A DNA stretch of 64,000 bases from Streptomyces sp. NBC_01439 (lineage in GTDB: Bacteria; Actinomycetota; Actinomycetes; Streptomycetales; Streptomycetaceae): assembly GCF_036227605.1 (NCBI RefSeq), contig NZ_CP109487.1, positions 6,943,501-7,007,500 of the forward strand, read 5' to 3'. This document shows positions 1 to 64,000 of the stretch, one piece after another; within the stretch, counting starts at the first letter, position 1, and every line of letters begins with the position of its first letter. The position numbers and the translations under genes were made by a program. The notes beneath the pieces were generated by a model. That model did no database searches. It was not told the DNA's origin and saw only the letters and a list, made by a program, of their open reading frames with translations.

Positions 1-767
<767 letters not shown>

Positions 768-954
768 CGCGCTCCCCTTCGAGCGTACGTACGTATGCAG
801 CACAAGTAGCCGCGTCCTTCGATCCTTGCACGGACCACGGAATCAGGGGAGGGCGGTCCGGTGCTCACCGCACCCCGGTCGGGTGCGCCGGGGGCGTCCG
901 GTGGGGAGGATGCGCCGGGGGAGGCGACGGGCCGGAATTGTCGGTGGGGGCGCC

Positions 955-960
955 TAGGAT
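955..960 (+). promoter_or_regulatory. -10 element of a probable leaderless polA promoter
   Basis: TAGGAT ends six bases before the polA GTG at 967, the spacing expected if transcription begins at the start codon. No ribosome-binding site lies in that interval. No good -35 is visible, so this is inference from spacing. Confidence 0.4.
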
Positions 961-966
961 CGGTGC

Positions 967-3687
967 GTGGCAGATTCAGCATCGAAGAAGACGGACCAGA
1001 CGACCGCAGGGGACCGCCCCCGCCTGATGCTCATGGACGGGCACTCCCTGGCCTACCGGGCGTTTTTCGCGCTGCCCGCGGAGAACTTCACGACCGCGAC
1101 GGGGCAGCCGACCAACGCAATCTACGGTTTCGCGTCGATGCTGGCGAACACGCTGCGCGACGAGGCCCCCACGCACTTCGCGGTGGCGTTCGACGTCTCC
1201 CGCAAGACGTGGCGTTCGACGGAGTTCCCCGAGTACAAGGCGAACCGCTCCAAGACCCCCGACGAGTTCAAGGGGCAGGTCGAGCTGATCGGCGAGCTGC
1301 TCGACACGATGCACGTGCCGCGGTTCGCGGTCGACGGCTTCGAGGCCGACGACGTGATCGCGACGCTGGCGACGCAGGCGGAGGCGGCCGGCTTCGACGT
1401 GCTGATCGTCACCGGCGACCGCGACTCCTTCCAGCTCGTCTCCGAGCACACCACCGTGCTCTACCCGACCAAGGGCGTCTCCGAGCTCACCCGGTTCACC
1501 CCGGAGAAGGTCGTGGAGAAGTACGGCCTCACCCCGCAGCAGTACCCGGACTTCGCGGCGCTGCGCGGCGACCCGTCCGACAACCTGCCGGGCATTCCGG
1601 GCGTCGGTGAGAAGACCGCGGCCAAGTGGATCACCCAGTTCGGGTCGTTCGCGGAGCTCGTGGAGCGCGCCGAGGAGGTCAAGGGCAAGGCCGGGCAGAA
1701 CTTCCGGGACCACCTGGAGGCCGTCAAGCTCAACCGGGTCCTGACCGAGATGGTCAAGGACGTGGAGCTGCCCAAGGCCCCGGCCGACCTGGTCCGCGCC
1801 CCCTACGACCGGACCGCCATGCTCGGCGTGCTGGACGTGCTGGAGATCCGCAACGCCTCGCTGCGCGAGCGGCTGCTCGCCGTGGACCCGGGCGCGGCCG
1901 CCCCGGAGGCCCCGGCTCCGGCGGCCGGCGTGGAGCTGGACGCGTCCGTGCTGGGCACGGGCGAGCTGGCGCCGTGGCTGGAGGGCCACGCGGGCGACCC
2001 GCTGGGCATCGCGACCGTCGACAGCTGGGCGCTGGGCCAGGGCAACGTCACCGAGATCGCGCTGGCCGCGGCCGGCGGAGCCGCCGCCTGGTTCACGCCC
2101 GCCGAGCTGGACGAGGCGGACGAGCGGGCCTTCGCGGCCTGGGCCGCCGACGCGACGAAGCCCAAGGTCGTGCACAACGCCAAGGGCCTGATGCGGGTCT
2201 TCCCCGAGCACGGCTGGACGCTCGCCGGCGTCTCCATGGACACCGCGCTCGCCGCCTACCTGGTCAAGCCGGGCCGCCGGTCCTTCGCCCTGGACGCCCT
2301 GTCCATGGAGTACCTGCACCGTGAGCTGGCGCCCGCCGCCGCCGACGGGCAGCTGGCCTTCGGCGCCGACGAGACCGCCGAGGCCGAGGCCCTGATGGCG
2401 CAGGCCCGCGCGGTCCTGGACCTGGGCGACGCCTTCACCGACAAGCTCGCCGAGGTCGGCGCCGCGGAGCTGCTCCACGACATGGAGCTGCCCACCTCCG
2501 AACTCCTCGCCCGGATGGAGCGCTCCGGCATCGCCGCCGACCGCGACCACCTGGAGGCCATGGAGCAGCAGTTCGCCGGGGCCGTGCAGCAGGCCGTCAA
2601 GGAAGCGCACGCCACCGTCGGCCACGAGTTCAACCTCGGCTCGCCCAAGCAGCTCCAGGAGGTCTTCTTCGGCGAGCTGGACCTGCCGAAGACGAAGAAG
2701 ACCAAGACCGGCTACACGACGGACGCGGACGCGCTGGCCTGGCTGGCCACGCAGACCGACCACGAACTCCCGGTGATCATGCTGCGGCACCGGGAGCAGG
2801 CCAAGCTGCGCGTCACCGTCGAGGGCCTGGTCAAGACCATCGCCGCCGACGGCCGGGTGCACACCAGCTTCAGCCAGACCGTCGCCGCGACCGGCCGGCT
2901 GTCCTCCACCGACCCCAACCTGCAGAACGTGCCGGTGCGCACCGACGAAGGCCGTGCCATCCGCCGCGGCTTCGTCGTCGGCGAGGGCTTCGAGTCCCTG
3001 ATGACGGCCGACTACAGCCAGATCGAGCTGCGCGTCATGGCCCACCTCTCCGAGGACGAGGGCCTGATCGAGGCGTTCGCGACCGGCGAGGACCTGCACA
3101 CCACCGTCGCCTCCCAGGTGTTCGGGGTGGAGCGGTCCGAGGTCGACGCCGAGATGCGCCGCAAGATCAAGGCCATGTCGTACGGACTCGCCTACGGGCT
3201 CTCCGCGTTCGGCCTCGCCCAGCAGCTGAACATCGAGCCCGCCGAGGCGCGCGGCCTGATGGAGACCTTCTTCGAGCGGTTCGGCGGGGTCCGCGACTAC
3301 CTCGGCCGGGTCGTTGACGAGGCCCGCGCCACCGGATACACGGCGACGATCTTCGGCCGCCGCCGGTACCTGCCCGACCTCAACAGCGACAACCGCCAGC
3401 GCCGCGAGGCCGCCGAGCGGATGGCGCTCAACGCCCCCATCCAGGGCACCGCCGCCGACATCGTCAAGGTCGCGATGCTGCGCGTGGACAAGGCGATCGC
3501 CGGGGCCGGTCTGCGCTCGCGGATGCTGCTCCAGGTCCACGACGAAATCGTGCTGGAGATCGCCCCGGGCGAGCGCGAGCAGGTCGAGGAGCTGGTGCGG
3601 CGCGAGATGGGCGCCGCCGTCGAGCTCCGGGCCCCGCTGGACGTGTCGGTGGGCGTCGGCCCGGACTGGGAGTCCGCCGCGCACTGA
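967..3687 (+). CDS. polA: DNA polymerase I
   Basis: 906 residues, close to the usual actinobacterial length. Residues ~15-300 are the 5'-3' exonuclease/flap nuclease (GDRDSFQLV, PSDNLPGIPGVGEKTA). Residues ~320-500 are a 3'-5' exonuclease-like fold whose catalytic acids are gone: TVDSWALG stands where the E. coli enzyme has its DxE motif, and HNAKGLM replaces the following Asp motif. It should therefore lack proofreading. Residues ~520-906 are the polymerase, with motif A DYSQIELR, motif B around KAMSYGLAYG and motif C VHDE. Motif B carries Tyr where E. coli has Phe762. The protein fills gaps and removes RNA primers and flaps in repair and replication. GTG start, probably leaderless. Confidence 0.98.
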   Translation: MADSASKKTDQTTAGDRPRLMLMDGHSLAYRAFFALPAENFTTATGQPTNAIYGFASMLANTLRDEAPTHFAVAFDVSRKTWRSTEFPEYKANRSKTPDEFKGQVELIGELLDTMHVPRFAVDGFEADDVIATLATQAEAAGFDVLIVTGDRDSFQLVSEHTTVLYPTKGVSELTRFTPEKVVEKYGLTPQQYPDFAALRGDPSDNLPGIPGVGEKTAAKWITQFGSFAELVERAEEVKGKAGQNFRDHLEAVKLNRVLTEMVKDVELPKAPADLVRAPYDRTAMLGVLDVLEIRNASLRERLLAVDPGAAAPEAPAPAAGVELDASVLGTGELAPWLEGHAGDPLGIATVDSWALGQGNVTEIALAAAGGAAAWFTPAELDEADERAFAAWAADATKPKVVHNAKGLMRVFPEHGWTLAGVSMDTALAAYLVKPGRRSFALDALSMEYLHRELAPAAADGQLAFGADETAEAEALMAQARAVLDLGDAFTDKLAEVGAAELLHDMELPTSELLARMERSGIAADRDHLEAMEQQFAGAVQQAVKEAHATVGHEFNLGSPKQLQEVFFGELDLPKTKKTKTGYTTDADALAWLATQTDHELPVIMLRHREQAKLRVTVEGLVKTIAADGRVHTSFSQTVAATGRLSSTDPNLQNVPVRTDEGRAIRRGFVVGEGFESLMTADYSQIELRVMAHLSEDEGLIEAFATGEDLHTTVASQVFGVERSEVDAEMRRKIKAMSYGLAYGLSAFGLAQQLNIEPAEARGLMETFFERFGGVRDYLGRVVDEARATGYTATIFGRRRYLPDLNSDNRQRREAAERMALNAPIQGTAADIVKVAMLRVDKAIAGAGLRSRMLLQVHDEIVLEIAPGEREQVEELVRREMGAAVELRAPLDVSVGVGPDWESAAH

Positions 3688-3723
3688 TCGCCGTACGGCC
3701 CGCCCGGCGCCCGTCCCCGCTGC

Positions 3724-4584
3724 TCAGGCGGTGGGGACGGGCGTCCGCGTTTCCTCGTCCGCGGGGCGCCCGGTCCGGTCGCGGCGCTGCCGCAGCCGCA
3801 CGAGGACCCCGTAGACCAGCAGCGCGACGGTCAGTCCGGCGCCCGCGCCGAAGCAGATGGTCGGGATGATGTCGAGCGGCGTACGGATCCGGTCGAAGAA
3901 GTCGAAGAAGCGCAGCACGCGCCGGGTGACCCCGGCCGCCACGCACACCACGAGCAGGGCGAGGGCACCCCAGAGCTCCGCGCGGGAGAGCACCGGCACG
4001 GACGCGGGGGCCGGGAGCGTGGGAAGCCGGCGCAGGGCGGTCACCGCGAACCAGAGCAGGGCGCATGCGGCGACGGCCGAAGTGCCGTACTGGAGGAAGG
4101 AGTAGCCCGGCAGGCCGTAGGCGAGCGGCTCGGCGAGATCGGGCAGCGCGTTCGTGCCCCAGCGGTCGTGGTGCGTGAAGCTGTCCCAGAGCACGTGGGT
4201 GAGGGACCCGAGGGCCGCCGAGACGTAGAACCAGCCGACGAGCACGGCCGGCCGGGGACGCTCGCGCCATGCCTCGCCCCGCACGAAGGCGTACGCCCTG
4301 CCCCGCCAGGCGCGCGGCAGGAGCGCGATCAGCGGCTCGCGCAGCAGGAGCCAGAACCCCACCAGGACGGCCGTCAGCACGGCGTCCAGCGTGAGGACGC
4401 CCGGCAGCGAGTGCGTGAAGGCCCCGTACGTCAGGACGCCTTCGACGATCGCGTCCGTGAAGTAGAAGGTGTCCGGCGCGAACGACCCGAGGACGAGCGC
4501 CGAGGCGACGAGGGGGCCCCGCGCACGCCCGGTCCGACGGATGGCCGGAAGTACGGCGGCCGCGTGGCTGAGAGTGAACGGCAT
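3724..4584 (-). CDS. DUF4184 family membrane protein
   Basis: 286 residues starting MPFTLSHAAAVLP, the typical opening of DUF4184 proteins. It has about six hydrophobic segments, and the histidine/aspartate pattern SLTHVLWDSFTHHDRWG near residue 130 recalls YdjM-type membrane metal-dependent hydrolases. The hydrolase activity is unproven for this family. The start ATG has an AGGAGAGG ribosome site. It converges on polA with only 36 bases between the stops, and is divergent from the transglycosylase gene. Membrane location is clear; function is unknown. Confidence 0.85.
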   Translation of the reverse strand: MPFTLSHAAAVLPAIRRTGRARGPLVASALVLGSFAPDTFYFTDAIVEGVLTYGAFTHSLPGVLTLDAVLTAVLVGFWLLLREPLIALLPRAWRGRAYAFVRGEAWRERPRPAVLVGWFYVSAALGSLTHVLWDSFTHHDRWGTNALPDLAEPLAYGLPGYSFLQYGTSAVAACALLWFAVTALRRLPTLPAPASVPVLSRAELWGALALLVVCVAAGVTRRVLRFFDFFDRIRTPLDIIPTICFGAGAGLTVALLVYGVLVRLRQRRDRTGRPADEETRTPVPTA

Positions 4585-4768
4585 GACACCTCTCCTGTGA
4601 CGTGCTGTGGACGTTCCTTACTTCGGGCCAATGCTCCCGAAGGGTCCAGACAGTATCCGTGACCTGCCTCGGAACGTGGGGATGTGGTGAATTCCCGCCC
4701 TCCTTGCGTGCTGTGTGCAGGGAGTTGACGTAGGGTCACGCGGACGTCGAGGGGGAGGGGTCCGGCTC

Positions 4769-6055
4769 ATGTCGGCTCGAATAATCGGACGCAGGCTGCG
4801 CAGGGGAACGACGGCCGCCTTGGTCTCCGCTCTGGTGGTCGCCGCGGTGACGGCGTCCCAGGGCCCGGCGGGCGGGAGCACCGACCGGCTCTCCGCCGCC
4901 GGGGAGTCAGCCGCGCAGCCGAGGCCGCAGTCGCCGCCGGCCGCGGACACGGCCGGCGGCGACTCCGCGTACTTCACCGAACTCCCGCCGCTGGTGAGCC
5001 CGCAGCCACCGGACGTACTGCTGCCGGAGGAGGGGGCGGCGCCGCAGCCACAACCACAGGCCCAGGCCCCGACGGGCCCGCAGGCCGCACCGGCGTCGGT
5101 CGTGACCGGGCCGGCGGAAGGGGCGCAGGGGATACCGGCGAGCGTGCTCGCGGCGTACCAGGGCGCGGAGCAGAAGGTCGGGCGGAGCGCCCCGGGCTGC
5201 GGACTGCGCTGGCAACTCCTCGCGGCGATCGGCAAGGTGGAGTCCGGGCAGGCGCGGGGCGGGCAGGTCGACGCGGCCGGGACCACGCTGCGGCCGATCC
5301 TGGGGCCGGTGCTCGACGGCAACGGCTTCGCGAACATCTCGGACACGGACGGCGGAGCGTACGACGGGGACTCCCGCTACGACCGGGCGGTCGGGCCGAT
5401 GCAGTTCATCCCCTCCACGTGGGCGGCGTGGGGCCAGGACGCGGACGGCGACGGCCGGCGCAACCCGAACAACGTGCACGACGCGGCCCTGGCGGCCGCC
5501 CGTTACCTGTGCGCGGGCAGCCGCGACCTGCGGGTGGACGCGGACCTGGACCGGGCCGTGCTCTCCTACAACCGCTCCACGGAGTACCTGCGCACGGTGC
5601 GGTCCTGGTTCACGTACTACCTGAAGGGGACGCACGAAGTCCCGGACCGGCCCGCTACGGGACCGGGCACACCCACGACGCAGCCCCCGAGCCCCACGCC
5701 GAAGCCGACGCCGACTCCCACGCCGAAGCCCACGCCGACGCCGACGCCGACGCCGAGCCCCACCCCGACGCCGGACCCGAAGCCGACCCCGACCCCGACG
5801 CCGGACCCGAAGCCCACCCCGACTCCCACCCCTACGCCTACGCCTACGCCTACACCCACGCCGACGCCGACACCTACCCCGGACCCGAAGCCCTCGCCGA
5901 CCCCGACGCCCACACCCACGCCGACCCCGACCCCGAAGCCTTCGCCGACCCCGACGGCCAGCCCGACGCCCAGCTCGTCACGCACGCCGAAGCCCACCGC
6001 GTCTCCGGCCTCCGCTCCGACGGTGCCCCGGCCGACCCCGGGGCAACACACGTAG
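4769..6055 (+). CDS. secreted lytic murein transglycosylase with Thr-Pro-rich tail
   Basis: 428 residues from the ATG at 4769, which has a GGGGGAGGGG ribosome site; an in-frame GTG at 4715 has none. The N terminus is a signal peptide ([20 protein letters not shown]). Residues ~145-300 form a transglycosylase domain of the MltB-like (COG2951) type: [12 protein letters not shown] carries the likely catalytic Glu, followed by [15 protein letters not shown] and an [14 protein letters not shown] segment. The product should cleave peptidoglycan glycan strands outside the membrane. The last ~110 residues are nearly all Pro, Thr and Lys in PTPTP repeats, likely a wall-spanning linker or surface stalk. 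Confidence 0.92.
5690..5960 (+). repeat. low-complexity ACSCCG repeats encoding the Thr-Pro tail
   Basis: Degenerate hexamers of the form ACGCCG/ACCCCG, broken by GAC-CCG-AAG (Asp-Pro-Lys) units. They encode the PT-rich C terminus of the transglycosylase. Such tracts expand and contract easily between strains. Confidence 0.8.
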
Positions 6056-6090
6056 TGCTGTGACCGGGAAGGTTCACCGGGTCACAGCAC
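6055..6090. terminator. bidirectional hairpin between convergent genes
   Basis: GTGCTGTGACC pairs with GGGTCACAGCAC around a short loop, directly after the transglycosylase stop and before the stop of the convergent beta-helix gene. No U-tract, as is usual in Streptomyces. Confidence 0.7.
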
Positions 6091-6138
6091 CAGGCCGCGC
6101 CTTGTGGATCAAGCCGGGCTCGCGGATCGAGTCTGGGG

Positions 6139-7122
6139 TCAGTTCGTGCAGCCGGGAACCGCCCCGACGGGCCGGCAGTTGTTGGGCGTGTTCTCGACGA
6201 TCCGGCTCCTGACGAGGGTCAGGGAGCCGCCAGAGGGTCCTTGCCAGACGCCGCCGCCGTTGAGCGCGATGTTGCGCCGCACCTTTGTGTCCGTCAGCGT
6301 GGTGGTGCCGTCATTGGCGATGCCGCCACCCGTTTGGCCCGCGCGGTTGTCCGCGATGGTCGTCGAGGAGATGTCCATCGGAGAGCGGTCGTTGTAGATT
6401 CCGCCGCCCTGCTGGAAGGCGCGGTTGCCTTCGATGTGCGAGTTCTTGATGGTCAGGGAGACCCCGGCGGTGAAGATGCCGCCTCCCAGCTCCGTGGCCT
6501 GGTTCCGCACCACTTTGGTCTTCTTCAGCAGGGTGGTGCTTCCCGGCCCGTTGTAGATGGCGCCACCCCGCTGGGCAGCACTGTCCCGCACGACGCTGTC
6601 GTGGATCTCAAGGGTGCTGCTCTGGTTCACATAGATGGCGCCCCCCTGGTTCGCCGTGCTGTTGGTCACGGTGCTGTGCTTGAGGATGAGCGTCCCGCCG
6701 TCCGTGGGCAGGTAGGTGCCGGCGTAGTCGAGATAGCCGCCACCGGTCGCGGTGATGCCCTCGACCGTCAGGCGCCCGCCGGGGCCGTCGATCTCCGCGA
6801 TGCGGAAGCCCTCGGTCGCGTCGGGATCCCGTCGGATGGTGGTCTTGTCTCCCAGCAGCGTGACGGTGCCCGTGATCCTGGGCAGGGCGTTGGGGCCGAG
6901 GCCGCCGGTCGACGCGGGAGTGAGGACGTTGTAGACGTATTTGGGTGCGAGCCGGATGGTGTGCGGTCCGGTGTTGTTGTTCGCGGCGTCGATCGCGTTG
7001 TTGAGTGCGGTGACGTCGCAGGGAATGGCCGCCAGGGAGGTCGCGTCCGCGGTGTTGCCGAGACTGAGCGCGGCCACGACCGGTACAACCAGGGCCGCTG
7101 CCTTGAGTCGACGTCTCTGCAT
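6139..7122 (-). CDS. secreted right-handed beta-helix repeat protein
   Basis: 327 residues. The ATG at 7122 follows a GGAGAAG ribosome site; an in-frame upstream ATG at 7137 overlaps that site and is unlikely. Signal peptide: QRRRLKAAALVVPVVAALSL. After an N-terminal segment with DVTALNNAIDAANNN, the protein consists of ~25-residue turns carrying GGAIYN/GGGI motifs (GGAIYVN, GGAIYNG, GGGIFTA, GGGIYND, GGGIAND, GGGVWQG). These match the parallel beta-helix/polymorphic-membrane-protein repeat type. No catalytic residues or anchor were recognised, so it is probably an extracellular adhesive or polysaccharide-binding protein. The final residues include two cysteines (NNCRPVGAVPGC) that could cap the helix. 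Confidence 0.8.
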   Translation of the reverse strand: MQRRRLKAAALVVPVVAALSLGNTADATSLAAIPCDVTALNNAIDAANNNTGPHTIRLAPKYVYNVLTPASTGGLGPNALPRITGTVTLLGDKTTIRRDPDATEGFRIAEIDGPGGRLTVEGITATGGGYLDYAGTYLPTDGGTLILKHSTVTNSTANQGGAIYVNQSSTLEIHDSVVRDSAAQRGGAIYNGPGSTTLLKKTKVVRNQATELGGGIFTAGVSLTIKNSHIEGNRAFQQGGGIYNDRSPMDISSTTIADNRAGQTGGGIANDGTTTLTDTKVRRNIALNGGGVWQGPSGGSLTLVRSRIVENTPNNCRPVGAVPGCTN

Positions 7123-7348
7123 CACTTCTCCGATCATCGTGTGCAATCGTTTGATTACTTTCCGTTGATGATCAGTGTTCCATGGGGTGGGTGTCCCGCC
7201 GCGTGCAACGCGGGGGCGGGCGTGCCGGCGGGCGCCGAGATCCCCCGGGCGGCCCAGTGGTGATCTGTGGCCCGAACGGTTCTCATCTCGCCCCCGCGTT
7301 GCTACGGTGCCCCATCTCTGACGCCTCATCAGATTTCGGAGCCCCGGC

Positions 7349-7489
7349 ATGCGCGCATTCGTCGCCGCCGCCATCGGCCTCGCGGCCGCGCTGGCCCTCG
7401 TGTTCGCCATCACGGCGTTCGGGGTGCCCGAAGGCGAGACCTCACCCAAGCCCCTGCTCACCACCGCGCCCCCCGCGCCCGGAAAGTAG
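7349..7489 (+). CDS. SPW_0924 family small protein
   Basis: 46 residues: one N-terminal hydrophobic helix (FVAAAIGLAAALALVFAI), then a short polar tail ending in TSPKPLLTTAPPAPGK. The sequence and its place 14 bases before the DUF3068 gene fit the SPW_0924 family of Streptomyces. Probably a membrane-anchored or secreted peptide of unknown role, co-transcribed with the next gene. Confidence 0.8.
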   Translation: MRAFVAAAIGLAAALALVFAITAFGVPEGETSPKPLLTTAPPAPGK

Positions 7490-7503
7490 AGGAGGGCCCG
7501 GCC

Positions 7504-8463
7504 GTGCGACGCAGAGCGAGCCTTGTCCTGCTGGCCCTCGCCGTGTTCTGCGCGGCCCTCGCGCCGCTGCTGCGCTGGTACGCGTACCCCCGCCTCGCCA
7601 AGATCCCGCCGAACCAGTACCAGGAGATGGTCCTGGAGGCGAAGGACGCCACGCTCCTCGACTACACCGGCGGCATGCAGCCGAAGAAGGTCGACAAGGT
7701 CACCATCGTCCAGACCCTCAAGGGCAACGTCGAGGCGTCGAAGGAGATAGAGGCGAGCGCGGGCAAGGACGTCGTCGTCTGGGACACCCTGTCCTACATC
7801 ATCGGCCCGGACGGGAAGATGGTCTCCCAGATCCCCGAGCGCTACATCTTCGACGCGCACACCCAGGACCCGGTCCACGCCACCGGGGAGACGGTCGACG
7901 GGGACCCGGTCAAGCGCGAGGGCATCGAGTTCAAGTGGCCCTTCTTCACCGAGCCGCGCGACTACCTCTACTTCGACGCGCAGACCCGCACCTCCTCGCC
8001 GATCCACTACGTCGGGCCGCGCACGTTCAAGGGCATGGACGTCTACTACTTCGAGCAGACCGTCCCGTGGACCAAGGTCCCCATGCCCAAGAAGATGCCG
8101 ATCGAGGGCATCGACCCGTCGACGATCGAGGCGGCCACCGGCACCACCCTCTGGTACACGGTCAAGGCGAGGTTCTGGGTCGACCCGGTGACCGGCGCGC
8201 CCGTCAACGCCGAGCAGGACATCCAGCAGGAGATGCGCGGCGGCATCGCGGCCGGCGGCCCCGACGGCAAGCTGACCGCCTTCGCCGGACACGTCACCAT
8301 GCGCGAGGACTACTCCGACTACACGGTCGACCTCGTCAGGTCGAACCGTACGAAGGTCCTCGCCCTGCATACCTACGCGCCGATCGGCCTGGCCGCCGGC
8401 GGGCTCGTACTGCTCGGCGTGGCGCTGTGGCTGGAGGCCCGCGGCCGCCGCGTCAGCGCCTGA
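7504..8463 (+). CDS. DUF3068 family (PorA-like) membrane-anchored protein
   Basis: 319 residues from the GTG at 7504, behind AGAGGAGGG. An N-terminal transmembrane segment (ASLVLLALAVFCAALAPLL) and a C-terminal one (LAAGGLVLLGVALWL) flank a large soluble domain, the layout of DUF3068 proteins. Some databases call these 'porin PorA family', but nothing here shows pore formation. The N-terminal PPNQYQEMVLEAKDATLLDY and the internal GTTLWYTVKARFWVDPVTGAPV are conserved-looking blocks. Its last 11 bases overlap the end of convergent hrpB. Likely in one transcript with the small gene before it. Confidence 0.85.
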   Translation: MRRRASLVLLALAVFCAALAPLLRWYAYPRLAKIPPNQYQEMVLEAKDATLLDYTGGMQPKKVDKVTIVQTLKGNVEASKEIEASAGKDVVVWDTLSYIIGPDGKMVSQIPERYIFDAHTQDPVHATGETVDGDPVKREGIEFKWPFFTEPRDYLYFDAQTRTSSPIHYVGPRTFKGMDVYYFEQTVPWTKVPMPKKMPIEGIDPSTIEAATGTTLWYTVKARFWVDPVTGAPVNAEQDIQQEMRGGIAAGGPDGKLTAFAGHVTMREDYSDYTVDLVRSNRTKVLALHTYAPIGLAAGGLVLLGVALWLEARGRRVSA

Positions 8464-11182
8464 GCCGGGCGTTCGTGTGCCGGGTGGGCTCGGCGGTGGC
8501 CGGGTCCTCGGGCCAGGGGTGCTTGGGATAGCGCCCGCGCAGTTCCGCGCGCACGGCCCGGTAGCCGCCCTGCCAGAAGGAGGCGAGGTCGGCGGTGACC
8601 GCGGCGGGCCGGCCGGCCGGCGACAGCAGGTGCACCAGCACCGGTACGCCCGCCACCCGCGGGGTCTCGGCCAGCCCGAACAGCTCCTGCAGCTTCACCG
8701 CGAGCACCGGCTGGCCGTGTTCGGCGGCGTAGTCCACCCGGATCCGGGATCCGCTGGGCACCTCCAGGCGTTCCGGAGCCAGCTCGTCCAGTCGGACGGC
8801 CTCCCCGGTGGCCCACGGCAGCAGCCGGTTCAGGGCCTGCCCGGCGTCGATCCGCCCGAGGTCGGCGCGGCGCCGGGCCCGGGACAGTTCGGGCTCCAAC
8901 CAGTCGTCGGCCCGCTCCAGCAGGGCCCGGTCGTCGGCCACGTCGGGCCAGGCTCCGCCGAGCGTGCGGTGCAGGAAGCCGAGGCGGGCCCGGAGGGTCA
9001 GCGCGTCCGGGGACCAGCGCAGCAGGCCGAGCCCCTCGGCGCGCAGCCCGTCGAGGAGAGCGGCCCGGACGAGCGCGGGGTCGGGGGTGCGCAGCGGACG
9101 TGCGGACAGTTCGATCGCCCCGAGGCGCTCGGCGGCGCGGGCGATGAGGTCGCCGTCCTCCCAGCGGACCTCTTCCCCCGCGGTGAGCAGGTGCGAGGCG
9201 GCGGCGCGGGCGGTGTCCTCGTCGATGACGGCGCCGAGCCGGACCCGGGCGGACGCGGCATGCGGGGGCCTGTCGGCGACGGCGACGGCCAGCCAGGGCG
9301 CGCTGCGCAGCCGGGAGCCGTCGCCGAGCTCGGCCGCGGTGCCGTTGGCCATGAGGAGGGCCCCCTCGCCCCTGGCTTTCGCCACCCGCTCGGGGAACCC
9401 GAGGGCGGCGATGAGCCCGGCGGCGAGGTCATCGGGTGCGGCTGCGCCGCCGGGGCTCCGCCCCGCACCCCGCGCCTCAAACGCCGGCGAGGCTGAAAGA
9501 TCGGGGCTCCGCCCCGGACCCCGCGGCTCGGACGCCGGAGGGGCTGAAGAATCAGCCTCGCCGGCGTTTGAGGCGCGGGGGTCCGGGGGCTGGCCCCCGG
9601 CAGCGGTGCCGCACCCGAGCGGGGTGCGGGGTGCAGCCCCGGCCCCGGTTCCGGCGGTGCGCCCCGCAGGGGAAACGGCGCGCTCCAGGCGGCGGGCCTC
9701 CGCGCGCCAGCGGGCCGCGTAGCCGTCGCCGCCCGCCCGGGCCCGCCGCCAGGCGCCGGCCAGGTCGTCCCCGTACTCCCGCGGCGGCTCCTCGCTCAGC
9801 AGGGCCACCACCTCCGCCGCCCGGCGGGCACCGAGGGCCGAGGAGCCGTCCAGCAGGGCCCGGGCCAGCCGCGGGTGCAGTCCGAGCCGGGCCATCCGCT
9901 GCCCGCGCGCGGTGACCGCACCGGCCGGGGACACCGCGCCGACGGCCACCAGCACCTCCCGCGCCGCGGCCATGGCCCCGGCCGGCGGCGGATCCAGCAG
10001 GGCCAGCCCGGTCGCGTCCGGGTCGCCCCAGCAGGCGGCCTGCAGGGCGAACTGCGCCAGGTCGGCGATGCGGATCTCCGGCGAGGGGAACGCGGCCAGC
10101 CGGCCGTCCTCCGCCTCGGCCCAGCAGCGGTACACCGTGCCCGGCGCCTCGCGCCCGGCCCGGCCCGCCCGCTGCCGCCCGGCCGCGCGGGACGCCCGTA
10201 CGGTCGCCAGTGCGCCCAGGCCCCGCGCGTGGTCCACGCGGGGCTCGCGGGCCAGCCCGGAGTCCACCACCACGCGCACCCCGGGGACGGTCAGGCTCGA
10301 CTCCGCCACGGCGGTGGACAGGATCACCCTGCGGTGATCGGCGACGGAGAGCGCCGCGTCCTGGACCGCCGCCGGGGCCCGGCCGTGGATCTGGAGCACC
10401 TCCGCGTCCACCCCGCCCAGCTGCCCGGCGACCCGGGCGATCTCGCCGACGCCGGGCAGGAAGCACAGGACGTCGCCGTCGCGCTCGGCCAGCGCCCGCC
10501 GCACCACCGAGGCCACGTGCGTCAGCTGCGCCGGGTCCACCCGCATCCCGTGCGGGGGCCGCACCGGCTTGGCCGGCGGGGCCCAGACCGTCTCCACGGG
10601 GTACGAGACACCCGCCGCCTCCACCACCGGCGCACCGCCCGGGCCTCCCTGGCCGAGAACGTGCGCCCAGCCGGCCGAGTCCGTCGTCGCCGAGGCCGCC
10701 ACCAGCCGCAGCTCCGGGCGCAGGGTCTCCCGTACGTCGAGGAGGAAGGCGGCGACCGTGTCGGCGTCCAGGTGCCGCTCGTGGCACTCGTCCAGGACCA
10801 CCACGTCCACCCCGGTCAGCTCCTGGTCGCGCTGGAGGCGCTGGAGCAGCACTCCGGTGGTCACCACCTCCACCACGGTGTCCGGACCCGCCACCCGTTC
10901 CCCGCGCACGGTGAAGCCGACCGCGCCGCCGACCTGCTCGCCCAGCAGCCAGGCCATCCGGCGCGCCGCGGCCCGGGCGGCGATCCGCCGGGGCTCGGCG
11001 ACGACCACCCGGCGCCGCGGGCCGCCGCCCACCAGTCCGGCCAGCACCAGCGGCACCAGCGTGGTCTTGCCGGTGCCGGGCGGGGCGCAGAGCACCGCAG
11101 TGCCGTGGCCGTCCAGCGCTGAGACGAGCGCGGGCACGGCCTCCCGCACGGGCAGGGAGTCGAGGGCGGCGGTACGGATCAC
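8453..11182 (-). CDS. hrpB: ATP-dependent helicase HrpB
   Basis: 909 residues, DEAH/RHA-type helicase. Walker A (PPGTGKTTLVP) is near residue 38, the Walker B box DECHERHLDADT near 130, and motifs LSTAVAESSLTVPGV and AGRQRAGRAGREAPGTVYR follow. The C terminus is the HrpB-specific region (RYPKHPWPEDPATAEPTRH). HrpB helicases are RNA-helicase-like, with no settled substrate in Streptomyces. Residues ~520-590 are an unusual Pro/Ala/Gly-rich stretch encoded by an inverted DNA repeat that is not part of the helicase fold. It overlaps convergent DUF3068 by 11 bases. The ATG at 11182 sits one base past the stop of the upstream methyltransferase gene on the same strand, so the two are probably co-transcribed. 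Confidence 0.93.
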   Translation of the reverse strand: MIRTAALDSLPVREAVPALVSALDGHGTAVLCAPPGTGKTTLVPLVLAGLVGGGPRRRVVVAEPRRIAARAAARRMAWLLGEQVGGAVGFTVRGERVAGPDTVVEVVTTGVLLQRLQRDQELTGVDVVVLDECHERHLDADTVAAFLLDVRETLRPELRLVAASATTDSAGWAHVLGQGGPGGAPVVEAAGVSYPVETVWAPPAKPVRPPHGMRVDPAQLTHVASVVRRALAERDGDVLCFLPGVGEIARVAGQLGGVDAEVLQIHGRAPAAVQDAALSVADHRRVILSTAVAESSLTVPGVRVVVDSGLAREPRVDHARGLGALATVRASRAAGRQRAGRAGREAPGTVYRCWAEAEDGRLAAFPSPEIRIADLAQFALQAACWGDPDATGLALLDPPPAGAMAAAREVLVAVGAVSPAGAVTARGQRMARLGLHPRLARALLDGSSALGARRAAEVVALLSEEPPREYGDDLAGAWRRARAGGDGYAARWRAEARRLERAVSPAGRTAGTGAGAAPRTPLGCGTAAGGQPPDPRASNAGEADSSAPPASEPRGPGRSPDLSASPAFEARGAGRSPGGAAAPDDLAAGLIAALGFPERVAKARGEGALLMANGTAAELGDGSRLRSAPWLAVAVADRPPHAASARVRLGAVIDEDTARAAASHLLTAGEEVRWEDGDLIARAAERLGAIELSARPLRTPDPALVRAALLDGLRAEGLGLLRWSPDALTLRARLGFLHRTLGGAWPDVADDRALLERADDWLEPELSRARRRADLGRIDAGQALNRLLPWATGEAVRLDELAPERLEVPSGSRIRVDYAAEHGQPVLAVKLQELFGLAETPRVAGVPVLVHLLSPAGRPAAVTADLASFWQGGYRAVRAELRGRYPKHPWPEDPATAEPTRHTNARLRR
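9469..9579. repeat. 28-bp perfect inverted repeat inserted in hrpB
   Basis: Left arm 9469-9496 and right arm 9552-9579 are exact reverse complements (core AAACGCCGGCGAGGCTGA), around a 55-bp loop that holds a degenerate copy. This resembles the abundant Streptomyces intergenic palindromic element, but here it lies inside a reading frame and keeps it open. Confidence 0.85.
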
Positions 11183-11183
11183 G

Positions 11184-12032
11184 TCAGTCGCGCTCGCAGA
11201 CGAAGATCGCGGTGCCCGGGATCAGGTTGCCGCGCAGCGGGGACCAGCCGCCCCACTCCTGGCTGTTCCACTCCGGCCACTCGGGCTCGACCAGGTCGAG
11301 CAGGCGGAAGCCGCCCGCCACCACGTCGCGCACCCGGTCGCCGATCGTGCGGTGGTGCTCCACGTATACGGCGCGGCCCTGCTCGTCCTGTTCCACGTAC
11401 GCGGTGCGGTCGAAGTAGGAGGCGGCGACGGACAGCCCCTCGGGTCCGGGCTCGTCGGGGAAGGCCCAGCGGACGGGGTGGGTCACGGAGAACACCCAGC
11501 GGCCGCCGGGGCGCAGCACGCGGTGCACCTCGCGCATGACGTTGACCGGGTCGGCGACGAAGGGCACGGCTCCGTAGGCGGAGCAGGCCAGGTCGAAGGA
11601 GCCGGCGCGGAAGGGCAGCCGTCCGGCGTCGGCCTCGACCAGGGGGACGTCGTCGCCGATGCGCAGGGCGTGCTGGAGCTGGCGGTGGGAGAGGTCGAGG
11701 GCGACCGGGCGGGCGCCCTGGGCGGCCAGCCAGCGCGAGCACTGGGCGGCGCCGGCGCCGATCTCCAGGACGTCCTTGTCCCTGAGGGAGGCGGCGGGGC
11801 CGAGGAGGGCCGCCTCCGCCTCGTCCAGCCCCTCGGGTCCCCACACGAAGCGGTCGTCGCCGAGGAAGGCGCCGTGGTCGCTCTGGTACTCGTCGGCGTT
11901 GCGGTCCCACCAGCTGCGGCTCGCCCGGCTGCTCTCCGCTTCCCCCGCGTCACGCCGTGTGGCCTCGGGGTCTTCCACGGAGACCGGATCGGCCTCGGAC
12001 GCTACTTCGGAGGCGTAGTCCTCTTGGTTCAT
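11184..12032 (-). CDS. class I SAM-dependent methyltransferase
   Basis: 282 residues from the ATG at 12032 (MNQEDYASEV); longer in-frame starts would run into the rpsA promoter region. The SAM-binding glycine motif VLEIGAGAAQCSRWLA is near residue 100, the acidic post-I motif is PVALDLSHRQLQ, and FDLACSAYGAVPF / VLRPGGRWVFSVTHPVRW follow. The substrate cannot be read from the sequence. Its stop is one base before the hrpB start, suggesting co-transcription. It is divergent from rpsA. Confidence 0.88.
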   Translation of the reverse strand: MNQEDYASEVASEADPVSVEDPEATRRDAGEAESSRASRSWWDRNADEYQSDHGAFLGDDRFVWGPEGLDEAEAALLGPAASLRDKDVLEIGAGAAQCSRWLAAQGARPVALDLSHRQLQHALRIGDDVPLVEADAGRLPFRAGSFDLACSAYGAVPFVADPVNVMREVHRVLRPGGRWVFSVTHPVRWAFPDEPGPEGLSVAASYFDRTAYVEQDEQGRAVYVEHHRTIGDRVRDVVAGGFRLLDLVEPEWPEWNSQEWGGWSPLRGNLIPGTAIFVCERD

Positions 12033-12154
12033 GGGGCCCGTCGTCGTAGTCTGCGAATGTCTTCTGAATGTGGCAGGAAGCGCCAGGAGGGGCTTCCCGC
12101 CCATGAATTGTGCCGGTTGTGCGGCGATCCGCCCGGGGTGTGCGCCTTCGCGCA

Positions 12155-12183
12155 TTGACCCTGTCCGGCTGCCCCCGTATGCT
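12155..12183 (+). promoter_or_regulatory. rpsA promoter (HrdB-like)
   Basis: TTGACC (12155-12160), a 17-base spacer and TATGCT (12178-12183): close to the vegetative sigma consensus and the best promoter seen in the window. It predicts a start near 12,190 and a leader of about 195 bases before the rpsA ATG. Confidence 0.8.
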
Positions 12184-12325
12184 ACAAGTTGCGCTGCGAG
12201 CCTGTGCTCCTCAGACCTAGCAGGCTGCGCTTGCATCTGTTGATGTCCCCTCGGTTTTCGAGGCCCCGCCGCTCTTCGCGGAAGGGGGTCTCCTTGGCTG
12301 TCCGGCTTCTTCGGCAGATGCCGAT

Positions 12326-12379
12326 AAGGGCTCCCGGCGTAGCAGTACCTACGACTTTCTGTCCGTAACCGGAGCCCTT
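12326..12379 (+). promoter_or_regulatory. rpsA leader hairpin covering the ribosome-binding site
   Basis: AAGGGCTCC (12326-12334) is exactly complementary to GGAGCCCTT (12371-12379). The 3' arm contains the only Shine-Dalgarno-like GGAG before the rpsA ATG at 12386, so pairing would hide it. The rest of 12,184-12,385 shows no gene. Confidence 0.5.
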
Positions 12380-12385
12380 TCCCAC

Positions 12386-13894
12386 ATGACGAGCAGCACC
12401 GAGACCACCTCTACCACTCCGCAGGTAGCGGTCAACGACATCGGTAACGAGGAAGCCTTCCTCGCCGCGATCGACGAGACGATCAAGTACTTCAACGACG
12501 GCGACATCGTCGACGGCGTCATCGTGAAGGTCGACCGGGACGAGGTCCTGCTCGACATCGGTTACAAGACCGAAGGCGTGATCCCGAGCCGTGAGCTCTC
12601 GATCAAGCACGACGTCGACCCGAACGAGGTCGTCAAGGTCGGCGACGAGATCGAGGCCCTGGTTCTCCAGAAGGAGGACAAGGAAGGCCGTCTGATCCTG
12701 TCCAAGAAGCGCGCTCAGTACGAGCGTGCCTGGGGCACGATCGAGAAGATCAAGGAAGAAGACGGCATCGTCACCGGTACCGTCATCGAGGTCGTCAAGG
12801 GTGGTCTCATCCTCGACATCGGCCTCCGCGGCTTCCTGCCGGCCTCTCTCGTCGAGATGCGTCGTGTCCGCGACCTCCAGCCCTACGTGGGCAAGGAGCT
12901 CGAGGCGAAGATCATCGAGCTGGACAAGAACCGCAACAACGTGGTCCTGTCCCGCCGCGCCTGGCTGGAGCAGACCCAGTCCGAGGTTCGCCAGACGTTC
13001 CTCACCACCCTGCAGAAGGGTCAGGTCCGCTCCGGCGTCGTTTCCTCGATCGTCAACTTCGGTGCCTTCGTGGACCTGGGTGGCGTCGACGGTCTCGTCC
13101 ACGTCTCCGAGCTGTCCTGGAAGCACATCGACCACCCGTCCGAGGTTGTCGAGGTCGGCCAGGAAGTCACCGTCGAGGTCCTCGACGTCGACATGGACCG
13201 CGAGCGTGTCTCCCTGTCGCTGAAGGCGACGCAGGAGGACCCGTGGCAGCAGTTCGCCCGTACGCACCAGATCGGTCAGGTCGTCCCGGGTAAGGTCACC
13301 AAGCTGGTTCCGTTCGGTGCGTTCGTCCGCGTGGACGAGGGCATCGAGGGTCTGGTCCACATCTCCGAGCTGGCCGAGCGCCACGTGGAGATCCCGGAGC
13401 AGGTCGTCCAGGTCAACGACGAGATCTTCGTCAAGGTCATCGACATCGACCTCGAGCGTCGCCGGATCTCGCTGTCGCTGAAGCAGGCCAACGAGTCCTT
13501 CGGTGCCGACCCGGCGTCGGTCGAGTTCGACCCGACCCTGTACGGCATGGCCGCGTCTTACGACGACCAGGGCAACTACATCTACCCCGAGGGCTTCGAC
13601 CCCGAGACCAACGACTGGCTCGAGGGCTTCGACAAGCAGCGCGAGGCCTGGGAGACCCAGTACGCCGAGGCGCAGCAGCGCTTCGAGCAGCACCAGGCTC
13701 AGGTCATCAAGAGCCGCGAGGCCGACGAGGCCGCTGCCGCCGAGGGCGCTGCCGCCCCGGCCGCCGGTGGCAACGCCGGTGCGGGCATCTCGGGTGGTTC
13801 GTACTCCTCGGAGTCGGACGAGACCTCCGGCGCCCTGGCGTCGGACGAGGCCCTGGCCGCGCTCCGCGAGAAGCTGGCCGGCGGCCAGAGCTGA
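12386..13894 (+). CDS. rpsA: 30S ribosomal protein S1
   Basis: 502 residues with four tandem S1/OB-fold RNA-binding domains: from ~residue 35 (GDIVDGVIVKVDRDEVLLDIGYK), ~120 (IVTGTVIEVVKGGLILDIGL), ~205 (GVVSSIVNFGAFVDLGGVDGLVH) and ~290 (PGKVTKLVPFGAFVRVDEGIEGLVH). This is the four-domain actinobacterial form, not the six-domain E. coli form. The C terminus is an acidic then Ala/Gly/Ser-rich tail. It helps the ribosome capture mRNA. A strong promoter, a structured leader and a clear terminator bracket it as a single-gene unit. Confidence 0.98.
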   Translation: MTSSTETTSTTPQVAVNDIGNEEAFLAAIDETIKYFNDGDIVDGVIVKVDRDEVLLDIGYKTEGVIPSRELSIKHDVDPNEVVKVGDEIEALVLQKEDKEGRLILSKKRAQYERAWGTIEKIKEEDGIVTGTVIEVVKGGLILDIGLRGFLPASLVEMRRVRDLQPYVGKELEAKIIELDKNRNNVVLSRRAWLEQTQSEVRQTFLTTLQKGQVRSGVVSSIVNFGAFVDLGGVDGLVHVSELSWKHIDHPSEVVEVGQEVTVEVLDVDMDRERVSLSLKATQEDPWQQFARTHQIGQVVPGKVTKLVPFGAFVRVDEGIEGLVHISELAERHVEIPEQVVQVNDEIFVKVIDIDLERRRISLSLKQANESFGADPASVEFDPTLYGMAASYDDQGNYIYPEGFDPETNDWLEGFDKQREAWETQYAEAQQRFEQHQAQVIKSREADEAAAAEGAAAPAAGGNAGAGISGGSYSSESDETSGALASDEALAALREKLAGGQS

Positions 13895-13943
13895 TCGCAG
13901 CGCGCATCACACTCCGGTGTGAGCCGAGCTGAACTGCGTTGAA

Positions 13944-13980
13944 CGGTAAGGCCCGTCCCCTTCGGGGGCGGGCCTTACCG
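13944..13980 (+). terminator. rpsA terminator
   Basis: CGGTAAGGCCCG pairs perfectly with CGGGCCTTACCG around a TCCCC-TTCG-GGGG inner stem, 50 bases after the rpsA stop. Confidence 0.92.
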
Positions 13981-14117
13981 CGTTTCCCGCCGCGTTCCCC
14001 ACGGCCGCTCCCCGTCCGGTCCCCTCGTGATCCGTTGCGTTCCTGTGAATGCGGCCAACTGGGGAATGGCCGGACCGCCTTGGACGTTCTTGGCTGAGAA
14101 CGAGGCGAGGAGGAGTG

Positions 14118-15062
14118 GTGACGGTGCTTGATCCACAGGGTTTGTACGAATGGGACGCCAAGGGCCTGGCGGTGGCCGACCTGGCGGTCGCCCAGGACTC
14201 GGCCGGGCTGGTCATGCTGTACCACTTCGAGGGGTACATCGACGCGGGTGAGGCCGGCGAGCAGATCGTCGAGAGGCTGCTGGACACCCTGCCCCACCAG
14301 GTGGTCGCCCGGTTCGACGCGGACCGGCTGGTGGACTACCGGGCGCGGCGCCCGCTGCTGACCTTCCAGCGCGACCACTGGACGGAGTTCGAGGAGCCGC
14401 GACTGGAGGTCCGGCTGGTCCAGGACGCCACCGGAGCGCCCTTCCTGCTGCTGTCCGGCCCGGAGCCGGACGTGGAGTGGGAGCGCTTCGCCGTCGCCGT
14501 CCGGCAGATCGTCGAGCGCCTCGGCGTGCGGCTCTCGGTCAACTTCCACGGCATCCCGATGGGCGTCCCCCACACCCGGCCGGTGGGCATCACCCCGCAC
14601 GGCAACCGCACCGACCTCATGCCGGGCCACCGCAGCCCCTTCGACGAGGCCCAGGTACCGGGCAGCGCGGAGTCCCTGGTGGAGTTCCGCCTGAGCCAGG
14701 CCGGGCACGACGTACTGGGTGTGGCCGCGCACGTACCGCACTACGTCGCGCGCTCCGCGTACCCGGACGCCGCGCTGACGGTGCTGGAGGCGATCACGGC
14801 GGCGACCGGGCTGGTGCTCCCGGCCGTGGCGCACGCCCTGCGGACCGAGGCGCACCGCACGCAGACGGAGATCGACCGGCAGATCAGGGAGGGCGACGAG
14901 GAGCTGGTCAGCCTGGTGCAGGGGCTGGAGCACCAGTACGACGCGGCCGCCGGGGCCGAGACCCGGGGCAACATGATCGCCGAGCCGGCGGAGCTGCCGT
15001 CGGCGGACGAGATCGGCCGCGAGTTCGAGCGGTTCCTGGCGGAGCGCGAGGGCGAGAACTGA
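14118..15062 (+). CDS. PAC2 family protein (proteasome-assembly-chaperone-like)
   Basis: 314 residues from the GTG at 14118, behind AGGAGGAG. The N-terminal [20 protein letters not shown] and [20 protein letters not shown], and the central [19 protein letters not shown], are typical of actinobacterial PAC2 proteins. The C terminus is helical and charged ([17 protein letters not shown]). The fold is shared with archaeal and eukaryotic proteasome assembly chaperones, and Streptomyces has a 20S proteasome. A role in that pathway is plausible but unproven. It stands 31 bases before coaE. Confidence 0.85.
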
Positions 15063-15086
15063 CGTACGGGCGGGGCCCCCTATGCT
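15059..15086 (+). promoter_or_regulatory. probable leaderless coaE promoter
   Basis: CTGACG (15059-15064), a 16-base spacer and TATGCT (15081-15086), with the ATG at 15094 seven bases further. This places the transcript start at or next to the initiation codon and argues against the upstream ATG at 15082, which overlaps the -10. Confidence 0.55.
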
Positions 15087-15093
15087 GCGGGGC

Positions 15094-15702
15094 ATGCTGA
15101 AAGTAGGCCTGACGGGCGGAATCGGTGCCGGCAAGAGCGAGGTCTCGCGACTGCTGGCGGGGTACGGGGCGATCGTCGTCGACGCCGATCGGATCGCGCG
15201 CGAGGTCGTGGAGCCCGGTACGCCGGGGCTCGCGGCCGTCGTGGCGGCCTTCGGGGAGTCGGTGCTGACCGCGGAGGGGACGCTGGACCGGCCGAAGCTG
15301 GGGTCCATCGTGTTCGCGGACCCGGCGAAGCTCCAGACCCTCAACGCGATCGTGCACCCCCTGGTGGGGGCCCGGTCGGCGGAGCTGGAAGCCGCCGCGG
15401 GGACCGACGCGATCGTGGTGCACGACGTACCGCTGCTCGCCGAGAACGGCCTGGCACCCCTCTACGACCTGGTCGTGGTCGTGGACGCGGCCCCGGCGAC
15501 CCAGCTGGCACGGCTGACCGCGCTGCGCGGGATGGTCGAGGAGGAAGCGCGGGCCCGGATGGCCGCACAGGCGACCCGGGAGCAGCGGCTCGCGGTGGCG
15601 ACCCTCGTGATCGACAACGACGGGCCGCTGGAGGCGTTGGAGCCGCAGGTGCGCACGGTGTGGGACGAGCTCAGGGCGCGGGCGGCGGGCGGGGCCGCCT
15701 GA
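15094..15702 (+). CDS. coaE: dephospho-CoA kinase
   Basis: 202 residues. The P-loop [17 protein letters not shown] starts at residue 5. The CoA-binding/lid features follow: [16 protein letters not shown], the segment [12 protein letters not shown], and the lid-type [16 protein letters not shown]. It catalyses the last step of coenzyme A synthesis, ATP-dependent phosphorylation of dephospho-CoA at the ribose 3'-OH. Actinobacterial enzymes such as the mycobacterial one often have a long C-terminal extension; this one does not. The ATG at 15094 is preferred on promoter position and because the P-loop usually lies at residues 5-15. Confidence 0.95.
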
Positions 15703-15764
15703 CGGGTCCTGCTGACGGGTCCTGCTGACGTGTCCGCCTGACGTGTGCTTCTGACGTGTGCATG
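15700..15764 (+). repeat. five tandem 13-bp TGACGKGT repeats
   Basis: Units begin at 15700, 15713, 15726, 15739 and 15752: TGACGGGTCCTGC twice, then TGACGTGTCCGCC, TGACGTGTGCTTC and TGACGTGTGCATG. The first TGA is the coaE stop. The rest of the gap to 15,820 holds only the next gene's ribosome site. Confidence 0.85.
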
Positions 15765-15820
15765 GAATAGCGGGTGGGGCGGGGGCGTTGAACGCGCCCG
15801 GAGAGGGAAGGATTTCGAAC

Positions 15821-16237
15821 GTGTCCGAGACCACGCGCCCCACCCCGTCCAGCCCGGAAACCCACGTCATCGACTACAGGGCCGCCGAGCAGCTGCTCGC
15901 CGCCCGGGACCCGCGCGGCGCGGTCAAGCTGCTCGACTCGGTCATAGCCGCCCACCCGGAGAACACGGCGGCGCGGCTGCTGCGCGCCCGGGCCTTCTTC
16001 GCGGCCGCGCAACTGCGGCCGGCCGAGCTGGAGTTCGAGCTGGTCCTGGAGCGCGAGCCGGACAACGCCTTCGCCCACTTCGCGCTGGCCCGTACGTTCG
16101 AACGCTCGGGCCGGCCCGAGCAGGCGCGCAAGCACTTCCGCCTCGCCGCGGCCCTCGACCCGCGGCCCGACTACCTGGCGGCGGCCCGGTTCGACGGCCC
16201 GGCCGCAGAGGGCCCGGCCGGAGCCGACCCGGCCTGA
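15821..16237 (+). CDS. tetratricopeptide repeat protein
   Basis: 138 residues from the GTG at 15821, with AAGGA upstream. Two to three TPR units are visible: AAEQLLAARDPRGAVKLLDSVIAAHPEN, AARLLRARAFFAAAQLRPAELEFELVLEREPDN, and AHFALARTFERSGRPEQARKHFRLAAALDP. No catalytic domain; a cytoplasmic protein-protein adaptor. Partner unknown. Its stop lies next to that of the convergent DUF6343 gene. Confidence 0.85.
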   Translation: MSETTRPTPSSPETHVIDYRAAEQLLAARDPRGAVKLLDSVIAAHPENTAARLLRARAFFAAAQLRPAELEFELVLEREPDNAFAHFALARTFERSGRPEQARKHFRLAAALDPRPDYLAAARFDGPAAEGPAGADPA

Positions 16238-16238
16238 G

Positions 16239-16505
16239 TCACCGGCTGCGAGGCGGCACGTACGGAGGGATGTCCGGGCCGGGCTGGTAGTGGGGCCCCT
16301 GGTGGATGTGGCGCACGATCATGCACAGGTCCACGACCACGACCACCGCCAGCGCCCCGCAGGCGGCCGCCCATCCGGGACGGCCCACCAGCGAGAACAG
16401 GGCCGTGCCGGCGGCAGCCCAGACCAGGCCCCAGACACCCAGCCAGAACCGCAGCCGCAGCGGACTGCGCGCGGTCACCGGCTCATTCCCGGAACGCATG
16501 GCCAT
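16239..16505 (-). CDS. DUF6343 family small membrane protein
   Basis: 88 residues from the ATG at 16505, behind GGAGGAG; a second in-frame ATG is two codons in. The opening RSGNEPVTARSPLRLRFWL and the closing GPHYQPGPDIPPYVPPRSR are typical of DUF6343. There are two transmembrane helices (LGVWGLVWAAAGTALFSLVG and AAACGALAVVVVVDLCMIV). Function unknown. Confidence 0.82.
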   Translation of the reverse strand: MAMRSGNEPVTARSPLRLRFWLGVWGLVWAAAGTALFSLVGRPGWAAACGALAVVVVVDLCMIVRHIHQGPHYQPGPDIPPYVPPRSR

Positions 16506-16541
16506 CGCCTCTCCTCCGTCCATGGTCCCACCCCGGCCCGG

Positions 16542-17192
16542 TCAGGGGTTGAGCTTGTTCACGGCCTTGGTGGTCGTCTTCTTGAAGGCGGCGACCGGGG
16601 CGTGGGACAGGTCGCCCATCTCGCCCCACTGCACGACGGTCACGGTGGAGCCGTCGCGCCCGATCCCGTACAGGTGCACGCCCGGCTCGGATTCGGGGAT
16701 CGAGGTGTGGACCCCGTAGACGTGCGCGCCCTCCTCGACGGGGAGGGCGCCGTAGTCCTGCCAGGAGGCGGTGCCGCCCGGAGTCGCCCGCAGCCAGTCG
16801 GCGGCGCAGGCGGCGACCTTGCGCTCCAGGACGCCGGCGAGCTTGGCCGCCGCGGAGGGCGAGGAGGACCGTACGGAGACCTGCACGGCGCCGGTGTCGT
16901 ACTCGGTGCCGAAGACGCGGTGCCAGCTGCCCGCGGCCGGGAGCACGCCCTCCAGGCAGAACGGCGCGGACTCGGGCAGCCCCGCGGTGACCGCCCCGGG
17001 GTACCAGGGCGAGGTGGGGTGCGGCGGAAGGTCGGTGCCGGCCAGGAAACCGGGCGCGGTGGCGGCCGCGGCGGAGGTGGAGGTGGAGGCGGTCAGGACG
17101 AGTGCGGCTGCCGCCGCGACGAGTGCGGTGGTGAGCGCGGTGGCGGTGGCGGTGGCGGTGGCGGTGCCGGAACGTCGGACACGTCGGAACAT
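16542..17192 (-). CDS. secreted protein of unknown function
   Basis: 216 residues from the ATG at 17192, behind GGGGAGAA. The signal peptide is long and repetitive (ATATATATAL then VAAAAALVLTAS), encoded by a GCGGTG repeat. The mature part has cysteines at PFCLEG and ACAADWL, which could form one disulfide, and ends in ATP-free beta-rich sequence (GVHLYGIGRDGSTVTVVQWGE). The pattern loosely recalls PknH-type extracellular sensor domains, but I could not establish that. It is 36 bases downstream of the start of DUF6343 on the same strand and may share its transcript. Confidence 0.7.
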   Translation of the reverse strand: MFRRVRRSGTATATATATALTTALVAAAAALVLTASTSTSAAAATAPGFLAGTDLPPHPTSPWYPGAVTAGLPESAPFCLEGVLPAAGSWHRVFGTEYDTGAVQVSVRSSSPSAAAKLAGVLERKVAACAADWLRATPGGTASWQDYGALPVEEGAHVYGVHTSIPESEPGVHLYGIGRDGSTVTVVQWGEMGDLSHAPVAAFKKTTTKAVNKLNP

Positions 17193-17379
17193 GGTCGGTT
17201 CTCCCCGTGAGTGCCGTGGTGGTGTGTGCCTGACGAGCCTGTTCCCCGGACGGCGTGGCGGGCGACGGATCACGGCGAATCCGGGACGCTGGAACGGCCG
17301 TACGCGCCGTCACCTGGGGGAACACCTCATGCATGGAACGCGGTCGCGGGACGCGGTACGCGCAATGGGGGGAGAGAGC

Positions 17380-18699
17380 GTGAGCGAGGCCGAGGATTTC
17401 GCACGGCTGATGTGGGAGCTGAAGGAGCGTGCCGGGCTCAGCTACGGCGCCTTGGCGCGCCGGCTCCACACGAGTACGTCGACGCTGCACCGGTACTGCA
17501 AGGGGGAGGCGCTGCCGGCGGAGTTCGCGGTGGTGGACCGCTTCGCGCGGGCCTGCGGGGCGACGCGGGAGGAGGCACTGGACCTGCACCGGGCGTGGCT
17601 GCTGGCGGACGCGCGGCGGCGCGCGGGGGCCGGGCCGGTGGCGGAGCCGCAGCCGGTCCCTGAGCCCGTGCCGGAATCGGAGTCGGAGCCGGAGCCGGAG
17701 CCGACCGTGGTGGTGACGCCGGACCCCGAGCCGGGGCCGGTGGCCCGGGGTGCCTGGTACCGGCGGCGGGCGGCCGTGGTCACCGCCGCGGGGATGACGG
17801 CCGGGGCGGTGGCGGTGGCGCTGCTGGCCGCGGCCGGCCCCGGTCCCGGCGCACCGCATGCGGGCGGGAGCACGGGGACGGGCTCGGGTACGAGTGCGCG
17901 TACGAGTGCGCCGCCGTCCGCGGGATCGGGGTCCGCCCCGGCACCGGCATCGACGGGGGAACCGGAACCGACACCACCGGCTGAGGCGGCAGGGGCGGCA
18001 GGGGCGACCGATTCGGCCGGGGCGACGGCCGCGGCGCCCGGCCAGTCCTCCGCGTCACCGCCGGCGTCCGCCCCGGGCCGGGGCCCGGTCGTGCCCCTCA
18101 AGGCGGCGGTGCGGTCGCACGTGTGGACCGCGGGCTGTGATCACGCCTACCTCTCCGAGCGCGGTCCGGGATCGGTGCCCCCGCCACCCGTGGAGGCGGA
18201 CGCACCCGCCTGGGCGACGGCGCAGCACGCCGTGCACGCCGGGACGCAGATCGTCGAGGTCACCCTGCACGGTACGGGCGGGGGCGCCGTGGTCCTGGAG
18301 GACCTGGAAGTACGGGTGGCCGCCCGTCGCAAGCCGCCGGCCTGGAACGTCTACCAGATGTCGCAGGGCTGCGGCGGCGGGCTCACCCCTGCCGCGTTCG
18401 CCGTCAATCTGGACGCGCCGCGCCCGCAGGCCCGGCCCGTCGCCGGGAACGACGGCGGCAACACGCTGCCCGCCCCCTCCTTCCCCCTGCGCGTCTCGGC
18501 GGCCGAACCGGCCGTCCTGCGGGTGGCGGCGGCCACCACGGGATGCGACTGCGACTGGTACCTCGACCTGCGGTGGACCGGCCCGTCCGGGTCGGGCACC
18601 CTGCGGATCGACGAGGGCGGGCGGCCGCTGCGCACGAGCGCCGCCACCGGCCGGCCCGTGTACGGGTACGCGCTGGAACAGGGCCGCTGGGCCCGCTGA
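17380..18699 (+). CDS. membrane-anchored helix-turn-helix protein with extracytoplasmic domain
   Basis: 439 residues from the GTG at 17380, behind GGGGGGAGAG; in-frame ATGs at 17329 and 17365 are possible. Residues ~1-75 are an Xre-like HTH (MWELKERAGLSYGALARRL, STLHRYCKGEALP). An acidic Glu-Pro linker follows, then one transmembrane helix (AAVVTAAGMTAGAVAVALL) near residue 140, a Ser/Pro/Ala-rich stalk and a ~190-residue outer domain with four or more cysteines (SQGCGGG, TTGCDCDWYL). The layout suggests a one-component signal protein that senses outside and binds DNA inside, a type common in Streptomyces. Ligand unknown. Confidence 0.82.
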   Translation: MSEAEDFARLMWELKERAGLSYGALARRLHTSTSTLHRYCKGEALPAEFAVVDRFARACGATREEALDLHRAWLLADARRRAGAGPVAEPQPVPEPVPESESEPEPEPTVVVTPDPEPGPVARGAWYRRRAAVVTAAGMTAGAVAVALLAAAGPGPGAPHAGGSTGTGSGTSARTSAPPSAGSGSAPAPASTGEPEPTPPAEAAGAAGATDSAGATAAAPGQSSASPPASAPGRGPVVPLKAAVRSHVWTAGCDHAYLSERGPGSVPPPPVEADAPAWATAQHAVHAGTQIVEVTLHGTGGGAVVLEDLEVRVAARRKPPAWNVYQMSQGCGGGLTPAAFAVNLDAPRPQARPVAGNDGGNTLPAPSFPLRVSAAEPAVLRVAAATTGCDCDWYLDLRWTGPSGSGTLRIDEGGRPLRTSAATGRPVYGYALEQGRWAR

Positions 18700-18797
18700 A
18701 CCGCAGGTCAGGGGCCGTTGTCGGTGGTCGCGCCTAAACTCGTCGGCAGAGGGGACCGGCAGATGTGCAGGGACACCGACGGGGAGGGGGACGCACC

Positions 18798-21686
18798 ATG
18801 ACACCGCAGCCGCAGCCGCAGCCGCAGCCGCAGCCGCAGCCGCAGCCGCAGCCGCAGCGCCCGTTGCTGCCGCAGGCCATCGCGTTGCTCCGCCATGCCG
18901 CGGTCTTCCTGCCCGCCGCCGTCCCCCGCGAAGGGCGGGTCGCCTTCTGGGCGCCCGACGGGGACGCCCTGCCCGAGGCGGGAGCGGCGGCGGCGCTCAC
19001 CGTCGTACGCCCGCACGGTGACGGGGTCCGCAGCCGGACCGTGCCCGCGGTGACCTTCTCGGTCGCCGCCGCCCTGCCCCTGCTCGCACGGGCGCCCCAC
19101 AGCCCCGCCGCGCATCCCGCCACCCGCGCCTGGGGCACCGCCGCCCGGCAGGCGCTCGCCCTCGCCGCCCGTGGCCGGCTCCTCCCCGGGCTCACCCCCG
19201 AGGGCATCGACGCCTGGCGGGCCGGACCGCTCGACGCCGCCGACGTCGATCACCTCCGCGCGGTCGCCGCCGCATTGCCGCACGAGGGGTACGCGACGCC
19301 CCTGGCCGGCCGCCGTCCGCTCCAGCTGCCCGAACCGGAGGCACTGGTCCGGGCGTTCCTCGACGCCGTCGCCGACGGCCTGCCGCGCACCCCGGCCGCG
19401 GCCGTGGCCGCCGGGCGGCCGTTCGCCGCGCAGGAACCGCAGCCGGTGCCGGGGATACAGGACTGGGCCGCGCAGGTCGCGGCCGGCTCCGACACCGGCG
19501 TCGGGATCTCGCTCCGCCTCGACCTGTCCTCCTTCCGGCTCTTCGACGAGGCCGAAGAAGCCGACACCCGGCGCGCCGGAGCCGCCGTCGTCCAGGTGCA
19601 CAGCCTCGCCGACCCGACCCTGATCACCGACGCCGGGCAGCTGTGGGCGGGCGCGGCGGCGGCCGGGTTCGGCCCGCGCGCCCGGATCGACGCCGTGCTC
19701 GCGCTGCGCCGGGCCGCGCGGGTCTGGCCCCCGCTGCTGCGCCTACTGGACCAGCCCGTGCCCGATGCGCTGGCCCTGTCCGACCCGGAACTGGAGGACC
19801 TGCTGGGGGTGGCCGGGAGCCGGCTGGCCGCCGCCGGGGTCCTGGTCCACTGGCCGCGCGAGCTGGCCCGCACGCTGTCGGCGACCGCCGTCGTACGGTC
19901 CACCGCCCCGGGTTCGGCGATCGACGGGACCGCCTTCTTCGACGCCGAGCACCTCTTCGCCTTCTCCTGGGAACTGGCGCTGGGCGGCGACCGGCTCACC
20001 CCGGGGGAGATGGACGCGCTGGCCCTGGCGCACCGGCCCGTCGTCCGGCTGCGCGACCAGTGGGTGCGGGTCGATCCGGAGCTGGTGCGCAAGGCGCGCA
20101 AGCGGGAGCTGGGCGTCCTGGACCCGGTCGACGCGCTGGCCACCGTACTGTCCGGGACGGCCGAGATCGACGGTGCGACGGTCGAGGCGGTGCCCGTGGG
20201 AGCGCTCGCCGCCCTGCGGGACCGACTGACGGGGGAGCAGACCCCGCTGCCGCAGCCCGCCGCCCTCAAGGCCACCCTGCGCGACTACCAGGCGCGCGGC
20301 CTGGCCTGGCTGGACCTGATGACCTCGCTCGGTCTCGGCGGCTGCCTCGCCGACGACATGGGCCTCGGCAAGACGGTCACGTTGATCGCGCTGCACCTGC
20401 ACCGGGACCGGCCGGAGCCCACCCTCGTGGTGTGTCCCGCGTCCCTCCTCGGCAACTGGCAGCGGGAGATCGAGAAGTTCGCCCCCGGCACGCCCGTCCG
20501 CCGTTTCCACGGCAACAGCCGCGGCATCGAGGACCTGACGTCCTGCGCCGGCGGGTTCGTCCTCACCACGTACGGGACGATGCGCGCCAGCGCCGCCCTG
20601 CTCGCCGAACAGAGCTGGGGCCTGGTCGTCGCCGATGAGGCACAGCACGTCAAGAACCCGCATTCGGCGACCGCGAAGGCACTGCGCGCGGTGCCCGCGC
20701 CGGCCCGGGTGGCGCTGACCGGAACGCCGGTGGAGAACAACCTCTCCGAGCTGTGGGCGCTCCTCGACTGGACCACGCCGGGGCTGCTGGGCCCGCTCAC
20801 GACCTTCCGGGCCCGCCACGCCCGCCCGGTGGAGCACCAGCAGGAGGAGGACGGCGGCAACGAAGCGGCGGTCGCCCGGCTGTCCGCGCTGGTGCGGCCG
20901 TTCCTGCTGCGCCGCAAGAAGTCCGACCCCGGCATCGCGCCCGAGCTGCCGCCGAAGACGGAGACCGACCATCCGGTCTCCCTCACCCGGGAGCAGGCCT
21001 CGCTCTACCGGGCGGCGGTGGACGAGGCGATGGCCGTGATCGAGTCGAGCGAGGGCATGGAACGGCGCGGAATGATCATGAAGCTGTTGGCCTCGCTCAA
21101 GCAGATCTGCAACCACCCCGCGCAGTACCTGAAGGAGGAGCAGCCCCGGATCCCGCACCGCTCGGGCAAGCTCGCCCTGCTGGACGAGCTGCTGGACACG
21201 ATCCTGGCCGAGGGCGGCTCGGTGCTGGTCTTCACCCAGTACGTGACGATGGCCCGCCTGATCGAACGGCACCTGCAAGCCCGTGGGATCAGCTCGCAAC
21301 TGCTGCACGGCGGGACGCCGGTGCCGCGCCGCGAGGAGCTCGTCGACCGCTTCCAGGCGGGCGAGGTCCCCGTCTTCCTGCTGTCCCTGAAGGCGGCGGG
21401 CACCGGGCTGAACCTCACCCGGGCCGGACACGTCATCCACTTCGACCGTTGGTGGAACCCGGCCGTCGAGGAACAGGCCACCGACCGCGCCTACCGCATC
21501 GGCCAGACCCAGCCCGTACAGGTCCACCGGATCATCGCCGAGGGCACCGTCGAGGACCGGATCGCCGAGATGCTGGAGGCGAAGCGGGCCCTGGCCGACG
21601 CCGTCCTGGGCTCCGGCGAGTCGGCGCTGACCGAGCTGACCGACCGCGAGCTGGCCGACCTCGTTTCCCTGCGGAGGCCCGGATGA
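18798..21686 (+). CDS. SNF2-family DEAD/DEAH-box helicase
   Basis: 962 residues from the ATG at 18798, with GGGGAGGGGG before it. An N-terminal region of ~450 residues (SNF2-associated type) precedes the Swi2/Snf2 ATPase. That carries motif I DDMGLGKTVTL near residue 520, motif II DEAQHVKN, motif III ALTGTPVENNLSELWALLDW and, in the second lobe, VFTQYVTMARLIERHL and RAYRIGQTQPVQVHR. Such HepA-like enzymes translocate on double-stranded DNA or remodel protein-DNA complexes. The first 30 residues are a (Pro-Gln)n tract. The stop overlaps the start of the SWIM gene (ATGA), so the two are translationally coupled. Confidence 0.93.
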   Translation: MTPQPQPQPQPQPQPQPQPQRPLLPQAIALLRHAAVFLPAAVPREGRVAFWAPDGDALPEAGAAAALTVVRPHGDGVRSRTVPAVTFSVAAALPLLARAPHSPAAHPATRAWGTAARQALALAARGRLLPGLTPEGIDAWRAGPLDAADVDHLRAVAAALPHEGYATPLAGRRPLQLPEPEALVRAFLDAVADGLPRTPAAAVAAGRPFAAQEPQPVPGIQDWAAQVAAGSDTGVGISLRLDLSSFRLFDEAEEADTRRAGAAVVQVHSLADPTLITDAGQLWAGAAAAGFGPRARIDAVLALRRAARVWPPLLRLLDQPVPDALALSDPELEDLLGVAGSRLAAAGVLVHWPRELARTLSATAVVRSTAPGSAIDGTAFFDAEHLFAFSWELALGGDRLTPGEMDALALAHRPVVRLRDQWVRVDPELVRKARKRELGVLDPVDALATVLSGTAEIDGATVEAVPVGALAALRDRLTGEQTPLPQPAALKATLRDYQARGLAWLDLMTSLGLGGCLADDMGLGKTVTLIALHLHRDRPEPTLVVCPASLLGNWQREIEKFAPGTPVRRFHGNSRGIEDLTSCAGGFVLTTYGTMRASAALLAEQSWGLVVADEAQHVKNPHSATAKALRAVPAPARVALTGTPVENNLSELWALLDWTTPGLLGPLTTFRARHARPVEHQQEEDGGNEAAVARLSALVRPFLLRRKKSDPGIAPELPPKTETDHPVSLTREQASLYRAAVDEAMAVIESSEGMERRGMIMKLLASLKQICNHPAQYLKEEQPRIPHRSGKLALLDELLDTILAEGGSVLVFTQYVTMARLIERHLQARGISSQLLHGGTPVPRREELVDRFQAGEVPVFLLSLKAAGTGLNLTRAGHVIHFDRWWNPAVEEQATDRAYRIGQTQPVQVHRIIAEGTVEDRIAEMLEAKRALADAVLGSGESALTELTDRELADLVSLRRPG
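18805..18858 (+). repeat. nine CGCAGC hexamers encoding a Pro-Gln tract
   Basis: Nine uninterrupted in-frame CGCAGC units right after the start codon of the SNF2 gene. Length changes would alter the N terminus without a frameshift. Confidence 0.9.
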
Positions 21687-22900
21687 TCACCGCGCGGGAC
21701 GACCGCCGTCGCACCTTCGAGACCGTGCCCGCCGGGGCCGAGGCGGTGAGTTGGTGGGGCCGGGCCTGGGTTTCGGCGCTGGAGGAGGTCTCCCACGACC
21801 CGGCCCGCCTGGCCCGGGGACGTACGTACGCCGACGGAGGACGCGTCAGCGCGGTCACCGTCACCCCCGGTCGGATCGTGGCGTACGTCCGGGGCAGCCG
21901 GCCCCGCCCGTACCGCACCGAGCTGACCCTGCCCGCCTTCGCCGACCCGGAGTGGGAGGACCTGCTGGAGACGGTCGCGGCCGACCCCACGGCGCTCGCC
22001 GCCCTGCTGGAACGAGAGGTCCCGCAGTCGCTCGCGGGGGCCGTCCTGCCCGGCGCCGGCGAGCTGGTCCCGCACTGCTCCTGCCCGGACTTCGGGCGTC
22101 CGCCGTGCAAGCACGCGGCGGCCCTGTGCTACCGGGCGGCCCGGCTCCTGGACGAGGACCCCTTCGTCCTGCTGCTCCTGCGCGGCCGGGGGGAGCGGGA
22201 GCTGCTCGACGAACTCTCCCGTCGCAACGCCGCCCACGCCGCGCGCGAACAGCCCGACACGGCACCCGGCTTCCCCGGGGTTCCGGCCCGGGCGGCGCTC
22301 GCCCGCCCGAGCCTGCCTCCGCTGCCCGCGCCGCTGCCCGTGCCCGCCGCCGTGGGCCTTCCGCCCGCCTACCCGGCCGACCCGGCGGCGCCGGACCCGC
22401 TGGCCCTCGACCAGCTCGCCTCCGACGCGGCCGCCCGCGCCCTGGCCCTGCTGGCCACCGGCGAGGATCCGATCGCCGGGCTCACCCTGTGGCAGGACGC
22501 CGTCCGGTTGGCCTCCGCGCACCCCACGGCGGGGCTGACGGGCGCGGCCCGCGTCCTGTACCGGGACCTGGCCCGCGCCACCGGCCGCAGCACCACCGAT
22601 CTCGCCCGGGCCGCGGCGGCCTGGCGCCAGGGCGGGCGCCCGGCCCTCGACGCCCTCGAAGAACCCTGGGACCCGCCGGCAGGGCCCTTCGACCGGGCCC
22701 GCCCGGCCCTCCTCGCCGCAGGCCAGGGTTCCTTCCGCCCCGACCGCAACCGCCTGACGATCCACACCCGGCAATTGCGCCTCGGCCGCGACGGCCTTTG
22801 GTACTCCTACGAGGACCGCCACGGCGATCAGGACTGGTGGCCGGTGGGCCGCCCCTCCACGGATCCCGTCGCCGCTCTCGCCCCGCGTGCAGATGCGTGA
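21683..22900 (+). CDS. SWIM zinc-finger protein
   Basis: 405 residues; the ATG at 21683 overlaps the SNF2 stop by four bases. The zinc finger CSCPDFGRPPCKHAAALCY at ~residues 132-150 is the CxC...CxH SWIM form, thought to bind DNA or proteins. N-terminal WWGRAWVSALEEVSHDPARL and RGRTYADGGRVSAVTVTPGRI are typical of the bacterial SWIM partners of SNF2 helicases. The C-terminal half is helical and unassigned. It probably works with the SNF2 protein; DNA repair or recombination is a guess. Confidence 0.88.
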   Translation: MITARDDRRRTFETVPAGAEAVSWWGRAWVSALEEVSHDPARLARGRTYADGGRVSAVTVTPGRIVAYVRGSRPRPYRTELTLPAFADPEWEDLLETVAADPTALAALLEREVPQSLAGAVLPGAGELVPHCSCPDFGRPPCKHAAALCYRAARLLDEDPFVLLLLRGRGERELLDELSRRNAAHAAREQPDTAPGFPGVPARAALARPSLPPLPAPLPVPAAVGLPPAYPADPAAPDPLALDQLASDAAARALALLATGEDPIAGLTLWQDAVRLASAHPTAGLTGAARVLYRDLARATGRSTTDLARAAAAWRQGGRPALDALEEPWDPPAGPFDRARPALLAAGQGSFRPDRNRLTIHTRQLRLGRDGLWYSYEDRHGDQDWWPVGRPSTDPVAALAPRADA

Positions 22901-23057
22901 GCGGCTCCGGAACGGTCCGGACGTGCGGGGCCGAACGACCTGATCCGTGAGATCAGGACGTTCCGCGTGCCGGGGTGTGATTGGGTGATCCGGAACGTGA
23001 CAAGCGCCGGGCTCTTCTGCCCGGTCCTGTCGATTTCTGCCCCGGAGGTACCCCCAG

Positions 23058-26000
23058 ATGCACGGCCGGACGGCGCATGCCCAGCCTTTCGACACAGGTG
23101 CCGACCCGGGACAGGAGAGGTTGAGGGCCGTACTGGGTGGCTGGCGCGAGTCGCTCATCGACCTGGGCGGCCGCAACCGGCTGCTGAACTTCCGCCACAC
23201 CAGGTCCTCCACGTTGGAGATCACCGCGCCCAGCGCCGGCCCCCTGTTGGCGCAGTTGGACCGCGGGTGGGACTTCGCTCCCGTCGAGGACGCCGAGGAC
23301 GCCGAGCGGTTCGGGGAAGGGCCGTCCGGCGTCACCCTGGACAAGGCGCCGCGGGGGTCGGCCCGAGCCCGGTCGGCGGGCGGGATCCTCACGCAGAAGC
23401 AGACCCAGCAGGCCCTGGACAGTGCCCTGCGGCAGCTGCGCCAGAAGTCGAACCAGACCTTCAACGACTTCGGGCTGTGGGTGCTCTGGGTCGGCGTCGG
23501 AATGCTCGACTGGCGTGAAGAGGGAGCCCACGAGAGCAGCTCGGCGCCCCTCGTGCTGGTCCCGGTGCAGCTCGTGCGCGACCGGACGGGCAAGATCCGG
23601 CTGCAGGAAGCCGAGGAGCAGGACGCGGTGCACAATCCGGCGCTCGCCGTGAAGCTCGCCCAGCTCGGCGTCGACTGGACGCCCGTGGCGGACACCGACT
23701 GCCTCGACGCGGCCGCCGTGCTGGCCCGGGCCCGGACGGCCGCCGCGGGCCAGACCGGCTGGGTGGTCCGTGACAGCGTCGTCCTATCCATGTTCGCCGC
23801 TCACAAGGAGGCCATGTACCAGGACCTCAAGGAGAACGAGGCGGCGATCCTCGCCAGCCCGCTCATCCGGGCGATCGGGCTGGGACCGGATTCGGGCCTC
23901 CCGGACGACGTCATCGGTTTTGATCCGCCCGCGATCGAGCGGATCGACGAGGTCCAGCTGCCCGAGCGGACCCCGCTGGTCCTGGACGCCGACGCCTCGC
24001 AGCGCCAGTGCATCGCGGCCGCCATGGCGAACCGGTCGTTCGTGATGAGCGGCCCGCCCGGTACCGGCAAGAGCCAGACGATCACCAACATGATCGCGGC
24101 CCTGATGCACTCCGGCCGCACCGTCCTGTTCGTCAGTGAGAAGGCCGCGGCCCTGGACGTCGTACGCAACCGGCTGACCGACGTCGGCCTCGGGGACTTC
24201 GTCCTGGCCCTGCACAGCAGCGACACCAGCAAGAAGGCCGTGGCCCAAGAACTGGACCGTGCGCTGACGACCGAAGTGCGGGCCTCCGGGGCAGCCGAAC
24301 ACGAGCTCGACGAGGCCAGGCGGCTGCGCGAGGAACTGTCCGCCTACGCCGCCGCGATGAACGAGGAGCGGCAGCCGCTCGGCCGGACGCTGCACGACGT
24401 GTTGGGCCGGCTCGCACTGCTCGGCCAGCAGGAGGTTCCGCAGCTGACGCTCACCTCCGGGGTGGCCGCCGTCACCGACACGCTCAGCGCCGCCGCACTG
24501 CACGAGGTGCTCGCGGCCGCCCGCTCGGTCGCCCGGTCCTGGCGGCCCGTCGCGGAAGGCGACTCCTTCGCCTGGTGGGGGCTGCGTGACCCCGAGGCGA
24601 CGGGAGGAGGCTCGGCGACCACGGCGCTCGCCGCTGCCGACGATGCCCTGCAGTCGCTCCGGGCGGCCGCGGAGCACAGGCCCCTCGCTGCCGACACACC
24701 CCTTCCCAAGACGGTCCGGGACGTCCGGCGGATCGCGGACGGCCTCCGCGCGGGGCTGCCCGTACGCACCTCGGGCTCGACGAACGCTCCGTTCGAGGAC
24801 CACTCGCCCGTCATCGCACAGCTCGCCGAGGGCTTCGGCCTGGGTGCACCGCGGGACATCGGGTCCCTGCTCGCGCTGTTCGAGCTCATCGACCTGGAGG
24901 GTGCCGAGCACCGGCCCCTGCCGCACTGGTTCGACGCGGCGAACCTGCGTCAGGCGCAGGCCGCGGCGGAGCAGCTCAAGGCGGCTCTCGACGAGGAGGA
25001 CGTGGCGCGCGGCGCGGCGCAGGACGTGTTCGGACCCCAGGTCCTGACCTACGGGGCCCTCGCCGATCTGGTGCGCCGGTTCGCCGAGGACCACCACGGG
25101 CTCACCGCCCGCTTCAAGGGGCAGTACCGGGCAGACCGGGAGGCGGCGACCGCCCTCACGGTGACCGGGGCCTGGGACAAGCGCCTGCCCGGCAGACTGG
25201 CAGAGGCGCTCGCCTGGCAGCAGGCACGTGACCGGGTGCTGCTGCTGACCGAGGAGCACCGGGAGCTGCTGGGCCCCTACCTGCCCGGTGGCGCCGACGG
25301 ATTCGCGGCGCTCGACGAGGCTCTGGCCAACGCCGCCCGGATCGCGGAGCTCACCGCGGAAAGCAACGAACGCGGCGCCGTGTCCGACCGCCTCGCGCAC
25401 GGAGCGGACACGGAGCACGGATACGCCGGGCTACAGGTCCAGGCCGTCCGCGGTGCCCTCGCCGACTGGTGCGATGCCGTGGACCTGCGCGCAGCACGGT
25501 GGACCGAGACTTCGGCGCGGCTCGCCGCGATGTTCGAGGACGGGCGCCGGCTGAAGCTGTTGCCGGCCCTGGGCGGCACGTTGGAGGAGGCCGCCCGCGC
25601 CCTCGCCGTCCTGGCGGCGGATCCGTCGGGCCCGGGGGAATGGCAGACGTACCGCAGTGCACTCTCGGTGCTGAGGGGCCGCGGGCTCGACGACCTCGTC
25701 TCCCGGGCCGCGGAGCGGGGCATCGACGCGGAGGACTTCCCCCCGGTCGTGGAGCGCGCCCTGCTCCAGCTCTGGGCCGACACGCTGCTCGCCGCCGACG
25801 GCAGGCTGCGTACGGCGCGTGCCGCGGAGCTCGACGCCCGGGTACGGAGCTTCCGCGAGGCCGACCGGATGCTGGTGGCCGCGGCGAGCGGCGCCGTCAT
25901 CGCGTCGTGCAACAGCCGCAAGCCCAAGGCCTTTGGTGCGGGCGGGGCCTCGCTGATCCGCCGTGAGGCGGAGAAGAAGACCCGCCACCTGGCCGTGCGG

Positions 26001-28028
26001 GAACTCCTCGGCAAGGCACGGGAGGTGGTCCAGGCGGTCAAGCCCTGTTTCATGATGAACCCGCTCTCGGTGAGCCAGTACCTGCCGGCCGACTACCGCT
26101 TCGACGTGGTGATCTTCGATGAGGCTTCGCAGGTCAGGCCCGGTGACGCGGTCAACTGCGTGTACCGGGGCCGCTCCTTGGTCGTCGCCGGCGACGAGAA
26201 GCAGCTGCCGCCCACCTCGTTCTTCGACTCGGCCGTCGGCGACGAGGGCGATGAGTACGACGAGGAACTGCCGGACGCCTTCGAATCGCTGCTCCATGCG
26301 TGCAAGGCGGGCGCGATGCGCGAGCTTGCGCTGCGCTGGCACTATCGGAGCCGCCACGAGGACCTGATCGCCTTCAGCAACCGGTCCTTCTACGGCAACA
26401 GCATGGTGACCTTCCCGGGGGCGCTGGAACGCGGCCCCGACATCGGCGTGGAGTTCTTCAAGGCGGACGGCTGCTACGACAGGGGCGGGCGCCGGGACAA
26501 CCGGCGTGAGGCGGAGGCCGTGGCGCAGCGCGTGCTGCACCACTTCGACACCCGGCCGGGCCGCAGCCTCGGTGTGGTGGCGCTCTCCCAGGCCCAGGCG
26601 ACCGCGATCGACGAATGCGTGCAGCAGGCCCGGCTGGCCCGCCCGGACCTCGATCACTGCTTCACCGAGGACCGCCTCGACGGATTCTTCGTGAAGAACC
26701 TTGAGTCGGTCCAGGGCGACGAGCGGGACGTCATGATCATGTCGCTCGGTTACGGGCCGGACGAGCGGGGGGTGCTGGGGCTCAACTTCGGCCCCATCAA
26801 CAAGGAAGGCGGCTGGCGACGACTCAACGTCGCCGTCACCCGCGCCCGGTTCCGCGTGGAGGTGGTCGCCTCGTTCCACGGATCCCAGCTCAAGGACGGC
26901 CCCAACGAGAGCGTGCAGCACCTCAAGCGCTACCTCGAATACGCGGAGAACGGGCCCGCGGTCCTCGCCAGGGACACCGTGGTGGCGGACGCCGAGCCGG
27001 ACAGCCCTTTCGAGGAGTCGGTGCTGGCGGTGCTGCGCGACTGGGGGTACGAGGTGCAGCCGCAGGTGGGCGTCGCGGGCTACCGGATCGACCTGGGCCT
27101 GCGGCACCCGGCGGCGCAGGGCTCGTTCGCGCTCGGCATCGAGTGCGACGGGGCGATGTACCACTCGTCACGTGCGGCCCGCGACCGCGACCGGCTGCGC
27201 CAGCAGGTACTGGAAGGCCTCGGCTGGACCCTGCACCGGATCTGGGGCACCGACTGGTACCGCAACCGTCCGGAGGCGGAGCGCAGGCTGAAGGAAGCGG
27301 TCGATGCGGCGGTGGCGATCGACCCCTTCGCACGACCGGAGGCGGTTCGGGTACCTCAGGGCGGCACCCTCGGCGCGGAGGCGACGCCCGCGGTGACGGC
27401 GCCCGCGGAGACGCGAATCCCGGTACCCCGACCGGAGCCGGAGCGGATCTTCTTGGTGGACCGGGCGCCGGTGCGCGACTGGAGCACGCGGTACGTGCTC
27501 GCGGAGGTCCGCGTGGACGCCTGGGCGGTTCCGGAGTTTCACACGCCGGAAGCGCGTCCCGTACTGCGGAGGGTGCTGGCGCAGATCATCGAGGTGGAGG
27601 GGCCCATCCATCAGGACCTCCTGGTCCAGCGTGCGCGGGAGGCCTGGGGGCTCGGCAAGTCGGGCAGGCGGATGGTGGAGAACGCCCAGCAGGTGCTGGA
27701 GGCCCTGGTACGTGCCGGGATCGCGGAGTACGAGAGCGGCTTCGCGGACGTCGTCGGTCGGCAGCTGCGGGGTGCCCGCACACCGCTGGACGACCAACCG
27801 CGCAAGATCGCCCATGTTTCACCGGCCGAGCGGCAGCTGGCGATGAGGGAGCTGGCCCTGGAATGCCCGGGGATGACCACGGAGGAACTGCTCCAGCAGA
27901 CTCGGGAGCTCTTCGGCTGGAAGCGCATGGGGTCCGACATCCGCAGCGCGCTCGAAGCGGACGTCAGGGACCTCCTCACCGGCGGCGGGCTCACGGGGAC
28001 GCCGGACCGGCTGGTCGCTACGCGCTGA
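23058..28028 (+). CDS. DUF4011 / SF1 helicase / MTES_1575-Vsr-like nuclease / DUF3320 protein, candidate antiphage defence
   Basis: 1656 residues with a CGGAGGT ribosome site. Order: DUF4011 (~25-200, GWRESLIDLGGRNRLLNF); superfamily 1 helicase with Walker A GPPGTGKSQTI near 332, Walker B FDEASQVRPGD near 1020, VVAGDEKQLPPTSFF, HYRSRHEDLIAFSN, and SVQGDERDVMIMSLG / LNVAVTRAR near 1215-1260; a Vsr/MTES_1575-type nuclease (~1317-1420) with likely catalytic residues in SPFEES, YRIDLGL and GIECDGAMYH; then DUF3320 (~1475-1570). This DUF4011-helicase-nuclease architecture is known as a single-gene phage-defence type (called Hhe in large screens, from memory). The helicase would load on DNA and the nuclease would cut it. 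It stands alone, with no evident partner. Confidence 0.9.
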   Translation: MHGRTAHAQPFDTGADPGQERLRAVLGGWRESLIDLGGRNRLLNFRHTRSSTLEITAPSAGPLLAQLDRGWDFAPVEDAEDAERFGEGPSGVTLDKAPRGSARARSAGGILTQKQTQQALDSALRQLRQKSNQTFNDFGLWVLWVGVGMLDWREEGAHESSSAPLVLVPVQLVRDRTGKIRLQEAEEQDAVHNPALAVKLAQLGVDWTPVADTDCLDAAAVLARARTAAAGQTGWVVRDSVVLSMFAAHKEAMYQDLKENEAAILASPLIRAIGLGPDSGLPDDVIGFDPPAIERIDEVQLPERTPLVLDADASQRQCIAAAMANRSFVMSGPPGTGKSQTITNMIAALMHSGRTVLFVSEKAAALDVVRNRLTDVGLGDFVLALHSSDTSKKAVAQELDRALTTEVRASGAAEHELDEARRLREELSAYAAAMNEERQPLGRTLHDVLGRLALLGQQEVPQLTLTSGVAAVTDTLSAAALHEVLAAARSVARSWRPVAEGDSFAWWGLRDPEATGGGSATTALAAADDALQSLRAAAEHRPLAADTPLPKTVRDVRRIADGLRAGLPVRTSGSTNAPFEDHSPVIAQLAEGFGLGAPRDIGSLLALFELIDLEGAEHRPLPHWFDAANLRQAQAAAEQLKAALDEEDVARGAAQDVFGPQVLTYGALADLVRRFAEDHHGLTARFKGQYRADREAATALTVTGAWDKRLPGRLAEALAWQQARDRVLLLTEEHRELLGPYLPGGADGFAALDEALANAARIAELTAESNERGAVSDRLAHGADTEHGYAGLQVQAVRGALADWCDAVDLRAARWTETSARLAAMFEDGRRLKLLPALGGTLEEAARALAVLAADPSGPGEWQTYRSALSVLRGRGLDDLVSRAAERGIDAEDFPPVVERALLQLWADTLLAADGRLRTARAAELDARVRSFREADRMLVAAASGAVIASCNSRKPKAFGAGGASLIRREAEKKTRHLAVRELLGKAREVVQAVKPCFMMNPLSVSQYLPADYRFDVVIFDEASQVRPGDAVNCVYRGRSLVVAGDEKQLPPTSFFDSAVGDEGDEYDEELPDAFESLLHACKAGAMRELALRWHYRSRHEDLIAFSNRSFYGNSMVTFPGALERGPDIGVEFFKADGCYDRGGRRDNRREAEAVAQRVLHHFDTRPGRSLGVVALSQAQATAIDECVQQARLARPDLDHCFTEDRLDGFFVKNLESVQGDERDVMIMSLGYGPDERGVLGLNFGPINKEGGWRRLNVAVTRARFRVEVVASFHGSQLKDGPNESVQHLKRYLEYAENGPAVLARDTVVADAEPDSPFEESVLAVLRDWGYEVQPQVGVAGYRIDLGLRHPAAQGSFALGIECDGAMYHSSRAARDRDRLRQQVLEGLGWTLHRIWGTDWYRNRPEAERRLKEAVDAAVAIDPFARPEAVRVPQGGTLGAEATPAVTAPAETRIPVPRPEPERIFLVDRAPVRDWSTRYVLAEVRVDAWAVPEFHTPEARPVLRRVLAQIIEVEGPIHQDLLVQRAREAWGLGKSGRRMVENAQQVLEALVRAGIAEYESGFADVVGRQLRGARTPLDDQPRKIAHVSPAERQLAMRELALECPGMTTEELLQQTRELFGWKRMGSDIRSALEADVRDLLTGGGLTGTPDRLVATR

Positions 28029-28557
28029 GCCCGGCGGCCCAGCGGGTCAGGGTGGTGAAGTCCCGGTCGCGCAGTCCGTGGCGCGGGTGGATGCGCAGCA
28101 GCAGGGCGGGGGCCGGATGGTGTGCGGCGACCCAGGCGCGGTCGCGCGGGGTGATCATGTCGTCGACCCAGGCGAAGGGCCGGCCGGCCGCCCAGTCGCG
28201 GAGGTGTCGGGTCTTCCACGAGAGGCCGTCGGGGTCATCGGCGAAGAGTTCGGGCCACTCGACGACGGTGAGGTCACCCGGCAACCCGATGTGCGGGGAG
28301 ATCATCGTATTGGCCTGGTGGGTCCAGGCGGTGGCCCAGGTGAGCTCGAACGGCAGGGCCAGCAGCCGGGCGCCGTGGGACGGGTGGAGGCGCACCCGGG
28401 CACCGCGCCGGGCCCTGCGGGACTCCGGGTCGCGGTAGGAGAGCCAGACGTCGGGCCACATCCGGTGGCTCCGGTATCCGCGCAAACCGGCGAGGGGCGA
28501 GCGGAACGGGTTGAGGGGGCCGTCCACGTCGAGGAGGAGCAGCGGGCGATCGGTCAT
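28018..28557 (-). CDS. HAD-like domain protein
   Basis: 179 residues from the ATG at 28557. The opening LLLLDVDGPLNPF is HAD motif I (DxD with the catalytic Asp), and FAWVDDMITPRDRAW near residue 135 fits the acidic motif IV. Trp-rich intervening sequence (WTHQANTMISPHIGLP) is usual for the small HAD proteins of Streptomyces. Probably a phosphatase, substrate unknown. No good ribosome site is visible. It overlaps the convergent DUF4011 gene by 11 bases. Confidence 0.82.
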   Translation of the reverse strand: MTDRPLLLLDVDGPLNPFRSPLAGLRGYRSHRMWPDVWLSYRDPESRRARRGARVRLHPSHGARLLALPFELTWATAWTHQANTMISPHIGLPGDLTVVEWPELFADDPDGLSWKTRHLRDWAAGRPFAWVDDMITPRDRAWVAAHHPAPALLLRIHPRHGLRDRDFTTLTRWAAGLSA

Positions 28558-28684
28558 GAAGTGACCATTACCCAGTACACGATTGAGTGAAATGTCTACT
28601 GCCCCTATAACTCGAATGGGGTCAGAGCGTTGTTTCCGGTGCGGGGGCATTACCCGCGAACTCATCCGGAAGGCAGGGAAACTG

Positions 28685-29404
28685 ATGCGTCACAGTCGTC
28701 GGAATGGCTTCATCGCGGCAGTGGTTGCGGGAGGCGGACTGGCGGTCGCGGGTGTGGGCGGGTTCGCCCACGCCGACGCGGACGCGAGTGGCGGGGCGGA
28801 GCGCTCGCCGGGACTGCTGTCCGGAAACCTCGTGCAACTGCCGGTGAACCTCCCGGTGAACGCGTGCGGGAACACCGTGAACGTGGTCGGCCTGCTCAAC
28901 CCGGCCGCCGGGAACCGCTGTAGCAACGCGTCGTCGGGGGGCGGTGGTGGCCGGCAGTCCGGCGCCAGCTCGACGCATTCTTCGAAACCGGCAGGCGCCA
29001 ACGGGGGCGGGGCGCACGCCCAGGGAAGCGGAAAGGATTCTCCCGGAGTGCTCTCCGGCAACGGGCTCCAGCTTCCGGTCGACCTCCCGCTGAACGTCAG
29101 CGGCAACTCCGTGAACGTGGTCGGCATCGGCAACCCCTCGCTGGGCAACACGTCCGTCAACGGCGAGCAGCCCACGGGCGGCAAGCCCGTCCAGCCGCCC
29201 GTCGTCGAGAAGCCGGTGACCCCGGTCGTCCCGGCCGTGCCCACCAAGCCGGTCACGCAGGTCACGCGGGTCACCCCGCCCGAGGCCCCGCGGCACGAGG
29301 CTCTCGCCCACACCGGGGCCGATGGCGTCGGATACCTGGTCCCCGGCGCGGGCGCGCTCCTCCTCGGCGGAGTACTCCTCTACCGCCGCTTCCGCCTCAA
29401 CTGA
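28685..29404 (+). CDS. long chaplin with sortase signal
   Basis: 239 residues from the ATG at 28685. After a signal peptide (NGFIAAVVAGGGLAVAGVGG) come two chaplin domains: residues ~36-80 (SPGLLSGNLVQLPVN, NACGNTVNVVGLLNPAAGNRC) and ~120-160 (SPGVLSGNGLQLPVDLP, NVSGNSVNVVGIGNPSLGN). A Pro/Val/Thr-rich stalk leads to the sorting signal LAHTG, a hydrophobic helix and RRFRLN. Chaplins assemble amyloid-like films that make aerial hyphae hydrophobic; long ones are linked to the wall by sortase. The first domain has the two conserved cysteines, the second has none. Confidence 0.93.
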   Translation: MRHSRRNGFIAAVVAGGGLAVAGVGGFAHADADASGGAERSPGLLSGNLVQLPVNLPVNACGNTVNVVGLLNPAAGNRCSNASSGGGGGRQSGASSTHSSKPAGANGGGAHAQGSGKDSPGVLSGNGLQLPVDLPLNVSGNSVNVVGIGNPSLGNTSVNGEQPTGGKPVQPPVVEKPVTPVVPAVPTKPVTQVTRVTPPEAPRHEALAHTGADGVGYLVPGAGALLLGGVLLYRRFRLN

Positions 29405-29410
29405 CCGGGG

Positions 29411-30103
29411 TCAGGCCGACAGGTCCGGATCCGGCGGGGCCGCGGGCCCCGGGGGCGGCGTACGCCACCCGTCCAGGATGGCGTCGATCCGCGGGGCCAG
29501 CCGGGCCCGGGCCGCGAACCGGTGGACACCCGCCATCAGCAGGGCGTCGTACTCGGTGTCGGTGTGCCGCACCGCCGCCCGGACCGCGACGGACACCGCC
29601 AGTTCGTTGAGGGCGCGGCCGGCCGCGGTGCGGCCCACCCGGCCGCTGCCGCGCACCGAGGCGTGGGTGGCGATCGCCACGGCCCGGTCGGCCGGACAAC
29701 CGGGGAACAGCCGTACGATCTCGGCGGCGAAGGCCGCAGTGAAGCGGATGTCCTCGGCCGAACGCCGCCGCCGGTCGCGCTCCCGGCGGCGCGCCCGCGC
29801 CTCGGAGTCCGCGAGGCAGGCGCGCTCCGCGCGCGCCAGCGCGGCCTCCTCGACGAGGAGGCCCAGGCGCTCGTAGCGGTGCCGGCGCTTGTTGAAGCGC
29901 ACGACGACGGCGCAGAGCGAACTGGCCTCGCGGGAGCGGCGGGTGAGCGCCGTGTCCCCCCGCGGGAGATAGACGAGATGGCCGAGATCCGTGCAGTCCA
30001 GGCAGCGGGGTACACCGGACTCGCGGACGAGGTGCCGGAGTGGGCCCTGCCGGCAGTCGGCGCAGTGGATCTGCTTCAGCGACTCAAAAACCACCAGGCT
30101 CAT
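29411..30103 (-). CDS. DUF2293 family protein
   Basis: 230 residues from the ATG at 30103 (SLVVFESLKQIHC); an in-frame ATG at 30133 has the better AGGTG ribosome site, but the shorter form matches the usual family start. N-terminal cysteine pairs HCADC and RCLDC suggest zinc binding. PRGDTALTRRSREASSLCAVVVRFNKRRHRYER is the conserved block, and the C-terminal DUF2293 part runs from FPGCPADRAVAIATHASVRGSGRVGR onward. Function unknown; nucleic-acid binding is likely given the Arg-rich helix. Confidence 0.85.
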   Translation of the reverse strand: MSLVVFESLKQIHCADCRQGPLRHLVRESGVPRCLDCTDLGHLVYLPRGDTALTRRSREASSLCAVVVRFNKRRHRYERLGLLVEEAALARAERACLADSEARARRRERDRRRRSAEDIRFTAAFAAEIVRLFPGCPADRAVAIATHASVRGSGRVGRTAAGRALNELAVSVAVRAAVRHTDTEYDALLMAGVHRFAARARLAPRIDAILDGWRTPPPGPAAPPDPDLSA

Positions 30104-30242
30104 GGAGGTGTGATACCGCTGTATGACCCTCATATCACCTGGTGAAGAAGGTATGTTGATGTTTCGTTGACCGTTCCTGGATGCCCGGCGGCCCTTTTGC
30201 CGTGGGGCGGTGGACCGCAGGCGGTCCGTAGAGGGGGGTCAC

Positions 30243-30647
30243 ATGGGTGGGCAGCTGAAGATGACGGCACGTCCGGGCGGAGCAAGCGTCGCCACGGCCG
30301 CGACTGGCCGGGAGATAGTCATACCGCCGGGCGGCTGCACCGGCTGGCACTTCCACCGGGTCAGACTCGAGGCGGTGGTCATAGCCGGGACCCTGACCCG
30401 GGTCCTGCACGACCGCACCGTCGTGGTGCACACGACCGGGACCACCTTCGTGGAGCCCGCGGGCATAGGCCACCTCCACCTGGGCCACAACCTCGGCACC
30501 GAGCCGGTCGTGCTCCACGTCACGCCCGCGCTCCCGGTGGGGGTTCCCTTCGCGATACCCACCCCGGCACCGGCCGGTGCCACGCAGGCGGCCTGTCGCT
30601 CACACAAGCCGACGTATTTCTCCGCGGACCCGGTAGAAGCCCCCTGA
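30243..30647 (+). CDS. cupin domain protein
   Basis: 134 residues from the ATG at 30243, behind GAGGGGGG. A single small beta-barrel: GGCTGWHFHRVRLEAVVIAGTL holds the first cupin motif (HxH...E), and GIGHLHLGHNLG the second (histidines). Metal binding is likely. The last ~48 bases overlap the end of the convergent WGR gene. Role unknown. Confidence 0.8.
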   Translation: MGGQLKMTARPGGASVATAATGREIVIPPGGCTGWHFHRVRLEAVVIAGTLTRVLHDRTVVVHTTGTTFVEPAGIGHLHLGHNLGTEPVVLHVTPALPVGVPFAIPTPAPAGATQAACRSHKPTYFSADPVEAP

Positions 30648-32054
30648 GGCGGCGTGCAGCCCCTCGACCACGTACCGGGCGCCGGGCTCCCGTATCCCGC
30701 GCGGGAACTGGACGTTCCAGGAGGACTCAAAGCCCTCCGACACCACCTGCACCCGCATCCGGCCGCCCTGCTGGACGCACTCCACCACCACACCGCCAGC
30801 CGGTGAAGCGGCCACCGAGGCCATCGAAACCGTCGCCACCGCCGAGGCCGACGCGGCCGGGGTGAACACCGGGAGCGCCGCCGCCGACTTCACGTCCATG
30901 GGCGCGGGCACCGAGCCCTGCTGGGCCGCCGCGATCGCCTGCTCGGTCGCGTCCACGCAGACCAGCGACCCGTCCGTGGTGACGAGGTACAGCCGCCCGT
31001 CCAGGTACTGCATGGACAGCGCCGACCCGCCGCCCGTCCCCAGCTTCCACAGCCGTCGGCCGTCGGCGTCGAAGCAGTAGACCGAGGAGGAGGAGTCGCC
31101 GGCGAAGACGTGCCGCCCGTCGGGCGAGGTCGCACACGAGTACACCGCGGCGTCGCACGCGTAGGAGGCCTCCACCGCCCCCGTCGCCTTCGAGAGCCGC
31201 TGCACCGTGTTGCGGGCCGTACCCGCGTACACCGCCTGCTCCTCCTGCCAGCCGAACAGCACCCCGCCGGGGGTCTTGGTGTGCCACAACTGCCCGCTGC
31301 CGTCGGCCGCGTACGCCGTCACACCACCGCTGTGCCCGTGGAAGACCGCCCGCTCGTCCGCCCGGACCATCCAGGCGCCCGTCCCGCCGGACTTCCGCGA
31401 CCACTGGTGCTCGTCCTCGTGGTCGATGACGGTCAGGCCGCCGTTCGCATCGGAGACGTTGAGCACGCCCTCGTGGATGTCGAGCCAGTAGATGTCCACG
31501 TCCGCCGCGATCGCGTAGGCCCCGAAGGGCACCTTCGACGACAGGTCGTACACCGTGCCGTCGTCACAGCCCGCGTATATCCAGAACTCGTCCGCCACCA
31601 GGCACTTCACCCCGTCCGGAAGCGAATACCGGGCGAGCACCTCACCGCCGTGGCTCAGCGTGTACACGTCGCCCGCCTGGTTGCCCACCCAGCAGCGGTC
31701 CTCGTCCACATGGATGCCGAAGGCCGACGAACCGGTCCGGAAGCGCCACAGCACCGGAGCCACCGCGCGCGCCGTCGAGGGCGCCGAGGCCACCTGGCGG
31801 CGGGTCACCGACCGGGCGGCGCGCTGCCCCTGCACGGCCGGGGCGTACCCCTTGCGCACCTTCTCCCCGATCTTCTTCGCAGCGGCCGCGCGGGCCTTCT
31901 CGGCGCTCGGGAAACCGGAGGTCTGCAGCTGGCCGTCCGCGCCGATGCGCCCGTACCGCACGGACACGGACGCGCCGTCGACCGTCACCTCGTAGAACTT
32001 GTGTGCCGCGCCGTCGTCCTGCGACAGCTCCAGATACGTCGTCTCCCGAGCCAT
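30600..32054 (-). CDS. WGR-domain protein with beta-propeller-like repeats
   Basis: 484 residues. Residues ~1-75 are a WGR domain (TTYLELSQDDGAAHKFYEV, VSVRYGRIG), a DNA-break or nucleic-acid binding module otherwise found in PARPs. Residues ~100-380 are WD/PQQ-like repeats (VWVGNQAGDVYTL, FAGDSSSSVYCFDADGRRLWKL, YLVTTDGSLVCVDA) that should form a propeller. The C terminus is a small beta domain (SWNVQFPRGIREPGARYVV). No catalytic residues seen. WGR proteins of this build occur widely in Streptomyces without assigned roles. Confidence 0.85.
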   Translation of the reverse strand: MARETTYLELSQDDGAAHKFYEVTVDGASVSVRYGRIGADGQLQTSGFPSAEKARAAAAKKIGEKVRKGYAPAVQGQRAARSVTRRQVASAPSTARAVAPVLWRFRTGSSAFGIHVDEDRCWVGNQAGDVYTLSHGGEVLARYSLPDGVKCLVADEFWIYAGCDDGTVYDLSSKVPFGAYAIAADVDIYWLDIHEGVLNVSDANGGLTVIDHEDEHQWSRKSGGTGAWMVRADERAVFHGHSGGVTAYAADGSGQLWHTKTPGGVLFGWQEEQAVYAGTARNTVQRLSKATGAVEASYACDAAVYSCATSPDGRHVFAGDSSSSVYCFDADGRRLWKLGTGGGSALSMQYLDGRLYLVTTDGSLVCVDATEQAIAAAQQGSVPAPMDVKSAAALPVFTPAASASAVATVSMASVAASPAGGVVVECVQQGGRMRVQVVSEGFESSWNVQFPRGIREPGARYVVEGLHAASGGFYRVRGEIRRLV

Positions 32055-32147
32055 GACAAACCCCTCCCCAAAGGCAGCGCCGCCGGCTCCCTTTCGGCCG
32101 GTGATCCCTCGTGAAAAACTCTAAGGCCCACCACTGACAATGGGCCC

Positions 32148-32795
32148 GTGCAGTGGGAAGCGATCACATGGCAGCGGATGGCCGAGCGGCTCGCCGGTCA
32201 CCTCGACGACCCCGGCCGGGCCCCCGCGCCGGGCAGTTGGCAGCGGGTGGGCATCGACGGCGCCCCCGCCGCCGGGACCGGCGTGCTCGCCGGCGAGCTC
32301 GCCGAAGCACTGCGCCTGCGCGGCCACCCGTCCCTGGTGGTGCCGGCCGACGGTTTCCTGCGACCGGCCTCCCTCCGCTTCGAGTTCGGCCGGCAGGACG
32401 TGGACTCCTACCTCGGCGCCTGGTACGACACGGCCGCGCTCTGGCGGGAGGTCTTCGGCCCGACCGACCCCGGCGGCAGCGGGCGGGTCCTCCCGGACCT
32501 CTGGGACCCGGTGACCGACCGGGCGACCCGCAGTCCCTACGTGACCCTCCCGCCCGGCGGCGTGCTGCTCGTACACGGCCCGCTGCTGCTGGGCCACTGG
32601 TTCCCCTTCGACCTGAGCGTCCACATCCGGCTCTCCGCCGGCGCGCTCGCCCGCCGCACCGAGGAATCCGCGCGCTGGACACTGCCCGCCTTCGCGCGCT
32701 ACGAGGCCGACACCGACCCGGGGTCGGCCGCCGACGCGGCGGTCCGGGCCGACGACCCCCGCCACCCCGCCTGGACCGGCATCCGGAGCCGCTGA
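32148..32795 (+). CDS. uridine kinase-like protein with degenerate P-loop
   Basis: 215 residues, GTG start. It resembles the uridine kinase-like P-loop proteins of Streptomyces: RVGIDGAPAAGTGVLAGELA near residue 33 stands at the Walker A position, then VVPADGFLRPASLRFEFGR, DSYLGAWYDTAALWREV and PDLWDPVTDRATR. The P-loop lacks the GK(S/T) lysine, so nucleotide phosphorylation is doubtful. It lies next to the pseudouridine genes, which release a uracil-type base, but on the opposite strand. Confidence 0.75.
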   Translation: MQWEAITWQRMAERLAGHLDDPGRAPAPGSWQRVGIDGAPAAGTGVLAGELAEALRLRGHPSLVVPADGFLRPASLRFEFGRQDVDSYLGAWYDTAALWREVFGPTDPGGSGRVLPDLWDPVTDRATRSPYVTLPPGGVLLVHGPLLLGHWFPFDLSVHIRLSAGALARRTEESARWTLPAFARYEADTDPGSAADAAVRADDPRHPAWTGIRSR

Positions 32796-32839
32796 CGGGC
32801 CGGGACGGGCCGACCGACGGGCCGACCGGCGGGACGCCC

Positions 32840-33739
32840 CTACGGCCGACCGCCCGGCCGGGTCACCGCCAGGGCCGCCGCCCGGCATCCGGCACGGGCG
32901 GCCCCGGCCGGGTCCGCGCCCTCCAGCCGGGCCGCGAGGAAGCCCCCGGTGAAGGCGTCGCCGGCGCCCGTGGAGTCCACCGCCAGGGCCGGCTCCGCCG
33001 CGACCTCTGCGGTGACCCGGCCGCGTTCGGCGATCAGCGCCCCGGCCGCGCCGCGGGTCACCACCACCAGCGGCACCCGCCGGCTGAGCTCCGCGGCCGC
33101 CCGGGCCACCCCCGTCGGCTCCGGCAATCCGGCCAGCAGTCGGGCCTCGTCCTCGTTCGGCAGCAGCACGTCCACCCCCGCCACGGCGTCCAGGAAGCGC
33201 TGCGGCCCCAGCGCCGCCAGGAATCCGGCCGAGGCGGGGTCCACGCTCACCTGCACCCCCCGGGTCCGGGCCGCCCGCAGCGCGATCACGGCCAGCTCCC
33301 GGCTGCTGTCGGCGAAGAACAGGTAACCGGACAGGTGGAGATGGGCCGCCCCGTCCAGCAGGGAGGGGCTCCAGTCGGCCGGACACAGCCGCAGCGAGGC
33401 CCCGCTGTCGGTCAGGAACGTCCGCTCCGCGTCCTTGCCGACCAGCGCGATCACCGTCCCGGTCGGCTCCTGCGCGTCGACCACCAGCCTCGGCCGCACC
33501 CCCGCGTCCACCAGTGCCCGCTCGTGCCAGCGCGCCGACTCGGCGCCCACCCGCGCCAGGAGCCGTACCTCGGCGGTCCCCGTACGGGCCGCCCAGCAGG
33601 CCGCGTTGGCCCCGGCCCCGCCCGGCAGGGTCCGGATGCGGGCAGCCGTGTCGGTGGCCGGAGCAAGTGGCTCCGGATGTATGGCCACCACGTCCGTCAC
33701 CACGTCCCCGACGACGAGCAGCGCCCCCGGCCCGGTCAC
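32840..33739 (-). CDS. PfkB family kinase, probable pseudouridine kinase
   Basis: 299 residues from the GTG at 33739, which overlaps the psuG stop by four bases (GTGA). Ribokinase/PfkB signatures: N-terminal LPGGAGANAACWAARTG and the C-terminal anion hole with catalytic base, DSTGAGDAFTGGFLAARL. Coupling to psuG points to pseudouridine as substrate, giving pseudouridine 5'-phosphate for the glycosidase. The family alone would not fix the sugar. Confidence 0.85.
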   Translation of the reverse strand: MTGPGALLVVGDVVTDVVAIHPEPLAPATDTAARIRTLPGGAGANAACWAARTGTAEVRLLARVGAESARWHERALVDAGVRPRLVVDAQEPTGTVIALVGKDAERTFLTDSGASLRLCPADWSPSLLDGAAHLHLSGYLFFADSSRELAVIALRAARTRGVQVSVDPASAGFLAALGPQRFLDAVAGVDVLLPNEDEARLLAGLPEPTGVARAAAELSRRVPLVVVTRGAAGALIAERGRVTAEVAAEPALAVDSTGAGDAFTGGFLAARLEGADPAGAARAGCRAAALAVTRPGGRP

Positions 33740-34668
33740 GCCCGTGCCGCCCAGGCCCCCGCGATCCGGGCACCGAGCCGCACGTTGCCGCGCACCGCCG
33801 CCAGGTTCGCCTCCAGCGAGGCCCCGGCCGTCGCCCGTGCCAAGAACCCCAGCAGGAACGGCGTCACCGCCTGACCCGTGATCCCGCGCTCGTGGCACTC
33901 GGCGAGCGCCTGCGCCAGTACCCGGTCGTGCAGCTCGGGATCCAGCTGCTCCTCCCGCGCCACCGGATTGGCCACCAGCAGCGCCGAATCCGCACCGCCC
34001 AGCGCGTCCTGAGCGGCCATCACCGCGGCGACCTCCTCGGGCCCGTGCACCGTCCAGTCCACCGGCTCGCCGGAGTCGGCCAGATAGAACCCGGGGAAGC
34101 GGTCCGTTCCGTAGCCGAGCACCCCCACCCCCAGCGTCTCCAGCCGCTGCAACGTGCCCGGCACGTCCAGGATCGACTTCACCCCCGCGCACACCACGGT
34201 GATCCGCGTCCGCGCCAGCAGCGCCAGGTCCGCCGACTCGTCCTGCGTCTGCGCCCACTCCCGGTGCACGCCGCCCAGCCCGCCTGTCGCGAAGACCCGC
34301 AGGCCCGCCCGGGCGGCGAGGAAGGCCGTCGCGGACACCGTCGTCGCACCGGTCGCCCCCGTCGCCAGCGCGGGAGCCAGATCCCGGTGGCCGAGCTTGC
34401 GCACGCCCTCGCCGCCCGCGATCCGCTCCAGCTGCGCCTTGTCCAGGCCCGCGTGCGCCACCCCTTCCAGGACCGCGATCGTCGCCGGAACCGCGCCTTC
34501 CGCGCGCACCAGGGCCTCCAGTTCGAGGCCCACCGCCAGGTTGCGGGGGCGGGGCAGACCGTGCGCGATGATCGTCGACTCCAGGGCCACCACGGGCCTA
34601 CCCCGGGCCAGCGCCTCGCGTACCTCTGCCGACAGGACCGGGATCTCAGATGCTCTGTGCTGTGACAT
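33736..34668 (-). CDS. psuG: pseudouridine-5'-phosphate glycosidase
   Basis: 310 residues from the ATG at 34668, behind GGATGGGG; an upstream in-frame ATG at 34680 overlaps that site. PsuG blocks are clear: VVALESTIIAHGLPRPRNL (active-site Glu), PATIAVLEGVAHAGL, TVSATAFLAARAGLRVFATGGLGGVHR, VVCAGVKSILDVPGTLQRLE with the Schiff-base Lys, and SALLVANPVAREEQLD. It cleaves the C-C glycosidic bond of pseudouridine 5'-phosphate to uracil and ribose 5-phosphate. Forms a coupled pair with the PfkB kinase downstream, recycling pseudouridine from RNA turnover. Confidence 0.94.
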   Translation of the reverse strand: MSQHRASEIPVLSAEVREALARGRPVVALESTIIAHGLPRPRNLAVGLELEALVRAEGAVPATIAVLEGVAHAGLDKAQLERIAGGEGVRKLGHRDLAPALATGATGATTVSATAFLAARAGLRVFATGGLGGVHREWAQTQDESADLALLARTRITVVCAGVKSILDVPGTLQRLETLGVGVLGYGTDRFPGFYLADSGEPVDWTVHGPEEVAAVMAAQDALGGADSALLVANPVAREEQLDPELHDRVLAQALAECHERGITGQAVTPFLLGFLARATAGASLEANLAAVRGNVRLGARIAGAWAARA

Positions 34669-34750
34669 GTCCCCATCCATGGCACGGGATTGGCGCCCCC
34701 AAACTCTCACCCGTCACACCCGTCCCAACCTGTCCGAGTAGCGTTCCCCC

Positions 34751-35521
34751 ATGGACACGCGCGCCTTCTACGACGAGCTGGCCGACCGCTACGACCTCAT
34801 CTACGCCGACTGGGAGGCGAGCACCGCCCGCCAGGGCCGGGCCCTCGACGCCCTGCTCACCGCCGCACTGGGGCCGGGACCGCACACCGTGCTCGACAAC
34901 GCCTGCGGCATCGGAACCCAATCGCTGGGCCTTGCGGCGCTGGGCCATCGGGTCACCGGGACCGACCTCAGCCCCGCCTCCGTCGCCCGTGCCGCCCGCG
35001 AGGCCGCACAGCGTTCGCTCACGCTCCCCGCGGCCGTCGCCGACATGCGGGCCCTCCCCTTCGCGGACGCCTCCTTCGACGCCGTGGTCTGCGCCGACAA
35101 CGCGCTGCCGCACCTGCTCACCGCCGAGGACGTGCGCGCCGCACTGGCCGAAACCCGGCGGGTGCTGCGGCCCGGCGGGCTGCTGCTGCTCTCCACCCGT
35201 CCGTACGGCGAGCTGCTCCGGGCCCGCCCGCAGAGCGAGGCCCCACGCGTCCGCACCGGCCCCGACGGGCGGACCATCACCTTCCAGCTGTGGCACTGGC
35301 ACGCCGACGGGGAGCGGTACGACGTGGAGCTCTTCCAGCTCCTGCCGACAGGCGACACCTGGACCGCGCGGACGTCGAGCGCCACGTACTGGGCGCTGCC
35401 GGAGGAGGAGACGACCGGGTACGTCCGACGGTCCGGGTTCGCCGACCCGCTCTGGCACGCACCGGCGGACACCGGCTTCCACCAGCCGGTACTCGCCGCC
35501 AGGCGCCCGGCAGGGCCGTGA
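34751..35521 (+). CDS. class I SAM-dependent methyltransferase
   Basis: 256 residues. FYDELADRYDLIYADWE opens the protein, the SAM loop VLDNACGIGTQSLGLAALG is near residue 50, and GTDLSPASVARA and FDAVVCADNALPHLL follow. The N of DNACGIG (for the usual D/E-x-G) is shared with some glycine/sarcosine methyltransferase-like proteins. A TAGCGT -10 ends six bases before the ATG, with no ribosome site, so the message is probably leaderless. Divergent from psuG. Substrate unknown. Confidence 0.88.
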   Translation: MDTRAFYDELADRYDLIYADWEASTARQGRALDALLTAALGPGPHTVLDNACGIGTQSLGLAALGHRVTGTDLSPASVARAAREAAQRSLTLPAAVADMRALPFADASFDAVVCADNALPHLLTAEDVRAALAETRRVLRPGGLLLLSTRPYGELLRARPQSEAPRVRTGPDGRTITFQLWHWHADGERYDVELFQLLPTGDTWTARTSSATYWALPEEETTGYVRRSGFADPLWHAPADTGFHQPVLAARRPAGP

Positions 35522-35618
35522 ACGGGGCGGGCGCTGGACAGGATGACTCGTCCGGCGGGCCGTTCCTGGACGCTGTGGTCACCGCTTCGCGCGGCGGGCC
35601 GCACTAGGCTGGCGCGGC

Positions 35619-35987
35619 ATGAGCACCAGTGATCACCCCACCGCCCCCGCCTCCTTCTCCGTCTCCGTCGCGGACGTCGAACTGGAGGCGGACGACCTCG
35701 ACCCCGAGCAGATCGTCTCCGGCGACCCCGTCGTGACGGGCAAGGTCCTGTGGGAGTCGGCCGACGGCAAGCAGGTGCGCGGGATCTGGCAGATCACCCC
35801 CGGTGTCGTCACCGACATCGAGGCGAACGAGCTCTTCGTGGTGGTCAGCGGCCGCGCCACCGTCGAGGTCGAGGGCGGCGGGACCCTGGAGGTCGGCCCC
35901 GGCTCCGCCTGCGTGCTCCGGGAGGGCGACCGGACCACCTGGACCGTGCACGAGACGCTGCGCAAGGCCTACCACATCAGCTACTGA
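35619..35987 (+). CDS. cupin domain protein
   Basis: 122 residues. ESADGKQVRGIWQITPGVVTDIEANELFVVVSGRATVEVEGG is a cupin of the DUF861 / RmlC-like type, with the Glu of ANELFVVVSG in the metal-ligand region. The C terminus keeps a Trp/His cluster (TTWTVHETLRKAYHISY). TAGGCT lies eight bases upstream of the ATG, so it may be leaderless. Its end overlaps the convergent MFS gene by 11 bases. Role unknown. Confidence 0.82.
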   Translation: MSTSDHPTAPASFSVSVADVELEADDLDPEQIVSGDPVVTGKVLWESADGKQVRGIWQITPGVVTDIEANELFVVVSGRATVEVEGGGTLEVGPGSACVLREGDRTTWTVHETLRKAYHISY

Positions 35988-37323
35988 CGCCCTTCGCGGA
36001 CGCGGACCCGGACGCGGGCGCGGGCGTGGACGCGGCCCCGGGCAGGGGGTGGCGGCGCGCGGTGAACAGTGCGAGCGCCGCCATCGGCAACAGCAGCGCG
36101 GCGCCGACGGCGTTCAGCCAGCCGTAGCCCGCCCCGGACATGATGAGCCCGGCGGCCGCTCCGCCCACGCCGGCGGCCGCGTTCATCGTGAGGTCGCTCA
36201 GCCCCTGTACGGCGGCCCGCGCGGGCTGCGGCACCGAGTCCGTCAGCAGGGCCGAGCCGGACACCATCCCGGCGGACCAGCCGAGGCCGAGCAGGAAGAG
36301 GCCGAGCGCGCTCCGGCCGTGGCTGGGCCCGGCCGTTCCGGCGAGCAGCGCGGCGACGGACAGGAGCCCGGCGGCCAGTCCGATCACGGAGAGCCGACCG
36401 AGCCGGTCCGCGAGCCAGCCCATCACGGGGGAGAAGGCGAACATGCCCGCGATGTGACCGCTGATCACCAGCCCGATGAGCTCCAGGCCGGCCCCGTGGT
36501 GACCCAGGTCCATCGGGGTCATCACCATGATCGAGACCATGGTGGTGTGCGACACGGCGACGGTGAGCAGGGCGAGCCGGGCCCGCGGCGAGGCCTTCAC
36601 TGCGGCGAAGCCGGCCCGCAGCGAGCGCCCTTCGCGGGTCTGCTCCTCGGGCGCGGCCAGCGCCCGGGCCGTCAGCAGCGGGTCGGGGCGCAGGAGCACG
36701 CCGATCAGCGTGCCGGTGAGCAGGAAGACGACGGCGGCCCAGACGAACGGGCCGGCCGTCTCGGGTATCGCGGTGCCGGCGAAGCTGTGGCTGGCCGGTG
36801 CGGACAGGTTGGGCCCGAGCACCGCGCCGACGGTCGACGCCCAGACCACGACCGAGATGGCGCGGGCGCGGTGGTCCGGGGCCGCGAGGTCCGCAGCGGC
36901 GAACCGGGCCTGCAGGTTGGCGGAGGAGGCGGCGCCGAAGGCGGCCATGCCGAGCAGCAGCAGCGGGAAGCTCGCGATCGTGGCGGCGAGGACGACCAGT
37001 CCCGCGCCGACGGCGCCGATCCCGTAGGCCAGGACCAGCCCGGGGCGCCGGCCGCGCGCGTTCATCAGCGCGGCGAGCGGCAGCGAGACGAGGGCGGTAC
37101 CGATCACCGCGGCGGTGGAGGCGACGCCGGACAGTGCCTCGGTACCACTGACCTCGGTGGCGAGTACGGGGGCCAGGGCGATGCTGATCGGCACGCCGAG
37201 GCCGCCGAGGACCTGGCCGGCCATGAGCACCCGGGAGGTGCGGCGCTGCAGCCGGGCCAGCTCGGGCGGGCCGAGGGGACGCACGGGCCGGTCGGTGTCG
37301 GGCGAGGCGGTCACGGCGTACAC
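35977..37323 (-). CDS. MFS transporter
   Basis: 448 residues, about twelve transmembrane helices. The loop 2-3 region reads LAALMNARGRRPGLVLAYG, and the second half repeats it (GWLADRLGRLSVIGLAAGL), as expected for two six-helix bundles. The N- and C-termini are cytoplasmic. Residues such as RARAISVVVWASTVGAVLGPNL place it with drug-exporter-like MFS proteins, but substrate cannot be read. GTG at 37323 or 37314; neither has a clear ribosome site. Confidence 0.88.
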   Translation of the reverse strand: MYAVTASPDTDRPVRPLGPPELARLQRRTSRVLMAGQVLGGLGVPISIALAPVLATEVSGTEALSGVASTAAVIGTALVSLPLAALMNARGRRPGLVLAYGIGAVGAGLVVLAATIASFPLLLLGMAAFGAASSANLQARFAAADLAAPDHRARAISVVVWASTVGAVLGPNLSAPASHSFAGTAIPETAGPFVWAAVVFLLTGTLIGVLLRPDPLLTARALAAPEEQTREGRSLRAGFAAVKASPRARLALLTVAVSHTTMVSIMVMTPMDLGHHGAGLELIGLVISGHIAGMFAFSPVMGWLADRLGRLSVIGLAAGLLSVAALLAGTAGPSHGRSALGLFLLGLGWSAGMVSGSALLTDSVPQPARAAVQGLSDLTMNAAAGVGGAAAGLIMSGAGYGWLNAVGAALLLPMAALALFTARRHPLPGAASTPAPASGSASAKGVSS

Positions 37324-37507
37324 CGGCCGCGCGGGTGCGTGGCACGGGGCGCGGGGGACGCGGGGAGGCCGGGTGCGGCGGCAGGAGTAGTCACCGCCGC
37401 AGTGTGCCAGCCCTTACCGTCCGGCGGAACCGTGCCGGAGCCCGGCCGGTCCGCGGTCCGGTCCGCAGCCCGCTCCGCGAGCCAGATCCGCAGCTCAGGG
37501 CCCCGCA

Positions 37508-38071
37508 TCAGAACAGCGGCTGCGGGAGCACGCCCTCCAGTGCGAGCAGCTGCCGCTTGGTCTCCACCCCGCCGCCGAATCCGCCGATGCCCCCGTCGTT
37601 CCCCACGACCCGGTGGCAGGCCACCACCAGCGGCAGCGGGTTCGAGCCCATGGCGTTGCCCACGGCCTGGGCGGCGCCGGGCTGTCCGGCGCGGGCGGCC
37701 AGCTCCCCGTATCCGACGACCGCTCCGTAGGGCACGGAGCGGTCCAGCTCCTGGAGCACCTGTCGGTTGAAGCCGGAGCTCAGGCGCCAGTCCAGTGGCA
37801 GCTCGAAGCGGCGCAGCGACCCCGCGAAGTATGCGGTGAGCTGGCGTATCGGTTCGGCCAGCAGCACTTCCTCGCTCGGCGCGGGACGCCGGGCGTCGGC
37901 GCCGAGCCGGGAGACGAGCGAGCGGATCATCCTGTCGACCCGGTCCGGCTCGGCATGGAATTCGACCCGGACCAGCCCTTCCGGGGTCGCGGCCAGGAGC
38001 AGGGGCCCGATGTCGCTGGCGACGACGGTCCATTCGAGGTGCGGCCCGCGGGGCCGCTCGGTGCTGTCCAC
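37508..38071 (-). CDS. ogt: methylated-DNA-protein cysteine S-methyltransferase
   Basis: 187 residues from the GTG at 38071. The C-terminal alkyltransferase domain carries VPYGAVVGYGELAARAG (helix-turn-helix region), AVGNAMGSNPLPLVVACHRVVG with the acceptor Cys, and a GIGGFGGGVETKRQLLALEG tail. The usual PCHRV signature reads ACHRV here. It transfers the alkyl group from O6-alkylguanine to itself in a suicide reaction. A second gap region (38,072-38,194) holds only CGTC-type short repeats. Confidence 0.92.
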   Translation of the reverse strand: MDSTERPRGPHLEWTVVASDIGPLLLAATPEGLVRVEFHAEPDRVDRMIRSLVSRLGADARRPAPSEEVLLAEPIRQLTAYFAGSLRRFELPLDWRLSSGFNRQVLQELDRSVPYGAVVGYGELAARAGQPGAAQAVGNAMGSNPLPLVVACHRVVGNDGGIGGFGGGVETKRQLLALEGVLPQPLF

Positions 38072-38194
38072 GCTTTTACGGTACGACCACGCACCGACGG
38101 AGCGGTCACGGTTGTGGATGTTGGCCACATCGCCTGTCCGCGCGCCCGTCCGTCCGCCCGCCTGCCCGTCCGTCCGTCCGGACGGGGCCTGGGG

Positions 38195-39127
38195 TCAGAA
38201 CCCGCCGACCGCGTCCTGGACCACGTCCGGGGCGTTGGTGATGATCCCGTCCACCCCCATGGCCTGCACCTTCCGGGCGGTGGCCGCGTCGTCCACGATC
38301 CAGGTGTCCACCTCCATGGCCTTGCCGTGGGCGCCGCGCAGGTCGTGCACGGCCGAGACCCAGTCGGCCGAGATCGTCGTGTGCCACGGATTGATGCGGT
38401 CGGTGAACTCCGCGTAGCGCGGCAGGTCCGCCACGGTGGGGGTGCCCAGGAAGGCCGTCACCAGGTCCGGTCGCAGCCCGTGCACGATGCGCACGGAGTC
38501 CGCGCTGAAGCTCTGCACCACCAGGCGCTGCGCGACGTGGCGCGCGTCGAGCCAGCCGGCTTCGTCCAACACCTTCAGGGTCTGCTCCTCGATCCCCGGG
38601 TACAGCTCCGGCTTCTTGATCTCCAGCAGCAGCCGCTGCCGGTTGCGCTGTACCCGGTCGAGGTACTGCCGCAGGCTGGGCACGGAGGCGCCCGCGTACT
38701 CGTCGCCGAACCAGCGGCCCGCGTCCAGCACGGAGATCTCGGCCCAGGTGAAGTCCTTGACCTTCCAGGGCGCCCGGTCCGGGAACCGCTGCTCGACGTC
38801 GGTGGTCCGGGCCAGGGTGTCGTCGTGGATCACCACCAGCACGCCGTCCTTGGTGCGCTGCACGTCGTTCTCGACCCAGTCGAAGCCCATCTGCATCGCC
38901 AGGTCGATCGCGTCGAGGGTGTTCTCCGGGGCGTACGCGGAGGCCCCCCGGTGGGCGTACACGACGGGACCCCCCAGCGCGGCGCGGCCGGCTCCGGCGC
39001 CGGTGTCGATTCCCGTGCCGGTGCCGGTGGCGGGTCCGGCGGCGGCGTACGAAGCCGTCCCGCCCAGCAGGGTGAGGGTGAAGCCCAGGAATGCGGCGGC
39101 GGCCGCGGCGGCGGGTCGGACGTACAT
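38195..39127 (-). CDS. secreted glycerophosphodiester phosphodiesterase
   Basis: 310 residues with a signal peptide (AAAAAAAFLGFTLTLLGGTASYA). GDPD motifs: YAHRGASAYAPENTLDAI near residue 58, WVENDVQRTKDGVLVVIHDDTLARTT, and LLLEIKKPELYPGIEEQ. It hydrolyses glycerophosphodiesters to glycerol 3-phosphate and an alcohol outside the cell. The position next to uvrB matches glpQ2 of S. coelicolor, which is phosphate-regulated (recall from the literature). I could not identify a clear PHO box upstream. Confidence 0.93.
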   Translation of the reverse strand: MYVRPAAAAAAAFLGFTLTLLGGTASYAAAGPATGTGTGIDTGAGAGRAALGGPVVYAHRGASAYAPENTLDAIDLAMQMGFDWVENDVQRTKDGVLVVIHDDTLARTTDVEQRFPDRAPWKVKDFTWAEISVLDAGRWFGDEYAGASVPSLRQYLDRVQRNRQRLLLEIKKPELYPGIEEQTLKVLDEAGWLDARHVAQRLVVQSFSADSVRIVHGLRPDLVTAFLGTPTVADLPRYAEFTDRINPWHTTISADWVSAVHDLRGAHGKAMEVDTWIVDDAATARKVQAMGVDGIITNAPDVVQDAVGGF

Positions 39128-39349
39128 GTGCGTTCTCCTCGGGTCGTGAGCCCTGTTCCTGCGTCAGACGGGTGCGGAGCGGCAGACGTTGTGGCGATGC
39201 ACTTCACGGCGATCATGGGGTTGAAGATCACCGAGCCGCCACCGAACTACGACAAACGGACCAGAACGAATGACAGCGGTTCGGGCGGCCGGCAGCGGCC
39301 GGAGCGCGCCGCCGACCCGCGGGGGCGCGTGAGTGTCAGTGGGGGGTCG

Positions 39350-39355
39350 TACGGT
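39350..39355 (+). promoter_or_regulatory. -10 element of a probable leaderless uvrB promoter
   Basis: TACGGT ends six bases before the uvrB ATG at 39362, with no ribosome site between. No LexA-type GAAC-N4-GTTC palindrome was seen in 39,128-39,361, which otherwise holds nothing evident. Confidence 0.4.
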
Positions 39356-39361
39356 TGACCC

Positions 39362-41518
39362 ATGCGGCCCGTATCGAAGATCGAACGCACGGTGGCGCCT
39401 TTCGAGGTCGTCAGCCCCTACCAGCCCAGCGGCGACCAGCCGGCGGCCATCGCCGAGCTGGAAAAGCGCATCCGTGCAGGTGAGAAGGACGTCGTCCTGC
39501 TGGGTGCGACCGGCACCGGTAAGTCGGCGACGACCGCCTGGATGATCGAGAAGCTCCAGCGCCCCACCTTGGTCATGGCGCCGAACAAGACGCTCGCCGC
39601 CCAGCTGGCGAACGAGTTCCGCGAGCTCCTGCCGAACAACGCCGTCGAGTACTTCGTCTCGTACTACGACTACTACCAGCCCGAGGCCTACGTACCGCAG
39701 TCGGACACGTACATCGAGAAGGACTCCTCGATCAACGAAGAGGTGGAGCGGCTGCGCCACTCCGCGACCAACTCGTTGCTGACCCGGCGCGACGTGATCG
39801 TCGTCGCCTCCGTGTCCTGCATCTACGGTCTCGGTACCCCGCAGGAGTACGTCGACCGGATGGTCTCCCTCAAGGTGGGCGAGGAGATTGACCGGGACCA
39901 GCTGCTGCGCCGTTTCGTGGACATCCAGTACACGCGCAACGACGTCGCCTTCACCCGCGGCACCTTCCGGGTGCGCGGGGACACGATCGAGATCTTCCCG
40001 GTCTACGAGGAACTGGCCGTCCGCATCGAAATGTTCGGCGACGAGATCGAGGCCCTCTCCACCCTGCACCCGCTGACCGGCGAGGTCATCAGCGAGGACC
40101 GCGAGCTGTACGTCTTCCCCGCCAGCCACTACGTCGCCGGCCCCGAGCGCATGGAGAAGGCGGTCCGCGGCATCGAGGCGGAGCTGACCGAGCGCCTAGC
40201 CGAGCTGGAGAAGCAGGGCAAGATGCTGGAGGCGCAGCGCTTGCGCATGCGCACCACGTACGACCTGGAGATGATGCGCCAGATCGGGTCCTGCTCCGGC
40301 ATCGAGAACTACTCGCTGCACATGGACGACCGCGAGCGCGGCTCCGCGCCCAACACCCTCATCGACTACTTCCCGGAGGACTTCCTCCTGGTCATCGACG
40401 AGTCGCACGTCACCGTGCCGCAGATCGGCGCCATGTACGAGGGCGACGCCTCCCGCAAGCGCACCCTGGTCGACCACGGGTTCCGGTTGCCGTCCGCGCT
40501 GGACAACCGGCCGCTGAAGTGGGAGGAGTTCCAGGAGCGCATCGGCCAGACCGTCTACCTGTCGGCGACCCCCGGAAAGTACGAGCTCTCGCGCGGCGAC
40601 GGCTTCGTCGAACAGATCATCCGCCCCACCGGCCTCATCGATCCCGAGGTCGTGGTCAAGCCCACCGAGGGGCAGATCGACGACCTGGTCCACGAGATTC
40701 GGCAGCGGGTCGAGAAGGACGAGCGGATCCTCGTCACCACCCTCACCAAGAAGATGGCCGAGGACCTCACGGACTACTTCCTGGAGCTCGGCATCCAGGT
40801 GCGGTACCTGCACAGCGACGTGGACACCCTGCGCCGCATCGAGCTGCTGCGCGAGCTGCGGGCCGGCGAGTACGACGTGCTGGTCGGCATCAACCTGCTC
40901 CGCGAGGGCCTCGACCTGCCCGAGGTGTCGCTGGTGGCGATCCTCGACGCCGACAAGGAGGGCTTCCTGCGCTCCGGGACCTCCCTGATCCAGACCATCG
41001 GCCGTGCCGCGCGCAACGTGTCCGGCCAGGTCCACATGTACGCGGACAAGATGACCCCGGCGATGGAGAAGGCCATCGAGGAGACCAACCGGCGCCGCGA
41101 GAAGCAGATCGCCTACAACACGGCGAACGGGATCGATCCGCAGCCGCTGCGCAAGAAGATCAACGACATCGTCGCCACCATCGCCCGCGAGGAACTGGAC
41201 ACCGAGGAGCTGCTCGGCACCGGATACCGGCAGGCGAAGGACGGCAAGGGCGCCAAGGCCCCGGTGCCGGCGCTCGGCGGCCGGTCGGCCGCGGGCAAGA
41301 CGGGTGGAAAGGGTGCGAAGGGCGCGAAGGGGGCGGCGGGCGCCGAGGTGCTCACCGACCGGCCCGCAGCCGAACTGGCCGCCCTCATCGAGCAGATGAC
41401 CGAACGCATGCGCGGGGCCGCCGCCGAGCTCCAGTTCGAGGTCGCCGCCCGGATCCGGGACGAGGTGGGCGAGCTGAAGAAGGAGTTGCGGCAGATGAAG
41501 GAAGCGGGCCTCGCCTGA
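39362..41518 (+). CDS. uvrB: excinuclease ABC subunit B
   Basis: 718 residues. Walker [16 protein letters not shown] is near residue 48, the beta-hairpin [21 protein letters not shown] near 105, [16 protein letters not shown] near 345, and helicase motifs [17 protein letters not shown] and QTIGRAARN in the second lobe. A Lys/Gly/Ala-rich insert (~residues 620-660) precedes the C-terminal UVR domain ([19 protein letters not shown]) that contacts UvrC. It verifies DNA damage in nucleotide excision repair with UvrA and UvrC. UvrA is not in this window. Confidence 0.98.
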
Positions 41519-41605
41519 CCGGGGGCCGGTCAGTAGGGTTGGGTCACAGCCACAGGTACATGCTGCACACCCGTCATCGGGCGGGCCAGGGAGAGGGGAC
41601 AGTAC

Positions 41606-42184
41606 GTGACGGTCAACATGACCAAGGGTCAGGCCATCAGTCTGCAGAAGGCGGACGGAGGCACGCTGACCGCGGTCCGGATGGGCCTCGGCTGGCAGGC
41701 GGCGAAGCGTCGCGGACTGTTCGGCTCGCGGACGCGGGAGATCGACCTCGACGCCTCGGCGGTGCTCTTCGCCGACAAGCAGCCCGTCGACGTGGTCTTC
41801 TTCCGGCACCTGCAGAGCGACGACGGCTCGGTGCGCCACACCGGTGACAACCTCGTCGGCGGCGTCGGCCAGGGCGGGGACGACGAGGCGATCCTCGTCG
41901 ACCTCCAGCGCGTGCCGGTGCACATCGACCAGATCGTCTTCACGGTGAACTCCTTCACCGGCCAGACGTTCCAGGAAGTGCAGAACGCGTTCTGCCGCAT
42001 CGTCGACGAGACCAACGGCCAGGAGCTGGCCCGCTACACCCTCGACGGCGGCGGTCAGTACACCGCGCAGATCATGGCCAAGGTGTCCCGCGTGGGCTCC
42101 GGCTGGCAGATGACGGCCCTCGGGAACCCGGCCAACGGCCGCACCTTCCAGGACCTCATGCCGGCGATCCTGCCGCACCTGTAG
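41606..42184 (+). CDS. TerD family protein
   Basis: 192 residues, GTG start behind GAGAGGGGAC. The TerD fold is plain: LTAVRMGLGWQ, DASAVLFADKQPVDVVFF, and the Ca2+-binding block HTGDNLVGGVGQGGDDEAI. TerD proteins bind calcium and are found in tellurite-resistance and stress operons. Followed 43 bases later by a larger TerD-like fusion protein, probably in one operon. Confidence 0.93.
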   Translation: MTVNMTKGQAISLQKADGGTLTAVRMGLGWQAAKRRGLFGSRTREIDLDASAVLFADKQPVDVVFFRHLQSDDGSVRHTGDNLVGGVGQGGDDEAILVDLQRVPVHIDQIVFTVNSFTGQTFQEVQNAFCRIVDETNGQELARYTLDGGGQYTAQIMAKVSRVGSGWQMTALGNPANGRTFQDLMPAILPHL

Positions 42185-42227
42185 CAGTACCGGACAAGAG
42201 AAGAAGGCACGGGGGAGGGGCTGCACG

Positions 42228-44189
42228 ATGACGGCCGAACTGGTCCGGGGGCAGAACCACCCCGTGTCCCAGAGTCGGGTGGAGATCAGGGTTTCGGCGG
42301 GCACGCCCGTGCTCGCCCTGGCCTCTCTCGCCGACGAGCAGGGCCGGTTCGCCGGCAACGGGACACTCGCCCACCCGGGCGCCAGGTCCCTTCCCGGCGT
42401 CGAATCGCCGGGCGAGCTCGCCGAGCGGCACACCTTCGCCGTTGACCTCGACGAGGTCGCGGCGGACGTCCACCGGCTCGGCGTACTCCTCGTCCTCCCG
42501 CCCGGCGGCCCGGTCCGCTTCGGCGCGGTACCGGCCTCCTACGTGGCCGTGGCCGACCCGGACGGCGGCGAGCTCGCCGGCTACACCCTGACGGGGCTCG
42601 ACGCCGAGACGGCCGTCGTCGCCCTGGAGCTGTACCGGCGCCAGGGTGCCTGGAAGGTCCGCGCCGTGGGCCAGGGCTACGCCGAGGGCCTCGGCGCCCT
42701 GCTCGCCGACGGCGGGCTGTCCGCCCCGGCCGCCGCGGAGCTGGCAGCCGCCGTGCTTGGCACGACCCCGCGCACCGCGGGGGCCGACGCCACCCTGGCG
42801 ACCATGCCGACCCACGTCGGCGACCTGTGCGCCCCGCAGACCCCGCCGCAGGCCCCCGCGCCCGCCCCCGAACCGCCGGACCCCGTTCCGGTCACCGGAC
42901 ACCCGTACGCCGGTGCGCCCGGACCAGCGTCCGGTGGCGACACCGCGGGCTCCCCGCCCACCATCAGCTACGCCCACCCGCGCCGCCGCCGCACCAGTGC
43001 CGAGCCGCCCGAGCCCGCGCCGCGGGCCGCCGCACCGGAGGAACCCGGACAGCACCCGCGGCCCGTCGCCGGCGACGCCAGCGGCTGGTCCATGGAGGAG
43101 CGGCTCTACAACCAGGTCTGGGGGATGTTCGAGGACCTGGCCCGCACGGTCGCCGCCTACCGCAGCGCCGTCGAGTTCGCCGACTCCCGCATGGACCGCG
43201 AGCTCGACGAGGCTCTGTCCGACCCGCGCCACCGCCTCGGCGGCTCCGGGAACGCGGCCCGCGACACCGCGCGGGCCCGCCGCGACGAGCTCGTCGCCCA
43301 GGCCCAAGCCGTCCTCGACCGGGACCTGGCCCAGCTGATCGCCGAGTCGGAGGTGGTCGAGCCCGCACTGCCGGCCGCGTACGCCCGCTGGGACAACCCC
43401 GTCTGGCACGGTCACCGCGCGCCCGAGGAGAGCCCGCTGGCCCTGCGCCTGGGGGACCTGCACCTGCCCGAGCGGCCCGATCTGCGCGTCCCCATGCTGA
43501 CCCGGGTCCCGCTGGAGCGCGGGCTCTGGATCGACAACGGCCGCACCGGATCCGAGGCCGCGATGACCATGGACACCGACCGGTTGCGCCGGGCCGCCAT
43601 GGACATGGCCGTCGCCTTGGCGGTCCGCTTGCTCGCCGTCCATCCCGCGGACCGGTTCTCCGTGCACGTCATCGATGCGGCCGGGGCCGGAACCGCCTCC
43701 CTGGCGCCGCTCGTACGCGCCGGGGTGCTGGCCGGCCCGCCCGCCGCCGGGGCCACCGGGGTCACCCAGACCCTGGCGCTGCTGACCCGACGGGTGGACC
43801 TCGTACAGATGGCGCTGCGGGCCGGCGCCCCCGAGGACCTGCCGCCGGACGTGGACACGTCCGACCAGCTGCTGATCGTGCACGACTTCCCGCACGGCTT
43901 CGACGACCGCGCCGTCACTCAGCTGCGCTACCTCGCCGACGAGGGCGCGGCGGTCGGCGTGCACCTGCTGATGGTCGCGGACCGCGACGAGGCTTCGGCC
44001 TACGGGCCGCTGCTCGATCCATTGTGGCGCTCCCTGATGCGGCTCTCGCCGGTGCCCGACAACCACCTCGCCGACCCCTGGGTCCATCACGCCTGGACCT
44101 TCGAACCGGACCTGCCCCCGCAGGGCAGCAGGGTCCTCGACCAGGCACTGGACCGGGTGGCGGAGGCCCGGCGCACTACCCGTCCGTGA
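42228..44189 (+). CDS. TerD-like domain fused to FtsK-like ATPase-type C-terminal domain
   Basis: 653 residues. Residues ~1-165 are a TerD-like fold (HTFAVDLDEVAADVHRLGVLLVL, YVAVADPDGGELAGYTLTGL) without the acidic calcium block. A Pro/Ala-rich linker follows. Residues ~280-645 hold a helical region and a domain with LLIVHDFPHGFDDRAVTQL, a Walker-B/sensor-like strand, and AVGVHLLMVADRDEA, reminiscent of FtsK/SpoIIIE-type ATPases. No intact Walker A was found (VIDAAGAGTASLAPL stands in its place), so it is probably inactive or a scaffold. Likely acts with the TerD upstream. Confidence 0.7.
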   Translation: MTAELVRGQNHPVSQSRVEIRVSAGTPVLALASLADEQGRFAGNGTLAHPGARSLPGVESPGELAERHTFAVDLDEVAADVHRLGVLLVLPPGGPVRFGAVPASYVAVADPDGGELAGYTLTGLDAETAVVALELYRRQGAWKVRAVGQGYAEGLGALLADGGLSAPAAAELAAAVLGTTPRTAGADATLATMPTHVGDLCAPQTPPQAPAPAPEPPDPVPVTGHPYAGAPGPASGGDTAGSPPTISYAHPRRRRTSAEPPEPAPRAAAPEEPGQHPRPVAGDASGWSMEERLYNQVWGMFEDLARTVAAYRSAVEFADSRMDRELDEALSDPRHRLGGSGNAARDTARARRDELVAQAQAVLDRDLAQLIAESEVVEPALPAAYARWDNPVWHGHRAPEESPLALRLGDLHLPERPDLRVPMLTRVPLERGLWIDNGRTGSEAAMTMDTDRLRRAAMDMAVALAVRLLAVHPADRFSVHVIDAAGAGTASLAPLVRAGVLAGPPAAGATGVTQTLALLTRRVDLVQMALRAGAPEDLPPDVDTSDQLLIVHDFPHGFDDRAVTQLRYLADEGAAVGVHLLMVADRDEASAYGPLLDPLWRSLMRLSPVPDNHLADPWVHHAWTFEPDLPPQGSRVLDQALDRVAEARRTTRP

Positions 44190-44242
44190 CCATTCTTTGG
44201 TGTTCCCTTTACCTTTACCGCTTCCGGCGGGTAAGCTCGTAC

Positions 44243-44386
44243 GTGCGGAGGGGAGTATTCCTGCTTTCCTGCTACGACGTACCCGTCAATACGGACCACT
44301 GCGGCCACACGTGCGCAGTCGGTCCCGGGGCGTCGGCCCACGGCCTCCAGGCCGTCCGGGTGGAAGAGACCTCCGGCAGCGATGAC
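44243..44386 (+). promoter_or_regulatory. yybP-ykoY manganese riboswitch
   Basis: The 5' leader of the TerC gene has the yybP-ykoY pattern: GGAGGGGAGTA near 44247, CCCGTCAATACGG near 44283 and the closing GAGACCTCCGGCAGC near 44366-44380. CGGAGG at the 5' end pairs with CCTCCG at the 3' end to form P1. The class binds Mn2+ and controls manganese exporters, including TerC/Alx-family genes, which is the gene it precedes. Confidence 0.88.
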
Positions 44387-44427
44387 GCTGACGAAGTGCT
44401 GAGCCATCCGCCGGAGGCGTGTTCACC

Positions 44428-45411
44428 ATGGAAGTTTCCTGGGCCCTTTGGGTCGCGACCATTCTTGGTCTGTCCCTCCTCATCGGTGCCGATTTCTTGA
44501 TCGGCCGCAAGCCGCACGACGTGTCGATCAAGGAGGCCGGCACCTGGACGGTCGTCTGGATCGTCCTCGCCGCACTCTTCGGCCTCGGCCTGTGGTTCTT
44601 CGGCAACCCCCAGGCGTCCCAGGAGTTCTTCGCGGGCTTCATCACCGAGAAGTCGCTGAGCGTCGACAACCTCTTCGTCTTCGTCCTGATCATGGCGAAG
44701 TTCGCGGTGCCGTCCCACCTCCAGCAGCGCGTGCTGCTCATCGGCGTTCTGATCGCCCTGGTCCTGCGCGCGGTCTTCATCGCCGCCGGCGCCGCGATCA
44801 TCGCCAGCTTCTCCTGGGTCTTCTACATCTTCGGCGCGTTCCTGATCTACACCGCTTGGAAGCTGATCCAGGAGGCCCGCAAGGACGAGGACGACGAGGA
44901 GTTCGAGGAGAACCGTCTCCTCAAGTCCGTCGAGAAGAAGTTCGGCGTCGCCGACCAGTACCACGGCACCAAGCTCTTCATCGTCAACAACGGCAAGCGC
45001 GTGCTGACCCCCCTGATGGTCGTCATGCTCGCCATCGGCACCACCGACGTGCTGTTCGCCCTGGACTCCATCCCGGCGATCTTCGGCCTCACCCAGGACC
45101 CGTACATCGTCTTCACGGCCAACGCCTTCGCCCTCATGGGCCTGCGCCAGCTGTACTTCCTCATCGGCGGCCTGCTGAAGAAGCTGGTCCACCTCAGCTA
45201 CGGCCTCTCCATCATCCTGGGCTTCATCGGCATCAAGCTGGTGCTGCACGCCCTGCACGAGAGCGGCGTCCACGTTCCGGTGATCTCGATCCCGGTCTCC
45301 CTCGGCGTCATCTGCGGTGTCCTGGTCATCACCACGATCACCAGCCTGATCGCCTCCAAGAAGCAGGCGGCGGCCGAGGCCGCCGCCCGCCCGGAGAACG
45401 TCGACGCGTAA
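44428..45411 (+). CDS. TerC family integral membrane protein (probable Mn2+ exporter)
   Basis: 327 residues from the ATG at 44428, ten bases after CCGGAGG; a GTG at 44419 is too close to that site. About nine transmembrane helices. TerC/Alx acidic motifs lie in helices: EKSLSVDNLFVFVLIM near residue 72, and TTDVLFALDSIPAIFG near 205. A charged cytoplasmic loop (KDEDDEEFEENRLLKS) separates the halves. TerC/Alx proteins export Mn2+; the riboswitch upstream supports that here. Despite the name, tellurite resistance need not be its main job. Confidence 0.93.
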   Translation: MEVSWALWVATILGLSLLIGADFLIGRKPHDVSIKEAGTWTVVWIVLAALFGLGLWFFGNPQASQEFFAGFITEKSLSVDNLFVFVLIMAKFAVPSHLQQRVLLIGVLIALVLRAVFIAAGAAIIASFSWVFYIFGAFLIYTAWKLIQEARKDEDDEEFEENRLLKSVEKKFGVADQYHGTKLFIVNNGKRVLTPLMVVMLAIGTTDVLFALDSIPAIFGLTQDPYIVFTANAFALMGLRQLYFLIGGLLKKLVHLSYGLSIILGFIGIKLVLHALHESGVHVPVISIPVSLGVICGVLVITTITSLIASKKQAAAEAAARPENVDA

Positions 45412-45425
45412 CCGGATCGAAGGAC

Positions 45426-46886
45426 CTAAGCGGGGGCGGCCGTTTCGGCCGCCCCCGTTTCCGTTGCCCGACCCGCGGCCGTCCGCTTCGACACGGCCGC
45501 CGGACCGGTCTCCGGCAGCACCGCGAAACAGACCAGGCTCACCAGGGCGATCCCGGTCAGGTACAGCGCGACGCCCCACGGCGGACCGGAACCGTCCGCC
45601 AGCGCCGTCGCCACGATCGGGGTCAGCGCCCCGCCCAGTACCCCGCCCAGGTTGTAGCCGACGGCCGCGCCCGTGCAGCGGATCCGCGGCGCATACAGCT
45701 CGGGCAGGTACGCGGCCACCACCGAGAACATCGTCACCATGCCCACCAGAGCACCGACGAAGCCCACCGTCATCAGCAGCGGATCGGCCGTCCGCAACAG
45801 CGCCACCAGCGGGAACATCCACACCACGCAGATCGTGCACCCGATCAGGCACAGCGGCCGCCGTCCGTAACGGTCGCCGAGCACCGCGACCACCGGGGTC
45901 ACCAGACCCATCACCGCGACCGCGACCATGATGCAGGCCAGCATCGCCGTGCGGCCCACCGCGAGGTGATCGGCTGCATAGGCGAGGGACCAGGTGGTGA
46001 CCGCGTAGAAGACGGCGTACCCGATCGCGAGCGCCCCGCCGGTCAGCAGGAGCAACCGCCAGTGGCCTCGGAAGACCTCGGCCAGTGGGGCCTCGGCCCG
46101 CCGGTCCGTCGCGGCGAGCGCCCGGAACTGCGGGGTCTCCTCCACCGAGCGGCGCAGCCACAGCCCGGCCAGCGCCAGCACCCCGGCCGCCCAGAACGGC
46201 ACCCGCCACCCCCAGGCGGTGAACTGGGCATCGGTCAGTGACGCGGACAGCCCCAGCATCAGGCCGTTGGCGAGCAGGAAGCCCACCGGCGGGCCCATCT
46301 GCGGGAAGCTCGACCACAGTCCGCGCCGCTGCTCAGGGGCGTGTTCGGCGGTCAGCAGGACGGCGCCGCCCCACTCCCCGCCCAGTCCGAGGCCCTGCAG
46401 GAAGCGCAGCAGGAGCAGGAGTACCGGCGCGGCCGTGCCGATCGAGCCATACGAGGGCACGCAGCCGACGGCCACCGTGGCGAGGCCGGTGAGCAGGAGG
46501 GAGGCGAGCAGCACCGGGCGCCTGCCGTAGCGGTCGCCGATGTGGCCGAAGACCACCGAGCCGAGCGGGCGGGCCAGGAAGCCGACGCCGAAGGTGCCGA
46601 AGGCGGCGAGGGTACCGGCGAGCGGGGAGAAGGAGGGGAAGAAGAGCGGGCCGAGCACGAGGGCGGCGGCCGTCCCGTACACGAAGAAGTCGTAGAACTC
46701 GATCGCCGTCCCGGCGAGCGAGGCCGTGGCCAGGCGCAGCATGCCGGGCCCGGCGGAGTCGTCGGCCACGGCGGGCGGGGGCTCCGGCCGCGTGGCGGAG
46801 GAAGGCACGGAGGGAGGTGCGGGGGAAGGGGTGGGGGAGGCCTCGGGGGCGGCGGAGGCCAGGGGCGGGGACGGGTCGTGTGGCAT
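45426..46886 (-). CDS. MHS family MFS transporter (metabolite:H+ symporter)
   Basis: 486 residues from the ATG at 46886. A Pro/Ala/Ser-rich N-terminal ~50 residues precede twelve helices. ASLAGTAIEFYDFFVYGTAAALVLGPLFF and FGHIGDRYGRRPVLL are diagnostic of the MHS (ProP/ShiA/KgtP-like) subfamily; QGLGLGGEWGGAVLL follows. Probably imports an organic acid or osmolyte with protons. The stop lies in the hairpin shared with terC. Confidence 0.9.
   Translation of the reverse strand: MPHDPSPPLASAAPEASPTPSPAPPSVPSSATRPEPPPAVADDSAGPGMLRLATASLAGTAIEFYDFFVYGTAAALVLGPLFFPSFSPLAGTLAAFGTFGVGFLARPLGSVVFGHIGDRYGRRPVLLASLLLTGLATVAVGCVPSYGSIGTAAPVLLLLLRFLQGLGLGGEWGGAVLLTAEHAPEQRRGLWSSFPQMGPPVGFLLANGLMLGLSASLTDAQFTAWGWRVPFWAAGVLALAGLWLRRSVEETPQFRALAATDRRAEAPLAEVFRGHWRLLLLTGGALAIGYAVFYAVTTWSLAYAADHLAVGRTAMLACIMVAVAVMGLVTPVVAVLGDRYGRRPLCLIGCTICVVWMFPLVALLRTADPLLMTVGFVGALVGMVTMFSVVAAYLPELYAPRIRCTGAAVGYNLGGVLGGALTPIVATALADGSGPPWGVALYLTGIALVSLVCFAVLPETGPAAVSKRTAAGRATETGAAETAAPA
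45431..45457. terminator. bidirectional terminator between terC and the MHS gene
   Basis: CGGGGGCGGCCG and CGGCCGCCCCCG pair perfectly around TTT. The stem lies within the last codons of the minus-strand transporter gene. Confidence 0.88.
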
Positions 46887-46985
46887 GCCGCACCAGATAC
46901 CCGTTCCCCGCCGCTCAGGGCGTGGGTTCGGCCGCAAGCGACCGGAAGGAGTGCGTCGCGCCGGGAAGTTGGCGCGTTGCGGTGC

Positions 46986-47182
46986 CTACCAGCCCCGCTC
47001 GCGCCATTCGGCCAGGTGCGGGCGCTCGGCGCCGAGGGCGGTGTCGTTGCCGTGGCCCGGGTAGACCCAGGTCTCGTCCGGCAGCTGCTCGAAGAGCTTG
47101 TGCTGCACGTCGTCGATCAGGCTCGCGAAGGCCTTCGGGTCGTCGTGGGTGTTGCCCACGCCGCCCGGGAAGAGGCGGGGGC
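46986..47182 (-). pseudogene. MBL-fold metallo-hydrolase, 3' stub cut by the integrated element
   Basis: The last ~64 codons of an MBL-fold hydrolase: LFPGGVGNTHDDP, then DETWVYPGHGNDTALGAERPHLAEW, including the metal-binding His of PGHG. Upstream of LFPGG the reading changes to unrelated sequence (LYSPR), where intact proteins continue with the metal-binding GD(S/T) segment. No proper start remains. The 5' part should lie at the far end of the element, outside the window. In other Streptomyces a hydrolase of this type lies between the MFS gene and uvrA (recall). Confidence 0.85.
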
Positions 47183-47235
47183 TGTAGAGACCAACACCTA
47201 TGCCACCGTTGCCGGTTAAGATCGGCACGAAATTG
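47165..47235. other. candidate attL of the integrated element
   Basis: Hydrolase-coding sequence (CGCCGCCCGGGAAGAG on the plus strand) gives way near 47,175-47,182 to element DNA of visibly different composition. The crossover dinucleotide cannot be fixed without attR or an empty site. Confidence 0.6.
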
Positions 47236-47291
47236 CCCCGGCGGTGCGTCAACACCCCGGGGCGTGATCAGACCTGATGAGAGGTGCTGAC

Positions 47292-48575
47292 ATGGATGAC
47301 TCTATGCCGCCCGCCAAACGGAAGCGGCGGACGCCGGCAGAGACCGAAGCGGCATTTCGGGCGCATGTGGCGTTCCTGGGCGGCACGGTGGTCGGCGAGT
47401 ACGTAAAAGCGTCGGTCCCCGTGAGGTGCATCTGCGTCAACGGCCACCGGTGCGCTCCGCGACCGAGAGGCGTCCTGAGTGGACAAGGGCTCTGTACGGC
47501 ATGTGTCGGTCATAGCTCAGCAAGTGCGGAGCGTAAGTTTCAGGCACATGTGGGGGAACTGGGTGGGGTACTCGTCGGAAAGTACGTGAACAGCTACACC
47601 CCCGTGGAGCTGCTGTGCGCCCGAGGACACCGCTGCTCTCCCCGGCCACACGGCGTCCTGAGCGGCCAAGGAATCTGCCGCACCTGTGTTGGTCGCGACC
47701 CCGTTGACACTGAACGCCGGTTTTATGCTCACGTCGCTGAGCTTAGAGGCACCGTGGTCGGGGCGTACGTGAACAGATGCACCCCCGTGGAGTTGCTGTG
47801 CGCCCGAGGGCACCGCTGCTCGCCACGTCCGGACGGTGTCTTGCGGGGGCAGGGGCTCTGTACCACTTGCGTTGGCCACGATTCCGCCGAGGCGGAGCGC
47901 CGGTTCCGCGCTCGCGTCGCTGAGCTGGGAGGCACCGTAGTCGGGGCGTACGTGAACAGTAAGACGCCGGTGGGGCTGCACTGCTCAAGCGGGCACGCAC
48001 TCTCGGTTAAGCCGGAAGGCATTCTGAAGGGCAACGGGCTTTGTCGAGTCTGCGGGGGAAGCTGCCCGGTCGAAAACGAGCGCCGGTTCCGCGCTCGCGT
48101 CGCTGAGCTGGGAGGCACCGTAGTCGGGACGTACGTGAACAGTCGCACCCCGGTAGAAGTCAGGTGCCGCCTGGGACACGTCGGCTACCCCAATTCAGAC
48201 AGCCTTGTCGCGGGCAATGGACTCTGTGCGTCATGTGCGGGGATGACGTGGGACGTGGTCTATGTCGTGACTGACCCGAAGATGAGTGTCGTAAAGATCG
48301 GCGTCACCTCCGGGGACCCTAAGGGCCGGCTCAGGAAGCACCGGCATGCGTACGGCCTGTCCGAAGTCGTTCGACTACACGTAGCGCTGCCTGACGGTGT
48401 GGCTAAGGCGTTGGAGGCCAGCACGCTCCGCGCACTCGCGGAGGCCGGACACAAGCCCGTGTGGGGTCGGGAGTATTTCGGCCCCGGGGCGCTTTCTGTG
48501 GTGCTCCGTCAGATCGACGAAGGGGTGTTCAACGCGTCTCAGGCCTCACGGAGGACTGACGAACCATGCAACTGA
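47292..48575 (+). CDS. five zinc-ligand repeats plus GIY-YIG-like nuclease domain, coupled to the integrase
   Basis: 427 residues from the ATG at 47292, behind GAGAGGTG; an ATG at 47277 has no ribosome site. Residues ~15-318 are five repeats of about 61 residues, each with ELGGTVVGAYVN, TPV and ligands C-x3-H-x15-C-x2-C (as in LLCARGH ... GLCTTC). Residues ~320-405 look like a GIY-YIG (T5orf172-type) domain: VVYVVTD, VKIGVTSG, GRLRKH with the likely catalytic Arg, and a Glu in GREYF. The repeats should bind zinc and probably DNA. The last ten bases overlap the integrase start, so the two are translated together. Base composition is visibly less GC-rich than the host genes. No function is known to me; a homing or element-maintenance nuclease is possible. 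Confidence 0.8.
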   Translation: MDDSMPPAKRKRRTPAETEAAFRAHVAFLGGTVVGEYVKASVPVRCICVNGHRCAPRPRGVLSGQGLCTACVGHSSASAERKFQAHVGELGGVLVGKYVNSYTPVELLCARGHRCSPRPHGVLSGQGICRTCVGRDPVDTERRFYAHVAELRGTVVGAYVNRCTPVELLCARGHRCSPRPDGVLRGQGLCTTCVGHDSAEAERRFRARVAELGGTVVGAYVNSKTPVGLHCSSGHALSVKPEGILKGNGLCRVCGGSCPVENERRFRARVAELGGTVVGTYVNSRTPVEVRCRLGHVGYPNSDSLVAGNGLCASCAGMTWDVVYVVTDPKMSVVKIGVTSGDPKGRLRKHRHAYGLSEVVRLHVALPDGVAKALEASTLRALAEAGHKPVWGREYFGPGALSVVLRQIDEGVFNASQASRRTDEPCN

Positions 48576-50065
48576 CCTTGCCGATCCGCACGCTCGCCAT
48601 CCTTTACGCCCGGATCTCTTCAGACCCGGGGGACAAGCGCCGTGGTGTGAAGCGACAGATGGATGACCTTGAAGCCTTCGCCGGGGAGAACGGGTGGCAG
48701 GTAGCTGGCCGGTTTGTAGAGAACGACGTCAGCGCCCACTCCGGTGAGGAACGCCCCGAGTACAACGCAGCAATGGCGGCCGTCATCGCTGCTGCCGAGG
48801 ACCCCACCGTTCGCGCGGTGCTGGTTGGCTACCACACATCCCGCGTGTGGCGCCGAAGGGTAGAACGAGCATCTGCAATCGAAGCCCTAAGGCGGGCCGG
48901 GTGCTGGGTGGCGCTGGAGCGCGGCGGCCTGTTCAACATGGCGAAGGCCAGCGACCGCAGCCAGCTTGCGAACCTCGGTGAGTCCGATACTGCCGAGTCT
49001 GAGGTGAAGTCGGAGCGCGTCGCCCGGGCCGCGCTGGAGCGTGCCCAGGAGGGCAGGGCGAATGGGCCGGTGGCGTACGGGTGGAGGCGTCAGTACGAGT
49101 ACGACGCCCGCGGCCAGGTCGACGGGTTCCATGATGTCGAGGACCCCGAACAGGCTGCTGTCGTCCGTGACATCGTCACCCGGCTGCTGTCCGGGGCGAG
49201 CCTGATCGGGATCACGGCGGACCTGAATGAGCGCGGGGTGCCGGCGCCCGGGGCGGGGATGCGGCTGAAGCGGCGGGCGGTCGGGCAGAACGAGGAGGGG
49301 TCGCTGTGGAACAAGACCAGCGTGAAGAAGCTCGCGTTGCGCCCGGGGAATGTGGGGATCCGCGTTCACCTGGGCGTGGAGTACAAGGCGGCGTGGCCGG
49401 CGCTCATCACGGACGAGCAGTACGCGCAGCTCCGGAACCTGTTCGCGGAGCGGGCCGTCGTACGTGAGCTGCCGGGGGCGCGGAAACACCTGCTGACGTG
49501 GGGCCAGGTCGCGACGTGCGGGCCGTGCGGATCGGTCCTCCGGGTCGCCCTGAAGGGGAACGCGACGCGCGGCCGGAAGCAGTCGACGTACGTCTGCGAC
49601 GCGAGCGGTTGCGTCGGCCGGAATGAGGAAGCCCTCGACAAGTACGTCGGCACGGTGGTGGTGAAGCTGCTGTCAAAGCCTGCGGCGGCCGACGTGTTCC
49701 GCGGTGACGACTCGGCGGCCTTGGCGGCCCTGGAGCGGGCGGAGGGGTTGAAGGCCCGGCAGGAGGCGGCGGCGGACGACTACGCGGACGGGATCATTAC
49801 CCGCGAGCAGCTACGACGGATCACGGCGAAGCTGGCGAAGCAGATCACGGACGCGCAGAACGAGGCGCGCAGGTTGCGGCCGGCCTTCGACCTCGACGCG
49901 TTCAAAGGCCTCGTAGGGCCGGGGTCCGAGGAGGCGTGGAAGGCACTCCTGGTGTCGCAGAAGCGGCGGGTCCTGGACGGCCTCGGGCTGCGCCTGACGG
50001 TGCAACCGGTCGCGCGGCGCGGTCCGGGGTTCGATAAGACCACCATTGACCTGGAGTGGTCGTGA
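48566..50065 (+). CDS. int: large serine recombinase (integrase)
   Basis: 499 residues. The resolvase domain opens with LAILYARISSDPGDKRRGVKRQ (catalytic Ser in RIS) and VGYHTSRVWRR. The recombinase domain follows at ~165-290 (ANGPVAYGWRR, LNERGVPAPGAG), then a zinc ribbon (CGPCGS ... CDASGC) near 315-350 and a coiled coil (~380-440). This is the phiC31/R4 class, which integrates phage DNA at short att sites without host factors. It lies about 1.4 kb from the hydrolase/element junction. Start overlaps the upstream gene by ten bases. Confidence 0.96.
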   Translation: MQLTLPIRTLAILYARISSDPGDKRRGVKRQMDDLEAFAGENGWQVAGRFVENDVSAHSGEERPEYNAAMAAVIAAAEDPTVRAVLVGYHTSRVWRRRVERASAIEALRRAGCWVALERGGLFNMAKASDRSQLANLGESDTAESEVKSERVARAALERAQEGRANGPVAYGWRRQYEYDARGQVDGFHDVEDPEQAAVVRDIVTRLLSGASLIGITADLNERGVPAPGAGMRLKRRAVGQNEEGSLWNKTSVKKLALRPGNVGIRVHLGVEYKAAWPALITDEQYAQLRNLFAERAVVRELPGARKHLLTWGQVATCGPCGSVLRVALKGNATRGRKQSTYVCDASGCVGRNEEALDKYVGTVVVKLLSKPAAADVFRGDDSAALAALERAEGLKARQEAAADDYADGIITREQLRRITAKLAKQITDAQNEARRLRPAFDLDAFKGLVGPGSEEAWKALLVSQKRRVLDGLGLRLTVQPVARRGPGFDKTTIDLEWS

Positions 50066-50092
50066 CGGCCGACAGGGTGTGACACGCGTGCG

Positions 50093-50126
50093 GAAGCGGC
50101 TCCGGGGGTATCCCCGGGGCCGCTTC
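50093..50126. terminator. bidirectional terminator between int and repressor
   Basis: GAAGCGGCTCCGGGG pairs with CCCCGGGGCCGCTTC around TA, in the gap between two convergent genes. Confidence 0.85.
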
Positions 50127-50195
50127 GGCGTTGTCGGGGCCGCAGAGGGCGCGTGAGGCCTGCCGGCGTCGGCGGCGATATAGGCGGCGGGGTGG

Positions 50196-50705
50196 TCAGA
50201 GCTGCCCGCGCATCCGGCGGGCCATCTCTTCGAGCTGCGCGGCGAACGCCTCGTTGGCGGCGTTCTGCTCGTCCTCGCTGCGCTCTGCCAGGTGTCCGCG
50301 GCGGCCGTGGACCTGCCACTTCATGTCCTGGACTGAAATCTCCGTGCCGTACGCGTGGGCGTCCATGCCGGGGAGCGGCTGCTCGCCGCGGACCCACGCG
50401 CGGACGGTGTTCGCGGACTCGACTCGGTTCGGCGTGACCTGGCACGGCCGGTCATCGAGCGGGACCAGTAGGTGCAGCGGGCTCATGTCGAGTGCGACCG
50501 CGAGGGCGAACACCTCGGCGACGCCGACGTTCTGCCGGTAGCCAGCTTCGAGCTTGACCACGGTCCCCCGCTCCCACGGCAGGCCGACGGCCTGGAGCCG
50601 CTGCGCGAGCTGCTCGGCGGTGAGGTCGCGGCGCTTGCGCACCTCGCGGACGCGGCGAGCGACGGTCGCGACTGGTCCATCTGGGGGAGATGCCTCGTGT
50701 TCCAT
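50196..50705 (-). CDS. Xre-type HTH regulator, probable phage repressor
   Basis: 169 residues. An HTH at ~10-70: VATVARRVREVRKRRDLTAEQLAQRL, with the recognition-helix region LPWERGTVVKLEAGYRQNVG. The C terminus is helical and charged, and has no visible LexA-type protease residues. It is divergent from a small Cro-like gene, with repeated operator-like sites between, the usual layout of a lysogeny switch. The ATG sits six bases after TAGGGT, so its message is probably leaderless. Confidence 0.85.
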   Translation of the reverse strand: MEHEASPPDGPVATVARRVREVRKRRDLTAEQLAQRLQAVGLPWERGTVVKLEAGYRQNVGVAEVFALAVALDMSPLHLLVPLDDRPCQVTPNRVESANTVRAWVRGEQPLPGMDAHAYGTEISVQDMKWQVHGRRGHLAERSEDEQNAANEAFAAQLEEMARRMRGQL

Positions 50706-50711
50706 GAGGGA

Positions 50712-50740
50712 ACCCTATTGATCACTTGCGGAACGCTCAA
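50712..50740 (-). promoter_or_regulatory. repressor promoter, probably leaderless
   Basis: Reading the minus strand: TTGAGC (50740-50735), a 17-base spacer, TAGGGT (50717-50712), then six bases to the repressor ATG. Operator copy 1 covers the -35 and part of the spacer, so the product could repress itself. Confidence 0.65.
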
Positions 50741-50798
50741 CCGGTGTGTACGTTGCGGATCACTCAAGTTCCACCATGGAACTTTAAGGATCGTTCAG
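50726..50798. promoter_or_regulatory. three operator-like repeats and a palindrome in the lysogeny switch
   Basis: TTGCGGAACGCTCAA (50726-50740) and TTGCGGATCACTCAA (50753-50767) share 12 of 15 bases; a weaker copy, TTAAGGATCGTTCAG, is at 50784-50798. Between the last two lies the perfect palindrome AAGTTCCA-CCA-TGGAACTT (50766-50784). Likely binding sites for the two flanking HTH proteins. Confidence 0.6.
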
Positions 50799-50825
50799 CG
50801 ATGACGATGCACCCGGGAGGGAACC

Positions 50826-51035
50826 ATGACGCCGATGCGTGAGGCACGACTCGCACGCGGACTCATGCTCAAGGACGCCGCCGCGATGGCTGGCGTCGAC
50901 ACCGGAGCGCTCTCGCGCTTCGAGCGCGGTCAGGAGCACGTGAGCCTCCCCGCGCTGTACCGGCTGGCCAAGGCCATCGGTCTTGAGGCGCTGGAGCGCG
51001 AGCTGGCGCCCTACGTGCTGGAGCACAAGAAGTGA
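50826..51035 (+). CDS. small Xre-type HTH protein (Cro-like)
   Basis: 69 residues behind GGGAGG. Almost entirely one HTH: REARLARGLMLKDAAAMAGVDTGALSRFERGQ. Divergent from the repressor, at the head of the early genes. Its stop overlaps the next gene start (GTGA). Likely the lytic-side regulator or an activator of early genes. Confidence 0.85.
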   Translation: MTPMREARLARGLMLKDAAAMAGVDTGALSRFERGQEHVSLPALYRLAKAIGLEALERELAPYVLEHKK

Positions 51036-51232
51036 TCGTCGACGCGCGCGGCCGGTGCAGGCCGTCCCCCGGACAGGACATCGACGCGTTCCTGGACGAG
51101 TTCGTCGAGTCCCGGGCTCCGCTCACCGGCGCGGAGATCGCCGAACTGCGCGCCATCTTCCGGCCCGCCGTGGCGAAGGTCATGGCGGAGGCCGCGGACC
51201 GGCTCACCGAGGCGAGCACGGATGCCGCCTAA
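51032..51232 (+). CDS. small phage protein, unknown
   Basis: 66 residues, GTG start overlapping the Cro-like stop by four bases, so translationally coupled. It is helical and acidic (DIDAFLDEFVESRAPLTGAEIAEL, VAKVMAEAADRLTE). No family recognised. Confidence 0.65.
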   Translation: MIVDARGRCRPSPGQDIDAFLDEFVESRAPLTGAEIAELRAIFRPAVAKVMAEAADRLTEASTDAA

Positions 51233-51251
51233 CCGTCCCCAGACATGCGAA

Positions 51252-51283
51252 AGGCCCGGCTCCCTCTCACAGTCGCCGGGCCT
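51252..51283 (+). terminator. hairpin after the first early genes
   Basis: AGGCCCGGC pairs with GCCGGGCCT around a 14-base loop, followed by CTCTC. It lies 20 bases after the stop of the 66-residue gene. Confidence 0.7.
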
Positions 51284-51311
51284 CTCTCAGCACCCCACAG
51301 GAGCGCCTTCG

Positions 51312-51509
51312 ATGCGCCACACCCTAGCGGGCCCTGCGGCCCGCGCCAACACTCCGGGCTGGTTCTGGGCCGCCGGGTCGCACACCGCCCGGCTCCGTGC
51401 CGCCAGCACACCGGGCGCTCTCCACACGGAGGACATGATGCCGTGCCAGCCCGCCCCCCGTCCCGTCGTGCGCCGCGCCGGCCTCCTGGCCACCGGGGGT
51501 GCTGGATGA
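51312..51509 (+). CDS. possible small protein upstream of the HTH/zinc-finger gene
   Basis: 65 residues from an ATG with AGGAG ten bases upstream; its stop overlaps the ATGATG start of the next gene. The product (RHTLAGPAARANTPGWFWAAG) has no recognised domain. The ribosome site and overlap favour a real coupled gene, but it could be a leader peptide or chance. Confidence 0.4.
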   Translation: MRHTLAGPAARANTPGWFWAAGSHTARLRAASTPGALHTEDMMPCQPAPRPVVRRAGLLATGGAG

Positions 51510-53422
51510 TGCCCAGGGAGCCCTACACCGGCGACGAGATCGGCGTGGATGACGAGTGGCCGGCCACCTTCGCGCAGGTCCCGGACTGGATCACGCTGCA
51601 CCCCGAGCTGCGGGCGCAGTCCGTCCGTGAGTACGCGTTCCTGATGATGCACGTCCCGCAGGACGGCCGGCGCAAGGTGGCCTTTCCCGGTCAGGCCTCT
51701 ATCGCCCGGGCGCTCCAGCTCGGGCGCAGCGACAAGGTCACGCCGTACACGCGGGACCTTGTCACGGTCGGCGCGGTGCGGATCGAGGAGGTCCCAACGC
51801 CGAAGGGCCGGGCGTACCGGTACATCCTCCGGTTCAACCCGCCGCGCGGGTACACGGGCCCGACGTGCCTCTCCGGCTTCTACGGCACCAGCACGGACGA
51901 GGTGGACAGCCGTTGGGCGGGCTGGTCGATGGCCACAGCCCCGGCGAAGGATGTTGGGCAAAACGGGTCACCCCAAAAAGAGGGTGACCCCTCCCCCCAG
52001 AAAGGGGGTGACCCCTCCCCCCAAAAAGGGGGCCCTAACAAGACCAACATCAATAAGACCAATGTGAGTGGAAAAGATGGGGGGGCTGACGCCGTAGGCA
52101 ATGGTGCGGGGGGTTACGCACGTGCGGGTGCGCGCGAGGCCGCGGCGGAGGAAATCCAGACGGCCGGTTGCGGCTCCGCCGCGTCGACCACGAATCCCTC
52201 CTCCCCCGACGACATGAACCCGGCTGGGGCCGGTGGGCACCGCACGGGGCCGGCCGGACGGAGTGCGGCTTCCTCGCCGGCCGCGGCCGCCCCGGTGGCT
52301 GAGGGAAAGGCGCCAGCAGCAGCGGGAGGCCCTGACTGGGCTGCGCTCGCCGACCGGCCGCAGCCCGGATCAGGTGACCCGGCACCGGTCGCCCCGAAGG
52401 CCCGGACCCGCTCGCCGCAGCCTCGGACGACGAAGACCCGCCCCCGGTTCAAGGCCCCAGGCTTCGACGAGGTCCGCAACGCCATCCCGCGCACGGTCGC
52501 CGGTCCCCGCGGCCTGCTCTTCGAGGACCTCCACAACACGATCAATGAGCTGCTGACCGGCTCGGCGGAGGCGGCGGGCGTGCCGAAGCGGTCGGTATCC
52601 GAGATCGTCGCCCGCATCAATCGCCGGTGGCACCGGGTCGGGGGCGAGGAGCGGGCCGCCCGCGGCTACGTCGGGTGCGACCGGTGCACGAAGGCCGGGT
52701 GCGACGCCCCGCGCAGCACCCGCGACGGCGAGGAAGGGTGCGACAGGATCCTCTCCCCGTCCAAGTACCTGGCCATCGCTCTCCGCGCCCAGGAGTGCCC
52801 GAACTTCTCGTGCGAGGACGGGCTGATCAGCGGCACCACATCGCCCTGCCGGGACTGCCAGCGCCGGGCGGGCGAGTGGCTGCGGGCCGAGGAGCGGGAA
52901 CAGGCCCGGATCGACGCGGCCACCGCGTGGCTGATCGGCGAGGAGGAGGCCCGAACGGCCGCCGCCTCCGTCCTGGACGCGTGGGCCGACGCCAACGCCG
53001 CCGAGGAGTCCCGGATCCGGCAGGTGTTCACCGCGAACGGGAAGTTCGGCGCGTTGCTGGAGCACCTGGTGCGCAAGCACATGGCGGGCTGGTGCAGCAG
53101 GAACCCCCAGCCGGAGGCCGCGCCCCGGCCGGTACCGGTGCCCCGGCAGGCAGGCCACGCCGACGACGACGCCCCCGAGCCGGTTCCGGCCGGCGAGGAC
53201 GGGCCCGCCGACTGCTGCGGCGCTACCGAGGACCCGGCACCTGCGGACGTCGAGGCGGCGTGGGCCGCCCTGGACCCGGAGGCCCCGGCCGATCAGCACG
53301 ACACCGTCCCGGCCGCCGACGACGACCCGGACCGGGCATACCGCCCGGGCTCCGGCCCGCCTCCGTCCCTGAGGAAGTGGCGCGCGGACCGGGAAGCGGC
53401 CAAGGTCGCCGCCGCCCGCTAG
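51506..53422 (+). CDS. phage winged-helix / zinc-finger protein (replication-type)
   Basis: 638 residues from the ATG at 51506. Residues ~20-115 are a winged helix of the phage replication-initiator kind (LRAQSVREYAFLMMHV, KVAFPGQASIARALQLG, VTVGAVRIEEVPTP). Residues ~150-310 are low complexity, encoded partly by 24-bp tandem repeats. Residues ~390-460 hold two cysteine clusters: YVGCDRCTKAGCD and CPNFSCEDGLISG ... PCRDCQRR. The second is DnaJ-zinc-finger-like. The C terminus is acidic and unstructured. Its place at the head of the early operon fits an initiator or helicase-loader role, which is inference. Confidence 0.75.
   Translation: MMPREPYTGDEIGVDDEWPATFAQVPDWITLHPELRAQSVREYAFLMMHVPQDGRRKVAFPGQASIARALQLGRSDKVTPYTRDLVTVGAVRIEEVPTPKGRAYRYILRFNPPRGYTGPTCLSGFYGTSTDEVDSRWAGWSMATAPAKDVGQNGSPQKEGDPSPQKGGDPSPQKGGPNKTNINKTNVSGKDGGADAVGNGAGGYARAGAREAAAEEIQTAGCGSAASTTNPSSPDDMNPAGAGGHRTGPAGRSAASSPAAAAPVAEGKAPAAAGGPDWAALADRPQPGSGDPAPVAPKARTRSPQPRTTKTRPRFKAPGFDEVRNAIPRTVAGPRGLLFEDLHNTINELLTGSAEAAGVPKRSVSEIVARINRRWHRVGGEERAARGYVGCDRCTKAGCDAPRSTRDGEEGCDRILSPSKYLAIALRAQECPNFSCEDGLISGTTSPCRDCQRRAGEWLRAEEREQARIDAATAWLIGEEEARTAAASVLDAWADANAAEESRIRQVFTANGKFGALLEHLVRKHMAGWCSRNPQPEAAPRPVPVPRQAGHADDDAPEPVPAGEDGPADCCGATEDPAPADVEAAWAALDPEAPADQHDTVPAADDDPDRAYRPGSGPPPSLRKWRADREAAKVAAAR
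51977..52034 (+). repeat. 24-bp tandem repeats with C and G runs
   Basis: Units at 51977-52000 and 52001-52024 (AAAGRGGGTGACCCCTCCCC core) plus a partial third copy. They encode GDPSPQKG repeats. Runs of six C and five G invite slippage. Confidence 0.85.
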
Positions 53423-53430
53423 CCCTGCCC

Positions 53431-53475
53431 CGCCCGGCACCCCGCCGCGGGTGCCGGGCACCCTCCGGCCGTCAC
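53431..53475 (+). repeat. intercistronic hairpin repeat, copy 1
   Basis: GCCCGGCACCC pairs with GGGTGCCGGGC, then ACCCTCCGGCCGTCAC. It is 45 bases long, nearly identical to the copy at 55614-55658, and sits just after the stop of the HTH/zinc-finger gene. Confidence 0.8.
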
Positions 53476-53515
53476 GGCCAGCACGCAGCCGCACAGGACG
53501 CACAGGAGAACCCCC

Positions 53516-54556
53516 TTGACCGTTTACCGCGCTAGCACCGTAAAGCGCACCCGTCGCACCAAAGCCCAGCTCCAGGCATTCCACGACGCCATCCACGACA
53601 TCGCCGCCGAACACCAGCCGTGCTCCGGCCGCCAGATCTACTACCGGGCCGTGGTCGCCGGACTCATCGACAAGGACAGCGCCGGCAGCCGCAAGAACGA
53701 ATCGACCGTCGGCCGCGCCCTCAACGACATGCGGGAAGCCTTCATCGACTGCGACACCCTGCACGACCCCGACGCCGTGTCCCGCATCGTGGCCGGGCTG
53801 GAACTCGGCCAGCCGGACAAGGCCACCCGCGACCGCGAGCTGTACCGGTACCTCCGGGTCTTGCCCATGTGGTGGATCACCGACGACACCCGCGCCAGGC
53901 ACCGCAACTCCGGACACCGCGACAAGGACGCCGCCCTCGCCGAGTGGCACAGGCAGTACCGACGCGACCTGTGGCAGACACAGACCCACCGGGTCGAGGT
54001 CTGGTGCGAAAGCAGCTCACTGGCCGCGGTGCTCCTGAACACGTGCGAGGAATACGGCGTTGACCTGTACCCGTGCCGGGGCCAGGCGGGGAAAGGCTTC
54101 CTGTGGGGCGCGGCCCAGAACTACCCCGGTTTCAGGAAGCCCGTCGTCGCCCTATACGTCGGGGACTTCGATCCGGCCGGCCTCGACATCGGGGACTCGG
54201 CGGGCGAGCGGCTGCGCCGCTACATGCCACGCGGCGAACACGTCGACTTCGAGTTCCGCAGGATCGGCGTCACGGCCCAGCAAGTCCACGACATGCAGCT
54301 TCCCGGGCACGGGCTCAACCCGAAGATCCCGGCGGCGAAGCGGGCCCGTTTCTTCGACCTCTGCGACCAGCACGGCATCCCGCACGAGGCGGTCGAGGCC
54401 GAGGCGATGGAACCCAACGTGATCCGGCAACTCCTCGCCGACGCGATCCGCGAGTACATCGACCCGGTGCAGTGGCGGGTGCAGCGGATGGCTGAGGAGT
54501 CCGAGAAGCGCGACATCTGGAGCTGGCGCGACCAACCCGACGAGGACCGGCACTGA
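53516..54556 (+). CDS. Spo11/TopoVI-A-like Toprim protein
   Basis: 346 residues from a TTG at 53516 with AGGAG eight bases upstream; no other start is near. Residues ~30-85 resemble the 5Y-CAP/winged-helix domain of TopoVI-A and Spo11, with a likely catalytic Tyr in SGRQIYYRAVVAGLIDKD. Residues ~155-250 look like a Toprim fold: Glu in HRVEVWCESSSLAAVLL and the acidic motif VVALYVGDFDPAGLDIGDS. Together these are the two active-site halves of the Spo11/TopoVI-A nuclease. No TopoVI-B partner is nearby. Short TopoVI-A homologues are known on mobile elements (Mini-A). A role in replication or in DNA nicking/breaking is plausible. Confidence 0.72.
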   Translation: MTVYRASTVKRTRRTKAQLQAFHDAIHDIAAEHQPCSGRQIYYRAVVAGLIDKDSAGSRKNESTVGRALNDMREAFIDCDTLHDPDAVSRIVAGLELGQPDKATRDRELYRYLRVLPMWWITDDTRARHRNSGHRDKDAALAEWHRQYRRDLWQTQTHRVEVWCESSSLAAVLLNTCEEYGVDLYPCRGQAGKGFLWGAAQNYPGFRKPVVALYVGDFDPAGLDIGDSAGERLRRYMPRGEHVDFEFRRIGVTAQQVHDMQLPGHGLNPKIPAAKRARFFDLCDQHGIPHEAVEAEAMEPNVIRQLLADAIREYIDPVQWRVQRMAEESEKRDIWSWRDQPDEDRH

Positions 54557-54582
54557 CCGCCCAGCCCCGCACAGACAGACCA

Positions 54583-54612
54583 GCCCGGCACCTCGACCCC
54601 GGGGCGCCGGGC
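54583..54612 (+). repeat. intercistronic hairpin, divergent copy
   Basis: GCCCGGC (54583-54589) pairs with GCCGGGC (54606-54612), with CCCC/GGGG inside, after the stop of the Spo11-like gene. Similar in position and outer stem to the hairpins at 53431 and 55614. Confidence 0.65.
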
Positions 54613-54649
54613 ACCGAACCGAACCATCACCACGACCAGGAGGAGCATC

Positions 54650-54922
54650 ATGAACGACCCGACCACCCAGGCCGCCGCCGCCATCACCGAGGCCCTGCGC
54701 AACGGACACGACGTCGCCGAACTCATCGCCCACGCCCTGTGCCAGGTCGCCGCCGACGAGGGCGGCATCGAGGAAGTCCTCCGCAACCGCTCCGGATCCT
54801 GGGAAGCCGGACACCTACGCAGCCTCATGGAAGGAACCGCAGGCCCGGACGGCGAGGGACTGGAGGCGTACCGCACAGCGGCGGACACCGAAGGACAGCA
54901 GGAGACCGGGGCGCAGCGATGA
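54650..54922 (+). CDS. small phage protein, unknown
   Basis: 90 residues with a strong AGGAGGAG site. Helical N terminus (TTQAAAAITEALRNGHDVAELIAHAL). The C-terminal GQQETGAQR is the same as that of the protein ending at 56247. Stop overlaps the next start (ATGA). No family recognised. Confidence 0.75.
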   Translation: MNDPTTQAAAAITEALRNGHDVAELIAHALCQVAADEGGIEEVLRNRSGSWEAGHLRSLMEGTAGPDGEGLEAYRTAADTEGQQETGAQR

Positions 54923-55605
54923 CCGCGCCCGACCGGGCCGAGCTGGTCACGTGGGGCCGGTGCCGGTCCGGCAAGCGCTGGTTCTGGGCGGCCCGCTGGT
55001 ACGAGAGCGCCACGTGGCAGGAGCACATCGAGCACGGACGCACCGACACGGAAGCCGAGGCCCTGCGCGAGGGCGAGGCAGCAGCCCGGCAGATCACCGG
55101 AGGCGGGCCCGTCCACCTGACCCTGCAACACGGCGTTGCCGCCGACGTCCTCAAGGCCGTGAGCGCCGCCCAACGCCAGCAGCGGCCGCCGGCCGAGGGC
55201 CAGGCCGCGGAGGCCGTGGAGTACCTGTACGGCATCGACCACGGCGGCGAGCACAACGACTTCACGTCCACCGTCGTCCAGTTCCGGATCATCCGGCGCA
55301 CCGCCCGGCGGATCTACTACCTGAACAACCACTGCACCGAACGCGAGCAGGGAACCCGGTACGTGGACCGCCAGGAGCTGGAGGCCGCAGGCAAGGTCCG
55401 CCGCGCGTCCCGGTACGCGGGCGAGGACTTCACCACCCTCTACGCCGCCCCGCCCGACCTCGACGAGCGCCGTCGCACCGAGCCACCCGTCGACCTCGGC
55501 GCCCTCCGTCAGCGCATGGCGGACGCCCACCCGGACCGCGGCGGCACCGACGCCGAGTTCATCGCCGCCCGCACCGCCTACGACCGCGCCCGCCAGCTCA
55601 CCTGA
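54919..55605 (+). CDS. phage protein with C-terminal J-domain-like HPD motif
   Basis: 228 residues; the ATG overlaps the preceding stop by four bases. The first ~165 residues are unassigned (RCRSGKRWFWAARWYESATWQ, RIIRRTARRIYYLNNHCTE). The last ~40 read VDLGALRQRMADAHPDRGGTD then EFIAARTAYDRARQL, the HPD loop and third helix of a J-domain. This suggests contact with host DnaK, as in phages that use chaperones for replication; the rest of the J-domain is not clearly visible. Confidence 0.68.
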   Translation: MTAPDRAELVTWGRCRSGKRWFWAARWYESATWQEHIEHGRTDTEAEALREGEAAARQITGGGPVHLTLQHGVAADVLKAVSAAQRQQRPPAEGQAAEAVEYLYGIDHGGEHNDFTSTVVQFRIIRRTARRIYYLNNHCTEREQGTRYVDRQELEAAGKVRRASRYAGEDFTTLYAAPPDLDERRRTEPPVDLGALRQRMADAHPDRGGTDAEFIAARTAYDRARQLT

Positions 55606-55613
55606 CCCACCCG

Positions 55614-55658
55614 CGCCCGGCACCCCACCACGGGTGCCGGGCACCCTCCGGCCGTCAC
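55614..55658 (+). repeat. intercistronic hairpin repeat, copy 2
   Basis: Differs from 53431-53475 at two loop bases (CCACCACGGG for CCGCCGCGGG). Again just after a stop codon. The rest of the gap to 55,773 holds no evident gene. Confidence 0.8.
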
Positions 55659-55773
55659 TGCCCGCAGGCGGCCGCACACGGGTCGTACGGCGGCGAACGG
55701 CCCGGCCCGGGCCCCGAGAGACCCGCCCACCCCTACGCGGCCCGCACGCGGCCGCACCACGAAGGAGCAGCAC

Positions 55774-56247
55774 ATGACCGTTGACCAGTACTCCCGGTGG
55801 AAGAAGCTGGCGATCCGCCGCCCCGAGGACGTCCCTCCCGCCACGCCCCTGTCGTGGAAGGTGGAGAGGCGAGACCAGCACGCCGGCGGGAAGACCGCCG
55901 ATGACGCCCTGGCCGTCCTCGCCCTCCAGGAGTCCATCCGCCGTACGGCACTGTCCGGCCGCGGGGTCTGGCTCCGGGACCTGATGGAACGCGGCGGCTG
56001 CTGGGACGAGGCCGCGGCCGCGCTCGGCGTCGAGGTGGACGAGGCACGGGAACTGCTGCGCGTCTGGGCGCGGGGCCAGCACGACCTCTACCGCTCCGAC
56101 ATCCAGGACGGCCGGCCCCGCCCGCTCGGCCTGGACTCCGAGCAGCACGCCGCGGTGCGGGGCCTGTGCGCACTCCTCGACAGCGAGCGGGTCAAGACCG
56201 ACGAGGCCGCCCTCGCCGGACAGCAGGAAACCGGGGCGCAGCGATGA
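55774..56247 (+). CDS. phage protein, unknown, HTH-like centre
   Basis: 157 residues behind AAGGAG. The centre (VWLRDLMERGGCWDEAAAALGVEVDEARELLRVW) has the spacing of a helix-turn-helix. The end GQQETGAQR and the ATGA overlap with the next gene repeat those at 54922. Possibly an early regulator; not recognised further. Confidence 0.72.
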   Translation: MTVDQYSRWKKLAIRRPEDVPPATPLSWKVERRDQHAGGKTADDALAVLALQESIRRTALSGRGVWLRDLMERGGCWDEAAAALGVEVDEARELLRVWARGQHDLYRSDIQDGRPRPLGLDSEQHAAVRGLCALLDSERVKTDEAALAGQQETGAQR

Positions 56248-57491
56248 CGACAGCTCTGACGGCCGCGCCGTGGACGGCACCGGAGCCGCGGGAACTACCG
56301 GAGTGGCGGGCCCGGATGCGGGACCACGTCACCAGCAAGAACGGCATGCGGACCCTGTCCCACGCGGTCAACGCCGGGCAGACAGCGGTATTCCCCACCG
56401 TGGCCGGGATGAACGCCTCACCCGGCGCGGTGGCGTCCGTGATCCTCTCCCGGTCCGAGGAACGTCGGCTGCGCGAGGCGCACCTGTACTACGCCACGGC
56501 CGACATGACCTCGCTCGCCCTGGCTGCGGCCTCCACCCCGATCGCGGAGCCGGTGCGCGAGGCCCGGTTGCCGTCCCCGTACGGGCTGCTGGTGTTCGCC
56601 GAGCCGATCGGCGGCTACGCCCAGGACATCGGCCAGGTATTCGCAGGCACCCCCATGGGCCGGGAGGGTGTCCACGCCACGGTGACGACGCCGATCGTCG
56701 CCGTCAGCTGGGGGCCGTGGGCGCCGGACGACGTCAACGTGGCCGGCGGCCCGCCCGTCCGCTGGTTCAACCAGCGTCAGCACGGCCGCCTCCTCCCCAT
56801 CCCCGAGGAATTCCGAGGGGTGTGGATCACGTTCTATGCAGCCCCGGGCCTGGCCTTCGGCGGCCTTGCACCGGACACCATCGTCGGGGCGTTCCAGGAC
56901 GGCTCCGCGATGACCGCCGGAGACATCCAGGCGCACCCGCACAGCGCCCCGCTGAACTGGGACAACGAAACGGCCCTCGCGTTCGGGGTACCGCTCGGCG
57001 AGGCAGAGCCGGACACCACGGCGGAGTGGACGCACGTCGTCTACACCGCGTGGCAGCTGATGAGCCAGACCGGCCGGACACAGCTCGTCGAGGTCGAGGA
57101 GGTCCCCCGGGACCGGGCCGGCCGCAAGCGCGACACCCGAGCCGGGATCACCGGCCCCGGCGCCGTACGGATCGTCAACGTCCACACCGCGCACCGCCCC
57201 GCCCGGGAGGCCGCCGAGCAGGACGCCGACGGCTCCACCGGCCGCCGCGCCCCGCAATGGTCCTGCCGATGGCCGGTACGCCCCTACCGCCGCAACACCT
57301 GCCTGAACCCGCGCGGCCACGGCGACGGCGGGTGCCAGCACGAGGAGCGGATCGTGCCCGGCCACATCAAGGGCCCGGCCGATCAGCCGCTACGGGTCGG
57401 CGAGACCGTGAACCTGTGGGATCACCAGCCGGACGGGCGGGCGGCGCCGGCGGGTACGGTGCGAGCAGGCCGCGACGGCGGGCCCGCGTAA
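56244..57491 (+). CDS. conserved actinophage/plasmid-type protein, unknown
   Basis: 415 residues; start overlaps the preceding stop by four bases. The C-terminal block SCRWPVRPYRRNTCLNP ... RIVPGHIKGPADQPLR matches a motif I recall from actinophage and plasmid proteins of unknown function. The N-terminal half contains YYATADMTSLALAAA and PYGLLVFAEPIGGY. Not recognised as an enzyme. Last gene of the early operon before a strong terminator. Confidence 0.75.
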   Translation: MTTALTAAPWTAPEPRELPEWRARMRDHVTSKNGMRTLSHAVNAGQTAVFPTVAGMNASPGAVASVILSRSEERRLREAHLYYATADMTSLALAAASTPIAEPVREARLPSPYGLLVFAEPIGGYAQDIGQVFAGTPMGREGVHATVTTPIVAVSWGPWAPDDVNVAGGPPVRWFNQRQHGRLLPIPEEFRGVWITFYAAPGLAFGGLAPDTIVGAFQDGSAMTAGDIQAHPHSAPLNWDNETALAFGVPLGEAEPDTTAEWTHVVYTAWQLMSQTGRTQLVEVEEVPRDRAGRKRDTRAGITGPGAVRIVNVHTAHRPAREAAEQDADGSTGRRAPQWSCRWPVRPYRRNTCLNPRGHGDGGCQHEERIVPGHIKGPADQPLRVGETVNLWDHQPDGRAAPAGTVRAGRDGGPA

Positions 57492-57505
57492 GGGCCCGTG
57501 GCTGA

Positions 57506-57545
57506 CCGGAGGCCCCCTCACTGCACGGTGTGAGGGGGCCTCCGG
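57506..57545 (+). terminator. early-operon terminator
   Basis: CCGGAGGCCCCCTCA pairs perfectly with TGAGGGGGCCTCCGG around a ten-base loop, 15 bases after the stop. The following 57,546-57,748 shows no supportable gene. Confidence 0.93.
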
Positions 57546-57748
57546 CGCGTCCGTGGCGGCCACCAGCAGGACGACCGCACGCCGCCGCGTTCGACCTCGG
57601 GACTTCCTTCGTCCAGCCGGCCAGCGCCAAGGGCCGGCACGGGCCACTGCTGCTTGTCGGCCTCAGCACGGTGATCCTGACCGATACCAGCCCCCACCGG
57701 TCCCGGCACCGGGCACTCTGACCCCCGGAGCGACTCGGGGAGGATCAC

Positions 57749-57910
57749 GTGCACTTCGCCTTCGTGTGCTGGTGCTGCGGCGCCGACTGCACCGTGTGGG
57801 GCAAGCCGAAAGGCTTCTGGGTGGAGCTGTTCGAGGTCCCGAACGAATGGGACTGCTGGAACTGCGGGGCAACCAACGAGACCCCTGATCCGCCCTGGAC
57901 CCCGGCATGA
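57749..57910 (+). CDS. small zinc-ribbon protein
   Basis: 53 residues from a GTG behind GGGGAGGA. Two cysteine clusters, VCWCCGADC and DCWNCGATN, about 30 residues apart, form a likely zinc ribbon. Trp-rich and acidic. Such small proteins in phages often bind nucleic acid or host RNA polymerase. A hairpin terminator follows at once. Confidence 0.68.
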   Translation: MHFAFVCWCCGADCTVWGKPKGFWVELFEVPNEWDCWNCGATNETPDPPWTPA

Positions 57911-57912
57911 CC

Positions 57913-57944
57913 GCGCCCCCGCTCCCACCTGGGAACGGGGGCGC
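57913..57944 (+). terminator. terminator, family copy 1
   Basis: GCGCCCCCG pairs with CGGGGGCGC, with TCCCA/TGGGA inside. Shares its sequence with the hairpins at 58382-58426 and 62296-62338. Confidence 0.85.
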
Positions 57945-58094
57945 CGGCCTTCCGGCCGCGGTCAGCGGAAGACGTGGGTAGGCTGCTGGGCAGTCCAGGG
58001 CACGGCTTGGCGCGGAATGGCGCTGCGCGGAGACAGGCGTCTCCACAACTGGATCGCGTGGCGCCCGGTTCTCCATGCCAAGAAAGGGCGCCCC

Positions 58095-58373
58095 ATGGCA
58101 TCTCAGCTGTCTGTCCAGGAAGTCGAAACGTTCCGCACGCTCCAGCGCAGCCGGGTGAAGTGGCTCAGCTCGCGGGAGGTCCACGCCCTCACGCCCAACA
58201 CCGCAGACCGAACGGTCCGGGCAGTCCTCACCAAGCTCACACAGCGCGGAGTCCTCGACTACGTGGAGGTGTACCCGGGACGCCGCTACCGGCTGGCGGA
58301 GTCAGCTGAGCACGACCACGCCGACTATTTCGCCCTCATCGCCCAGGCCGCGGCGGCGCTCTCTACGGACTGA
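58095..58373 (+). CDS. small winged-helix protein
   Basis: 92 residues from the ATG at 58095, with AAAGGG upstream. VKWLSSREVHALTPNTADRTVRAVLTKL ... GVLDYVEVYPGRRYRL is a winged helix with a wing hairpin. Likely a transcription regulator of the element. Converges on the zinc-binding minus-strand gene across a shared terminator. Confidence 0.78.
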   Translation: MASQLSVQEVETFRTLQRSRVKWLSSREVHALTPNTADRTVRAVLTKLTQRGVLDYVEVYPGRRYRLAESAEHDHADYFALIAQAAAALSTD

Positions 58374-58381
58374 CCCCGACG

Positions 58382-58426
58382 ACGGCTGCGCCCCCGCTCC
58401 CACCACGGGAACGGGGGCGCAGCCGT
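58382..58426. terminator. bidirectional terminator, family copy 2
   Basis: ACGGCTGCGCCCCCG pairs with CGGGGGCGCAGCCGT; the inner part is the same as in copies 1 and 3. Lies between convergent genes. Confidence 0.9.
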
Positions 58427-58438
58427 GTACAGGCCCGG

Positions 58439-58930
58439 TCAGGACGAACGGCCCGGTGCCGGGGCGGCCGTGGACGGTGTGGCGAGGAGGTCCCGCACGG
58501 CCTGGTGGTCCTCGTGCCCGACGAGCGCGGCGGACAACTGCTGTGCCACCGGGTCGGAGTGCGGGTGCTCGCCGCGCTCGGCGGCCTGCTGACGGCGGAG
58601 GCGGACGACGTCCCATGCCCGGTCATTCGACGCGTTCACGGCGGCCGTGGCGTCCCGGGCGGTGGTGAGGGCGGCGAGGACGTCCGCCAGGTCGTGCCCG
58701 GCGACATGCTCGCGCACCAGGGCCTCCAGCACGGCCGGGGCCGACGGGGAGTCGTGCCGGTCGTCGTGGTGCCAGTCGCAGCCGTCCAGCGGGCAGGCGA
58801 GGCACGTCCACCACTGCCGGTGGCCGAAGGCGTAGTGCGGGGCCCGGCCGCGGTCGGCCTTCCACCGGCCCGCGTGTGCGGCGGCCGCGGTGAACGGGGC
58901 GAGGGAAAGGCCGGCGATCGTCTCGGTCAC
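58439..58930 (-). CDS. phage protein with Cys/His cluster, unknown
   Basis: 163 residues. WWTCLACPLDGCDWHHDDRHD near residue 45 has three Cys and several His and probably binds zinc. The rest is helical. Immediately downstream of, and probably co-transcribed with, the tyrosine recombinase gene (three bases between). Function unknown. Confidence 0.75.
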   Translation of the reverse strand: MTETIAGLSLAPFTAAAAHAGRWKADRGRAPHYAFGHRQWWTCLACPLDGCDWHHDDRHDSPSAPAVLEALVREHVAGHDLADVLAALTTARDATAAVNASNDRAWDVVRLRRQQAAERGEHPHSDPVAQQLSAALVGHEDHQAVRDLLATPSTAAPAPGRSS

Positions 58931-58933
58931 GGG

Positions 58934-60172
58934 TCAGCTCTCCTCGGCGGCGGCGCGGGCCGCAGTGAACGGGTTGTCGGTCCGGCCCCGGGCCGGCGCC
59001 AGATAGTGCTTCTCCACGGTCCGGGAACCCGGCTTCCAACGGCCCTGTGCGGTCGGGTCCTGGCCGAGCCGGGCGAGGTACTGCGCGGGGCCGCGGCGGA
59101 GGCCATGCGCGGTCAGCTTGGCCAGGACGGCGCGGGCCGGGTCGTCGTCCGGCAGCGGCGCAGCGGCGGCCTCGGCACGGGCCTTGACGATGTCGCCGAT
59201 GGTCGCCGGGGTGAGGAAGTCGCCGCGCTTGCGGGTCGGGATGGCGCCGGTCCTGGTGACGGCGCGGAACACCGGGCCGGAGGTGTGGCCCTGGCGGCGC
59301 AGCTCGGCGAGCCAGGCGGACATGCGGCGCACCGGGCAGACGGCCGGGTTGTCAGGGTCCGCCGGCACGAACGTGTCCTCGCCCTCGGCCTCCTGGTCGG
59401 TCTTGGAGTACGCGACGTGGACCGTGACGCCGTCCTCCTCGACGGTGAGCCGCTCGATCGTGAGGTGCGCCAGCTCGGAGCGGCGGGAGAGCATCCCCCA
59501 CCCGAGGGTGAGCAGCGCGGCGTCCCGCAGGGCGACGACCTGCCCGCCCGGGGTCGGCGCGGCACAGGTGGCCACGAGGGAGCCGAGGAGCGACGGGGTG
59601 ACCGGCGGGGCCTTCCTCGGTGCGCGATTGGCCCGGCTTCGGGCGTGCTTCCGGACCATCTTCCCGGCCTCCTTGGTGCCCGGCTTCTGGTCGTCCGGGT
59701 GCTGGGAGCGGATCGCGGACATGTGGACGCGGATGGTGGCGGGCGAGGCGTCGGCCCGCACGAGGTGCCCGACGTACTCGGTGAACGTCGCCGTGGTGCA
59801 CGGCAGCGGCACCCGGCCCTCGGCGGCGCACCACTCCCCGAACTTCTTCCATGCGGAGGTGTACGTGCGGGAGGTGTTCGCCGGGGGCGCGTCGTCGAGG
59901 AGCTCGGCCGTCTCCTGGGAGATCCGGAAATCCGCCTCGCTGTACGTCGGGGCGTCCGCCGTGGTCGGCACGGCCTGGCCGGGGCGGAGCATCGTGTGAC
60001 GGTTCACCAGCGGCCGGGCGGCCGGGGCCGGGTCGGCGACGGCGGGCAGGAGGTCCACGTCGATGAACGGGCGCGGGTGCTTGCCCGGGTCGGCCGGCAC
60101 CGGGAACAGTCCCTCACCGTCCTCGACCACCTCGGCGTCGACCACCTCCGTGTCGGCCGGTTCGGCCGTCAC
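58934..60172 (-). CDS. tyrosine recombinase / site-specific integrase
   Basis: 412 residues, GTG start overlapping the upstream stop (GTGA). A SAM-like core-binding domain at ~95-175 (TYTSAWKKFGEWCAAEGRVPLP, ATIRVHMSAIRSQH). The catalytic domain at ~190-400 has Arg I in LSRRSELAHLTIERL, the HxxR motif in TAHGLRRGPAQYLARLG and the likely nucleophile Tyr in RTVEKHYLAPARG. It is the second recombinase of the element besides the serine integrase. It could resolve multimers, invert DNA or serve another att site. Confidence 0.88.
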   Translation of the reverse strand: MTAEPADTEVVDAEVVEDGEGLFPVPADPGKHPRPFIDVDLLPAVADPAPAARPLVNRHTMLRPGQAVPTTADAPTYSEADFRISQETAELLDDAPPANTSRTYTSAWKKFGEWCAAEGRVPLPCTTATFTEYVGHLVRADASPATIRVHMSAIRSQHPDDQKPGTKEAGKMVRKHARSRANRAPRKAPPVTPSLLGSLVATCAAPTPGGQVVALRDAALLTLGWGMLSRRSELAHLTIERLTVEEDGVTVHVAYSKTDQEAEGEDTFVPADPDNPAVCPVRRMSAWLAELRRQGHTSGPVFRAVTRTGAIPTRKRGDFLTPATIGDIVKARAEAAAAPLPDDDPARAVLAKLTAHGLRRGPAQYLARLGQDPTAQGRWKPGSRTVEKHYLAPARGRTDNPFTAARAAAEES

Positions 60173-60396
60173 TGGTCGGCCTGCTCGGGAAGGTGGCGCG
60201 CGCCCTGGACGCGTAGGACCCGGGTCGCATCGGCCGGGCTGACGTTCGGGTTGTCGAGGAGTGCCCCCAGTGCGGACCAGCCGAGGATGGCACGGGCGCG
60301 GACGTCGTATGGCTCCTCGCCGGGCGGAACGTCGAGGACGTCGCGGAGGACGGACAGCAACTCGCGGACCTCGGGGGAAAGGCGGGCGTTCGGCAT
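60169..60396 (-). CDS. small protein coupled to the tyrosine recombinase
   Basis: 75 residues from the ATG at 60396, behind GGAAGG. Helical (SPEVRELLSVLRDVLDV, ADATRVLRVQGARHLPEQ), no HTH clearly seen. First gene of the minus-strand recombinase operon, four-base overlap with the recombinase. Could be an accessory or directionality factor, by position only. Confidence 0.65.
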   Translation of the reverse strand: MPNARLSPEVRELLSVLRDVLDVPPGEEPYDVRARAILGWSALGALLDNPNVSPADATRVLRVQGARHLPEQADQ

Positions 60397-60417
60397 GGTT
60401 GACCTTCCGTCATCTCG

Positions 60418-60445
60418 ACTCGGTATAAGGGAAATTATAGCGAGT
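60418..60445. promoter_or_regulatory. AT-rich palindromic operator before the recombinase operon
   Basis: ACTCGGTATAA and TTATAGCGAGT form an inverted repeat with one mismatch around GGGAAA. On the minus strand it includes TATAAT, a possible -10 for the recombinase operon. The rest of 60,446-60,657 shows no gene. Confidence 0.55.
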
Positions 60446-60657
60446 TGACCGACGCTGGGGGCCGTTACGCGCACATAGGCGCCGCCAATCGCCCCTCCCT
60501 GTCCCCACCTGTCCCGACTCTGGGCAGTCCCCGCACCGCCGTCCTGACGAGCACGCCGCCCGACACGGACTGAAATTCGAGTGCAGGGGCTCAGCTGCGC
60601 GCGGTCTGCCGATACGGGACGCTGCGGGCGAGATGGGACCTGAGGGGAGCGAGCGTC

Positions 60658-62253
60658 ATGTTCCGTGCTGAACACGCCGAGTGGGGACGACTCCACTCGT
60701 ACCTGCCTGATCTGGGGTGCGGGCGGCGGTGGGAGGACGTCTACAAGGTGAAGCCGTCGCGGCTCGCGTGTGGTGAGTGTGCCTGGCCGATGCATGCTCG
60801 GCTGTCGCGGCGGCGGGTGCCGCACTTTGCGCACCAGCCGGGGGCGCCGGAGTGCGAGGCCGGCGGGGAGTCACCCGATCACCTCTACCTGAAGTGGTGC
60901 CTGCTCGTGGCGGCGCAGGAGGCCGGCGCGGTCGCCGCGGACGAGGTGCCGGGGCCGGGCGGGGCGTGGAAGGCCGACGTCCTCGCGAGTGATCCGGGCG
61001 GGCGGTGGCGGATGGCGTTGGAGGCGCAGTTGGCGGTGAAGACGGCGGAGGAGATCCGGGGGCGGTCGGAACGGATGCTCGTCGACGGGGTGCCGTCCAT
61101 CTGGTTCTGCTACCGGCGGGCGCCGTGGCTGGGTGTGGTGCCGTCCGTGCGGCTGGGTGACGCCCACGGTGTGCCCGTGGTGCTGGAGGGCCTGGCCCGG
61201 TTCGCGGGCGGTGTGTGGGTCAAGGGTGACCCGATGACCCTGGTCAAGTTCCTGCGCCTGGTCTTCGACCGGCAGATGGTTCCGTACAGCCCGGAGCGGC
61301 GGGCCGGGGGCCTCGTCCTCGACACGCTGTGGGTGGACGGCCGGTGTCTGCGGGCGGAGGCCGACTACCGGAAGTCGCAGGAGAAGGCGCGGGCGAGGCA
61401 GGAGGCGGAGCGGTCACGGGAAGAGGAGACGCGGGCACGGGAGGACGCGGAGCAGCGCCAGGCGGAGGAGGAGGCCCGGGCCGCCGACGCCCGCCGGGTG
61501 AAGGAGGACGCGGTGCTGGACGCCCGGCTGGACGAGGAGGAGGAGGTGGCCGGCCCGTCGTGGCGGCTGACCGGGGCGGAGGAACGGCGCCTTCGGCTCC
61601 AGCAGGTCACCCGGCGCATGGTGCGCCGGATCCTCGCCGTGGTGGAGCGCAAGCACCGGGCCGCCGGCCTGCCGCTGCCTTACCTCCCGCCGGCGGGGCA
61701 GGAGACGGTGGACCTGGCGAGGGATGCCCTGCTGCGGAAAGGGTTTCTGGCGGAGCACATCGGGCGGAGCGTCGCCGATGACCGGTACGCGGGTGGTCTC
61801 CCGCTGATGGGGGCGGGCTCCCATCCCGTCGCGGTCATCGACCCCGCCCCCGCCCGGGCCGGGTCCCGAGTCTTGGCCGCGACGGTGCTGGTGTTCACCG
61901 GGTGGGAGCTGCGGGACCGGTTCCTGGCGGAAGCCCCGCCCGCCCCGTGGGACGTCACCGACGAATACGTGACCCTCACCCTCGACGGTGTCCCGCCGGC
62001 GGCCGCGGCCGTGGTCGTCCCGGCGGCGACCCCGTTGCGGGTGTCCATCCCGCAGCAGCCGACCGGCACCGCCCGGACCGCCGGCCGTTGCGTCTGCGAG
62101 GCGCCGCGCCCGGTCGTCGAGTTCCCCGGCGGGCCCGAGGAGGTCGAGCCGTGCGAGGAGGTCACTCCGGCGTCGGCGTTCCTGACAGCCCGGTGCGCGG
62201 ACTGCGGCGGCCGCTATGACGGGCCGTGGCGCAGGGTCCCGGCCCGGGTGTAG
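60658..62253 (+). CDS. CoiA-like nuclease domain protein
   Basis: 531 residues. Residues ~35-200 resemble competence protein CoiA: a Cys pair with CGECAWPMHARLS, RRVPHFAHQPG, then ESPDHLYLKWCLLVAA, WKADVLAS and MALEAQLAVKTAEEI, which supply E/D...ExQ residues of a PD-(D/E)xK nuclease. A charged coiled coil follows (~250-310, ARQEAERSREEETRARED). The C terminus has two cysteine pairs (RCVCEA, RCADCGG). CoiA promotes recombination of incoming DNA in competent bacteria. In an actinophage-like element it may process DNA or act against rivals. Confidence 0.75.
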   Translation: MFRAEHAEWGRLHSYLPDLGCGRRWEDVYKVKPSRLACGECAWPMHARLSRRRVPHFAHQPGAPECEAGGESPDHLYLKWCLLVAAQEAGAVAADEVPGPGGAWKADVLASDPGGRWRMALEAQLAVKTAEEIRGRSERMLVDGVPSIWFCYRRAPWLGVVPSVRLGDAHGVPVVLEGLARFAGGVWVKGDPMTLVKFLRLVFDRQMVPYSPERRAGGLVLDTLWVDGRCLRAEADYRKSQEKARARQEAERSREEETRAREDAEQRQAEEEARAADARRVKEDAVLDARLDEEEEVAGPSWRLTGAEERRLRLQQVTRRMVRRILAVVERKHRAAGLPLPYLPPAGQETVDLARDALLRKGFLAEHIGRSVADDRYAGGLPLMGAGSHPVAVIDPAPARAGSRVLAATVLVFTGWELRDRFLAEAPPAPWDVTDEYVTLTLDGVPPAAAAVVVPAATPLRVSIPQQPTGTARTAGRCVCEAPRPVVEFPGGPEEVEPCEEVTPASAFLTARCADCGGRYDGPWRRVPARV

Positions 62254-62295
62254 CAGGTGGTCCTGGCCCCGTGCCGTCACACCTGCCGGCGCGTA

Positions 62296-62338
62296 GCTGC
62301 GCCCCCCGCTCCCCGCCAGGGAACGGGGGCGCCGCAGT
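62296..62338 (+). terminator. terminator, family copy 3
   Basis: CTGCG...CCCCCCGCTCCCC pairs with GGGAACGGGGG...CGCAG, the same inner sequence as the hairpins at 57913 and 58382. Follows the CoiA-like gene. Confidence 0.8.
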
Positions 62339-62360
62339 CTGTCAATGCAGGTCGTACAGG

Positions 62361-62506
62361 GTCCGCCCCACGCGGGCGAGGGCCAGCCCGGCCGCTTTCA
62401 AGCGTGACAATGTCACGCTTGGTCCGCCCCACTCGGGCGAGGGCCAGCCGCTCGAATCAAGTCTGATGTCATCAGGCTTGAAATCCGCCCCACGCGGGCG
62501 GGCCGG
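62361..62506. repeat. CRISPR-like mini-array: 28-base repeats at an exact 61-bp period with palindromic spacers
   Basis: Repeat 1 (62361-62388) and repeat 2 (62422-62449) differ at one base (ACGCGGGCG / ACTCGGGCG) and share the core CCGCCCCAC...GAGGGCCAGCC. A third, degenerate at its 3' side, starts at 62483. The two 33-base intervals each hold a palindrome beginning CAAG and ending CTTG (CAAGCGTGACA / TGTCACGCTTG, and CAAGTCTGATG / CATCAGGCTTG). The repeat itself can fold (CGCCC/GGGCG). No cas gene is in the window. It could be a phage mini-array, an RNA decoy, or tandem protein-binding sites. Confidence 0.6.
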
Positions 62507-63043
62507 TCAGCCTGCGGCGGTGGTGATCTCGTCCACCAGGGTGTCGACGTCCTCGCCGGCGGCCAGGGCGGCGAGCAGGCGGCCGAGGAGGGCGTCCTCT
62601 TCGTACAGGACCGTCATCGCCCGGCCGGTGGGGATCCTCGGCCCCGGGAAGACGTGCGTTCCGAGGCCGTTCAGGATCTCCTCGTGCGTGCTGACGGTCC
62701 GGCCGTCGTGTGGGGCCTGCTCCCGGGCCCACATCTGCGCGCGCAGCGTCGGCATCATCGCCTCGCGGACACTCTCGGCGGATACCGCCATGACGCCCCC
62801 GGCGGTGAGCACCTGGACGACGAGCTGATGCGCCGGGTCCTCGTGGTTGAACGAGCGGGACGGCAGGGAGCGGCCGCACCGCTGTTGCAGGACGGAGCAG
62901 GCGGCCGTGATGAACGGGGCGTGCTGCTCGCCGGTCCTGACGGTGCGCCGGGCGGTGGACAGGAGATCGGCGAGGAGTTCGGGGGTTGTCATCTCCCGGC
63001 ATGCCTGCTGCACCGGATTGGCGGGGGCGGTCGTGGTCGGCAT
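62507..63043 (-). CDS. phage protein, unknown
   Basis: 178 residues from the ATG at 63043, behind GAGAGGAA. Helical throughout (QQACREMTTPELLADLLSTARRTV, ALLGRLLAALAAGEDVDTLVDEI). No motif recognised. Last gene of the minus-strand block that enters from the right edge; its stop abuts the 61-bp-period repeats. Confidence 0.7.
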   Translation of the reverse strand: MPTTTAPANPVQQACREMTTPELLADLLSTARRTVRTGEQHAPFITAACSVLQQRCGRSLPSRSFNHEDPAHQLVVQVLTAGGVMAVSAESVREAMMPTLRAQMWAREQAPHDGRTVSTHEEILNGLGTHVFPGPRIPTGRAMTVLYEEDALLGRLLAALAAGEDVDTLVDEITTAAG

Positions 63044-63135
63044 CGTGGGTTCCTCTCGGTAGGGGTGGGTCAGCTGTCTGCGGTGAGGGTGTGCGGGGCG
63101 CACGGGTGGTGAGCGCCCGGACGGGGGCCGGCCTT

Positions 63136-63498
63136 TCACTGCCCGGCCCGCGCCTCCGCCTCGCGGCCCTGCTCGATGAGCCTCGTCAAGTCCTCGGCGG
63201 TGACGGTCCCGCCCTTCGGCTCGGGCGCGGCCGCGGTGAGGCCGAGTAGGTCGGCCTGGCGGTCGATGAGCCGCAGTGCCAGCCCGGCCGCCGTCACGTC
63301 GCCGCCCATGGCTTTGGGCCACACGCGGGCGAGGAGGGTCTCAAGGCGGGCGTTCAGCAGGATGCGCTGCTCGGCGTCGGTCGCGTCGGGGGTGTCCATC
63401 AGCGCGCCGAGCGTCGCCAGCTCGGGCAGCGGCGGGAGGTCGGTGCAGCCCGGGGCGCCGGCCTCCAGCCGGGACAGCCGGGCGGGGATACGAGACAT
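63136..63498 (-). CDS. small phage protein, possible small-terminase-like fragment
   Basis: 120 residues. MSRIPARLSRLEAG, then WPKAMGGDVTAAGLALRLIDRQADLLGL, a helical block that resembles the helix following the HTH in small terminase or DNA-packaging proteins (GD..A...LL.I..R.A.LLGL). That resemblance is weak evidence. Start overlaps the upstream stop by one base. Confidence 0.62.
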   Translation of the reverse strand: MSRIPARLSRLEAGAPGCTDLPPLPELATLGALMDTPDATDAEQRILLNARLETLLARVWPKAMGGDVTAAGLALRLIDRQADLLGLTAAAPEPKGGTVTAEDLTRLIEQGREAEARAGQ

Positions 63499-63677
63499 CA
63501 GCGGATCCTCTCGGGGGGTCGGATGATCGGGAGCAGTTCGGCGAGGAGCCGTTCGTACGCGGGCGGGTCGTCGCGCTCCACCTCGGCCAGGAGTGCCAGC
63601 ACCTCGGCGCCCAGGGCGACGACCTCGGCGCGGCGGCGCTCCAGCCGCAGCAGCCGGGCATGCAGGCCGGCGCTCAC
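63498..63677 (-). CDS. small phage protein, unknown
   Basis: 59 residues, GTG at 63677, overlapping the upstream stop by four bases. A single helical, coiled-coil-like segment (LHARLLRLERRRAEVVALGAEVLALLAEVE). Part of a chain of coupled tiny genes. Confidence 0.6.
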   Translation of the reverse strand: MSAGLHARLLRLERRRAEVVALGAEVLALLAEVERDDPPAYERLLAELLPIIRPPERIR

Positions 63678-63904
63678 AGCAGGGCGCGCCCGTCGACCCC
63701 GGGCACGTCGTACCGGATGACCCGGCCGCCGGTGATGGTGGTCAGCTCCAGCCGCTCCGCGTCCAGCCACGCATAGGACCGGTACAGGGCCGTCGCGGGG
63801 GTGAGGGGCGGCCCGTAGCGGGCGGCCTCCTCCTCGGCGTCGTACGGGATGCGGGAGGGGGCGGTGACGCGCTCCAGGCGCTGCACGCGGCGGGTCAGGC
63901 TCAC
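63674..63904 (-). CDS. small phage protein, unknown
   Basis: 76 residues, GTG at 63904, overlapping the upstream stop by four bases. SLTRRVQRLERVTAPSR at the N terminus, then a likely beta hairpin (ERLELTTITGGRVIRYDVPG). No family recognised. Confidence 0.6.
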   Translation of the reverse strand: MSLTRRVQRLERVTAPSRIPYDAEEEAARYGPPLTPATALYRSYAWLDAERLELTTITGGRVIRYDVPGVDGRALL

Positions 63905-64000
63905 GACGTCCCGCCCTCGTCCCGGCACGACGTCGCCGCCTCCAGCAACGCCACGCGCTCCTCCAGCTCGACGTGCTCGGCGAGGCGGGGCAGCAGCGTC
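63901..64000 (-). CDS. C-terminal end of another small phage protein
   Basis: The minus strand is open from the right edge to a TGA at 63901 and encodes LAEHVELEERVALLEAATSC, coiled-coil-like. The four-base overlap with the next gene start fits the pattern of its neighbours. The start lies outside the window. Confidence 0.5.
   Translation of the reverse strand, partial: TLLPRLAEHVELEERVALLEAATSCRDEGGTS

Follow-up and report, generated by a model that had tools for sequence, protein, structure and literature searches.

A putative zinc-repeat homing endonuclease gene between the attachment site and the serine integrase gene of an integrated actinobacterial element

Results

The locus and its carrier element

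The window, i.e., the whole stretch of 64,000 nucleotides analysed here, comes from Streptomyces sp. NBC_01439, whose genome is a single contig of 9.58 Mb. The gene under study lies on its forward strand, and the features around it are as follows, with the basis of each call in brackets where one applies.

46986..47171, minus strand: displaced C-terminal piece of a host MBL-fold hydrolase gene, forming the left (B) half of attL (homology)
47167..47197, plus strand: attL core GGGAA (47167-47171) and P' arm (AACAC ends 26 bases past the core, spacing as in relatives)
47198..48571, plus strand: inferred inserted segment of ~1374 bp, missing in four related elements; left edge uncertain by several bases or more
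47292..48575, plus strand: zinc-repeat and T5orf172 homing-type endonuclease gene, alternative start 47277 (ORF, Pfam, PHROGs, alignment)
47337..48251, plus strand: five 61-aa repeats with C-x3-H-x15-C-x2-C ligands, residues 21-325 (sequence)
48255..48482, plus strand: T5orf172 (GIY-YIG superfamily) Pfam match, residues 327-402 (Pfam, alignment, model)
48566..50065, plus strand: serine integrase gene (int), open frame, Ser18 codon at 48617 (ORF, Pfam, PHROGs)

The match to host sequence stops at 47171, marking attL directly upstream of the gene, and a segment homologous to 46986-47171 was found in 21 of 21 genomes searched, our own included. At the far end of the element is attR, with its GGGAA core at L035:848, 37.7 kb from window position 47167. 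Joining the host flanks in a script gave a 221-aa MBL-fold hydrolase ORF, while at attR (within L035 672-1321) there is a 220-aa version of the hydrolase with an element-borne 3' end, which is 72% identical to the displaced piece at the left end (within 46986-47255). Since the element carries its own replacement 3' end, the host hydrolase gene is re-completed at attR. By analogy with its family, we take Ser18 of the integrase to be the catalytic residue.

Ten element ORFs were searched against PHROGs; eight gave no match, one was FtsK/SpoIIIE-like and one fell in a family without known function. The FtsK/SpoIIIE-like ORF (L035:7671-9878; phrog_1358, 5.1e-9, along with a weak terminase family at 6.9e-4), a candidate for the translocase expected of an actinomycete integrative and conjugative element (AICE), had no Pfam match at E<=0.001, and a Pfam search of ten element ORFs, partly overlapping the PHROGs set, gave one weak CoiA_N match. 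Two further ORFs of the element were noted, namely a second GIY-YIG-type ORF beside attR (L035:12-599, at about 7027512-7028099 of C1; MUG113 2.0e-12, T5orf172 1.9e-9) and a 412-aa ORF (58934-60172, minus strand) that is tyrosine recombinase-like by eye, with no Pfam match at E<=0.001.

The endonuclease ORF is real. Its start at 47292, which gives a protein of 427 aa, has GAGAGG 7 nt upstream and looks better than the alternative at 47277, and its stop shares 10 bases with the start of int (48566-48575), so that the position between attL and int, with a ten-base overlap, is as the initial annotation described it. At 64.7% (computed for 47199-48572), the inserted stretch is lower in GC than int (68.8%) and the window (72.5%). 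A promoter and terminator scan of 47100-48700 found none.

Zinc repeats and nuclease domain

The C-x3-H-x15-C-x2-C motif recurs five times at a spacing of exactly 61 residues, and the repeats share 341 in-register identical residue pairs, where none of 2000 shuffles gave more than 72. The five repeats and their ligands were correctly recognised at the outset, but calling them near-identical overstates the case, because their identity is 46-70% at the protein level and 50-69% at the DNA level; an identity of 94% in DNA is limited to 77 nt shared by repeats 4 and 5. In an alignment of 26 sequences (our own and 25 picked from the 120 listed of 168 homologues at E<=1e-5) all twenty zinc-ligand columns are invariant, as are Y329, K340, G342, R351, H355, E380, E399 and Y400 in the C-terminal domain. 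Repeat number varies, with 3, 4, 5, 6, 7, 8 and 9 repeats in 9, 48, 43, 13, 3, 2 and 2 proteins, respectively, among the 120 listed of 168. The Pfam models CapR, DUF723 and DUF4379 had no match to our protein at E<=1, and CapR matched one of the 26 alignment members (1.1e-5).

When the C-terminal 111 aa were scanned alone they matched Pfam T5orf172 (E 2.7e-4, 21.9 bits, cut-off 20), whereas the full-length protein as query gave no T5orf172 match at E<=1. From their spacing, R351 and E380 are presumably the catalytic Arg and Glu. PHROGs matches were to phrog_681, endonuclease (4.1e-32), and phrog_559, HNH endonuclease (5.1e-27), while PADLOC gave weak matches only (best 0.0082). The AlphaFold model is locally confident (pLDDT 89) with a weak overall arrangement (pTM 0.42), a combination consistent with modules predicted to be strung like beads, and its C-terminus has the order strand-strand-helix-strand-helix; modelled alone and without an alignment, the C-terminal piece reached a pLDDT of 39. 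Foldseek of the whole model found no match in the PDB at E<=0.001, and PDB sequence searches returned nothing relevant. Predicted viral structures matched in 215 cases at E<=0.001, and the 50 listed of these include proteins named as zinc-ribbon, treble clef, CapR, T5 Orf172 and homing endonuclease, as well as restriction enzyme, giant-virus and unnamed proteins, all 50 with TM-scores <=0.43. Together, the ligands at 61-residue spacing and the T5orf172 match of the C-terminal piece bear out the earlier prediction of a zinc-repeat DNA binder joined to a putative GIY-YIG-superfamily nuclease.

Occupied and empty sites

Among 392 same-genus genomes, the integrase was found at E<=1e-60 in our own and four others (G342, G164, G349 and G289), whose integrases are 82-84% identical to ours and use the same attB. 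A further search of 395 relatives returned our own and G164 at E<=1e-100, and a pattern scan of viral contigs for the integrase found no relative. All four integrase relatives are empty, i.e., the hydrolase C-terminal piece abuts int with no endonuclease gene between them, and int starts at the P' arm; in G349 the start codon position holds CTG in place of GTG. The right element end was found in G342, G164 and G349, while G289 has its left element end only, with no attR in the 40 kb examined.

The P' arms of our element and its relatives have in common an AACAC ending 26 bases after the core, and the rebuilt attP sequences (own, G164 and G349) have P arms with TACAC or AACAC ending 23 bases from the core. 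As the P and P' arm spacing is that of the relatives, the attachment site appears, judging from sequence, to be intact around the inserted gene. On the other side of the insertion, homology to the int of the relatives resumes at about codon 4 (LTLPIRT in ours, LTLAIRT in G289), and an ATGCAA adjoining the endonuclease stop is the new int start. The locus has occupied and empty alleles, in which both the attP spacing and the int frame are kept.

Two other family members, both in phages, likewise have empty alleles, in comparisons of gene order that are not base-exact. Mischief19 has no counterpart of phiSAJS1 gp30 between its genes 33 and 32, which are the equivalent neighbours. RcXuper gene 105 overlaps the end of the helicase gene by a single base; in RpAliso the helicase and HD hydrolase genes have no such gene between them, and it is also lacking at the equivalent place of MD18, whose genes there carry only hypothetical annotations.

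Distribution of homologues

The endonuclease family was found in 14 of the 392 same-genus genomes (E<=1e-10, own included), with only the repeats matched in 3 of the 14 genome loci, and in 9 of 72,556 plasmids; by tblastn, 104 of 50,697 phage records match, some of them annotated endonuclease or putative homing endonuclease. A pattern scan of genome contigs for the endonuclease found no relative.

Linkage to integrases was assessed in 49 homologue loci (14 + 13 + 22), or 42 after seven duplicates or near-identical copies were dropped, using four serine-integrase queries at E<=1e-5. Flanks were ~5-8 kb, cut at the contig end in some; in L068, L073, L081, L083, L085, L090, L091 and L094 one or both flanks were shorter than this. 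Very divergent integrases could be missed. Within these flanks, 40 of the 42 distinct loci had no serine integrase match, one (L059) had a 46-aa fragment and one (L055) an intact serine integrase, which is itself one of the four queries and was also found by the window's integrase (1.3e-37). Over this range the homologues show no constant link to serine integrases, and the family is scattered. In the L055 locus (genome G143, L055:4341-8705) a shorter homologue is convergent to the serine integrase, with a resolvase-domain gene on the other side.

Neighbouring genes include a terminase (L078), tape measure proteins (L075, L082) and a helicase (L095) by PHROGs, together with families of other kinds (SpoIIE, mutator transposase, glycosyltransferase, collagen repeats, sigma factor, GntR and AAA); 18 of 28 neighbour genes scanned had a family match at a threshold of E<=0.01 or 1e-5, some of them below the curated cut-offs. 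Other arrangements were observed along the way. G349 has both a relative of our integrase and a homologue of our endonuclease, ~480 kb apart. Homologues in L061 and L074 are flanked by large phrog_18824 proteins of 778 to 2460 aa, whose function is unknown. L048 and L049 (G366 contig 111) are near-identical copies of ~13 kb or more, ~90 kb apart and each with a homologue, which may be a duplication or an assembly effect.

Discussion

We consider it probable, from the sequence comparisons, that the gene belongs to the phage T5orf172 class of free-standing homing-type endonuclease genes and entered the element between the P' arm and roughly the fourth codon of int. Homing had been one of several options in the initial annotation, and it is the best supported of them, given the empty sites in four of four integrase relatives and the scattered contexts of the homologues. 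Cleavage, the DNA target, homing and rival exclusion are what we infer from this arrangement. The zinc-repeat modules would bind a long DNA site, which the C-terminal GIY-YIG-like domain would cut, and the site would be the uninterrupted junction of attP and the int 5' end in a related element present in the same cell. Repair templated by the occupied copy would then spread the gene, i.e., intronless homing. An insertion at this position would split the element's own target, and the tail of the endonuclease would supply the new int start codon, leaving the element able to integrate. The gene travels in the ~37.7-kb element within the MBL-fold hydrolase gene, the 3' end of which is replaced by that of the element.

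The placement between attL and int, with its ten-base overlap, could instead suggest a dedicated integrase partner, a zinc-repeat nuclease whose binding to att DNA guides integration, excision or the choice of target, and a further homologue does lie beside a serine integrase in G143. However, that arrangement is convergent and not upstream, 40 of the 42 distinct loci lack a serine integrase match, and the gene is absent beside all four integrase relatives using the same attB, where the att spacing is nevertheless the same. Linkage to orthologous integrases of the kind expected for an accessory factor was thus seen in none of the four, so the functional pairing in target choice proposed earlier is not supported, and we regard this explanation as highly unlikely. 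We give as little credence to an inert passenger, a former homing endonuclease that has lost its activity; its base composition unlike that of int and the window, its presence in one of the five elements compared and the homologues that match in the repeats only would all fit, but the frame is open and all five ligand sets, R351, H355, E380, E399 and Y400 have been kept.

Less improbable than these, though still unlikely, is a nuclease domesticated against rivals, much like ICP1 Odn, which would here cut the attP/int of competitors and bring about superinfection exclusion, with homing secondary or lost. There is precedent in that Odn, a T5orf172 nuclease, cuts the origin of a rival satellite (PMC8263062), and the likely site at attP-int is common to competitors, four of which use the same attB in other genomes. 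Against this, the gene is not kept across related elements (none of four). A homing gene could itself act as attachment-site exclusion, its five zinc modules reading the junction of the attP P' arm and the int 5' end, beside the very sequence policed. As the nuclease would read a junction common to the integrase family, the mobility locus of any rival for the same chromosomal slot would be destroyed and converted to the carrying allele. We put this forward tentatively, as an idea with an appreciable but minor chance of being right; if true, the endonuclease gene would be both selfish and a weapon for keeping rivals out.

As we read it, this is a phage-type zinc-array homing endonuclease gene within an integrated element of an actinobacterium, where it occupies the attP/int border. 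The T5orf172 class is poorly characterised, and this locus offers a way to learn how its zinc modules read DNA, as occupied and empty alleles at one attB give a short candidate target region. It also lets one ask whether nucleases of this kind police attachment sites between competing elements.

Several known systems resemble ours. T5orf172 is a GIY-YIG subfamily, and phage T5orf172 homing endonucleases with repeated zinc-finger domains (CapR, DUF723, DUF4379) have already been described; in that study, 200 of 229 T5orf172 genes had zinc-finger domains, often several, and 293 of 468 neighbourhoods contained an essential marker gene (Barth et al. 2023, PMC10448857). Our gene has in common with that class, as presented there, a zinc-module array of variable repeat number with a terminal T5orf172 domain, and optional insertion beside conserved genes. 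However, its repeats match none of the three named families at E<=1, and it lies at attP/int in an integrated actinobacterial element, whereas the neighbours reported are terminase, ribonucleotide reductase and capsid genes. Odn (ICP1 gp88) similarly joins a T5orf172 nuclease to a binder that recognises a specific DNA sequence, but its binder resembles RepA of the attacked satellite, its target is known and zinc is unmentioned in the main text (PMC8263062). The Streptomyces phage protein phiSAJS1 gp30, with its empty site in Mischief19, is 37% identical over query residues 233-414; it is shorter, and lies among phage genes partly annotated as tail in a relative, with no integrase beside it. 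The elements of G342, G164, G349 and G289 have a similar integrase and the same attB, and differ in having no endonuclease gene and int at the P' arm. In the open-access literature, covered mostly as titles and the openings of abstracts, no homing endonuclease beside attP/int was found, nor is such a placement presented in the accessible part of PMC3706429. The initial annotation knew of no described system with this pairing, and within that coverage this stands for the attP/int placement but not for the architecture, which phage T5orf172 homing endonucleases already have (PMC10448857). The gene encodes a known type of protein in an unusual place.
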